From a virus, in the IMG/VR virus record IMGVR_UViG_3300047551_000719, positions 1-39,104 of that record: a stretch of DNA of 39,104 bases; one strand, written 5' to 3'. Shown here piece after piece: positions 1 to 39,104 of this stretch. A program made the translations under genes and the position numbers. Under the pieces are notes generated by a model. The model did not search any database and was not told the DNA's origin. It saw nothing but the letters and a program-made list of their open reading frames with translations. How positions within the stretch are numbered: position 1 is the first letter of the stretch; the number at the start of each line of letters is the position of its first letter.

Positions 1-70
1 GGTGAATCCTATTATTCTTCTAGATTTTAACAAAGCCATTTCCCTAGAAATAAAGCTGACACATGGATAA
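1..70 (+). CDS. 3' end of an unidentified upstream gene (partial)
   Basis: Reading from base 2, the frame is open from the left edge to a TAA at 68-70 and encodes 22 residues ending in EIKLTHG. It would overlap the next start codon (ATG at 63) by 8 bases, which fits the overlapping style of the genes downstream. The other two frames stop at 3-5 and 28-30. The fragment is too short to name a product. The alternative is that this is only non-coding leader for the gene at 63. Confidence 0.4.
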   Translation, partial: VNPIILLDFNKAISLEIKLTHG

Positions 71-431
71 GCCTATTAGCCTGTCCATGAAGGACTATCT
101 GATTAGAAGACTGGCTGTAAAGCTCATGACCAGTGAAAAGACAATTGAGACGGTTATTAACCACCAGTTTCAGAGTGCTAACGAGGCGCTGTTAAATAAT
201 AAGACGATTGAGATTAGTGGGTTTGGGAAGTTTATATTTAACGACAAAAAGGCTTTGAAGAAGATGTCCAAATACAAGGACATACAAAGAGCCTATCAAA
301 GGCACCTGGAAAACCCAGAACTTAGCGAGAATAAGAGGCGTGTCACAGAGCTGAAGCTACAAAGCATAACAGAAGCCATAAACGCTCTAAAACCAAAAAT
401 TACAAATGAGTCAGTTGTCACAGATATATGA
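63..431 (+). CDS. HU/IHF-like DNA-binding protein
   Basis: This 122-residue protein resembles the HU/IHF family of nucleoid proteins, which bind and bend DNA as dimers. Residues about 25-60 carry the typical pattern: a helix pair followed by IEISGFGKFIFN, matching the conserved GFGxF turn at the base of the HU beta arm. The classical DNA-contacting arm (an R-x-P-x-T-G region) is not visible. A charged, probably coiled-coil helical tail fills residues about 62-120. HU-like proteins are common in crAss-like phages, where they may help condense or package DNA; the exact role here is inferred. The gene overlaps the next one by 26 bases. A second HU-like protein lies in the tail cluster at 17914. 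Confidence 0.75.
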   Translation: MDKPISLSMKDYLIRRLAVKLMTSEKTIETVINHQFQSANEALLNNKTIEISGFGKFIFNDKKALKKMSKYKDIQRAYQRHLENPELSENKRRVTELKLQSITEAINALKPKITNESVVTDI

Positions 432-699
432 GGGATGGAGAAACAAACTCCTGCCTCCCAAGGATCTGAAGCTCGTAATTGAAAAGACAAGCAAGGAAAG
501 GCTAGACATATGTGACAAATGTCCCCATCATTCCAAGCGCCATAAAACCATCAGACCAGATGAGCATTGCACCTATTGTGGGTGTACGCTCTCAGCCAAG
601 ACAAGGTGTCTCTCCTGTAAGTGCCCCATTGATAAATGGGAAGCGCTGGTGACACCTGAACAAGAAGACGAAATGATACCGCCTGATGGAAAGGAATAA
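406..699 (+). CDS. small zinc-ribbon protein
   Basis: This 97-residue protein has four closely spaced Cys pairs: CDKC, CTYCGC and CLSCKC, with two adjacent His residues after the first pair. The pattern suggests one or two structural zinc sites of zinc-ribbon or rubredoxin-like type. The stretch CGCTLSAKTR followed by CPIDKW is a pattern I associate with small phage proteins encoded near terminase genes; its function is unknown. It starts inside the previous gene (26-base overlap) and overlaps the next by 14 bases, so the three are probably translated from one message. It may be a regulatory or packaging accessory protein, but nothing in the sequence settles that. Confidence 0.7.
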   Translation: MSQLSQIYEGWRNKLLPPKDLKLVIEKTSKERLDICDKCPHHSKRHKTIRPDEHCTYCGCTLSAKTRCLSCKCPIDKWEALVTPEQEDEMIPPDGKE

Positions 700-919
700 C
701 GAAGTGCGCCTTAAGAAGATACCCCTACGTATGTTCTTAGAGGCTCTAACAGACATCTATGAAAGAGGTGTAGATTATGTAGATATTATAGGAGTGCCAG
801 GAGAAGAACAAGACTCCATAGGCATTTCTGTAAAGGAAGAATATTTTGCCAAAGAGGAAGATGATGATGACAATGATGATAATTCCCTCTCTGATAGTGA
901 TTTAAACCAACTAATATGA
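686..919 (+). CDS. small acidic hypothetical protein
   Basis: This 77-residue protein is not recognised. The N-terminal half (KKIPLRMFLEALTDIYERG, then VDYVDIIGVPG) looks like a helix followed by beta strands. The C-terminal third is very acidic, with a run of Asp residues at about 59-65, so the protein would carry strong negative charge. The start overlaps the zinc-ribbon gene by 14 bases, and the stop codon forms an ATGA overlap with the next small gene. Acidic tails are seen in DNA mimics and in protein-binding adaptors, but no function can be assigned. Confidence 0.65.
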   Translation: MERNNEVRLKKIPLRMFLEALTDIYERGVDYVDIIGVPGEEQDSIGISVKEEYFAKEEDDDDNDDNSLSDSDLNQLI

Positions 920-1095
920 ACCCTATAGTGGAAGCATGGCTTGTAATTGAAAAACTAGCTGCATTAATTGCCACCCCTGATGTAAGTGAGGAGGTGAAGA
1001 AACTAGCTAACGAAGAGATAGAGAAACTGCTCATCTCTGTTGTTAAGCCTAGTCTTTCTAAGTTTACAGCAGCAAGTTCAGGCATTGTGCTGTAA
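916..1095 (+). CDS. small hypothetical helical protein
   Basis: A 59-residue reading frame begins at an ATG that overlaps the preceding TGA (ATGA at 916-919) and ends at TAA 1093-1095. The product is mostly predicted helix, with a pattern such as EEVKKLANEEIEKLL in the middle that could form a coiled coil. The tight stop/start coupling and the absence of any other gene in this 180-base interval support it being real. It is not recognised, and its position among small pre-terminase genes says only that it belongs to the same operon. Confidence 0.6.
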   Translation: MNPIVEAWLVIEKLAALIATPDVSEEVKKLANEEIEKLLISVVKPSLSKFTAASSGIVL

Positions 1096-1106
1096 ACTAA
1101 TTGATT

Positions 1107-1388
1107 ATGAAAAAATCAAGCTATTATCAACAAATTCTTCAGGTGCTTGACACCCTGAATTCAAACTACCCAGCCTATAATATGGGTAGACATCTGGCCA
1201 CAGCGTTAGATGAATATGGAGACCTCTGGGGAATTTCAGATAGAGAAATGCTGTTTGCCTTAGAGAAGTATAAGGCTCAGCTAGAAATGGACATCCCTCA
1301 TACAGATGATAATGAGCTAGATCAGATAATCAAGGACGGGATGAACCTAGATGACATTTTAAAAGAAGATGATGGCGAAGACTATTAA
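1107..1388 (+). CDS. conserved small acidic phage protein
   Basis: This 93-residue protein is predicted to be mostly helical. The ATG at 1107 is preferred over an in-frame TTG at 1101. The central text includes YNMGRHLATALDEYGDLWG and ISDREMLFALEKY, and the C-terminus is acidic (DGMNLDDILKEDDGEDY). I recall similar small proteins near terminase genes in Bacteroidota phages, but their function is unknown to me. It overlaps the following gene by 17 to 20 bases, depending on which ATG that gene uses. Confidence 0.7.
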   Translation: MKKSSYYQQILQVLDTLNSNYPAYNMGRHLATALDEYGDLWGISDREMLFALEKYKAQLEMDIPHTDDNELDQIIKDGMNLDDILKEDDGEDY

Positions 1389-1707
1389 AAAAACTACATA
1401 CATAAATACAGAGCTTGATTGGGCTGAACAACAGCTCACATCGTGGAAAGCTTATGTAGATGCCAATCCCCTGCACGAACTAAAAGACCGTGTAGAGTGG
1501 AAACCCACATCCAAAGGAGGTATGATACCTATGGTGATTGCTTCCATCGAGGCTCAAGGTAAGTTTATACAGGAAACGATGAAAAACTACCTAGCCCTTT
1601 TAGAAGTGGTGGAAAAACTGCGTGAGAAAGAAGAAGCTAAGGTGGAGGTGAGGGGAAATGGTGAGTTAAGCTCTATGGCTGAAGACTTTCTTAGAAGCAG
1701 ACGATGA
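1369..1707 (+). CDS. possible small terminase subunit
   Basis: This 112-residue protein is encoded directly upstream of the large terminase, with an ATGA overlap (1704-1707). Adjacent ATGs at 1369 and 1372 are both possible starts. The protein contains a WKPTSKGGMIPM segment and then a long charged helix (residues about 55-95, such as MKNYLALLEVVEKLREKEEAK) suited to oligomerisation. Small terminase subunits are often encoded immediately before TerL and use helical regions to form rings that recognise DNA. No helix-turn-helix is obvious, so this rests on position and size. It could equally be an unrelated conserved protein. Confidence 0.4.
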   Translation: MMAKTIKKTTYINTELDWAEQQLTSWKAYVDANPLHELKDRVEWKPTSKGGMIPMVIASIEAQGKFIQETMKNYLALLEVVEKLREKEEAKVEVRGNGELSSMAEDFLRSRR

Positions 1708-3728
1708 GTGATATACAAAGCATAGACTACAAAGATTGGTACATTAACCAACCACGTATTCCTGACCGTGAGTCAGCAGAATACAAACCATTCTTTGACT
1801 TCCACAAGAATATATGCTTAAACGGGTGCATGATGAATGGAACATACATCAATCCATTCCTCTATTGGCACCTCAATATATGGCATACAGAAGTGGATGT
1901 TGTAGATGAAAGAGGTAGAATATATCAGAAATATGCAAACCCCCTGCTACGTGATAACGAGTGGGTGGTGACAAACGAAATAGACAGAGCTCAATATGAG
2001 AAGAAAGGTTTGGTGATATTAGGCATCAGACGTTTTGCCAAGTCTGTCATTGAGGCCAGTTATATCGGATGGGGCGCAACATTTGACGAGAATTCCCAGA
2101 ATGTGATCGCTGGGTTGAATGCTCCAGATATCAAGCTGATCACAGATAAGCTGGACAAGGGCCTCAACTTCCTACCAGAAGCCTGGAGATGGCAAAGGGT
2201 GGAAGACAACTGGAAAAACCAAGTGACCCTTGGTATTAAAACCAAATCAGGAGAACGTATTCCGTTCTCCCAAATTCTCATACGTAACCTAGATGAGGGT
2301 AATAACGAAGAGGCTATTGCAGGTACAAAACCACGTAAACTAATTATAGATGAGATTGGTAAAGGCAATTTCCTCAGAGGCTTCCAAGCTGCTGTACCAG
2401 GTTTCACCACTCCTTACGGATGGGGTTGTTCTCCCATTCTTACAGGTACTGGTGGTGATATGAAAAGGTTCATGGATGCGAAGAGTCTAATGTTTGATGT
2501 AGACAATTTCAACTTTCTTACATACAACAATGAGAAAGATGAAAAGCGTGTTCATGGTTTGTTTATTTCGTATAAATACAGAATGGAGGCTAAAGAGCCT
2601 TCTACACTTGGAGCTTTTCTAAAACAACCAGAAGATAGTCCTCTTAATGAGGTGCCTATGCTGGTGAGCAATGAAGAGAAAGCTAAAGAGATTACAGAAA
2701 CCAACTTAGAACGTTTAAAGAAAGCAGGAGATAGGGTGGCCTATCTAAAAGAGAAGATGTACTATCCCATTGAGGTGGATGACATCTTCTTAAATGAGGA
2801 CACTAACATATTTGACATAGAAGCAGCTAAACGTCAGAAGTTCAGGATATTACAACAAGAGCGCACAGGTATTCCTGTTGTTTTATTTCATGATGGGGAG
2901 AAGATAGCGCATGAGTTTACAGACAAACAACCCATCACCAACTTCCCTCTTAAGAACAGTGATTTAAAAGATGCTCCTGTTGTCATATATGAGTTTCCTA
3001 TTGAGAACCCTCCTTATGGCCTATATGTAGCAGGTGTGGACCCTTATAGACAAGGACAATCTGCATATTCTTCCTCTCTTGGCTCTGTGTATGTTTATAA
3101 AAGAATGCACGACATAACAGGAGAGAAATATCAAGATATGTTTGTAGCTAGCTATTGTGCTCGCCCTGATAAGAAAGAAACTTGGGAAGAACAAGCTAGA
3201 CTACTAATTAAATACTACAATGCTAGGACACTGTGTGAAAATGATGACATCTCCTTTATAGAATACATGAAAGCTAAGGGGGATGCTCACTATTTAGAGA
3301 AGCAACCTGAGTGGTTAAAAGAGATTGTGCCTGGTACAACAGTGAAACGTGAATATGGGGTGCACCGCTCAAGTCAGAAGATAATTGACTATCTTCACAA
3401 CTGTCTAAAGAAATACATGGAAGAATCTGTGTACAAAGAGACAGATGAGAATGGAGATGTGATAAAAGAAATCCTAGGTGTGAGTAAAATTCTAGATCCT
3501 GTGCTGCTAGAGGAGATTATACAATACAACGATCAGGGCAACTTTGACCGTATTGTAGCTGCAGAACTAGCTATTGCACAGGCTTTAAAGATGGACCCCA
3601 TTCTAGGCAAGGTGGGTGGATCAGGCGATGGAAGAGTGCAAGCACTCTTTAAACCAAACAGAAATAACCAACTGTTTACAGAATCAAGAGGACTATTTCA
3701 AAGAAAAAAAAGTAAATTGTTCATATAA
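1704..3728 (+). CDS. terL: terminase large subunit (packaging ATPase-nuclease)
   Basis: This 674-residue protein is the motor that pumps phage DNA into the prohead at the portal and cuts the concatemer. The ATPase half shows a Walker A-like GIRRFAKS at residues 107-114, a Walker B strand LIIDE at 213-217, and a candidate coupling motif (TGTGG) at about 248-252. The RNase H-like nuclease half shows VAGVDPY (Asp446), the CENDD segment (Glu512, Asp514), and NFDRIVAAELAI (Asp615), in the order expected for the three acidic metal-binding motifs. The length is in the usual range for phage TerL. It overlaps the genes on both sides (ATGA and TAATG), so it is translationally coupled to the portal. Confidence 0.95.
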   Translation: MSDIQSIDYKDWYINQPRIPDRESAEYKPFFDFHKNICLNGCMMNGTYINPFLYWHLNIWHTEVDVVDERGRIYQKYANPLLRDNEWVVTNEIDRAQYEKKGLVILGIRRFAKSVIEASYIGWGATFDENSQNVIAGLNAPDIKLITDKLDKGLNFLPEAWRWQRVEDNWKNQVTLGIKTKSGERIPFSQILIRNLDEGNNEEAIAGTKPRKLIIDEIGKGNFLRGFQAAVPGFTTPYGWGCSPILTGTGGDMKRFMDAKSLMFDVDNFNFLTYNNEKDEKRVHGLFISYKYRMEAKEPSTLGAFLKQPEDSPLNEVPMLVSNEEKAKEITETNLERLKKAGDRVAYLKEKMYYPIEVDDIFLNEDTNIFDIEAAKRQKFRILQQERTGIPVVLFHDGEKIAHEFTDKQPITNFPLKNSDLKDAPVVIYEFPIENPPYGLYVAGVDPYRQGQSAYSSSLGSVYVYKRMHDITGEKYQDMFVASYCARPDKKETWEEQARLLIKYYNARTLCENDDISFIEYMKAKGDAHYLEKQPEWLKEIVPGTTVKREYGVHRSSQKIIDYLHNCLKKYMEESVYKETDENGDVIKEILGVSKILDPVLLEEIIQYNDQGNFDRIVAAELAIAQALKMDPILGKVGGSGDGRVQALFKPNRNNQLFTESRGLFQRKKSKLFI

Positions 3729-6322
3729 TGGCAATTATTAGATATACGAAAGATGCTACCATTAGGTATGCCTATCTCAACATATTCCCTGACCAGTTTA
3801 AGACAGACAAGGAAAAGCAGGATGAGAGTTGGATAAAGAACACCATGGACTACTTTGCAAACAAGGCATATGCTGAGTATGTAAAGAACCGTGACACATT
3901 TGTTAAAAACTATGACCTGATGAAGGGTATTCTTCGCATGGAGGACTTCTATCAAGAGCCACAGGTGAGAAGTTTTACAGATGTGCTAACAGCTGATTTA
4001 CAGCTACCTGCATATGTAAAGATGTATTCCATCATCACCACACCTGTAAACGAGCTGGTAGGTGAAATCACAAAACGCCCAGACACTTTTCGTGTAAAGG
4101 CATTTGATGATGATAGTCAGGCTGAAGAGCTAGAATTTAAAACAGGCATTCTTCAGCAATACGTTATTGCACAAGCTAAGAGAAAAATCTTAGAGAAAGC
4201 TGCTATTGTAGGAGAGGACATGGATGAAGAAGAGCTTGATGCAATGACAATGGATCAGGTGAAAGATCAACTTGACAGCTACACATCTGTGGCTGAGAAG
4301 TGGGCTAATCACGTTCTAACATGTCAAAAAGCTGAATTCAATCTGAAGGAAAAGAGCGAAGATGCATTTCGCGATATGCTAATTTCTGGCAGAGAATTCT
4401 ATCACATATATGAAGACAACTCAAAGCTTGGATTTAATATTGAGGTGGCTAACCCCAAGAATACATGGTTTCTTACAACTCCTGATAGGAAGTATATTTC
4501 TGACCCTACAGGTAGAGCACAAGGTGCTTATGCCGCTGGTACAGTGCAAGTTATGGAGCTTTCAGAAATCATTGAAAGCATTCCTGATCTCACTAAAGAA
4601 GAGATTGATCACCTCAGGAGCTCATTACAAGACTATGGACTTATCAATGTACGTGAGTCTAATCTGGGCAATCCTAATGCTATTCCTGGTATAGACTCAG
4701 TGACATATGATACATATGATCCTCTTGTTCTTCAGACACGTATGATTATTGAATCAGAGATGAAGGAGAACAATGATGGACTAAAAGACTTCTTGGGCCT
4801 TACATCAAACGTTAGCTCTTTTGGTTATAAATACGTTGTTGTACGTTGCTATTGGATAAGTAAGAAGAAGATAGGTAAACTCATCTATTTAGATGAGATT
4901 GGTAACGAGCAGTCCATCCTTGTAGATGAAAACTACAAGAGTGGCACTATTCCTACACAACAGAGTTTAGAATGGGGATGGGTGAATCAGTGGTATCAAG
5001 GAATCAAGATTGGTCCAGACATCTACCACATCAAGCCCTACAAACTACTCAACTATTGTCCCATCATAGGCACAACATTCGAGGTGAAGAACACAGAGGC
5101 TAAGTCTCTTGTTGACCTCATGAAGCCTTTCCAGGTGATATACAATGTTTGTATGAACCAGCTCTACAAGTTGCTAGAGAAGGAAGTGGGTAAGGTGTAT
5201 CTCACATCTATCAGGCACATTCCTGTTCCTAAGGATGGTGATGCTCAGGATGCATTAGACATCTGGGAAATGGAAGCACGTAATCGTGGTGTTGTGTTTA
5301 TTGATGACAGCCCTGAGAACTTAAAGAGTCCTTCTAGCTTTAATCAGTTTAGAGATATTGATCTTACACGTACACAAGAGATACAATCTCGTTATACACT
5401 AGCTCAACAAGTGAAGAATGAATGTTGGGAGCTTGTGGGTATGAGTAGACAAAGACTTGGTTCTGTGTCAGCTAGTGAATCTGCTACAGGTACACAAGCA
5501 GCTATACAACAATCTTATTCTCAGACAGAACCTCTGTTTGTAGCACACGAATATGTAATGGGTCAGCTCTATCAAGCAATCATTGATGCTGCCCTGTATG
5601 TAGAAAGCAAGAAGCCTCAGTCCACCCTCAGCTATATTACAAACGAGGGTGAATCAGCTTTTGTTACGGTGAATGGTACAGACCTTAGATTCCGTGATTT
5701 GAAGGTGTTCCTCACCAACCGTCCTGATGACACTAGAATGTTTGAAGAGCTGCGTCAGCTTGCTCAGCCTCTGATGCAGAATGGTGGAAGCTTGTATGAT
5801 GTGATTGAGCTTTACAGCACCAAGTCTATGAGACAGATGAAGAAGGTGTTCAAAGAGCTTCGTGACAGACAACAGGCTATGCAAGAGCAACAGCTTCAGA
5901 TTCAACAGCAACAAGTGGAGCAACAAGGTCAGATTGCACAGGCTCAAATGCAACAAGCTCAAATTCAGAAAGAACAGGATATTGCAAACGAGAACTACCA
6001 AAATGAGCTTGACCGTATAAACAAGAAAGAGATAGCCCTAATAAATGCTGAAGCTAAGAGCATGGGTATGGGACTTGCAGATGTGGATGCATCAGGTGTT
6101 CCTGATGTGTTGGAAATCAGCAAGTTAGCCACAGAACAAGACAAAGCTAGCAAGGACTTCCAGGCTAGAATGGCTGACATAAATTCTAAAAATAGACTAG
6201 CTGCTGAGAAACTAGCTATTGAAAAAGAAAAGCTACAGGTGGCTAGAGAAAACCAGGCAAATGACTTAGCTATAGCTAAAGAGAACGCAAAAGGAAGAGC
6301 AAAGAAACCTAAGAAAGAATAA
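3728..6322 (+). CDS. portal protein
   Basis: This 864-residue protein would form the dodecameric ring at one capsid vertex through which DNA passes. It follows TerL with a TAATG overlap, the standard position. The N-terminal 250 residues are helical. The middle contains a typical portal-like segment (SEDAFRDMLISGREFYHIYE followed by NPKNTWFLT). Residues about 560-600 (QEIQSRYTLAQQVKNECWE through SASESATGTQAAIQQS) resemble the portal stem and loop region. The C-terminal 150 residues are Gln-, Glu- and Lys-rich coiled coil (about 715-860), probably the barrel inside the head. The large size fits crAss-like portals, though no search was run. Confidence 0.92.
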   Translation: MAIIRYTKDATIRYAYLNIFPDQFKTDKEKQDESWIKNTMDYFANKAYAEYVKNRDTFVKNYDLMKGILRMEDFYQEPQVRSFTDVLTADLQLPAYVKMYSIITTPVNELVGEITKRPDTFRVKAFDDDSQAEELEFKTGILQQYVIAQAKRKILEKAAIVGEDMDEEELDAMTMDQVKDQLDSYTSVAEKWANHVLTCQKAEFNLKEKSEDAFRDMLISGREFYHIYEDNSKLGFNIEVANPKNTWFLTTPDRKYISDPTGRAQGAYAAGTVQVMELSEIIESIPDLTKEEIDHLRSSLQDYGLINVRESNLGNPNAIPGIDSVTYDTYDPLVLQTRMIIESEMKENNDGLKDFLGLTSNVSSFGYKYVVVRCYWISKKKIGKLIYLDEIGNEQSILVDENYKSGTIPTQQSLEWGWVNQWYQGIKIGPDIYHIKPYKLLNYCPIIGTTFEVKNTEAKSLVDLMKPFQVIYNVCMNQLYKLLEKEVGKVYLTSIRHIPVPKDGDAQDALDIWEMEARNRGVVFIDDSPENLKSPSSFNQFRDIDLTRTQEIQSRYTLAQQVKNECWELVGMSRQRLGSVSASESATGTQAAIQQSYSQTEPLFVAHEYVMGQLYQAIIDAALYVESKKPQSTLSYITNEGESAFVTVNGTDLRFRDLKVFLTNRPDDTRMFEELRQLAQPLMQNGGSLYDVIELYSTKSMRQMKKVFKELRDRQQAMQEQQLQIQQQQVEQQGQIAQAQMQQAQIQKEQDIANENYQNELDRINKKEIALINAEAKSMGMGLADVDASGVPDVLEISKLATEQDKASKDFQARMADINSKNRLAAEKLAIEKEKLQVARENQANDLAIAKENAKGRAKKPKKE

Positions 6323-6555
6323 TGGATAAAGAAACCACGGTTGACGAGATTTTCCCTTTTGATCCCATCCCTCATGAAGACATCACAGCCTGTATACAGG
6401 CTATGGGTGTGATTGAGGATATGGACACTGTTCTTATGTCTGATGAGGAAGTGGAAATGGTGAATGGAATAAGAAGAATGTCGTTACTAATTACTTATCA
6501 GGCTCTTAAAGAGATATTTGAGGGTAGTCAATATGGAAATAACCAACCCACATAA
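6322..6555 (+). CDS. small acidic helical hypothetical protein
   Basis: This 77-residue protein is coupled to the portal gene by a TAATG overlap. It is acidic at the N-terminus and helical throughout (MSDEEVEMVNGIRRMSLLIT). It is not recognised. Its stop lies 22 bases inside the next gene, so the pair are probably made together. Placement between portal and scaffold suggests a packaging or head-assembly accessory role, but that is inference. Confidence 0.65.
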   Translation: MDKETTVDEIFPFDPIPHEDITACIQAMGVIEDMDTVLMSDEEVEMVNGIRRMSLLITYQALKEIFEGSQYGNNQPT

Positions 6556-6787
6556 GGTAGAACACAGAAAGCTAGGAAAAGAAAGAGCGTGGGGAATTGC
6601 CTGGATGGAGGAAAATAAGATAAGTATAGACCCAAGTTTAAGGGGATATAGGTATCTTCTCTACCTCCTTCATGAGCATTTCCACCTAAAACACCCTGAC
6701 TGGAGTGAGACAAAGGTAAGAAAAGAGTCCTCTCTCACAGCCAGATTTCTATGGAAAATGGGATTTAGGTGGGTAGAATTAAAGTAA
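6533..6787 (+). CDS. mini zinc metallopeptidase-like protein (HExxH)
   Basis: This 84-residue protein starts at ATG 6533; an in-frame TTG at 6518 is less likely. It contains LLHEHFHLKHPDW: an HExxH zinc-binding motif with a further His shortly after, as in small SprT- or ImmA-like metallopeptidases. Upstream, KISIDPSLRGYRYL resembles the strand before the catalytic helix, and the protein ends FLWKMGFRWVEL. Similar very short proteins occur in many phages; whether they cleave anything is unknown to me. Lying just before the scaffold gene, it could be a cryptic prohead maturation protease, but most phage homologues are simply annotated as metallopeptidase-like. Confidence 0.7.
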   Translation: MEITNPHKVEHRKLGKERAWGIAWMEENKISIDPSLRGYRYLLYLLHEHFHLKHPDWSETKVRKESSLTARFLWKMGFRWVELK

Positions 6788-6916
6788 GTTGATTAGAGTA
6801 AAATAATTTAATGCTATATTATTTGCAAAAATTGTTTATATAGCTACATAACTCTTTGCTATTCAATACACTTTATATACTTTTACGTTTCATAAACCAA
6901 TCAAAAACAACTACAT
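6788..6916 (+). promoter_or_regulatory. AT-rich leader with a Bacteroidota-type promoter candidate
   Basis: This 129-base AT-rich gap separates the packaging genes from the head genes. It contains TTTG at 6855-6858, 19 bases, then TACTTTTA at 6878-6885. That is close to the Bacteroidota promoter (TTTG near -33 and TAnnTTTG near -7); only the last base of the -7 box differs. The scaffold start codon lies 31 bases after the box. The arrangement closely matches the candidate at 15876-15907. No strong hairpin is visible in the gap. Confidence 0.5.
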
Positions 6917-6920
6917 ATGG
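6906..6920 (+). repeat. 15-base start-region repeat, copy 1
   Basis: AACAACTACATATGG spans the scaffold start codon (ATG at 6917). The same 15 bases span the start codon at 9949. The bases just before are also similar (CCAATCAAA here, CCAAATAAA there). It probably works as an A-rich translation-initiation region. Confidence 0.75.
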
Positions 6921-8197
6921 CTGAGAACTTAGATAGTCCGTCATTTGGAAATTTTAGTATCCAAGACACAATGGAAATGGGACTGGGTAGTCAGGAGTTG
7001 ATGAACGACTTGATGGGCCCTGAAACCTCTACGAGCAATCCTGATGATATTCAAGAGATTGTGAAAGAGGCCACACCTCCAGAAGCCCCCAAGGCACCAG
7101 ATGTGCCCAAAGGGAAAGAGATTGTCCCAAAGGCAGATGGTGAACAACTTACAGGCCAAGACCTCATCTCTAGCTTCCTAGGCGATAATACGGAAGAAGA
7201 GACACAAGAGGCTGAACCTCAAGAAGTTGCAAAACCTAAGAAAGCTGCTAAACTTGAACAAGCCCCTGCTGCTGAAGAACAAACAGAAGAGGGAGCAGAA
7301 GAACAAGAACAAGTGAGCCAGTTTACAGCTCTTTCAAAAGACCTGTTTAAACTGGGTGTGTTTTCCAAAGATGAAGATGAAGAAGATGTTGCTATTGACA
7401 CCCCTGAAGCTTTTCTGGAAAGATTCCAGAATGAAAAGAAAAAGGGAGCTATTGAGATGGTAAACAGCTTCATCGGTCAATTTGGTGAAGACTATCAACA
7501 AGCATTCGATGCTATATTCGTAAAGGGTGTTAACCCAAAAGAGTATTTCGGAACTTATAATAATGTAGTGAGCTTTGCTGAAATGGATCTGTCACAAGAG
7601 AACAATCAAGTGGCAGTGATTAAGCAAGCGTTAGCTGACCAAGGATTTGAGCCTGATGATATTAATACAGAAGTGGAAAGGCTCAAAAACTACGGAGATC
7701 TGGAAAATGTGGCTACAAAGCACCACAAGGTGTTAGTAAAGAAAGAAGCTCAGAAGCTAGCTCAAATGGAGCAAAAGGCTGAGCAAGAGCTACAACAGAA
7801 ACAAGCTATTAAAAATCAATACATTAACAACGTTCAGCAAGTCCTACAGGATAAGCTGAAATCAAAGGAGTTCGATGGTATCCCCATCAATCCCAAACTA
7901 GCTAGCGAACTACAAGACTTCCTACTGGTGGATAAGTACAAGACAGCGTCTGGAGAAACACTCACAGACTTTGATCGTACCATCCTGGAATTGAAGAGGC
8001 CTGAGAACCATGCAACTAAAGTGAAGGTTGCTCTCCTCCTTAAAATCCTAGAGAAAGACCCCACGCTTTCCACCATTCAAAGAACAGGCGTTACAAAGAA
8101 ATCTAACGAACTGTTTGGGGAGGTAGCTAGACAAGTGACAAAGGCTAAGAGCACAACATCTGCTCAACAGCCCAAGACAAATTCATGGTTCTTATAA
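6917..8197 (+). CDS. capsid scaffold protein
   Basis: This 426-residue protein is encoded directly before the major capsid gene, the usual place for a scaffold. The first 140 residues are low-complexity, acidic and rich in Pro, Glu, Gln and Ala. Residues about 150-260 are helical, and residues about 265-310 form a strongly charged coiled coil (KKEAQKLAQMEQKAEQELQQ). A compact helical C-terminus follows and ends NSWFL. Scaffolds guide capsid assembly from inside the prohead and then leave or are degraded. No serine-protease motif is seen, so a separate prohead protease, if any, lies elsewhere. It has its own promoter-like leader. Confidence 0.75.
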   Translation: MAENLDSPSFGNFSIQDTMEMGLGSQELMNDLMGPETSTSNPDDIQEIVKEATPPEAPKAPDVPKGKEIVPKADGEQLTGQDLISSFLGDNTEEETQEAEPQEVAKPKKAAKLEQAPAAEEQTEEGAEEQEQVSQFTALSKDLFKLGVFSKDEDEEDVAIDTPEAFLERFQNEKKKGAIEMVNSFIGQFGEDYQQAFDAIFVKGVNPKEYFGTYNNVVSFAEMDLSQENNQVAVIKQALADQGFEPDDINTEVERLKNYGDLENVATKHHKVLVKKEAQKLAQMEQKAEQELQQKQAIKNQYINNVQQVLQDKLKSKEFDGIPINPKLASELQDFLLVDKYKTASGETLTDFDRTILELKRPENHATKVKVALLLKILEKDPTLSTIQRTGVTKKSNELFGEVARQVTKAKSTTSAQQPKTNSWFL

Positions 8198-8212
8198 ATT
8201 TTCACAAAATAA

Positions 8213-8217
8213 AAGGA
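8213..8217 (+). promoter_or_regulatory. Shine-Dalgarno-like site before the capsid gene
   Basis: AAGGA lies 7 bases before the capsid ATG at 8225, in a 27-base A-rich gap. Most other starts in the window have no such motif, so this may help drive high capsid synthesis. Confidence 0.4.
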
Positions 8218-8224
8218 TAACAAA

Positions 8225-9778
8225 ATGGCAATTCAAACAATCCCAGGTTTAACTGGCTTTACCTACGCTCGTGTGGCCTCTATGGACAAGCGTGCAGTGG
8301 GTAAATTGACAGACGCAAACCACCTGGAATCATTCCACTCTACAGAGCCTGCTGACTATGATAAGAAGATCATCAGTCTTTACACGCAGAGTTCTTTGTA
8401 CAGCAATGACTTCCTGGACATGATCAACAAAAGCACGCCTTATTACATTGATAATAATAGCGATGCTTGGAAATGGCAAGTAGCTGTTCCCTACAAATTC
8501 CCCAAAATCATCGATGTACCTACATCAACTCAAGAGTTGACTAAGCCTGGTATCGATGGTCAAGAGTTCCAATTGGTACTCGACACAAACGAGTTCTCTA
8601 AGAACGCAATCGTTTCTGTTGGTTCTCGCCAGTATGGTCCTCGTTTCTATGTTGTAAAAGATCCAGTTCCTTGGAACATGGGATTCTTGTACAGCTTCAC
8701 TCTTGTGAGTGACAACCCCACTGTAGACTTTGTAAGTTCTACATTCCTTCAGTATGGTATTGAGCTTGAGCTAGTAGATGCTGCAATCGGTGAATTCGAT
8801 CAGGATTTATTAGGTCTTCCTCGTTTGGGAGAGCAAATCACTATGTTTGAATCTTTAGGTTCTGCATATGGATTTGAGCACAAGATCACTGAATGGGCTG
8901 ATGACAAAATGATGCGTGATAGCGCTGGTCGTCCTTTGGACATTCTAGTGTATGCGCCTCAGCGTAGAAATCAGCTTCCTCTTACACGTAATGATGTTAA
9001 GTGGGAGCCATTTATTGAGTTCTGGATGCGTAAGAGCATGTTAGAGCTTAAGGTGAAGCGTATGATTTGGTCTCGTCCTGGTACTGTTAAAACTAACGGT
9101 AGCAAGCAAGAATTAAAGCGTACATCTGCTGGTGTTTATCATCGTATGCGTAACAACGGTAACCTGGTTCAATACAACCGTGGTGAGTTTTCTGCCAACC
9201 TGATTCGTTCTGTGTTTGGTGACCTGTTCTATCGTCGTGTGGATGTTAAAGATCGTCGTGTTAAAATGTACACTAATGAGGCTGGATTTGACGTATTCCA
9301 ACAAGCTTTGAAGACAGACGCTTTAAACAGTGGTTTGACATTCATGGCTGATAGCGGAAACCGTTACATGCAAGGAGAAGGACAACACATCACTTACAAC
9401 TTTGCATTCGATGCAATGGTTACACGTGAAACTGGTCGTGTTGAACTTATTCACTTGAAAGAACTTGACCTTCCTCAATCTAACCTAGAATTTGGACAGA
9501 ACAAGAAGAGCACACCAGTATTTATGGTATTTGATGTGTCTCCAATGTCTGACGGTTCTTTGGTTAACAACATCCGTGAGGTGCGTATGAAGGGTGCTCC
9601 TTCTATGACTTGGGGATATATCGATGGAACTCGCCACCACTTAGGCTTTGCTAAGTCTCAGGGTATGAGCTCTGCGAACAAATTCCCAGGATACGAAATC
9701 TGGATGAAGGATCGTTGTGATGTATTCATTGAAGACCTGTCTCGTACAGTGTTGATTGAAGAAATCCCACAATTCTAA
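8225..9778 (+). CDS. major capsid protein
   Basis: This 517-residue protein is assigned as the major head subunit (HK97-type fold expected) from several lines. It follows the scaffold gene, it has the right length for crAss-like capsid proteins, and it has no enzymatic motif. Its codon use is also distinctive: arginine is almost always CGT, whereas many neighbouring genes use AGA heavily, as expected for the most highly expressed phage gene. A Shine-Dalgarno-like AAGGA precedes the start. Two consecutive stops (TAATAA) end it, and a strongly structured non-coding segment follows. No fold was computed; a search against crAss-like capsid profiles would settle it. Confidence 0.87.
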   Translation: MAIQTIPGLTGFTYARVASMDKRAVGKLTDANHLESFHSTEPADYDKKIISLYTQSSLYSNDFLDMINKSTPYYIDNNSDAWKWQVAVPYKFPKIIDVPTSTQELTKPGIDGQEFQLVLDTNEFSKNAIVSVGSRQYGPRFYVVKDPVPWNMGFLYSFTLVSDNPTVDFVSSTFLQYGIELELVDAAIGEFDQDLLGLPRLGEQITMFESLGSAYGFEHKITEWADDKMMRDSAGRPLDILVYAPQRRNQLPLTRNDVKWEPFIEFWMRKSMLELKVKRMIWSRPGTVKTNGSKQELKRTSAGVYHRMRNNGNLVQYNRGEFSANLIRSVFGDLFYRRVDVKDRRVKMYTNEAGFDVFQQALKTDALNSGLTFMADSGNRYMQGEGQHITYNFAFDAMVTRETGRVELIHLKELDLPQSNLEFGQNKKSTPVFMVFDVSPMSDGSLVNNIREVRMKGAPSMTWGYIDGTRHHLGFAKSQGMSSANKFPGYEIWMKDRCDVFIEDLSRTVLIEEIPQF

Positions 9779-9804
9779 TAAGACTACAGCTAAGGCTGTT
9801 CTTA
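9779..9804 (+). other. hairpin 1 of the post-capsid structured RNA
   Basis: TAAGA (9779-9783) pairs with TCTTA (9800-9804), and ACAGC (9786-9790) pairs with GCTGT (9795-9799) around a 4-base loop, with a two-base bulge. It begins immediately after the capsid stop codon. No T-run follows, so it is not a classical terminator. Confidence 0.6.
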
Positions 9805-9813
9805 TAACCTACC

Positions 9814-9855
9814 GAGAAGGAATGCCCCCCACTTTCAGAGTGGGGGAGCCTTCTC
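9814..9855 (+). other. hairpin 2 of the post-capsid structured RNA
   Basis: GAGAAGG (9814-9820) pairs with CCTTCTC (9849-9855). After an internal loop, CCCCCACT (9826-9833) pairs with AGTGGGGG (9839-9846) around TTCAG. This is the most GC-rich hairpin noticed in the window. There is no T-run after it; a role in 3'-end protection, processing or attenuation is more likely than intrinsic termination. Confidence 0.7.
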
Positions 9856-9861
9856 AAACTA

Positions 9862-9920
9862 CAGAGATGAGAAATGGGGCTATTTCCCATTTGCTTAGAG
9901 GTTCGGTCCTCACATCTCTG
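9862..9920 (+). ncRNA. branched RNA element, possibly tRNA-like
   Basis: An 8-base closing stem (CAGAGATG 9862-9869 with CATCTCTG 9913-9920) encloses two hairpins. One is AAATGGG (9872-9878) with CCCATTT (9886-9892) around a 7-base loop. The other is GAGG (9898-9901) with CCTC (9908-9911) around TTCGGT. The GGTTCGGTCC arm resembles a tRNA T-arm, and the 7-base loop sits where an anticodon arm would be, but there is no D-arm and no CCA end. It looks like a three-way junction in the untranslated region between the capsid gene and the next gene. Confidence 0.5.
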
Positions 9921-9937
9921 CAAATAAAACCAAATAA

Positions 9938-9952
9938 AACAACTACATATGG
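9938..9952 (+). repeat. 15-base start-region repeat, copy 2
   Basis: AACAACTACATATGG spans the start codon at 9949 and is identical to the copy at 6906-6920. It is preceded here by a tandem of CAAATAAAAC (9921-9930 and 9931-9940). Confidence 0.75.
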
Positions 9953-10917
9953 GTAAGATTGGAAAAATCTCAACATTAAAGAAGGATTATAATAATTCTC
10001 AGTTGCAGACAATGCAAGGTGGTCTTTCACTTAAAGGCCTAACACGTATTCCTGGTACAGGGGTTTTCAAATATCCCTACAAGGAGCTCGATGGACAGTA
10101 TAGAACAGGACTTGATCCTAATGCTGCTTACATCCGTAGAATCCAAGATCCTCTAGAAAGAGAAATGGAAACTGAACGTGTAACAGAATTAAGAAAGAAA
10201 TTAGAGTCTGCTCTGGGAGATATTGATCTAGGTCCTCGTTCTAGTTTCTGGAACTATGGATTATCCACTTCTTCAAATGATACATTACACGTACAACCTG
10301 TAAAGCTCGTAGATGGTGACAACTATTTTGACCTTTCTATTCCTTTACAAGAATTAGCCTTCTCTTGGCTCCGTGTTCACCCTACCATTGCAAGTTCTTA
10401 TCAAGCGTGGGAGCGTGGTGAATTTCCTGCTGACACACAGTTCTATGTGGCTGATGATGAAATCGAGAATGCTGTACTGTTCAAGAAGAAACAACTCATC
10501 AACAAGGCTATTGTCAAGTTTGACAGTATGACTCCTGATAAGAAGAAGAAGGTTGCACGTTTGTTGGGACTGCCTGTTACAGATAACACAACAGAAGAAG
10601 CTGTCTATAACCAAGTTGATAACTTGTTGAAACAGACAGAGTTCAAGGCTGGTAAATACCAAGGACTCTCTCCTGTGGAAGTGTTTAACAGATATGCAGA
10701 CATGAGAGAAAACTTACTCCATATTAAAGACTTGGTTAAACAAGCTCTCACTCACTCAATATATAGACTCAAACCTAGTGGAAAGATTTATGAGGGAGAG
10801 TTTGAAGTGGCCAAGGATGAAGATGATTTAATTAAATTGCTAGCTGACGATGATAATCAGGATATGCTTCTGACTCTCGAAGGCAAGCTAAAAACTAAGA
10901 AACTGGCCTCAGTATGA
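9949..10917 (+). CDS. conserved head-associated protein
   Basis: This 322-residue protein follows the capsid gene. I recall similar proteins downstream of the capsid gene in crAss-like and other Bacteroidota phages, but their exact role is unclear to me. Visible landmarks are LRKKLESALGDIDLGPRSSF (residues about 80-100), a segment with DGDNYFDLSIPLQELAFSWL, LRVHPTIASSYQAW, and a Lys-rich helix KKKKVARLLGLPV near residue 200. The N-terminal 40 residues are Gly- and Lys-rich. It may be a capsid-binding or head-completion protein. Its stop overlaps the next start (ATGA at 10914). It shares the 15-base start leader with the scaffold gene. Confidence 0.7.
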   Translation: MGKIGKISTLKKDYNNSQLQTMQGGLSLKGLTRIPGTGVFKYPYKELDGQYRTGLDPNAAYIRRIQDPLEREMETERVTELRKKLESALGDIDLGPRSSFWNYGLSTSSNDTLHVQPVKLVDGDNYFDLSIPLQELAFSWLRVHPTIASSYQAWERGEFPADTQFYVADDEIENAVLFKKKQLINKAIVKFDSMTPDKKKKVARLLGLPVTDNTTEEAVYNQVDNLLKQTEFKAGKYQGLSPVEVFNRYADMRENLLHIKDLVKQALTHSIYRLKPSGKIYEGEFEVAKDEDDLIKLLADDDNQDMLLTLEGKLKTKKLASV

Positions 10918-11645
10918 TACCTGTAGATAGTTTATTATATAAAATCGATCAACGACTAAATAAACTATCAACCAACGTTCATCAGCAAATCAACCTCGAA
11001 GACAAGATCTTGGCTCTTAATGAGGCACAGATCAAGCTGATAAAGCAGAAGGTTGATGGAATAAGTGTGGTTAGTGGGTTAGGACTAGATTCCTTTAAGA
11101 AGCGTTATGAGGACCTCCAAAGTTTGGTGGTCACTTATAATAACCAACCTCTTGATCTCACTCTCAAGAATGCTGAACTAAATCAATGGTTTGCTAATCT
11201 GCACCTACTTGTTCCTAAGTACATGTTCTATATTGATGCATATGTACTAGCTGACAAAGGGGTGTGTAAGGACAGAAAGATCTGGATTAACAGAGACTTG
11301 GCTAAACATGGTGACCTTCAGTTCATCCTGAATAACGACCATTACAAGCCTTCTTTTGAATATCAAGAGACATTCAACTTCCTTTCGACAGATGAAATAT
11401 CCATCTTTACAGATGGTACATTCACTCCGAGCAAGATATATATGTCTTACATGAGATATCCTAAGTATATCAATAAGACAGGATACATTATGCTAGATGG
11501 CCAACCATCATTTGATGAAGACTGTGAGCTTGAACTATATCTAGAAGATGAACTACTAGATTTGACAGTACAGAACTTAGCTATGTACACTGAGAATCAA
11601 TCTGCTGTACAAAGCTCCATACTAAGAATTCAGACAAACGAATAA
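10914..11645 (+). CDS. connector/ring-like structural protein
   Basis: This 243-residue protein has an N-terminal helical region (residues 1-60) followed by a beta-rich middle. Near the end, MSYMRYPKYINKTGYIMLDG is followed by DCELELYLEDELLDLTVQNL. That ending, a strand-rich region capped by a helix, resembles head-to-tail connector and ring proteins; the 242-residue protein at 17186 has a similar layout (a strand-rich body, then ALPGYLEKQVLELTSQKLLA). Being coupled to the gene at 9949 by an ATGA overlap, it probably builds part of the neck. The ring assignment is inference. Confidence 0.5.
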   Translation: MIPVDSLLYKIDQRLNKLSTNVHQQINLEDKILALNEAQIKLIKQKVDGISVVSGLGLDSFKKRYEDLQSLVVTYNNQPLDLTLKNAELNQWFANLHLLVPKYMFYIDAYVLADKGVCKDRKIWINRDLAKHGDLQFILNNDHYKPSFEYQETFNFLSTDEISIFTDGTFTPSKIYMSYMRYPKYINKTGYIMLDGQPSFDEDCELELYLEDELLDLTVQNLAMYTENQSAVQSSILRIQTNE

Positions 11646-11671
11646 TTTTTTAACATTTAAAATAAAACAAA

Positions 11672-12847
11672 ATGGCCGATTTTTCATTAACTACGCTCTT
11701 CGTGGTTCCTGTTGGTTCTGGACAAAATGCCAGTATTGCCAATAGCGGTTCTACGCAAGATCTAATCCCAGGCAAAGTTGGTTTCTTCAAAAGCGACTAT
11801 ACAGTTGCTACTGCTGCCAACATCGCTGCCTCTCCCTACTTCTATGTAGCACAAGGTCGTACAAACACTTATCTGCAAGGCTCTAAGCGTTCAGATAAAA
11901 TCAAAGGTTGCCCTACAGCAAACTGTAACTCTAACGTTACAGAGTTCTACAAGGTGACTGGTTGCCCTACAGCCGCTACACAGGTGACTGATGTATCTAA
12001 TTGGAATGTACAGTGTGGTGACATTGTTACCCTTACACTTCGTGCTCATTCTAGCTACATTGACACTCTGTATTTTAACGGTTTCACTCGTAGTGTAACT
12101 GTACAGGCTCCTTGTTGCGATTGTGGTGGAGATCCTTGCACTATTGTAGATGTACCTGCTCTTATCGATCAGTTCATCTATCAATTAGAACTTGCTGCTC
12201 CAGGTAACAACCCTGACAACATTTCTTTCAACACTTTCTATCAGTTCCAGCGTATTGGAAATGATCAGAACGCTATCTTGCGTATCACTGGTAAGCCTCT
12301 GACTAAGTATGGCCAGCCTTGTGATGTTGCTGCATTCCCTTGGGAGTATGACCGTATGTGGTTCCGTACATTCGTGTACAATGGTCCTGCAACCACAGCT
12401 GACTTCATTGTTGCTGATGCTTGTAACATTGTAGCTGATGCCACTATTATTCAGCGTGCTTCTTACCCAAGCGGTACATCTGGAGAGATTGCTCAATTAG
12501 AGAAGAACTTCTACAGCTACCAAGCTGGTTATTTGAAGCACCTCTACAGAATGGCTGGTTATAACGAGAACTTTGAAAGCTGGGTGAGCGATGGTACAAC
12601 TTATGATACCTTCTACATCCGCTTCAATGAGTATAACAAGTCTGAATATCAGTGGGGTGACTACATCATGGAAGACAGCACTGTAATCATTGCTGTTGAA
12701 AAAGGTTCTCAAGCTGCTACTGACGTGAGTGCTATTCTCACTGCTGCTCTTGGTACAATTCCTGGTGATAACACATGTGTAACAACCACATCTACCACCA
12801 CTACGATTTGGCCAACTACTACTACAACATCTACTTTGATTCCGTAA
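11672..12847 (+). CDS. abundant virion protein with Thr-rich tail
   Basis: This 391-residue protein is beta-rich, with several Cys motifs (GCPTANC, and PCCDCGGDPC near residues 148-157). It ends in a Thr/Ser tract (residues about 371-388). Like the capsid gene, and unlike most neighbours, it uses CGT for nearly all arginines, which points to very high expression. It has its own A-rich leader, and a terminator-like hairpin follows. Those features suggest a high-copy virion component such as a head decoration, head fibre or tail-tube-like protein. The sequence alone does not decide between these. The Thr tail resembles tracts in four other genes of this window. Confidence 0.6.
   Translation: MADFSLTTLFVVPVGSGQNASIANSGSTQDLIPGKVGFFKSDYTVATAANIAASPYFYVAQGRTNTYLQGSKRSDKIKGCPTANCNSNVTEFYKVTGCPTAATQVTDVSNWNVQCGDIVTLTLRAHSSYIDTLYFNGFTRSVTVQAPCCDCGGDPCTIVDVPALIDQFIYQLELAAPGNNPDNISFNTFYQFQRIGNDQNAILRITGKPLTKYGQPCDVAAFPWEYDRMWFRTFVYNGPATTADFIVADACNIVADATIIQRASYPSGTSGEIAQLEKNFYSYQAGYLKHLYRMAGYNENFESWVSDGTTYDTFYIRFNEYNKSEYQWGDYIMEDSTVIIAVEKGSQAATDVSAILTAALGTIPGDNTCVTTTSTTTTIWPTTTTTSTLIP
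12782..12835 (+). repeat. Thr/Ser-coding ACN tract (gene at 11672)
   Basis: Eighteen codons, mostly ACN, encode Thr and Ser interrupted by Ile-Trp-Pro. The tract lies just before the stop codon at 12845-12847. Confidence 0.85.
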
Positions 12848-12882
12848 TAGTAGAGAGCTAGCAAACAATATCATATTAACCT

Positions 12883-12930
12883 AAGCCAGAGGTGAGAGGA
12901 TTAAAACTCAGATCCTCTGGCTTATTTATT
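12883..12930 (+). terminator. terminator-like hairpin
   Basis: AAGCCAGAGG (12883-12892) is perfectly complementary to CCTCTGGCTT (12914-12923), with a 21-base loop, followed by ATTTATT. The T-run is interrupted, so termination may be partial. It lies between the abundant protein at 11672 and the appendage cassette. Confidence 0.6.
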
Positions 12931-12938
12931 TAAACAAC

Positions 12939-13502
12939 ATGGCCTTACAATTAGATATACTGGTGGTGCCTACATACAACACCCTTACACTGGGTATTGC
13001 TGATGCATCCATCTATCCCACTAATCCCCCTGTTGTTTCCTCTCCCACTATTGAGATTACAGTTCCTGGTTTTGATGTCGTTAGCCTTCCTTTCAATGTT
13101 AACGATTTTAACATATTCAACTCTCTATCTCTTGGCTTAACAACATTTGGTCAGCCTCTTCTTCCTCTTCCTGATGGTGTATACAAATTAAGATACACTG
13201 TAGCTCCTGCTTACGAAAACTTTGTTGAGAAAACAATCATTCGTGTAGAGCAGCTACAAGAGAAGTTTGATGAGGCCTTTATGAAGCTAGACATGATGGA
13301 GTGTGACAGAGCTATCAAAACCCAGCAAAAGGTTGATCTCAACACCATCTATTTCTTCATCCAAGGCGCTATTGCTGCTGCAAACAACTGTGCTGTGGCT
13401 GAATCAAATAAGCTTTATAATCAAGCTAACATGATGTTGAACAACTTCATCAAGAACAACTGTGGGTGTTCTGGAACCAACTATGTATTAAACTTCCAAT
13501 AA
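12939..13502 (+). CDS. conserved phage structural protein
   Basis: This 187-residue protein has an N-terminal beta domain (residues 1-105, immunoglobulin-like in appearance, containing TIEITVPGFDVVSLPF and LPDGVYKLRYTVAPAY). A helical C-terminal half follows, with EKFDEAFMKLDMMECDRAIK, IYFFIQGAIAAANNC and a CGC near the end. I recall closely similar proteins in uncultured Bacteroidota phages, always near tail or appendage genes, without a defined role. It opens the appendage cassette after a terminator-like hairpin, and a small Cys-rich protein gene follows at once. Confidence 0.65.
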   Translation: MALQLDILVVPTYNTLTLGIADASIYPTNPPVVSSPTIEITVPGFDVVSLPFNVNDFNIFNSLSLGLTTFGQPLLPLPDGVYKLRYTVAPAYENFVEKTIIRVEQLQEKFDEAFMKLDMMECDRAIKTQQKVDLNTIYFFIQGAIAAANNCAVAESNKLYNQANMMLNNFIKNNCGCSGTNYVLNFQ

Positions 13503-13503
13503 T

Positions 13504-13653
13504 ATGGCAACTTGTAGAAAATGTGGAGCTAAATTTGGCTGCGGATGTCAACTAATAGATGGTCTTTGTGGAGGATGTCACGCAGAAATAAACAAAATAA
13601 AAAAAGGTTTTAAACATGTTATCTCCAAGATTAACAGATTGTGTAGCTTGTAG
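13504..13653 (+). CDS. 49-residue Cys-rich zinc-ribbon microprotein
   Basis: ATG at 13504 begins one base after the previous stop, and the frame ends at TAG 13651-13653. The protein reads CRKCGAKFGCGCQ, then LCGGCHAE, then a Lys-rich helix. Its seven Cys residues are arranged like a small treble-clef or zinc ribbon. Similar microproteins are common beside appendage genes in Bacteroidota phages, in my recollection. Its 3' end overlaps the next gene by 38 bases. Confidence 0.7.
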   Translation: MATCRKCGAKFGCGCQLIDGLCGGCHAEINKIKKGFKHVISKINRLCSL

Positions 13654-13882
13654 TACCATCCCAGCATTGCTGGATGATATTGATTGTAAGCTGAAGAAGC
13701 TTGCAAGCAACCTATACAATAATGTCGTGTTCTCTCTAAACCAACCTGTCCCAGCGGGAGCTATTCTGGATTTATTAAACTACAAACGTATCCTTACGTA
13801 CAAGTTTTGTAATCCAGATTATGCAAAATGTTTTACGGTGGAAATGATTGCTAGTAGAGTTAAACTGTTGATAAGCAAATGA
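13616..13882 (+). CDS. conserved small Cys-containing protein
   Basis: This 88-residue helical protein begins MLSPRLTDCVACSTIP and contains IDCKLKKLASNLYNNVVF and ILDLLNYKRILTYKFCNPDY. It has five Cys residues. The family is familiar to me from uncultured phage genomes but has no known function. It starts inside the preceding microprotein gene and ends with an ATGA overlap into the next small gene, which ties it to the appendage cassette. A chaperone or small structural adaptor for fibres is possible but unproven. Confidence 0.65.
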   Translation: MLSPRLTDCVACSTIPALLDDIDCKLKKLASNLYNNVVFSLNQPVPAGAILDLLNYKRILTYKFCNPDYAKCFTVEMIASRVKLLISK

Positions 13883-14040
13883 TTTGGGGAGCAGTTTGTG
13901 ACTGTTGCATTGAAGAGATGGTAACTTATTACTATCCCAACAACTGTGTCCCTCCCAATCCTGTGCCTACCACCAGCACCACTAGTACTACCACCACAAT
14001 ATATGTTGATTCGTTTTTGAACAAATTAAAATCAAAATAG
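13879..14040 (+). CDS. 53-residue Cys- and Thr-rich microprotein
   Basis: This short gene starts at the ATG overlapping the previous TGA (13879-13882) and ends at TAG 14038-14040; the next ATG follows immediately at 14041. It begins MIWGAVCDCCIEEMV, continues into YYYPNNCVPP, then a Thr/Ser tract (residues 31-40), and ends VDSFLNKLKSK. The exact stop/start fit on both sides supports a real gene. It shares the polythreonine feature with four other genes here. It may be a small linker or remnant of a larger Thr-linked appendage protein. Confidence 0.6.
   Translation: MIWGAVCDCCIEEMVTYYYPNNCVPPNPVPTTSTTSTTTTIYVDSFLNKLKSK
13969..13998 (+). repeat. Thr/Ser-coding ACN tract (gene at 13879)
   Basis: Ten consecutive Thr or Ser codons (ACC, ACT, ACA, AGC, AGT) lie in the middle of the 53-residue gene. 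Confidence 0.85.
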
Positions 14041-15183
14041 ATGTCTACGAAGAACTGTTCTAATTGTTTTAACGGCTGTGCTGAAATAGTTTCAGACCAG
14101 TGCGTACGATATACAGGAGTGGATGTTCCTCTCTTAGGTATTCAAAATGGAGACTCTCTATCTTATGTAGAGCAAGCTCTCATCACTTTTCTCACTGCTG
14201 CTTTAGATGGTACAGGAATTAAGCCCACCATTGATCCAGAAATCATCTGTGCGTTAGTTCAACAATATCTTCCTGATTGTGAAGATCTTAACGCTACAAA
14301 TCTTTTCATTGCGCTCATCAAGGCTGCTTGTGATTTACAAGAGCAAATCGATGCTATTGTAGCTGATATAGCTGTAATTGAAGCTCCTTACACAGTGGAT
14401 TGTCTAGATGGTGTAACGCCTACATCTGGTACACATAATATTCTTCAGGCTGTTATTACAAAGCTCTGCACATTAATAGATGACTTTGATGCTTTTGTAA
14501 TAGATGTTGAGACCAACTATGTAAAGAAATCAGAACTCTGTGCTCTTGTAGCAGCTTGTACACCAGCTCCTGTGGTACAATACAAAGACAGAATGGTGCC
14601 TTACACAGTGGTGGAATATTATGGATCTCTATCCAACTTTAATTCTGCTGGTATAGGTATACCTGCTAACGGGTTTGAAGACATCTATCTATGTAACGGT
14701 GCTAATGGCACACCTGATAAACGTGGAAGAATTCCTGTAGGAGCTATCCAAGCTGTACCAGGTGGTGGAGCTCTAAACCCTGCTGTTGATCCAAGCATTG
14801 CTGGTAACCCCAACTATGCTCTCAACACTATAACAGGAGCTAACACTGTTACACTTACATCAGCCCAGATGCCTTCTCACACACACGCTGCTGCTACAAC
14901 AGTGGTAGACCCTGGACACAATCACTTATTAGTAGGTGCTATTGCTAGTGGTTCTTCTGCTCCAGACCCTACATCTTCTACATTTATTGACTTCAGACAT
15001 GATTTAGAAAGTGACCTTTCTTATAGAATGACAGGTAGCAATAATGCTCCTACACTAGGAAAGAGCGAAACAAAAACTACAGGAATCTTTGTAGGTGTGG
15101 CTAATGACCCAACAGGTGGTGGTCAGTCTCACAATAACATTCCTCCTGTGCTTGCGTGCTACTATATCATGTACATCCCATAA
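14041..15183 (+). CDS. tail-collar fibre, probable receptor-binding protein
   Basis: This 380-residue protein has a Cys-rich N-terminus (NCSNCFNGC), helical middle sections (residues about 40-175), and a C-terminal phage tail-collar domain. That domain shows the known landmarks: NGFEDIYLCNGANGTPDKRG followed by RIPVGA, then LTSAQMPSHTH, a GHNHL site, and the ending SHNNIPPVLACYYIMYIP. In collar-domain proteins (T4 short-fibre type, also called microcystin-dependent-protein family) the His pairs bind metal and the tip contacts the host surface. A homotrimer on the virion is likely. It starts directly after the stop of the preceding microprotein gene. Confidence 0.85.
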   Translation: MSTKNCSNCFNGCAEIVSDQCVRYTGVDVPLLGIQNGDSLSYVEQALITFLTAALDGTGIKPTIDPEIICALVQQYLPDCEDLNATNLFIALIKAACDLQEQIDAIVADIAVIEAPYTVDCLDGVTPTSGTHNILQAVITKLCTLIDDFDAFVIDVETNYVKKSELCALVAACTPAPVVQYKDRMVPYTVVEYYGSLSNFNSAGIGIPANGFEDIYLCNGANGTPDKRGRIPVGAIQAVPGGGALNPAVDPSIAGNPNYALNTITGANTVTLTSAQMPSHTHAAATTVVDPGHNHLLVGAIASGSSAPDPTSSTFIDFRHDLESDLSYRMTGSNNAPTLGKSETKTTGIFVGVANDPTGGGQSHNNIPPVLACYYIMYIP

Positions 15184-15194
15184 AACTATTATAA

Positions 15195-15512
15195 ATGGCT
15201 TGTTTACCAGGAATGCCTTGCTTTGGGCCCACTAAAGGCCCTGTATACCCAGAAGGGATGGGTCCTTGCACTACACCATGTATTGATTCTGAGTATGTTA
15301 TATACGATGGACCTAACCTCCCTTGTTCTGGTGTAAACACTGGCACAAACCTTCAGGACGCTCTTCAGGAAATAGACCAGAGGATTTGCCCTGAGGCTAT
15401 TGCTGCTGCTGTTCTATTGCTCTTCAGAATCAACCCAACGTTTAATGTTCAGTTTTGTGAACTTGTAAATGGTTGCTTACCAACCACTACAACAACTACC
15501 ACTCTACCGTGA
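15195..15512 (+). CDS. small Cys-rich protein ending in a Thr tract
   Basis: This 105-residue protein begins MACLPGMPCFGPTKGPVYP. It contains a Cys-bounded beta segment and a short helix (TNLQDALQEIDQRICPEAIA), and ends in seven Thr residues plus LP. TNLQDALQEIDQ resembles the short helix found before fibre domains in other phage appendage proteins. Its TGA overlaps a GTG that can start the next gene (GTGA at 15509-15512). It may be an attachment base for a fibre or an adhesin domain; no enzyme motif is present. Confidence 0.65.
   Translation: MACLPGMPCFGPTKGPVYPEGMGPCTTPCIDSEYVIYDGPNLPCSGVNTGTNLQDALQEIDQRICPEAIAAAVLLLFRINPTFNVQFCELVNGCLPTTTTTTTLP
15483..15503 (+). repeat. Thr-coding ACN tract (gene at 15195)
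   Basis: Seven Thr codons precede Leu-Pro-stop. Fifteen bases here (AACCACTACAACAAC, 15482-15496) recur exactly at 24824-24838 in the last tract of the muzzle-like gene. Confidence 0.85.
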
Positions 15513-15766
15513 TTGTAACAATAACATTAACATACGCTGGACCTGATACAGGACCTTTTAATCTCTACTCAGATGTAGATGGATTTATATCTGCCTTTGA
15601 GACAGGAGTGAGTAAAGCTGCTCTTCTAGCTGGATATACAACATCTCTAGTTCCCAATGGAACCACTATTATACGAGTGATGTCTGCTAGTGAGTTATGC
15701 ACAGATTTTACAGACATTGTAATTGGTGGAGAGTGTACAACCACAACCACCACAATACTATTATAA
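15509..15766 (+). CDS. small beta-domain protein with Thr tail
   Basis: A GTG at 15509 that overlaps the previous TGA is the best start and gives 85 residues; an upstream in-frame ATG at 15473 would instead read the Thr tract in another frame. The product (M)IVTITLTYAGPDTGPFNLYS then GTTIIRVMSASELC is a compact beta domain ending in a six-Thr tract. It is clearly related to the N-terminal domain of the protein at 24859: both share GPF, a following SD and G, TGV-K-L, an N-x-T, and a Cys before the last strand. It may be a small adhesin domain. A terminator follows. Confidence 0.6.
   Translation: MIVTITLTYAGPDTGPFNLYSDVDGFISAFETGVSKAALLAGYTTSLVPNGTTIIRVMSASELCTDFTDIVIGGECTTTTTTILL
15737..15754 (+). 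repeat. Thr-coding ACN tract (gene at 15509)
   Basis: Six Thr codons precede Ile-Leu-Leu-stop at the end of the small beta-domain gene. Confidence 0.85.
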
Positions 15767-15769
15767 AAA

Positions 15770-15793
15770 CCCTGTTTTGTTGGTTTTACAGGG
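15770..15793 (+). other. short hairpin upstream of terminator
   Basis: CCCTGT (15770-15775) pairs with ACAGGG (15788-15793) a few bases after the stop at 15766. It may stabilise the transcript end in tandem with the terminator that follows. Confidence 0.4.
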
Positions 15794-15796
15794 CAT

Positions 15797-15833
15797 CTCC
15801 CTGGGGTTTCTACCCTGGGGAGTTTTTATTTAT
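15797..15833 (+). terminator. rho-independent terminator
   Basis: CTCCC (15797-15801) pairs with GGGAG (15818-15822). Inside, GGGT (15804-15807) pairs with ACCC (15812-15815) around TTCT, separated by TG/TG. TTTTTATTTAT follows immediately. It closes the appendage cassette, just upstream of a promoter candidate. Confidence 0.85.
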
Positions 15834-15875
15834 AACCAAGTTGGTTAGCCTTGTTAACAGAAAAGGTTAAAATAA

Positions 15876-15907
15876 TTTGGAAAATATTAAAAACTTTCGT
15901 ACCTTTA
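15876..15907 (+). promoter_or_regulatory. Bacteroidota-type promoter candidate for the tail operon
   Basis: TTTG (15876-15879), 20 bases, then TACCTTTA (15900-15907), with the start codon 28 bases further on. The geometry matches the candidate before the scaffold gene. It follows a strong terminator, where a new transcript would be expected to begin. Confidence 0.55.
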
Positions 15908-15935
15908 TGGCAATTTTAACTAAACTAAAATCTAA

Positions 15936-17186
15936 ATGCCTGAAAATCAATCACTTCTGCATCAGCTGGAGCAGATGCTTCACTGGAAGAAAAGCAAAAA
16001 GTTCTACGCAGAAAAACTACAAATCACTGAGGCTGAGGTAGATGAGTTGATGAAGGAGTTGAAAGAATCAACAGATGCAAGACAGGATGCTGAGATTGGA
16101 AACTATGTTGGAGAGTTGGAAGATCATGTGGTGAGGTTTTTTGAGGATATACAGAAAGGAACAGGTGAAGTGGTGATAAACACCAAAGAAGAAATTAAGA
16201 GCCTGGATGAGTTGATTGAAAAGTGCAAGATTGATACAAGCAAGTGGGAGATAACTAAATACGTCCAAAACTACTGGGGAAATGCTGACCAGCCTCACTA
16301 CCAAGTGAAAGCATGGTTGGGCAAGAAAAAAGATGAGCAAGTGTTCCAAGACTCATTTGTTTCCTTCCTAAGCACCTACACACCTAGTGCATCCCAGATA
16401 GTAGCTCGCAAGGTTGAGCAAGATAAACCAGAAGCTTGTTTAGTTATTAACAAACAAGACTCCCACCTCAACAAGCTAGATATAGGAGGAAAGAATGACA
16501 TTGATGATAGATTTGATGACTATACACAAAAGCTAGAAGTTATTCTACATCAAGCATCTCTTTCCAATCGTATAACAGATATTAAATACATCATTGGGTC
16601 TGATGAGTTCAATAGTGAGTTTACAAACACCACGACAAAAGGAACCCCTCAGCAAAACATCCTCTCCTATCACCAGTCATTTGAAAAGATTTGTGATCAT
16701 GAGATAGCTGTTATCAACATGCTACTTGAACACTGTGAAGAGGTGGATGTAATATTTGTAGCAGGTAACCACGATGAGTTTGTAGGATGGCATTTGGCAA
16801 GTTGGTTACAAACCTACTACAGAAACGAAGACCGTTTGTTCTTTGAGATATCTCCAAGGTATAGAAAGTATATCAGTTATGGCACATCAGCCATGATGTT
16901 CAACCATGGAGATGCTCTAAAGCCCGCAAAGTTAGCTGGTCTGTTTCCTATGGAATATAAAGAAGATTGGTCTGAACATGATCACTTCTACATTTTCACA
17001 GGGGACAAACATCATGAAATGAGCCTAGATTTTAATGGCATTAAGTTCTACCAGCTCCCTGCTTTCTCAACAGCTAAAAGCTCTTGGGATGACAAGAATG
17101 GATATACAATATCCAAGGGTGAGATTACGGGATTCCTCATAGACTACCATGATGGAATGACCAATATATTCAAACAGTATTTATAA
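15936..17186 (+). CDS. calcineurin-like metallophosphoesterase
   Basis: This 416-residue protein has the two-metal phosphoesterase signature in order: QDSH (Asp175, His177), GSDE (residues 221-224), AGNHDE (277-281), HGD (324-326) and GDKHH (356-360). The family includes protein and nucleotide phosphatases and the nucleases SbcD/Mre11. The N-terminal 110 residues are extra: a charged helical region with a possible helix-turn-helix (KKFYAEKLQITEAEVDELMK). It is the first gene of the tail operon, after a terminator and promoter, and is coupled to the next gene by TAATG. Whether it is packaged in the virion, trims DNA or acts as a phosphatase cannot be told from sequence. Confidence 0.85.
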   Translation: MPENQSLLHQLEQMLHWKKSKKFYAEKLQITEAEVDELMKELKESTDARQDAEIGNYVGELEDHVVRFFEDIQKGTGEVVINTKEEIKSLDELIEKCKIDTSKWEITKYVQNYWGNADQPHYQVKAWLGKKKDEQVFQDSFVSFLSTYTPSASQIVARKVEQDKPEACLVINKQDSHLNKLDIGGKNDIDDRFDDYTQKLEVILHQASLSNRITDIKYIIGSDEFNSEFTNTTTKGTPQQNILSYHQSFEKICDHEIAVINMLLEHCEEVDVIFVAGNHDEFVGWHLASWLQTYYRNEDRLFFEISPRYRKYISYGTSAMMFNHGDALKPAKLAGLFPMEYKEDWSEHDHFYIFTGDKHHEMSLDFNGIKFYQLPAFSTAKSSWDDKNGYTISKGEITGFLIDYHDGMTNIFKQYL

Positions 17187-17914
17187 TGCCCACGTTAAGA
17201 AAATTAGTTTCAGATGTACGCTCTGCCCACAAGCTTCTGTCTACAGATAGCTTGATTACGGACAGGGCTATTGCTTCTGAAATAAGGAACAATAGCCTAT
17301 TGCTTATTAAGAGGGAAACTAACCTCAGAAAGCTATGGGCAACAGACACCCTGTTCACCACCATCCCTTGTCTAGAGCTGGTGGAAGTTCCTATTTCTGA
17401 ATGTTGTGATTATGTTGATCCCTGCACAGTGGCTAGAAGCAAATACAAACTTCCAAGCATTGCAGAGGGTAACTATCAATATGTCATTCAAGGTGTTTAT
17501 TCAATTAACGCCATGAGTGGACAGGGTAAAAAGATTAAGGAAATAACCATCAATAGATATATCAATCTTCTAAAACTTCCCATCATTAAGAAGGAAGAGT
17601 ATTATTGGATAAGTAACGACTATCTGTACGTTAGCAATCCTCTGCTTAAGGCTGTACGTTTTGTAGCGCTTTTTGAGCAGGATGTTCCTAACGAACTACT
17701 CTACCCAGAATGTGATTGTGGTACTCCTCAGTATACAGTGGAACAACTGTGTATCAACCCGTTAGATAAGGAGTTTGCTCTCCCAGGTTATTTGGAGAAG
17801 CAGGTGTTGGAGCTTACATCTCAAAAGCTGCTAGCTACATATTTCTCTCTCAAGACAGATATGACAGCAGAAGGTATTGATGGTCAAGCCCCCAATACTA
17901 AACCAACAAATTAA
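17186..17914 (+). CDS. ring-like tail/neck protein
   Basis: This 242-residue protein has an N-terminal helical half (DVRSAHKLLSTDSLITDRAI, then SEIRNNSLLLIKRETNLRKL) and a beta-rich body. A C-terminal segment (DCGTPQYTVEQLCINPLDKE, then a helix) follows. The layout, helical base then strands, resembles connector and ring proteins. It sits between the phosphoesterase and an HU-like gene, and just before a tail adaptor and the muzzle-like protein. That order matches my recollection of the ring-protein, IHF-like, ring-protein, muzzle block in crAss-like phages. TAATG overlaps link it on both sides. Confidence 0.55.
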   Translation: MPTLRKLVSDVRSAHKLLSTDSLITDRAIASEIRNNSLLLIKRETNLRKLWATDTLFTTIPCLELVEVPISECCDYVDPCTVARSKYKLPSIAEGNYQYVIQGVYSINAMSGQGKKIKEITINRYINLLKLPIIKKEEYYWISNDYLYVSNPLLKAVRFVALFEQDVPNELLYPECDCGTPQYTVEQLCINPLDKEFALPGYLEKQVLELTSQKLLATYFSLKTDMTAEGIDGQAPNTKPTN

Positions 17915-18390
17915 TGCGCACCAAGGTTGACTGGAGAAGTGCTAGTAAGGAGAACTACAATAATTTCTGTAAAAAGAATCCATCCGTAAAGCTATCCTTT
18001 GACGAATGGAGGAATATTGTCTACCTATACCTTGACGCTTTTAAGGAATACATTCTAGAAACAGGAGAAAAAGCAAAGCTTCCTTTTGGGTTTGGTGAGT
18101 TTTCCATAAACAAGAAGAAGCGTAGAAAGATAAAAGGAGTGGATGGAAAAGAGTTTGTCAATCTTCCAATAGACTGGAAAAAGACAAAAGAGAAAGGAAA
18201 ACGCATCTACAACTTTAACTTCCATACAGAGGGTTATTTCTTTGGATGGATGTGGTTCAAAGATTCTGCTCGTCTAAAGCACACAGAACTTTGGTATTTC
18301 AAGCCTTCCCGCACTACATCTAGAATGCTCTCCCACTACCTAAAAACCAACGATAGATATCAACACATCTATTGTGAATGGAAAAAATAA
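17914..18390 (+). CDS. second HU/IHF-like protein in the tail operon
   Basis: This 158-residue basic protein contains SFDEWRNIVYLYLDAFKEYI followed by LPFGFGEFSINKKKRR. The helix pair plus GFGxF turn is the same core pattern as in HU/IHF and in the gene at 63. The second half is unusual: FHTEGYFFGWMWFKDSARLK is rich in aromatic residues, and the C-terminus reads YLKTNDRYQHIYCEWKK. Crass-like genomes carry IHF-like genes in the tail block, in my recollection. Whether it binds DNA or has become a structural protein is open. It is coupled to the preceding gene by TAATG, and the next start is three bases after its stop. Confidence 0.65.
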   Translation: MRTKVDWRSASKENYNNFCKKNPSVKLSFDEWRNIVYLYLDAFKEYILETGEKAKLPFGFGEFSINKKKRRKIKGVDGKEFVNLPIDWKKTKEKGKRIYNFNFHTEGYFFGWMWFKDSARLKHTELWYFKPSRTTSRMLSHYLKTNDRYQHIYCEWKK

Positions 18391-18393
18391 ACT

Positions 18394-19365
18394 ATGTCTT
18401 ATTATTACAAATACAATTTCACTAGCCCTGAGCCCATCTATTCCATTGTGAAGGAGGAGTTCAAGAGCTATTTTGACACAGGGGCTGTTGATGACCTGAT
18501 GTTCCCCACCTATCTAGACAAGTGTCTTAGAAAGCTGGGTAGAACCACTTATGTCATTAGCCAAGACATTTTGCATATTTGTGATTATGAGGCTAGACTT
18601 CCAGACAATTTCTTTGCTGTTCGTGAAGCATGGATGTGCACAGCTGTAAATGGTTTCCCCTATCAGTCAGCCAACTCTTTCTATTCTCAGGCTGCTACAG
18701 CCACTACAATACAAGTGAGTCCTTTGACAGTGGGAGGTACACCTTGTACCAATCCTACATGTCAAAATCCTAATTGTGGAGGATGTATGCCAGAGATTAT
18801 ACAGGCTGTGTACAAGACTAATAATCAAGCACCTGTACAATACAGAAGAGAATACTTGCTAAAGCCTGGTAATCTATCTGCCATGAGAAACTGTGGGGTG
18901 GATTATACAAACAACTGGGAGTTCTATCAGCAAGCCCCACCACTTAATGAGTTCACTCCTGGCTCTGCTGGGTATGATAGCTTTGATGTTAGAGACAATA
19001 AGTTTGTTACCAACTTCCGTAATGGTGTGGTGCATATTCTTTTCTATGCTACAGAATATGATGCTGGTGGTAACCAGCTCATCCCTGACAACTATCGTGT
19101 TAGGGAATATATTGAAGCATTTATTAAATACAAGGTGATTGAAACCCTCACCAACCAGACCAACGATGAAACCTTTAACCAGCTACAAACAAAGCTTGCG
19201 TTCTACAAGCAGCAGGCTGAAGAGGCATTCATCATGGCTGACATTGAGATTAAGAAGCAAGATCCTTGGACTAAGCAACGTAGGATTAAGAATGACCTGA
19301 ACAGATTTAATATGTATGAACTCCCCAATCGTACTAACAGGTATGGCTGGCGTAGAAATAATTAA
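18394..19365 (+). CDS. tail adaptor / stabilisation protein
   Basis: This 323-residue protein sits directly before the giant muzzle-like gene. The first 80 residues are helical (SPEPIYSIVKEEFKSYFDTG; then YLDKCLRKLGRTTY). A Cys-rich insert follows (CTNPTCQNPNCGGCMPEI, about residues 117-134), then a beta region, and a long helical C-terminus (QTKLAFYKQQAEEAFIMADI) ending in a basic tail. The helical-beta-helical pattern, ending in a bundle, is typical of P22 gp4-like tail accessory factors, which join portal and tail. The Cys-rich loop is an unusual addition and may bind zinc. The assignment is inference from layout and order. Confidence 0.6.
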   Translation: MSYYYKYNFTSPEPIYSIVKEEFKSYFDTGAVDDLMFPTYLDKCLRKLGRTTYVISQDILHICDYEARLPDNFFAVREAWMCTAVNGFPYQSANSFYSQAATATTIQVSPLTVGGTPCTNPTCQNPNCGGCMPEIIQAVYKTNNQAPVQYRREYLLKPGNLSAMRNCGVDYTNNWEFYQQAPPLNEFTPGSAGYDSFDVRDNKFVTNFRNGVVHILFYATEYDAGGNQLIPDNYRVREYIEAFIKYKVIETLTNQTNDETFNQLQTKLAFYKQQAEEAFIMADIEIKKQDPWTKQRRIKNDLNRFNMYELPNRTNRYGWRRNN

Positions 19366-19370
19366 TATCC

Positions 19371-22300
19371 ATGGCTGAACAAGAAGAAGGCAATATTAGG
19401 CAAGAATATAATGCTGCTAACACTGGTCTTAACATGGATAGATCTGTCACTCAGATCCCCAAAGGCCAGCTAACGTATGCATTAAACGCTGCTGTAGAGA
19501 ACTTTGACTCAAATTCTGTTAACTATCAGAATGAGCCAGGGAATGAGCTTTGCCTCACCTTCCCTGAAGGCTATTTACTTATTGGTGAACACTTCATTCC
19601 TGAGAAGAGCAAACATATATTCTTCCTAGTTAACCCAGAAATTGGTGGCTCTGAGATAGGATATATGGATAACAATGATTGTGTCTATCGCACATATGTT
19701 AACGCTCCTTGTCTCAACTTCAATATTAACAATCCTATTCACAAAGCTGTCCACAGAATCACAGAATGCACAACAGAGGTGTATTGGACAGATGGTCTCA
19801 ATCCCCGTAGATATATTGATCTCAACCCAGAAAACCTACCCTATGTTCTCATAGGAGGCACCCCTGCATGTGATCCTATCTACAGCAATGAGATTGATTG
19901 TAATGGACTAAACGTTCAGCCTAACTTTACTGTCCCTCAGCTTGAGGTGACAAAAATAACCACTGGAGGTGATCTCACTGCAGGAACCTATCAGTTTGCC
20001 ATACAGTATTCTGATGCTAATGGTAATCCATTTACATCTTATTATTCTGTTACCAACCCCACTCCTATTGCTGACACAGGTCTCACTACACCTAATTTTA
20101 ATTATCAGGTGGGTAAGTCTATTGAGCTCACTGTCAGCAACTTAGAAGGATCAGGACTCTACCAATATTTTAACATTGCTGTCATTAAGACAATAAATGG
20201 TGTCACCTCTGTTGAGCTGATAGGCACTTATTTTATTGATGATCTCACACAAACTATCACTTACACAGGTCAGATTAAAACTGACATTCGTCTTACAATA
20301 AATGACATCTTTGAGAAGTTCCCTTATTACGAGATAGCTCAGGATATAACAGCTGTACGTGATATATTAGTGTGGGACCAACTTACTTCTATAGAAAGAA
20401 TCAACTACCAGCAGATTGCTACTGGTATCACCTTACAGTGGGAAACTCATCGCATCCCTAACACAGAAACATATGCTGATGCATTTAATGCTACCAACTT
20501 ACGTGGATATCTGCGTGATGAGGTGTATGCATTTGAGATAGTGTTTCTACTTAAGAATGGTAAACAAACAGACGGTTTCCACATCCCTGGAAGACTGGCT
20601 AATGCTAATGACCTATTTCCTGTCTCTACAGCTAATGATGATTTTATAGGTGAGCCAGAAGATCCTATTGCAGGAACCAGTCCCTATTGGAAGATATACA
20701 ACACAGCCACTGTTACAGGTTTCTCTCCTGGCTATTCTCCAGCCACAAATTATAAAGGACCTTATCAATATGGTGAGTTTAGCTATTGGGAGTCTACAGA
20801 AGAATATCCTTGTAACGAAGAGCTCTGGGGATCTCTAGCTGGTCAGAAGATTAGACATCACAAGTTCCCAGATGTACTGGTGAGTCCTATATTTGAGTCT
20901 GCTCTATTTACAGGACAGGATAACATGGTGATGCAGAAAGATGCTGTGTTTCCACTGGGTGTAAGAATAGATGTACAACAGGTGCAAGCTCTCATCCAGG
21001 CTTCCAATCTTACAGCTGAACAGAAAAGCGAGATAGCTGGCTTTAAGATTATACGTGGTGACAGAAGCACCAATAGGTCCATCGTGGCTAAGGGTATTCT
21101 TAGAAATGTTGGTAAGTATGACCGTGAAGGTACAGAATACTACTTCCCCAACTATCCTTACAACGATTTAAGACAAGATCCATTCTTGTTAGAGAAAAGC
21201 AACTCTTACACAATTCCTCTTGCTGCTACAAGCAATACATCTATTTGTAGGAAGTTTAGCATCTATCCTAAAGATCCTGGTGAGATTGAATATATTGATT
21301 GTTACACGTCAGAAATTGTCAAGAAGAAAATTGGTAATAATCCAGGTGATGATTTTCCTTTAAATACAATTAGTTACATCTGTGCCTTGGACTATCCCAA
21401 GCCTAAGTATATTGGAACTGGTGTATGTGCAATAGGCTCTAATACATATAATGTCTACAGAATTACAATTAATAAGTTTAGTTCATTATCACCAACCGTT
21501 GTATTTAGATTGGTGTGGCCAATCACTAGATGTGGTTTAAGTAATGGAAATACTATTCCTCCTCCTGTAGGATATTCAATGCCTAGCGGAAATGTTGATG
21601 GATGGACCAAGTATTGTGCTGAGAATCCTACAACTTCGTGTTGTGATTTATTTCTTAATAAACCACTTGATATAAACAATCAATATGCACAACTAGTCCC
21701 TACTGGAGTAGGTGATTTTACATTTGAAATTGCTTCACTCACTCCTCCAACATTTGATCAAAGTACTGCTGGTGATGCAACTACAGTTAAGGTGGAGTAT
21801 GTGCGTTCTGTAGGAACTGATCTTTGCAACCCAGATAATCTACAGGGATTTGATGAAGAGGGAGCAAAGTATAGACATGTACTCAACTCTCCTGAAACAT
21901 CCTTTGGACAACCATTCTTGGGTGGTGTTCTTAAGCTAGAGAATGTAATATATGGTGCTGGTAAGGCTCACTTTGTTGAGGTGAAGAAGAATGCGATGTA
22001 CAGGCTATTAAGTGCTGAAGCTCAACAAGATGCGCTTAACAGTGCAAATAGAATTGCAAGCATCACTACAGACTATAACGCTACAGCTCTATTTGCTGCA
22101 TATCAGGCCTATCTAACCATTTATGTAAATGGTATCACCAGACGTAACTATTCTTATTCCTACAACTCTATAGCCAGCTATGACTATAGTAATGTGATTA
22201 ACAATGGCCTAGGAATCAAGCAGCGTGAGCTTGAGTTGAAACAATATCTAATTCCTGGTGTACAGGGAGTGGGTGATAACAAGAATGTAAACAACTGGAA

Positions 22301-24857
22301 CAGAGAGAGTTCTGTCTATCTAAAGACTAAAGAAAACTATACAGGTGGTCCTAGATCTCCTCTTCCATTCCCCAACCAAACTCCCACTATAGGAGGATTG
22401 GTGAATGATAGATCTAGAATGATCTTAAGTGAGGCTGGTGTTAATGAAAATCAAAACAATTGTGGAACTCCTGCTAAGGAGGAATATATAAGTGTTATCT
22501 CCTATTACGGATCTCTCAAGAATATATTTGTTAACCAGTATGGCCAGATATATTCTTATGACACTGTTGACACAGGATTCCAAAGAGACATTACACCTCT
22601 TACAGGTCCTGTTGTAGCCACATTCTTTGGTGGTGACACATTCATCAGCAAGTTTGCTTTCAAGACCAAATTGCCATTCTTTATTGACAATCGTGTGAAT
22701 GCTCCTGATGATAGTGATATATTCTACGATGAGATTGGTAATGTGGCCTATCCTGTATACTGGCACTCAGGACGTTCTATTCTTACAACAGCCGCTGTTG
22801 ACCAGCAAACTCTTACAAACTTCATTTCTATCAAGGCCAACAACCTTGACTGTCCTAATAGTCAAACCCCTATCACCAGCCCTGGTAGAACTTACTACGA
22901 TGGTAAGATGTATCAGTTTGCTTATGGTATTCCTTATTTCTATTGCGAGAGCTCTTATAATGTAGACTTACGTCAAGCTTTCAATAATAGAGAGGGTGAC
23001 TTCTGGCCTCATGTAAGTACAGGTATTCCTGATGATTGGGTACAAGAAGACTATGTACCTATTGCTCAGGACAACACCTACTATTATAATGTGACATTCT
23101 CTAAACAAAACAGAGAGAATACATTCACACATCTTCCTTTTGACTGGAAGAGTATATGTTATACCAACTTCTCATTTAGAGCAATATACTCTGATAGCCA
23201 AGAGCTTGCTACATCACCAACAGTTAATAACTGGTTGATTTACAGAGCTAATTCTTTCTTTGACTTCCCACAAAACTTTGGTCCTTTAGTGAGCCTAGAT
23301 GGTATACAGAACAAAGCTATCCTTGCTCGTTTTGAGAACAAGAGCTTGCTTTATAACACGCTCCTCACTATTAACACCAGCAACCCACAAGCTGCATACG
23401 TAGGAAACCCAACACTGTTTACAAGTGCTCCTCCTATTGACTTTGCAGAAACTGACCTAGGATATGTAGGTAGTCAGAACAAGATGCTCCTGAAGATTCC
23501 TCAAGGACAAATCACTGTAGATGCTAAACGTGGACAAGTGTTCCTTGTTGCTGGCAACCAAGTGCAAGATTTGTCTGCTTTTGGCTCAGGAATGAACAGG
23601 TTCTTTACAGACCATTTGGCCTTTGAAATCTTACGTTACTACCCCAAGGTGGACATAGATAACCATTTCAATGGTGTAGGACTACATGGGGTGTATGATA
23701 GTAAGTTTGACCGTATCATCCTCACCAAGCTTGACTACATACCAAATCTGGATAATATTGTTTATGATGATGTAAACCAGAAGTTTTATTTGGAACAACC
23801 TGTAGAATGCTGTGATGGTGAGGAGTTTATAAGAAAAGAAGTGTTCCTGACAGACTCAGAATACTTCTGTAACAAGAGCTGGACACTATCTTTCAACTTC
23901 AACACTGGTAGCTGGATAAGTTTCCACAGCTATATTCCCAACTGGTATATTGCTGAGAACAACTTCTTCTATTCTGGCCTAAACGATTGCTGTGCAGATT
24001 TTGATGCTGTTGTAGGTAATCCTGTTCCAAACACTACAACCACCACCACAACGCAGTTTGTGTGTGAGTGTAATACATATGATGTAACAAATGCATCAGA
24101 AGACACTCTCTACTATGATTATGTAGATTGCAACAATCAGCCACAAAACAGCACACCAATAGCAGGTGGTACAACACAGACAGTTTGTGTTTGTGGAGAC
24201 CAAATCTATGCTGCTGCTAAAGGGCTAGATGTAACACTAGTGGGAAGCGGATGTCTTACAACCACTACCACCACTACAGCTTTCCAAGGCTGTGGAATAG
24301 AGGGTGTGGCTTGTGAAATAACAACCACCACCACCACTAGCACTAGCACAACAACCACTACTACCACTGCTTTTCCATGTGAGTGTTATGTTGTTTACAA
24401 CTCTACAGAGACAACACATCTAGTGGCTTCATATAAATGTGGGGCTGACTCAATTTCTTACACTCCTGTAGAAGCAGGACAACTCATCAATCTGTGCGTA
24501 AGCACTGAGATGGTGCCTTATTCTGATGAGGGTGTAATCATTACACTATGTGGCACACCGTGTACACAAGACTCAGATTGTGAAGAGTGTACAACAACAA
24601 CAACCACTACATTAGCTCCTTCTTGTGATGATTGTTATGAATACACTGTCACTTCTGAACTAGGTGCAACATTCCAATGGATTGATTGTCAAGGATTTAC
24701 ACAAACAGATAGTGTAGGAATTGATCAGACGTATAATATTCCTTGTGCTGTACAGAATAGTGTATTGTTCATATTTGGTTTTGGAACTGCAACAATAGGA
24801 GCATATTGTGGAAACACATGTGGAACCACTACAACAACAACCCTACCACCTTTATAA
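19371..24857 (+). CDS. giant muzzle-like tail protein with Thr-linked Cys repeats
   Basis: This 1828-residue protein is the probable outermost part of the tail. The first 1550 residues are beta-rich, with landmarks typical of crAss-like muzzle (P22 gp10-like) proteins: IPKGQLTYALNAAVEN, TTEVYWTDGLNPRRYIDLN near residue 145, and RDEVYAFEIVFLLKNG followed by FHIPGR. From residue 1555 the protein changes: five polythreonine tracts separate small Cys-bounded beta repeats (about 1562-1629, a short one at 1637-1650, 1667-1740, and 1748-1818). The first part would form the tail-tip propeller; the extension looks like exposed, flexible adhesin-type modules. The last tract ends directly at the stop. 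The muzzle name rests on recalled features and gene order. Confidence 0.65.
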   Translation: MAEQEEGNIRQEYNAANTGLNMDRSVTQIPKGQLTYALNAAVENFDSNSVNYQNEPGNELCLTFPEGYLLIGEHFIPEKSKHIFFLVNPEIGGSEIGYMDNNDCVYRTYVNAPCLNFNINNPIHKAVHRITECTTEVYWTDGLNPRRYIDLNPENLPYVLIGGTPACDPIYSNEIDCNGLNVQPNFTVPQLEVTKITTGGDLTAGTYQFAIQYSDANGNPFTSYYSVTNPTPIADTGLTTPNFNYQVGKSIELTVSNLEGSGLYQYFNIAVIKTINGVTSVELIGTYFIDDLTQTITYTGQIKTDIRLTINDIFEKFPYYEIAQDITAVRDILVWDQLTSIERINYQQIATGITLQWETHRIPNTETYADAFNATNLRGYLRDEVYAFEIVFLLKNGKQTDGFHIPGRLANANDLFPVSTANDDFIGEPEDPIAGTSPYWKIYNTATVTGFSPGYSPATNYKGPYQYGEFSYWESTEEYPCNEELWGSLAGQKIRHHKFPDVLVSPIFESALFTGQDNMVMQKDAVFPLGVRIDVQQVQALIQASNLTAEQKSEIAGFKIIRGDRSTNRSIVAKGILRNVGKYDREGTEYYFPNYPYNDLRQDPFLLEKSNSYTIPLAATSNTSICRKFSIYPKDPGEIEYIDCYTSEIVKKKIGNNPGDDFPLNTISYICALDYPKPKYIGTGVCAIGSNTYNVYRITINKFSSLSPTVVFRLVWPITRCGLSNGNTIPPPVGYSMPSGNVDGWTKYCAENPTTSCCDLFLNKPLDINNQYAQLVPTGVGDFTFEIASLTPPTFDQSTAGDATTVKVEYVRSVGTDLCNPDNLQGFDEEGAKYRHVLNSPETSFGQPFLGGVLKLENVIYGAGKAHFVEVKKNAMYRLLSAEAQQDALNSANRIASITTDYNATALFAAYQAYLTIYVNGITRRNYSYSYNSIASYDYSNVINNGLGIKQRELELKQYLIPGVQGVGDNKNVNNWNRESSVYLKTKENYTGGPRSPLPFPNQTPTIGGLVNDRSRMILSEAGVNENQNNCGTPAKEEYISVISYYGSLKNIFVNQYGQIYSYDTVDTGFQRDITPLTGPVVATFFGGDTFISKFAFKTKLPFFIDNRVNAPDDSDIFYDEIGNVAYPVYWHSGRSILTTAAVDQQTLTNFISIKANNLDCPNSQTPITSPGRTYYDGKMYQFAYGIPYFYCESSYNVDLRQAFNNREGDFWPHVSTGIPDDWVQEDYVPIAQDNTYYYNVTFSKQNRENTFTHLPFDWKSICYTNFSFRAIYSDSQELATSPTVNNWLIYRANSFFDFPQNFGPLVSLDGIQNKAILARFENKSLLYNTLLTINTSNPQAAYVGNPTLFTSAPPIDFAETDLGYVGSQNKMLLKIPQGQITVDAKRGQVFLVAGNQVQDLSAFGSGMNRFFTDHLAFEILRYYPKVDIDNHFNGVGLHGVYDSKFDRIILTKLDYIPNLDNIVYDDVNQKFYLEQPVECCDGEEFIRKEVFLTDSEYFCNKSWTLSFNFNTGSWISFHSYIPNWYIAENNFFYSGLNDCCADFDAVVGNPVPNTTTTTTTQFVCECNTYDVTNASEDTLYYDYVDCNNQPQNSTPIAGGTTQTVCVCGDQIYAAAKGLDVTLVGSGCLTTTTTTTAFQGCGIEGVACEITTTTTTSTSTTTTTTTAFPCECYVVYNSTETTHLVASYKCGADSISYTPVEAGQLINLCVSTEMVPYSDEGVIITLCGTPCTQDSDCEECTTTTTTTLAPSCDDCYEYTVTSELGATFQWIDCQGFTQTDSVGIDQTYNIPCAVQNSVLFIFGFGTATIGAYCGNTCGTTTTTTLPPL
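24033..24053 (+). repeat. muzzle-like gene Thr tract 1
   Basis: Seven Thr codons (residues 1555-1561) separate the beta-propeller-like body from the first Cys repeat. Confidence 0.85.
24258..24278 (+). repeat. muzzle-like gene Thr tract 2
   Basis: Seven Thr codons (residues 1630-1636) follow the first Cys repeat. Confidence 0.85.
24321..24368 (+). repeat. muzzle-like gene Thr tract 3 (longest)
   Basis: Sixteen codons (residues 1651-1666), fourteen Thr and two Ser, separate a very short Cys segment from the third repeat. Confidence 0.85.
24591..24611 (+). repeat. muzzle-like gene Thr tract 4
   Basis: Seven Thr codons (residues 1741-1747) separate the third and fourth Cys repeats. Confidence 0.85.
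24825..24842 (+). repeat. muzzle-like gene Thr tract 5 (C-terminal)
   Basis: Six Thr codons lie four codons before the stop. Fifteen bases (24824-24838) match the tract at 15482-15496 exactly; in both places a related beta-domain gene begins right after the stop. Confidence 0.85.
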
Positions 24858-24858
24858 A

Positions 24859-25725
24859 ATGCCTCAGATTGTATTCATAAAGCTAGTGAAAGCCTCTCCT
24901 AAGAGTGGACCTTTTGACATTTCTGACAACCTTGGAAATGTTATAGCTACAGGTGTGCCTAAGAGTGAGCTGATTGATGGTGTCACTTATAGCGTGGATA
25001 GCAACGCCACTGTTATCATCATCACTTCCACTGGTAGTTGTAAGAAGTCTATCAACTTCCCTATATCCGAGGTGACACCTAATGAACAGGTGACACTATC
25101 TTTTAGTCAGGCATTAAGCTCCTGTCTGTGGAGACATCTTACAGACGTGGAGAATTACAACAAGTTTTATGGAAACATCGAACCCTATATTATCGAGTAT
25201 CCGTTCAGCTATACATATTATGACGAAATCCTTCAAAGCGTTAAAGACTACACTAAGGCTTATAGGTACTTTGTATCTACTACTGGTGTATTTAATGATA
25301 ACGATAGGATTGAGGTTGATAACCAATGGTTTAACAAAGCTGTATTATACAATGGTCAGCAAAGCACAGGCGTTCTTGAGCTTGTTCCAAAGCCCATCAA
25401 CAACCTCAAAGAATACTTGAAATACCCTGTATATAACACTGAGAGTAAGACAATTACGTACACTAAATCAGACAACTTCTATCAATATAATACGTTCTGG
25501 TCTTTAGTGAAGAACAAATCCCTACCCTTATTCCTAACCACTTGTGAATCATTGTCTTTAGACAAGGTGGTGAACCAGGCTAACATGGATTATGGCAAGC
25601 GTTCTTTCAAGAAAGAACCTCTGCGTGCTAAAGATTTGAAGGTGAGACACATTCTTGATAACGATAGCAAGGTGCATTTGGTAAGTCAATTCATTCTTAC
25701 ACCTGCTCAAATCTCTTACAAATAA
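24859..25725 (+). CDS. conserved tail-associated protein with beta domain
   Basis: The ATG at 24859, one base after the muzzle stop, gives 288 residues; an upstream in-frame start at 24808 would overlap the Thr tract and is less likely. Residues 1-75 (SGPFDISDNLGN, GVPKSELIDGVTYSV, then TSTGSCKKS) form a beta domain related to the small protein at 15509. The rest is different: YGNIEPYIIEYPFSYTYYDE, LYNGQQSTGVLELVPKPINN, SDNFYQYNTFWSLVKNKSLP, and HILDNDSKVHLVSQFI. I recall this C-terminal part as highly conserved in uncultured crAss-like and related phages, which suggests a core structural role. It is coupled to the next gene by TAATG. Confidence 0.65.
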   Translation: MPQIVFIKLVKASPKSGPFDISDNLGNVIATGVPKSELIDGVTYSVDSNATVIIITSTGSCKKSINFPISEVTPNEQVTLSFSQALSSCLWRHLTDVENYNKFYGNIEPYIIEYPFSYTYYDEILQSVKDYTKAYRYFVSTTGVFNDNDRIEVDNQWFNKAVLYNGQQSTGVLELVPKPINNLKEYLKYPVYNTESKTITYTKSDNFYQYNTFWSLVKNKSLPLFLTTCESLSLDKVVNQANMDYGKRSFKKEPLRAKDLKVRHILDNDSKVHLVSQFILTPAQISYK

Positions 25726-28304
25726 TGGCAAAGAAGCTCACATCAGAAAAAGCAAGGAAGATATTGCACGACAAAAGCGTGCATGGAAAGCCTCTTACAG
25801 AGAAGCAACGTAAGTTCTTTGGAGCTATTGCTGGTGGGGCTGAGCCTTATAAGGCACAGATAGGAACAATGCTCACAGCTCTACCATCTAATATGATGGA
25901 TAGATTGTCAGACGCTCTTGGCTTTCCTCAAAAGGCTGTAACAAAACTGGTTACAGGGAAATACCAAACTCCCTCAGAGGCAATGAATATTCAAAGTCCT
26001 GCAGGAGCTATTGCTGCAGATGTACTTCTTGACCCATTAACTTTTATAGGAGGCGGAGCTGGTGCATCTAAAGCTGCAAAGGCTGTAAGAACTGCAGGTA
26101 AAACTACAAGTAAGGCTGCAAAAAAAGTAGCTACAAAGATGGATAGGGCAATCTATCCAACTAGAACATACAGGATAGAGACTCCAAAAGGAAATCAGTT
26201 AAGCTATAAACCAAGTGAGTTAGCAAAAAAAGTACAGAAAAAAGGAGATTGGACTACTTCAAACTTAGAAGATCTTGCGCATTATGCCCAACATAGAGGT
26301 CTTCTTGAAGGGAAAGATGTAATGCTTACAGAATATAAAGTTCCTTTTTGGAAGAAGAATATAAAAGCTGATAAGGATGTAGTAGCTCTTAAAGAGAGTC
26401 AAGGTACATCTAGAATGGAAATGAATCCTAATGAATTCATAGTACCAAGAAATAACTTTCTTTATCCAAGAAGAACTACTACTATTAAAGGTGTTCCAGA
26501 ACATTTATTAGAAGATCCGCTTTATAATAAGTATTCAATGCCAATGTCTTATAGAGCTTCAAATTATAGTTCTCAACCTATAAAATATATAGAAGATCAA
26601 CTTAATGCTGTAACTGGTCATAGAATGCCACTTTCAACTACTATTTCTGAATTACGTAATCAACAACCTGTTCGTATGGAAACCTGGAAGCAACCACAAT
26701 TTGCTCCAACCGAAGGTGTTGGTAAGTTTAAAAGGTTTGAAGAAGGTGGCTGGTTGGATAGGTATAATGACATGCCTCAAGCACAGAACGGTATAGAAGG
26801 CATAATGGGTGGTTTGACAGACATTGGATTCAACTACAACGGAGCATGGAATGGACCCTCTATGCAAATGGGTGGAAGCCTTCCTGGTGCTGTAGGATTT
26901 ATGTATGCACGTACACAGAGCCCTGCTCCTTCTAATGGCCCATATGCTAAGAAGACAAAGGCTAGTGCACAGAATGGTCAGGAGATGAAATACTACCAAG
27001 AAGGGCTAGACTTCAAACCTAAGACTATTAGTCAGGATGGTAGTGAAATACCCGTAGATCCCATGGGATATTGGAACCCTGAGAACGTAGGGAATCCTGT
27101 AATCATCCCATCAACAGACATCACTATGGAGGGTGTAGATCAACCGTTGATTGGTATATCTGACACAGGAGATGTCCAATACATGGAACCAGGAGAAGAC
27201 TATGAGTTTGATGGTGAATATGTTACAGAATACCCTGTGGCTCAGAAGGGTAAAACTATTCCTGCTCCCACAACAGCTGATAGCTTAAAAGTATATAATG
27301 CTGCTGTTAGAATGATGAATTATTATTCAAATGATAAAAGGCATAAAAAACCTGAAATAAATATCTACGATCCTCAAATTGAAAGATCAAAAGTATCTGA
27401 TGTGGCATACGACAATTTGGAAACGTACAGAAGAATGTACAAAGAGTTATCTAATCCAACTACACATTCAATTATAACAAGTAGATATGAAAAAGATTAC
27501 GGATTACCTAAACAAGAAATACTAAAAAAAGTTGGAAAAGCCATTGCTGAAAATAAATCCGCAGCTCCTGGAACAGCTTATTATAAAGACGCATATCCAT
27601 CTAAAATAGATATCAATGCTCCATCAGCTTATATAGACTATAGAATTGCTCCACAAGGATTTGTCAACTATCCATCCTCAGTAGAAAAATCTGATCAGCC
27701 TGAACCAGCTGGAAGTGTAACAGGTTTATGGTATTATGATCCTCTTGCTGTTAAACCATATCACATGAGAACTCCTCAGGAGAAGATTGAGTGGGAGAAA
27801 AAGTATGGTAAGAAAGAAACAACAAAAGCAAAACCTACACCTCCTCCTGCAAAGAAGAAGGTGGTAACACCAACTCCTAAGCCTATAAAAGAAACTAAAG
27901 CTCCTGAGCCTGTAAGACAAACAACTCCTTCTCCTCCTGTTGTTCCTTCTTTTACTCCTCCCATTGTACCTAGCGGAAGTGTAGGGGTGTTTGGACCAGG
28001 TAAGGCAAGGATAGGTGAGTACGATGAGAAAACAAACACCTTCTATCCAGACTATGGAAATCTGGCTGCAAGAAGCAAGGCTAATCAATCTGATACAGAC
28101 TTGCTCACTGACGAGGAAAAACTTGCAAGCTACATAGCATCTAAGACAGGAAAGAAACCTAAGATAGATGTTACACTTGCTAAACAGAGAAACGGTGGTG
28201 TAAATAATGCTGATGCTCAACCACTTAAGAAGCTGGACCAATTGCTTAACTTTACAAACTATAACAAACCAACCAAGGGTGGCTGGTTAGATAAATATAA
28301 CTAA
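25725..28304 (+). CDS. large modular internal virion protein
   Basis: This 859-residue protein is not an identified enzyme. The N-terminus carries EKARKILHDKSVHGKPLTEK then QRKFFGAIAGGA, a pattern I recall from many Bacteroidota phage structural proteins. An Ala/Lys-rich stretch follows, then a patchwork of short motifs: EEGGWLDRYND, MQMGGSLPGAVGFMYAR, NGPYAKKTKASAQNGQEM, and YQEGLDFKPKTISQDGSE. A Pro-rich linker (about 700-750) leads to a C-terminal end GGWLDKYN, repeating the earlier motif. Regions encoded near 26100-26720 and 27280-27760 look more A-rich than their surroundings and may be inserted modules. It probably belongs to the cargo packed in the head or tail. Its role is unknown. 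Confidence 0.6.
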   Translation: MAKKLTSEKARKILHDKSVHGKPLTEKQRKFFGAIAGGAEPYKAQIGTMLTALPSNMMDRLSDALGFPQKAVTKLVTGKYQTPSEAMNIQSPAGAIAADVLLDPLTFIGGGAGASKAAKAVRTAGKTTSKAAKKVATKMDRAIYPTRTYRIETPKGNQLSYKPSELAKKVQKKGDWTTSNLEDLAHYAQHRGLLEGKDVMLTEYKVPFWKKNIKADKDVVALKESQGTSRMEMNPNEFIVPRNNFLYPRRTTTIKGVPEHLLEDPLYNKYSMPMSYRASNYSSQPIKYIEDQLNAVTGHRMPLSTTISELRNQQPVRMETWKQPQFAPTEGVGKFKRFEEGGWLDRYNDMPQAQNGIEGIMGGLTDIGFNYNGAWNGPSMQMGGSLPGAVGFMYARTQSPAPSNGPYAKKTKASAQNGQEMKYYQEGLDFKPKTISQDGSEIPVDPMGYWNPENVGNPVIIPSTDITMEGVDQPLIGISDTGDVQYMEPGEDYEFDGEYVTEYPVAQKGKTIPAPTTADSLKVYNAAVRMMNYYSNDKRHKKPEINIYDPQIERSKVSDVAYDNLETYRRMYKELSNPTTHSIITSRYEKDYGLPKQEILKKVGKAIAENKSAAPGTAYYKDAYPSKIDINAPSAYIDYRIAPQGFVNYPSSVEKSDQPEPAGSVTGLWYYDPLAVKPYHMRTPQEKIEWEKKYGKKETTKAKPTPPPAKKKVVTPTPKPIKETKAPEPVRQTTPSPPVVPSFTPPIVPSGSVGVFGPGKARIGEYDEKTNTFYPDYGNLAARSKANQSDTDLLTDEEKLASYIASKTGKKPKIDVTLAKQRNGGVNNADAQPLKKLDQLLNFTNYNKPTKGGWLDKYN

Positions 28305-28305
28305 C

Positions 28306-31300
28306 ATGAAAAAACAGATGCTCAAAATCGCTGGTGTCAAATCTGAAAAGGAATTCTATGATAAGTTTCCTGATGAGGCATCCTTCATGGCTAAGCATGG
28401 CAAAGAGTTTAAAAAAGCTATGCGTGGGTCTAAGATTGAAAAAGCTCAGGTGGGAACTAAAAAGTCCCCTGTAGATCAGTCTCCTGGACCAGGATGGGAG
28501 TGGGACCCTTATATGAATCAATGGGTGTTTGGAGGTATGGACTACTCTCAAATGGAACAGAAAGGAACTCCTTCTGTCCCTACAAAAAATCCGTATGATG
28601 AGATTGTTGGTGGTTTGTCTAAACTTACAGGTGAGGGAACAGGTGTAAATCCTCAAACTAAAGCTCCAACCACTGAAGGAACTTCTAGTGATATAATTCC
28701 TTATCTGCAAGCTGGTGTAGATGTTATTGGTGGCATTAGCATGATTAAAGGACAAAGAGATGCTGTACGTCAGGCTAAACAAATGGCACAACTTACAGGG
28801 GTTCAATCTGCAGCAGCTGTTAGCAGACCTATGCAACAGCCTAGAAGACAATATGTTAGACCAGAAGATGTTATTCCACAACCTGAACAAATGTTCCCTT
28901 CTTATGGTGTAGGTACAAATGTACTTGCTCAAGATGGTGCAATGATTGGTGGCACACCTACAGAGATTCAGAACATGTACAATCCTGGCACTCTTTATAG
29001 TGATTTAGGATATGAGCCTTTGAATGACACATCTAAGGTGAAGCAGTATGTGGCTGGTGGTAAACTTAAAAAAGCTGCAGATGGTTCAGGTGTTGAGGGT
29101 GGTTTTGACATAGGCTCCCTTTTCTCAAATCAGCAAATTATGGGTGGCGTTGGACAACTCATAGAAGGAAAAGCTCCAGAGGCTGGTAATAGAATAGGTA
29201 GAGGTATTGGTACAGCTGCTGGTACAGCTATTTTTGGTCCTATTGGTGGTGCAATTGGTGGATTGCTTGGAAGTGCTATAGGTGGAATTGTGGATAGAAG
29301 TGAGGAGAAGATTAAAAGATATCAAGACCAAGCTACAAGAAGCATGGGGAACATTATGGGTCAACAAATGGGAGTGAACATACAAAACAGATTTGGTGCT
29401 TTTATGCAAGATGGTGGTACCACATCTCCATATGAGTGGGTGAGTCATACATGGCAGCCTAGAACTATTACACAGTTTGGAGAATACAAAATGAAAGACC
29501 TTCTCAAGCCCCCAGCAGATGCTGACATGCTTAGAGCTGGCGGTCACCTAAAAGAATACACTCCTCCTAGTGCACGAGCTATGTCTACAGAAAGACCAGC
29601 TATGCAAATGGGTGGAGAACTTCAGACACATTGGGGTGGATATGCAGAACTCATGTCCTACAACCCGTTCCTGCCTGATGGTGGAGAAACTATTATGTTC
29701 AGAGGTCAATCTCATGATGAATCTGATGGAAGAGGTAACACTGGTATTGGTATCACCTATGGTGAGAACCCTGTAGAGGTGGAGCGTGGTGAGCCTGCTG
29801 TAAAGCTACAAGATGGCACAAGTGGAGACACCAATCTCACTGTGTTTGGAAACATTAATATTACAAAAGCATTCGCAAGCATGTTAGGAGATTCTAAAGC
29901 TCAGGGCAAGAAGTTCAAAACTTATGTAGCTGACTTGTCCAAACAAGAGAACAAACAAAACAAATTGATTGACAAGTCTATAGATCAACTTGACAACATG
30001 AACGTACAAAACTCTTTTGACAAGCTTGCCTTAGGAACCCTCCAGGCAAACATTGAAGGGGCTAATGCTAAACTTAAAGACTTAGCAGAAAAGAAAATGG
30101 ATGCTGCAGCTCTTCAAAATGCTATTAATGATAGCAAGGAAGAAGACCTTTTAAACGTAACAGACAGTGGTGAGGTGCTTGCAAAGAAAGGGGCTAATAT
30201 ACCAAAAGCACAACGTGGCACCTCTTCTGGAAAAGCAAGAGCTGCTGCTAGAACAGCAACAGAAACAATTGTTCCTATGAGCATTCCTGGCACAATAGGA
30301 GGACTACCCTTCCGAAGCTACCTTCCAACATATATTGAAGATGAACAACCCGTTGAACAAGAAGTGGTTGTAAACCAGATTCCTTCTGTTGCTCCAATTG
30401 CTACACAAAGAACAACAGCTGCTACAACACCTAGAGATACATATAAGAGTAAGTATGGACTAGAGCCTTGGAGAGGAAATGTAACAGGTCTTGGTGCAGC
30501 TACAGCATCTGAACTTAGTGCCAGACAGTGGGATGAGATAGCAGATAAGCTTGGATTTAAAGGACGTGGTAACAAAGAGTTCCAAGAGTTTCTACTTAAG
30601 AATCCACAGTCTAAACCATTAATTGAAGCTAGACACCAGAGACTATATGGTAAAGATCCATTTGTAGATGAAAAGCTTGGTGCTGGATGGGAAGGTGTGA
30701 TTGACTTAGTGAGACCTAAGACAGGAGGTTTACCAAGAGAACTAAAGCAGATTCCTGGAACATCAATTACACCAAAGCTTTCAGCTGTTCCAACAGGAAC
30801 AACCAGACCTACGGATATTAAAGTTCAGGAAGAAGGGTTTAATTTCATCCCATATTTGAACCAAGCAATGTCCTATCTAAGAAGACCTGATGAGGAACAA
30901 CTAGATCCTAGACAACTTCTTGGTGAAATGTACGCATTGTCCACCAACCAGGTGGAGCCTGTATATGCTCAGAAGTTCATGCCTCAGTTGTCCACCCCTG
31001 TTGACATATCTCTTCAGGACATCCTAAACCAGAACCAGGCTGACTATAATTCTACACAGAGACTGGTGGGATATAATCCAGAGGGACTGGCAATGTTAAA
31101 TGCCCAGAAATACCAAGCTAACCAAAGAGTGCTAGGTGAGCAGTTTAGAATGAACCAGGCTGAAAGACAGCGTGTGTATGAACAGAACAGAAACCTGCTA
31201 AACCAGGCCAACCTAACTAATCTACAAATCCTTGATCGTCAACAAGAAAGACAGGCAACTGCTCTTTCTAAAACAAAGGAAACTACACGTAGAGCCCTTG

Positions 31301-31614
31301 AGTCCATATCTGATAAGTTCCTTAAGAACAGACTTCAGAATAGAACTCTAGCCACTGCACAGAACTTGTTCAACTATAGATATGATCCCAGCTTTAGAAC
31401 TGTGAACGTGAACCCTTTATGGCAACCCATTATTCCAGATGCAGGAACTCAAAACCTATCTTTAACCACCACAGCTAATTCTTCTCCTGGTTTAAATGTT
31501 ATGGAACAGGCAGCTTTAAAAAATCTCCTGTCTTTAACCAGCGGAAAGGATGGAGTTTCTGTAAAAAAGAGCCATCTGAACAGCTCTATAGTGAAAGCCC
31601 TTAAAAAGCTCTAA
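28306..31614 (+). CDS. large internal virion protein with glycine-zipper segment
   Basis: This 1102-residue protein starts two bases after the previous stop codon. Its N-terminus has KSEKEFYDKFPDEASFMAKH followed by a basic stretch and KAQVG. Residues 298-329 are a glycine-zipper hydrophobic segment (GTAIFGPIGGAIGGLLGSAI), well suited to inserting in a membrane. A conserved block follows (MQMGGELQTHWGGYAELMSY; GQSHDESDGRGNTG; VERGEPAVKLQDG). The C-terminal third is a Gln- and Asn-rich coiled coil. Such features fit proteins ejected with the DNA that form a channel across the host envelope, as T7 internal proteins do. That function is inferred. Confidence 0.6.
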   Translation: MKKQMLKIAGVKSEKEFYDKFPDEASFMAKHGKEFKKAMRGSKIEKAQVGTKKSPVDQSPGPGWEWDPYMNQWVFGGMDYSQMEQKGTPSVPTKNPYDEIVGGLSKLTGEGTGVNPQTKAPTTEGTSSDIIPYLQAGVDVIGGISMIKGQRDAVRQAKQMAQLTGVQSAAAVSRPMQQPRRQYVRPEDVIPQPEQMFPSYGVGTNVLAQDGAMIGGTPTEIQNMYNPGTLYSDLGYEPLNDTSKVKQYVAGGKLKKAADGSGVEGGFDIGSLFSNQQIMGGVGQLIEGKAPEAGNRIGRGIGTAAGTAIFGPIGGAIGGLLGSAIGGIVDRSEEKIKRYQDQATRSMGNIMGQQMGVNIQNRFGAFMQDGGTTSPYEWVSHTWQPRTITQFGEYKMKDLLKPPADADMLRAGGHLKEYTPPSARAMSTERPAMQMGGELQTHWGGYAELMSYNPFLPDGGETIMFRGQSHDESDGRGNTGIGITYGENPVEVERGEPAVKLQDGTSGDTNLTVFGNINITKAFASMLGDSKAQGKKFKTYVADLSKQENKQNKLIDKSIDQLDNMNVQNSFDKLALGTLQANIEGANAKLKDLAEKKMDAAALQNAINDSKEEDLLNVTDSGEVLAKKGANIPKAQRGTSSGKARAAARTATETIVPMSIPGTIGGLPFRSYLPTYIEDEQPVEQEVVVNQIPSVAPIATQRTTAATTPRDTYKSKYGLEPWRGNVTGLGAATASELSARQWDEIADKLGFKGRGNKEFQEFLLKNPQSKPLIEARHQRLYGKDPFVDEKLGAGWEGVIDLVRPKTGGLPRELKQIPGTSITPKLSAVPTGTTRPTDIKVQEEGFNFIPYLNQAMSYLRRPDEEQLDPRQLLGEMYALSTNQVEPVYAQKFMPQLSTPVDISLQDILNQNQADYNSTQRLVGYNPEGLAMLNAQKYQANQRVLGEQFRMNQAERQRVYEQNRNLLNQANLTNLQILDRQQERQATALSKTKETTRRALESISDKFLKNRLQNRTLATAQNLFNYRYDPSFRTVNVNPLWQPIIPDAGTQNLSLTTTANSSPGLNVMEQAALKNLLSLTSGKDGVSVKKSHLNSSIVKALKKL

Positions 31615-31629
31615 CTGAGTTAGTTAGAG
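31609..31629 (+). other. hairpin at the end of the gene at 28306
   Basis: CTCTAACT (31609-31616), overlapping the stop codon, is complementary to AGTTAGAG (31622-31629) with a 5-base loop. No T-run follows directly. It may protect the transcript end or partly terminate before the promoter candidate downstream. Confidence 0.45.
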
Positions 31630-31654
31630 TGATTTACCAAAACTTGTTATTCCT

Positions 31655-31686
31655 CTTGGAAGATATAATTTTTCATATTACATTTG
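31655..31686 (+). promoter_or_regulatory. perfect Bacteroidota -7 box with near-leaderless start
   Basis: TTG (31656-31658), 20 bases, then TACATTTG (31679-31686), an exact match to TAnnTTTG. The start codon at 31693 is only 6 bases after the box, so a transcript from here would have almost no leader. Eleven positions beginning at the TTG (TTGGAARATAT) also match the candidate at 15876. Confidence 0.6.
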
Positions 31687-31692
31687 TAACTT

Positions 31693-34443
31693 ATGGCCTC
31701 GTATACAGACATAATACCAGAATTTAAACCCTACGTCCAGCAACTCCCTGTGGAGATGATGATTGCTGTGGGTATGGAAAAGCAGAGACGCTATGATGAA
31801 GGTATTTCTAAACTTCAGACACAGATCAATAATGTGGCTGGACTTGAGGTGCTCAGATCTCAGGACAAGGCTTATTTGCAGTCAAAGCTAAATCAGCTGG
31901 GAAACAATTTAAGAACTGTAGCTGCTGGTGATTTCTCTGATTTTCAATTAGTTAACTCTGTTGGAGGGATGATTGGGCAGATTGGAAAAGACAAGGTTAT
32001 ACAGGCTGCTGTTAAATCTACTGTTAGAGACAAACAAAACTTAGCTCTTATTGAAGAGGACAGAAAAAAGGGCACCCTATCTCCACACAACGAAACCTAT
32101 TACAGTAAACAAAGAAATGCTTATTTGAATGCAGGACTTACAGATAGTCAAGGTAATCCTGTGGTTTTCAACGGAGTGTATGAACCTTTCTTTGATGTTA
32201 ATAAGTTTGCCAGGGAAACCTTTGATTCAGTGAAGCCTGAGGGCTATACATTTGAACAGATATATCAAACTGATTCTAATGGTAACATGTTGATGGAAGA
32301 CGTGATTGACCCAAAGACTAAAAAGGTGGTGGGTCAAAAGCCAGTGCTTTCACCAGTGATGACAAGACTAGAACAAGAAGGACGTTTCCCAAAAACTGTA
32401 AGACAAACGCTAGAACAAATATTTTCTGATGGTAGAGTGTCTAGACAGTTACAGATAAGTGGAGAATATATATACGGTGGATATGATCCAAGCTCTTTAA
32501 AAACAAGAGTGGCTGAACTTGCAAATAAGAAGATTGCCATTTATGACAGTGAACTTGCAGGTTTAAATATTAAGAAAGCTACAGGACAAGATGTTCAAGC
32601 TGACATAGATAAACTTATCACCCAGAAGAAAAAGGCAGAACTTTCCTATAGTGAGCTAGCTAGACTAGCAGATACCAATCCTGATGCTGTGAGAGGTGTG
32701 CTTTACAAAGATGATGTATATGACAACTTTACATCTATGTATGGCACCATCAAAGAGAAAAGAACCACTCACGAGAATCCAGGATGGAATCAGATGTTCA
32801 AAATGCAACAAGAAGAGAACGACAACAGAAGGCATGCTGAACAAATGAAATACAACTGGGCCTCTCTAAAGCAAAGAGATCAACAGCACAAGGACAATAT
32901 GAGGATGGAGATTATGAAGCTATCAGCTAAAACCCAACCTCAAGATACAGGAATACCTTCTTTGGCTGAAATGAACACAAGTATGTCATTGATTTCCATG
33001 GAAGAGGGTATGGTGACAGATAGAGCTGTTAAGTTTAATGATGCTGTTGTTGATCTTGTATTACAGAGTGGAGCTCTTTCTGACTCTGTTAATCAAACAA
33101 TAAGAAACTTTGGTGGGAAAATATCTCCACAAGAGGCTGTTAGAAAGGTGGCTGAGTTCAACTCTAAGAAACTTGGCATGTCTCCAGATGAGTATACACA
33201 GTGGCTCTATAATAAAGCTGTCCAAGAAATGGCTAGAGTGGGTGATGCCAATCTCACTGCTCCACAAAAAGCAGCAAAGATTTCTGCTGAGAATGCCTAT
33301 TCTGCATTTAGAAAGGTGATGGATACAAGAACTGAGATTGATAAGAGGGTGGGTGTCAATCCAATGCTTGAGCTTACAAGAGGTCTTAAAACAGAGAGAG
33401 TCACTATTCCTGGAAACAGGCAGTTAGAACTTACTCCGCAGGACCAATACGATATAGCTATGGTGTATGAAGGAAGTGATTGGTATGAAAGTGCTGAGGT
33501 GAAAGCTGAAGCAAAAGCTGCTCAACAAAGACTTATAAATAAAGGCTTTAGTAAAGAACTTATAAGTGATTTAAAAATGTGGGTGATAGAACAAAGTAGT
33601 GCAACTTATCAAAGAATGGAGGGAACAGGAGATCGAACAGCAATAGCTATAAAACGACTTTCTGAACAAGTGGATAAAAGAGAGAACGTTCTTCAAATGA
33701 AAAATAGAGCAGCAGTTATAAAAAGCTTCTATCAAGTGAATCCCGTTTTAGAAAGAACAGTGACCACTGGAGATGCTGAAACTGATAGATATAGAATGGC
33801 CAATGTAGGTACACTAATTGGAAAATACTCTAGAACAGGTTTACAAGAGTCTCCAGGATTTATGGATAATGTAGGTGTTATGATGAACATAGCCACTGGA
33901 AAAGAAAAAGGAGCAATATCTGTTGTGGCTAAGAAAGATGAGGTGACAGGAGAAATCACTCCCAAGGTGGTGTTTACAAGAGAGGATGGAAGCTTTGGTG
34001 GAGAGATGACTGTTACACCAGCCGAGGCTTCTTCTATTGGCTCTAATGTTAATCAATGGTGGCAGTCTGATAATGTAAGACAGGCTCAGATTGCCATAAA
34101 TGCTACGGGCAATGGAACTACAGCTCTTTCTGGAATGGTAGATGATCCTCAAACATATATTGACAACGATGTGTACTATTACAAGTCTGACTTTGCCAAC
34201 TTAAGAAATATGGCAGATGATGTAAAGGGTAATATATCAATGCAGAATTTTGTTGATAGTAAAACTGGACAAGTTTCTAATATCTATTTTGGTCACATAT
34301 TTGTAAACGGTGCAAATGGTAGAATATACAAACCTAGAGCCCTTCCTCCAGTGGGAAGTTTAGATGAGGTGATAGAGCAATTTAACGGGCTCACTCCTCA
34401 AATGATTGAACAGTTTAAGATAGAGGCTAAAAACAAGAAGTAA
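31693..34443 (+). CDS. large conserved internal virion protein
   Basis: This 916-residue protein has no catalytic motif. Its N-terminus, PYVQQLPVEMMIAVGMEKQR followed by a helical region and DFSDFQLVNSVGGMIGQIGK, is a pattern I recall in many Bacteroidota phages, usually next to other giant genes. Residues about 345-420 are a highly charged coiled coil (EENDNRRHAEQMKYNWASLK). The remainder is mixed helical and beta. The gene has its own promoter-like site and is followed by only two bases before the next ATG. It is likely part of the packaged cargo proteins; a role in ejection or as a virion enzyme cofactor is possible but unproven. Confidence 0.6.
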   Translation: MASYTDIIPEFKPYVQQLPVEMMIAVGMEKQRRYDEGISKLQTQINNVAGLEVLRSQDKAYLQSKLNQLGNNLRTVAAGDFSDFQLVNSVGGMIGQIGKDKVIQAAVKSTVRDKQNLALIEEDRKKGTLSPHNETYYSKQRNAYLNAGLTDSQGNPVVFNGVYEPFFDVNKFARETFDSVKPEGYTFEQIYQTDSNGNMLMEDVIDPKTKKVVGQKPVLSPVMTRLEQEGRFPKTVRQTLEQIFSDGRVSRQLQISGEYIYGGYDPSSLKTRVAELANKKIAIYDSELAGLNIKKATGQDVQADIDKLITQKKKAELSYSELARLADTNPDAVRGVLYKDDVYDNFTSMYGTIKEKRTTHENPGWNQMFKMQQEENDNRRHAEQMKYNWASLKQRDQQHKDNMRMEIMKLSAKTQPQDTGIPSLAEMNTSMSLISMEEGMVTDRAVKFNDAVVDLVLQSGALSDSVNQTIRNFGGKISPQEAVRKVAEFNSKKLGMSPDEYTQWLYNKAVQEMARVGDANLTAPQKAAKISAENAYSAFRKVMDTRTEIDKRVGVNPMLELTRGLKTERVTIPGNRQLELTPQDQYDIAMVYEGSDWYESAEVKAEAKAAQQRLINKGFSKELISDLKMWVIEQSSATYQRMEGTGDRTAIAIKRLSEQVDKRENVLQMKNRAAVIKSFYQVNPVLERTVTTGDAETDRYRMANVGTLIGKYSRTGLQESPGFMDNVGVMMNIATGKEKGAISVVAKKDEVTGEITPKVVFTREDGSFGGEMTVTPAEASSIGSNVNQWWQSDNVRQAQIAINATGNGTTALSGMVDDPQTYIDNDVYYYKSDFANLRNMADDVKGNISMQNFVDSKTGQVSNIYFGHIFVNGANGRIYKPRALPPVGSLDEVIEQFNGLTPQMIEQFKIEAKNKK

Positions 34444-34445
34444 CA

Positions 34446-37400
34446 ATGGCAGAGATTCCTGGAAAACCTATAAATCTGGGAGGCGTAGCAAAAGGCCTAC
34501 CCACCTATACACCATCTCCAAGCTATAGCCCTGGCCCAGGAAATGATGGAAGGGGAGCTTTGTCTTTTGATGAAATGGTTAGCACCATTCCTACAGGAGG
34601 AGACAAGGGTGTTCCTTCTATTCCTACAAGTTCACTGTACATTGGTGACAGATATAAATACACATTTCCTTTTAGAAACACAGAGGAAATGGCTGCTCAA
34701 CAGCAGTCCACCATGGATAAGTGGGCAAATGGTTTTGCAAAGATGGCAGGCACTGCTGCCACCACATTTCTTGCTGGTACTGTTGGTACTATTGTAGGGG
34801 TGGGTAATTACATTGGTAGTGGTTTTAAGTTTTCTGCATTCTATGACAACCCTGTAAACAGAGGACTGGATGCTGTAAATGATAAGATGGAAGACTACCT
34901 TCCAAACTATTATACACAAGCTGAGAAAGATGCTAACTGGTTTGGATCAGAAAACCTTCTCACTGCTAACTTCTGGGCAGACAAGGTGATTAAAAACCTA
35001 GGATTTTCCATAGGTACACTTGGAGCAGGATTTGCTTGGGGGGCAGCTCTTAGAGCTATAGGCCTCACTAACAGACTTGTGCAAGCTGGAAAAGGACTTG
35101 AGACAGCTACAAAGGTGGAACAAGCAATTGCTGCTGCTGCTCCAACAGCCAGATTTGGAGCTATATCCAATACACTCTCTACTCTTTCCAATCAATATCT
35201 TAGACCTCTTGCAGCCACTGCTCTCACTAATGCAGAGAGAGGCATTGTTTCTGTAATGGGAACAATGGGTGAATCTAGCTTTGAGTCTCTACAGGCAATG
35301 AATGATTATAGAGACAGAATGATAGATGCCTATTTTGAAAGATATGGCACTAGACCAACAGGTGCAGATTTGGATGAGATTAACCAATACGCAGAGAACG
35401 TAGGTAACTTTACATGGGGAATGAATGCTGCTCTCCTGAGCGCAACCAACTATATACAACTACCAAAAATATTAAGCTCTTCTAGAAACGCTGAGAGAAG
35501 GCTGATGAACGATGTTGTAAAATCAAAGGTGGATGATGCAGCCACACTCACAGAAAAGGTGGGAGCAAAATTTGAAGCAGCTCCTTCTATATATCAAACT
35601 GTTGCAGGTGGAACTGGTAGAGTGTTTCAAAAGTTTGTAGCTAGACCTGTGGGTCTTCTGTTCTCTCCTGTAGAAGCTTTTGAAGAAGGTGCACAGTTTG
35701 CCATCTCTACAGGGGTGGATGATTATTTCAACAGAGCTTTTGAGAACAGAGAGGACACATCTTCTTTCTTTGCCAACCTAGGAGGAGCACTTAAGAATGT
35801 CTTCTCTACAGGCGTAAATGAAACCCTATCCTCTAAAGAGGGTATGGAGTCTATTCTTATTGGTGGAATATCAGGAGGCATCCAAACATCCTTCTCTCCA
35901 TTTGGAATGAGTGAGGTGAAAGAAAGAGGACTTTCTGGAGAAGGTGGTGTAAGAAAAAGAAATACAGACATTGCCCTTGAGGAACTTAACAAGTCCAAGA
36001 AACTCAATGAGGTGTTCAAGGATGCTGTTAAATATATTAACATTGGTATAAACTCTCAGAAGCTTCGTAGAGAAGCTATTTCTGAGAACGACACTCTGTC
36101 AGAAAAAGACTATGAGAAAGACTACACTCTTTCTTACATCATGCCTAGAGTGAAATACGGGAAGCTAGACTCTATAAGAGAAGAGCTTAACTTGTATAAA
36201 CAGGCAGCTATGTCTGATGAAGGATTTGCAGAACTCTATGCAGACGGTATTGTATTACAAAATGAAACCAGAGAGAAGTTCTTACAACGTATTGAAAGAG
36301 TGAGAGATAACGCTGAGAGTGTAGCAAAGATTTATGAAACATTTGATGACAGTTATTCATCTGTTGTAGATGATAGTGGCAAAAGGAAGTATAGTGATAA
36401 TGTCATTGAGAAGATGGTGTATGCCACAGCTAAGATTGCTGATTATGATGAGAGACTAGCTAGCTTAGACAACAACCTTTCTGAAAGAGGGTTGAGTACA
36501 TCTACATTTAAAAATGCTCTTGTTGGAACAGAAGCCTGGAAAGAAGGAAACATTAGAGAAGCTCTCAGAAGCCCTGAGGTGGAAGAGGCTTTGACAGAGG
36601 TGGCTGGCTTTATAAATGATCAAGAACTGGATGTCACTAAAAATGAACTAAGAAGAGACTTTGGTGACTTTGCAGAGATGGCACTAAGAAGAAAGCTTTT
36701 CATTGATGAGTTTAATAATATATTAAAATCTCCTGAAAGCTATGAAGGAGAAGGTGGGTTTGCTGAAGAAGTGGAACCAGAAACTGGAGCTATTGTAAAA
36801 CAGCAGGTGACACCAGAAGGAGCAAAGAGAAAAAAGACTATAAACAAAGAGCTTGAGTTTGGCAGAGAATACTCTCTTAGAACACTTGGAAAGGTGGAAG
36901 ATGGTAAACTCAAAGCTGCTCCAAAGCTCACCTTATTATCAAAAACTGTATTTGGTGACTTAGAGGTGAAGCTTCCTAATGGGAAGGTGGTCTTTATGAA
37001 ACCAGAGGAGTTTAGAAGATATGAGGTGGTGGATGATGTAGTGGATGATGCACAGGCTGAAGAGATAGTGAATGATGCTATTGACAGTGTTCTTAGAAAA
37101 AGAAAGTATAGTAGCATCCCAAAGCCTGAGGGTAACAAGGTGACTTATGTAAACTCCTTGAACAATCCTCAGCTCCTGGCTGATATTGAAAAAGAGATTG
37201 CTGCAAGATCTGAGAAGTTTTTTGAGGTGTCTGAAAAAGAAGAGAGAACATCTAAAGAACAAGCTGTAAATCAAGCACTTGCAGAAACTAGTGATAGTGG
37301 TATACAGACAAGAGAACCAGGTGCAGGTAGCTTTGAACCAGATAGCAGGAAAACAGATCAAGAGGTTGTTAATAGTACAAAGCCTCCTGTAGAAGCATAT

Positions 37401-39104
37401 TCTCAAGAAGAGCCTTTAGCTGAACATCATGTTCGTGCTAACAGGTTTGGAGCAAACTTTTACACCTTTGCTAATAGAGACAACTTCCGTGGTGTAATTG
37501 TTACACAGGGTAATCAAGCTCAGCTTGGTATTCCTGGCCTTACACAATGGCTTAAGGATAAAGGCAGAGGTGGTGAAGAAGTTGACCCAGCTAAAACAAT
37601 TGCGCTGGTTGTAATGGGAATTGATCCTATTACAAACGAGAGATATTTTGTGGGTGAGAACGGTGAGAAGCTTGCTAAGCCAACATTAGACACTATCATC
37701 TATCAGGCATTCCCAGAAAGTCTAGAATGGAGTGGTGGTGGTTCTATGTTTAGAGAAAGCACCCCTGATGATGTTAGAAAAGCTCTGACAAAAGATTACA
37801 TGGCTTGGAGAGAGGCTACACTAAAATCTCCAACTAACGATCTATACAGAATCAGTGCTTCTTTTGGAAGCCCAAGATATGTAGGAGAGCTAAATGAAAA
37901 TGGAAAGTTTAAAGCTGATCCTACAGCTAGAGTGGCTGTAGAAGACTCTGGGTTAGTATCTGAAAAAGAACTAAGAACAAAAAGAGTGGTGGGTGTTCCC
38001 ACAACAGATGGTGCTGTTGTTTATGGATCTTCTACATTTAATGATGTAAAAGGAGTTCCTATTTTGTATTCTCACAACGGACTTGTGAGACTTGATAACA
38101 GAAACATAACCAAGCCTGAAGCTGAGCTTATCTACAGTGCAATTGAAAGACTTGCTTCTAACTTGTTCAAAGACAAGAACTTAAAGAGTGGCGAGTCTGT
38201 AATGCTTTACAACTGGCTTAAGTCAGTGATATATTGGGGTACACCCAAAGATCCTCAAGGTAACAGAAAGCCTGCTGGTTTCAGCAGTGTGTTCTTTGAG
38301 AATCAACAACTCATAATGGGTAAGGAGGAGAAGAAGTTCTCCATCAAACCTTCTGCCCTCAAGGCTAATAAAGCTGCCATTGTTGAAGAACTCCAGAAGA
38401 TGTACAACAATGTCAACTCTACATTAGTGAGTGGTGGACAGAAGAAAGACTGGAACAAACCCTACACTGAGATTACAGCCATCACTCCTGAGGGTATTCA
38501 AACCAGAGAGTGGAAGAACTATCAGTCATTCCTTCTGTCTAAGAAGAACCCTGATGGTAGTGCAAGGAACCCAAAAACAATTCCTCTCACCACCAGAATC
38601 AGACCTCTCAAGGATAGTGAGGATACAAACAGAAAGGGTATTTATTTCACCCTGATAGATAAGAAGGGTAACACTTCCCAAGAGGTTCCACCTAAGCAAC
38701 CTGCTAAAAAGGTGGTGGTGCCTCCCACAGCCACTGAGGCTAAGAAAACCCAGCCTGTCAAGAAGTTTGACCTTCAAGGCAAAGAGAACATCCTACCTAC
38801 AAAGCTGGGAGATATTCCATTCACTATTGATAAGAAGAAGTTTGATGAGACAGATGGTAAGCAGGGAATACTACTACCTGATCCAGCCACTGATCCACAA
38901 TATAAATTAACCCTAGAGGGAGCAATTACAAAGCTCTCCACTATTCCTAATTCTGGTGTTACAGAAGACACTCCTGATGAGCAAGCTACAGCTGTTGCTG
39001 AGAACGTTCTTAGAAACCTGATTAGAGCTGAGATAAAGAAACAAATTGCTACAGCTCCTGCAGCCCCTGCTCCAGCAGCAGCTCCTGTTTCTGATGTGGA
39101 AACA
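34446..39104 (+). CDS. giant internal virion protein, N-terminal part (runs off the right edge)
   Basis: The frame is open for 1553 codons from ATG 34446 to the window end, without a stop. The first 70 residues are Pro/Gly-rich. Residues about 101-127 (TFLAGTVGTIVGVGNYIGSG) and a segment near residues 185-205 (LGFSIGTLGAGFAWGAALRA) are hydrophobic and Gly-rich, like membrane-active segments. The rest is largely charged helical sequence, with linkers near 950-1000 and a Pro/Ala-rich stretch at the right edge. In crAss-like phages the virion-packaged RNA polymerase lies among comparably huge genes; the DFDID-type catalytic motif was not seen in the visible part. The protein may be a channel, an ejection factor or a polymerase N-terminus. 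Confidence 0.7.
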   Translation, partial: MAEIPGKPINLGGVAKGLPTYTPSPSYSPGPGNDGRGALSFDEMVSTIPTGGDKGVPSIPTSSLYIGDRYKYTFPFRNTEEMAAQQQSTMDKWANGFAKMAGTAATTFLAGTVGTIVGVGNYIGSGFKFSAFYDNPVNRGLDAVNDKMEDYLPNYYTQAEKDANWFGSENLLTANFWADKVIKNLGFSIGTLGAGFAWGAALRAIGLTNRLVQAGKGLETATKVEQAIAAAAPTARFGAISNTLSTLSNQYLRPLAATALTNAERGIVSVMGTMGESSFESLQAMNDYRDRMIDAYFERYGTRPTGADLDEINQYAENVGNFTWGMNAALLSATNYIQLPKILSSSRNAERRLMNDVVKSKVDDAATLTEKVGAKFEAAPSIYQTVAGGTGRVFQKFVARPVGLLFSPVEAFEEGAQFAISTGVDDYFNRAFENREDTSSFFANLGGALKNVFSTGVNETLSSKEGMESILIGGISGGIQTSFSPFGMSEVKERGLSGEGGVRKRNTDIALEELNKSKKLNEVFKDAVKYINIGINSQKLRREAISENDTLSEKDYEKDYTLSYIMPRVKYGKLDSIREELNLYKQAAMSDEGFAELYADGIVLQNETREKFLQRIERVRDNAESVAKIYETFDDSYSSVVDDSGKRKYSDNVIEKMVYATAKIADYDERLASLDNNLSERGLSTSTFKNALVGTEAWKEGNIREALRSPEVEEALTEVAGFINDQELDVTKNELRRDFGDFAEMALRRKLFIDEFNNILKSPESYEGEGGFAEEVEPETGAIVKQQVTPEGAKRKKTINKELEFGREYSLRTLGKVEDGKLKAAPKLTLLSKTVFGDLEVKLPNGKVVFMKPEEFRRYEVVDDVVDDAQAEEIVNDAIDSVLRKRKYSSIPKPEGNKVTYVNSLNNPQLLADIEKEIAARSEKFFEVSEKEERTSKEQAVNQALAETSDSGIQTREPGAGSFEPDSRKTDQEVVNSTKPPVEAYSQEEPLAEHHVRANRFGANFYTFANRDNFRGVIVTQGNQAQLGIPGLTQWLKDKGRGGEEVDPAKTIALVVMGIDPITNERYFVGENGEKLAKPTLDTIIYQAFPESLEWSGGGSMFRESTPDDVRKALTKDYMAWREATLKSPTNDLYRISASFGSPRYVGELNENGKFKADPTARVAVEDSGLVSEKELRTKRVVGVPTTDGAVVYGSSTFNDVKGVPILYSHNGLVRLDNRNITKPEAELIYSAIERLASNLFKDKNLKSGESVMLYNWLKSVIYWGTPKDPQGNRKPAGFSSVFFENQQLIMGKEEKKFSIKPSALKANKAAIVEELQKMYNNVNSTLVSGGQKKDWNKPYTEITAITPEGIQTREWKNYQSFLLSKKNPDGSARNPKTIPLTTRIRPLKDSEDTNRKGIYFTLIDKKGNTSQEVPPKQPAKKVVVPPTATEAKKTQPVKKFDLQGKENILPTKLGDIPFTIDKKKFDETDGKQGILLPDPATDPQYKLTLEGAITKLSTIPNSGVTEDTPDEQATAVAENVLRNLIRAEIKKQIATAPAAPAPAAAPVSDVET

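Follow-up and report, generated by a model that had tools for sequence, protein, structure and literature searches.

Why should a phage place the same small domain at the head of two genes, each starting where a gene with a C-terminal threonine tract stops, and what do these two genes encode? The question is raised by a contig of a crAss-like phage; the corresponding virus record of 39104 bases, analysed at full length, is referred to here as the window. The crassvirus virion gene order of capsid, rings and muzzle is present in it (8225, 17186, 18394 and 19371; Table 1). The ORFs for the proteins P0001 (15509) and P0002 (24859) lie where an earlier note on this DNA had placed them: the GTG start of P0001 (15509) overlaps the TGA stop (15510-15512) of the gene at 15195, for which no match was found among phage records, and the ATG start of P0002 (24859) lies one base past the TAA stop (24855-24857) of the gene at 19371.

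Table 1. Features of the window discussed in the text (positions in bases).
Feature	Position	Strand	Remarks
P22-type portal	3728		
Crass_capsid	8225		
Small gene 5′ of the S-type gene	15195..15512	+	ORF; C-terminal Thr tract 15483-15503
S-type GPF protein P0001	15509..15766	+	GPF domain 15509-15733, then Thr tract 15737-15754
Likely transcription terminator after P0001	15770..15829	+	hairpin pair with U run; folding energy -28.1 kcal/mol (z -4.4)
CrAss_Ring_2	17186		
CrAss_Ring_1	18394		
Muzzle	19371		PF25731
Muzzle N-chain	19371..24857	+	conserved muzzle until about 23984, then variable Thr-tract tail
Variable C-terminal tail of muzzle N-chain	23985..24854	+	Cys-rich domains and Thr tracts
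Three full small Cys-rich domains in N-chain tail	24054-24257, 24369-24590, 24612-24824		plus a short spacer
Thr tracts in N-chain tail, first three	24033-24053, 24258-24278, 24321-24338		separate domains/spacer
Thr tracts in N-chain tail, last three	24348-24368, 24591-24611, 24825-24842		separate domains/spacer
C-type GPF domain, start of muzzle C-chain	24859..25110	+	
Muzzle C-terminal part	25120..25725	+	own gene in the split clade; same chain as muzzle elsewhere

The proposal that P0001 and residues 1-75 of P0002 are one small beta domain used twice is borne out by four approaches. BLASTP aligns the two at 41% over 54 amino acids (E 2e-9 as a single comparison), and their Smith-Waterman score of 86 (z 12.9) exceeds those of 5000 shuffles, which averaged 24.9 and reached 58 at most; in 799 windows taken from the ORFs of this DNA, no comparable match other than P0002 turned up. 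Profile-profile alignment with hhalign gives a probability of 96.9 and an E of 1.4e-10 over 72 columns, and AlphaFold2 predicts the order E-E-E-H-E-E-E for both domains (pLDDT about 84 and about 88). The shared features that had been listed hold in large part: in the mixed alignment GPF and a D, G, S and C never vary, a Leu hardly does and TGV-K is often present, but N-x-T is not conserved in the second family. Over 13 diverse members of this GPF domain eight residues are invariant, GPF and the late Cys included. The predicted structure has six strands and one short helix. Its best VIA match is the RemZ domain (8gl8; Z 6.0), followed by several Fn3 domains at about 5, weak matches by which the modelled fold may be called Fn3/Ig-like at best; a Foldseek search against the PDB returned nothing significant, and no Pfam or PHROG family scored above threshold. 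The domain was found in 540 viral stretches. A cellular origin of GPF or of the muzzle C-chain was rejected, there being no relative in 84,980 species genomes at the sensitivity used.

Beyond its GPF domain, P0002 leads to the muzzle. The ORF at 19371 matches PF25731 crAss_MUZ (E 3.4e-37, 128.6 bits against a curated cut-off of 27), phrog_37948 and the start of phrog_15100, a continuous muzzle family whose positions 1588-1781 of 1783 are in turn matched by residues 88-286 of P0002 (E 3.7e-12). In agreement, tblastn locates the C-terminal region of P0002 at the end of long structural proteins, one in Leptolyngbya phage Lbo-JY46 (E 9e-20) and others in Flavobacterium phages, the FpV4 muzzle included. 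A direct Pfam search with P0002 gave no PF25729 match; its C-terminal part is alignable (alignment A2) with the end of the FpV4 muzzle, which does match PF25729. PDB sequences searched by phmmer and by profile gave no match to P0002, the muzzle ORF or alignment A6, though gp44 is among them. Judged by these sequence comparisons, the gene at 24859 encodes the C-terminal end of a crAss-like tail muzzle. The muzzle is a single chain in crAss001, FpV4, Lbo-JY46, csAssE, MT837925 and many viral contigs. Mapped on gp44 of crAss001, the break falls near residues 1229-1241, between Pfam crAss_MUZ and crAss_MUZ_C, the exact residue being approximate because the gp44 alignment is weak (hhalign probability 65). 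The loop at this site mostly has 16-21 amino acids in continuous muzzles, where a few values are misses of the pattern used, versus a tail of 27-657 in split ones. AlphaFold2 folds the GPF domain well but not the C-terminal part of P0002 alone, whose low pLDDT may reflect only a shallow alignment.

The split is a property of a whole clade. In the best 80 loci matched by P0002 the C-chain is a separate ORF, and when the scan was widened by means of a diverse alignment, GPF was present on every C-chain split at this late turn and on no muzzle unbroken there; both samples are the best 80 matches of a scan, near-copies included, and many contigs are fragments. In the tree of the C-terminal part all 26 split representatives fall into one clade (support 100/98) that is nested among continuous muzzles, L230 and L192 being the nearest, and the split therefore has a single origin in the sample, shared with GPF. 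The trees use 87 and 203 columns and have long branches on some continuous rows. Judging from the sample set and relatives, we read the split-muzzle clade as a freshwater one; its bacterial hosts are likely to be Bacteroidota. The uncharacterised 287-residue protein A0A7S9SU37 of Virus NIOZ-UU157 in BFVD is 57% identical to P0002 in structural alignment, which places the split form already in databases, without a function. A literature search of incomplete coverage returned nothing on polythreonine linkers or a split muzzle.

The late turn is not the only place where muzzles are broken. In L186 and L221 (around 6480-7740) the muzzle consists of three chains owing to a further break at an earlier turn, which precedes the strand YFCNKSWTLSF, and the first chain of L221 has a Thr-tract tail. 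In L216, L218 and L224 (around 7630) it is broken at the earlier turn only, and the second chain starts with MACNCPNINC and is devoid of GPF; this seems to be an independent split in another lineage. Stop-codon recoding was considered for the GPF-less 314-residue C-ORFs of these three and dismissed in favour of such a different split, with a TAA stop and a new ATG. On gp44 the two break sites correspond to consecutive short turns, VYFTYK-DH-CLCYS and FYAFK-DG-KMWEQ, a sequence pattern that hints at matching turns of adjacent propeller blades, on one face.

Whether the two chains are separate can be judged from 56 distinct junctions, which have stop-to-start gaps of 4-27 bases, include all three relative frames and never lack a stop. 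As the frame varies, the chains are separate genes. Programmed frameshifting or readthrough that joins them into one protein could be imagined at the Thr-codon repeats, where slippage is conceivable, and the P0002 frame is open upstream across the tract (24808-25725); set against the junction data, the presence of in-phase slippery heptamers in only 4/56 junctions and the whole P0001-type gene that sits between the chains in some phages, it is highly improbable. Separate start codons in all relative frames likewise speak against attachment of GPF through a programmed frameshift. An intein at the break was rejected since the muzzle ORF has no Pfam intein-type match, and a group I or II intron since the window has no Rfam match. 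Purifying selection acts on both genes (dN/dS about 0.04-0.14; for P0001 compared with L012, dN about 0.06 and dS about 0.64). The window and all split relatives have two ORFs with their own stop and start in place of a single continuous chain, and we file this muzzle as a split variant and not as an ordinary crAss muzzle member. The supposition that the domain may be fused to the upstream gene in other phages is correct for the main part of the second gene, which is joined to the upstream gene there; the fused muzzles are without the GPF domain, and no fused GPF version was found.

The likeness of the two domains had been taken, together with 15 identical bases in the preceding tracts (15482-15496 and 24824-24838), as a sign that the domain probably moved as a cassette with its tract. 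The 15 bases are indeed identical. With Thr codon usage alone as the null, however, 0.76 such pairs are expected among 36 tract pairs, versus the one seen, and the match is no more than chance would give. S-type and C-type GPF domains form two clades with support of 100/100, by which the duplication is old. Nor does the tract accompany the domain: the upstream gene abuts the GPF gene in 72/72 C-type and 59/65 S-type cases, but a Thr/Ser tract closes it in no more than 25/72 and 38/65, respectively; GPF and tract are therefore not constantly associated, and in many relatives the domain occurs with no tract upstream. A recent cassette movement between the two genes of this phage is thus scarcely credible, being refuted by the tree and the codon-usage null; an ancient duplication remains.

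What looks to be exchanged between P0001-type and muzzle genes is instead the variable domain beside the Thr tract, not the GPF domain. Split loci are rich in runs of at least five Thr, with as many as 25 in one ORF, whereas 15 of 16 continuous loci contain no such run. Among the variable domains, five of the 23 clusters with more than one member combine P0001-type tails with muzzle tails, and modules common to the two reach 89% identity between different phages; those in the N-chain tail of the window belong to the same clusters as modules in S-type tails of relatives. Close relatives share 80-91% identity in the muzzle core versus 33-86% in the tail. That the Thr tract serves as a recombination site is our inference. 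In the window, Thr/Ser tracts also occur near the C-terminal ends of two further virion-module genes (11672-12847 and 13879-14040).

The P0001-type protein itself consists in most relatives of the conserved GPF domain, usually a Thr tract, and then variable beta domains; P0001 of the window is without the variable part. Its gene is present in 19 of 20 split-muzzle records and in 0/25 of the others, namely five continuous records and 20 further ones unbroken at the late turn, where the model used was the same that matched in the search of the split-muzzle records, a positive control. In one split record of 114745 bases (L154, G007) no P0001-type gene was detectable; its first muzzle chain has 25 long Thr runs. 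The gene lies either about 9 kb upstream, as in the window, or, in several phages, directly between the muzzle chains. L152 (G006) has a copy upstream as well as one between the chains, the arrangement that a gene caught in the course of relocation would show.

These comparisons establish the split at one fixed turn, the gain of GPF, the turnover of modules and the existence of separate genes under selection. On this basis we consider it probable that the muzzle is a two-gene protein whose chains fold together and whose modules are swapped at the break, with GPF as a dock or cap and the P0001-type protein as an adhesin. The N-chain and C-chain would fold together into one muzzle subunit, and the break would turn an internal propeller turn into a free gene end, at which host-recognition modules could be swapped at Thr tracts with the essential C-terminal part unharmed. 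The modules would be displayed at the tail tip. GPF domains would act as docking or capping units, and if so, the P0001-type protein is proposed to be an exchangeable tail-tip adhesin that is attached via its GPF domain; the modules it carries are probably host-binding. A more specific version, that the clade has split its muzzle permanently for module swapping at a gene end and that the docking GPF domain of the C-chain is paired with the sister GPF on the adhesin, we put forward tentatively.

It may be argued that GPF is only a folding or stability cap for the orphaned C-chain, or has lent it a start codon and leader, with neither docking nor display and with an unrelated role for the P0001-type protein. 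GPF folds well alone in AlphaFold2 and is kept even where the muzzle tail is minimal (L252, L121 and L124), and the very short tail of L252, which has no long Thr tract, implies that the split does not need a display array. We nevertheless regard a mere cap as unlikely, since a sister GPF domain, gained in the same clade, heads another protein whose variable modules are adhesin-like, and since the gene for this protein lies directly between the two muzzle chains in several phages.

The split accounts for the orphan-like appearance, in annotation, of the gene for the C-terminal muzzle part. If the two-gene muzzle works as proposed, a stable break with exchangeable modules is a possible route to evolve host recognition without damage to an essential machine, and the P0001-type protein adds a second candidate for receptor binding in this large, uncultured group.

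Gating of ejection and contact with the cell surface are the roles ascribed to the muzzle, which is highly conserved across crassviruses (PMC10172136). Its reference is the crassvirus protein gp44, with Pfam families PF25731 and PF25729 and PDB entries 7qok, 7qol and 8ckb (PMC10172136). The muzzle described here resembles gp44 in that its first chain belongs to PF25731, its C-terminal part is homologous to that of continuous muzzles and its gene follows those of the ring proteins. However, gp44 is one chain of 1371 residues, as opposed to two chains here (three in L186 and L221), and where crAss001 has only a short turn, a GPF domain and a Thr-tract tail have been added. Insertions reported in the crassvirus muzzle lie in the crass and IG2 regions and leave the chain single (PMC10172136); as with these, the length of the muzzle varies and its surface is possibly altered, but here the chain is broken, and in the late propeller region. 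Tailed phages also carry Ig-like decoration domains, including the modular Ig-like adhesins of gut crAss-like phages (PMC13370021). Both systems place small modules of beta-sandwich type (putatively so here), thought to bind, in varying orders on phage proteins, whereas in the split clade Thr tracts link the modules, which occupy the end of a broken muzzle chain and recur in a second GPF protein.
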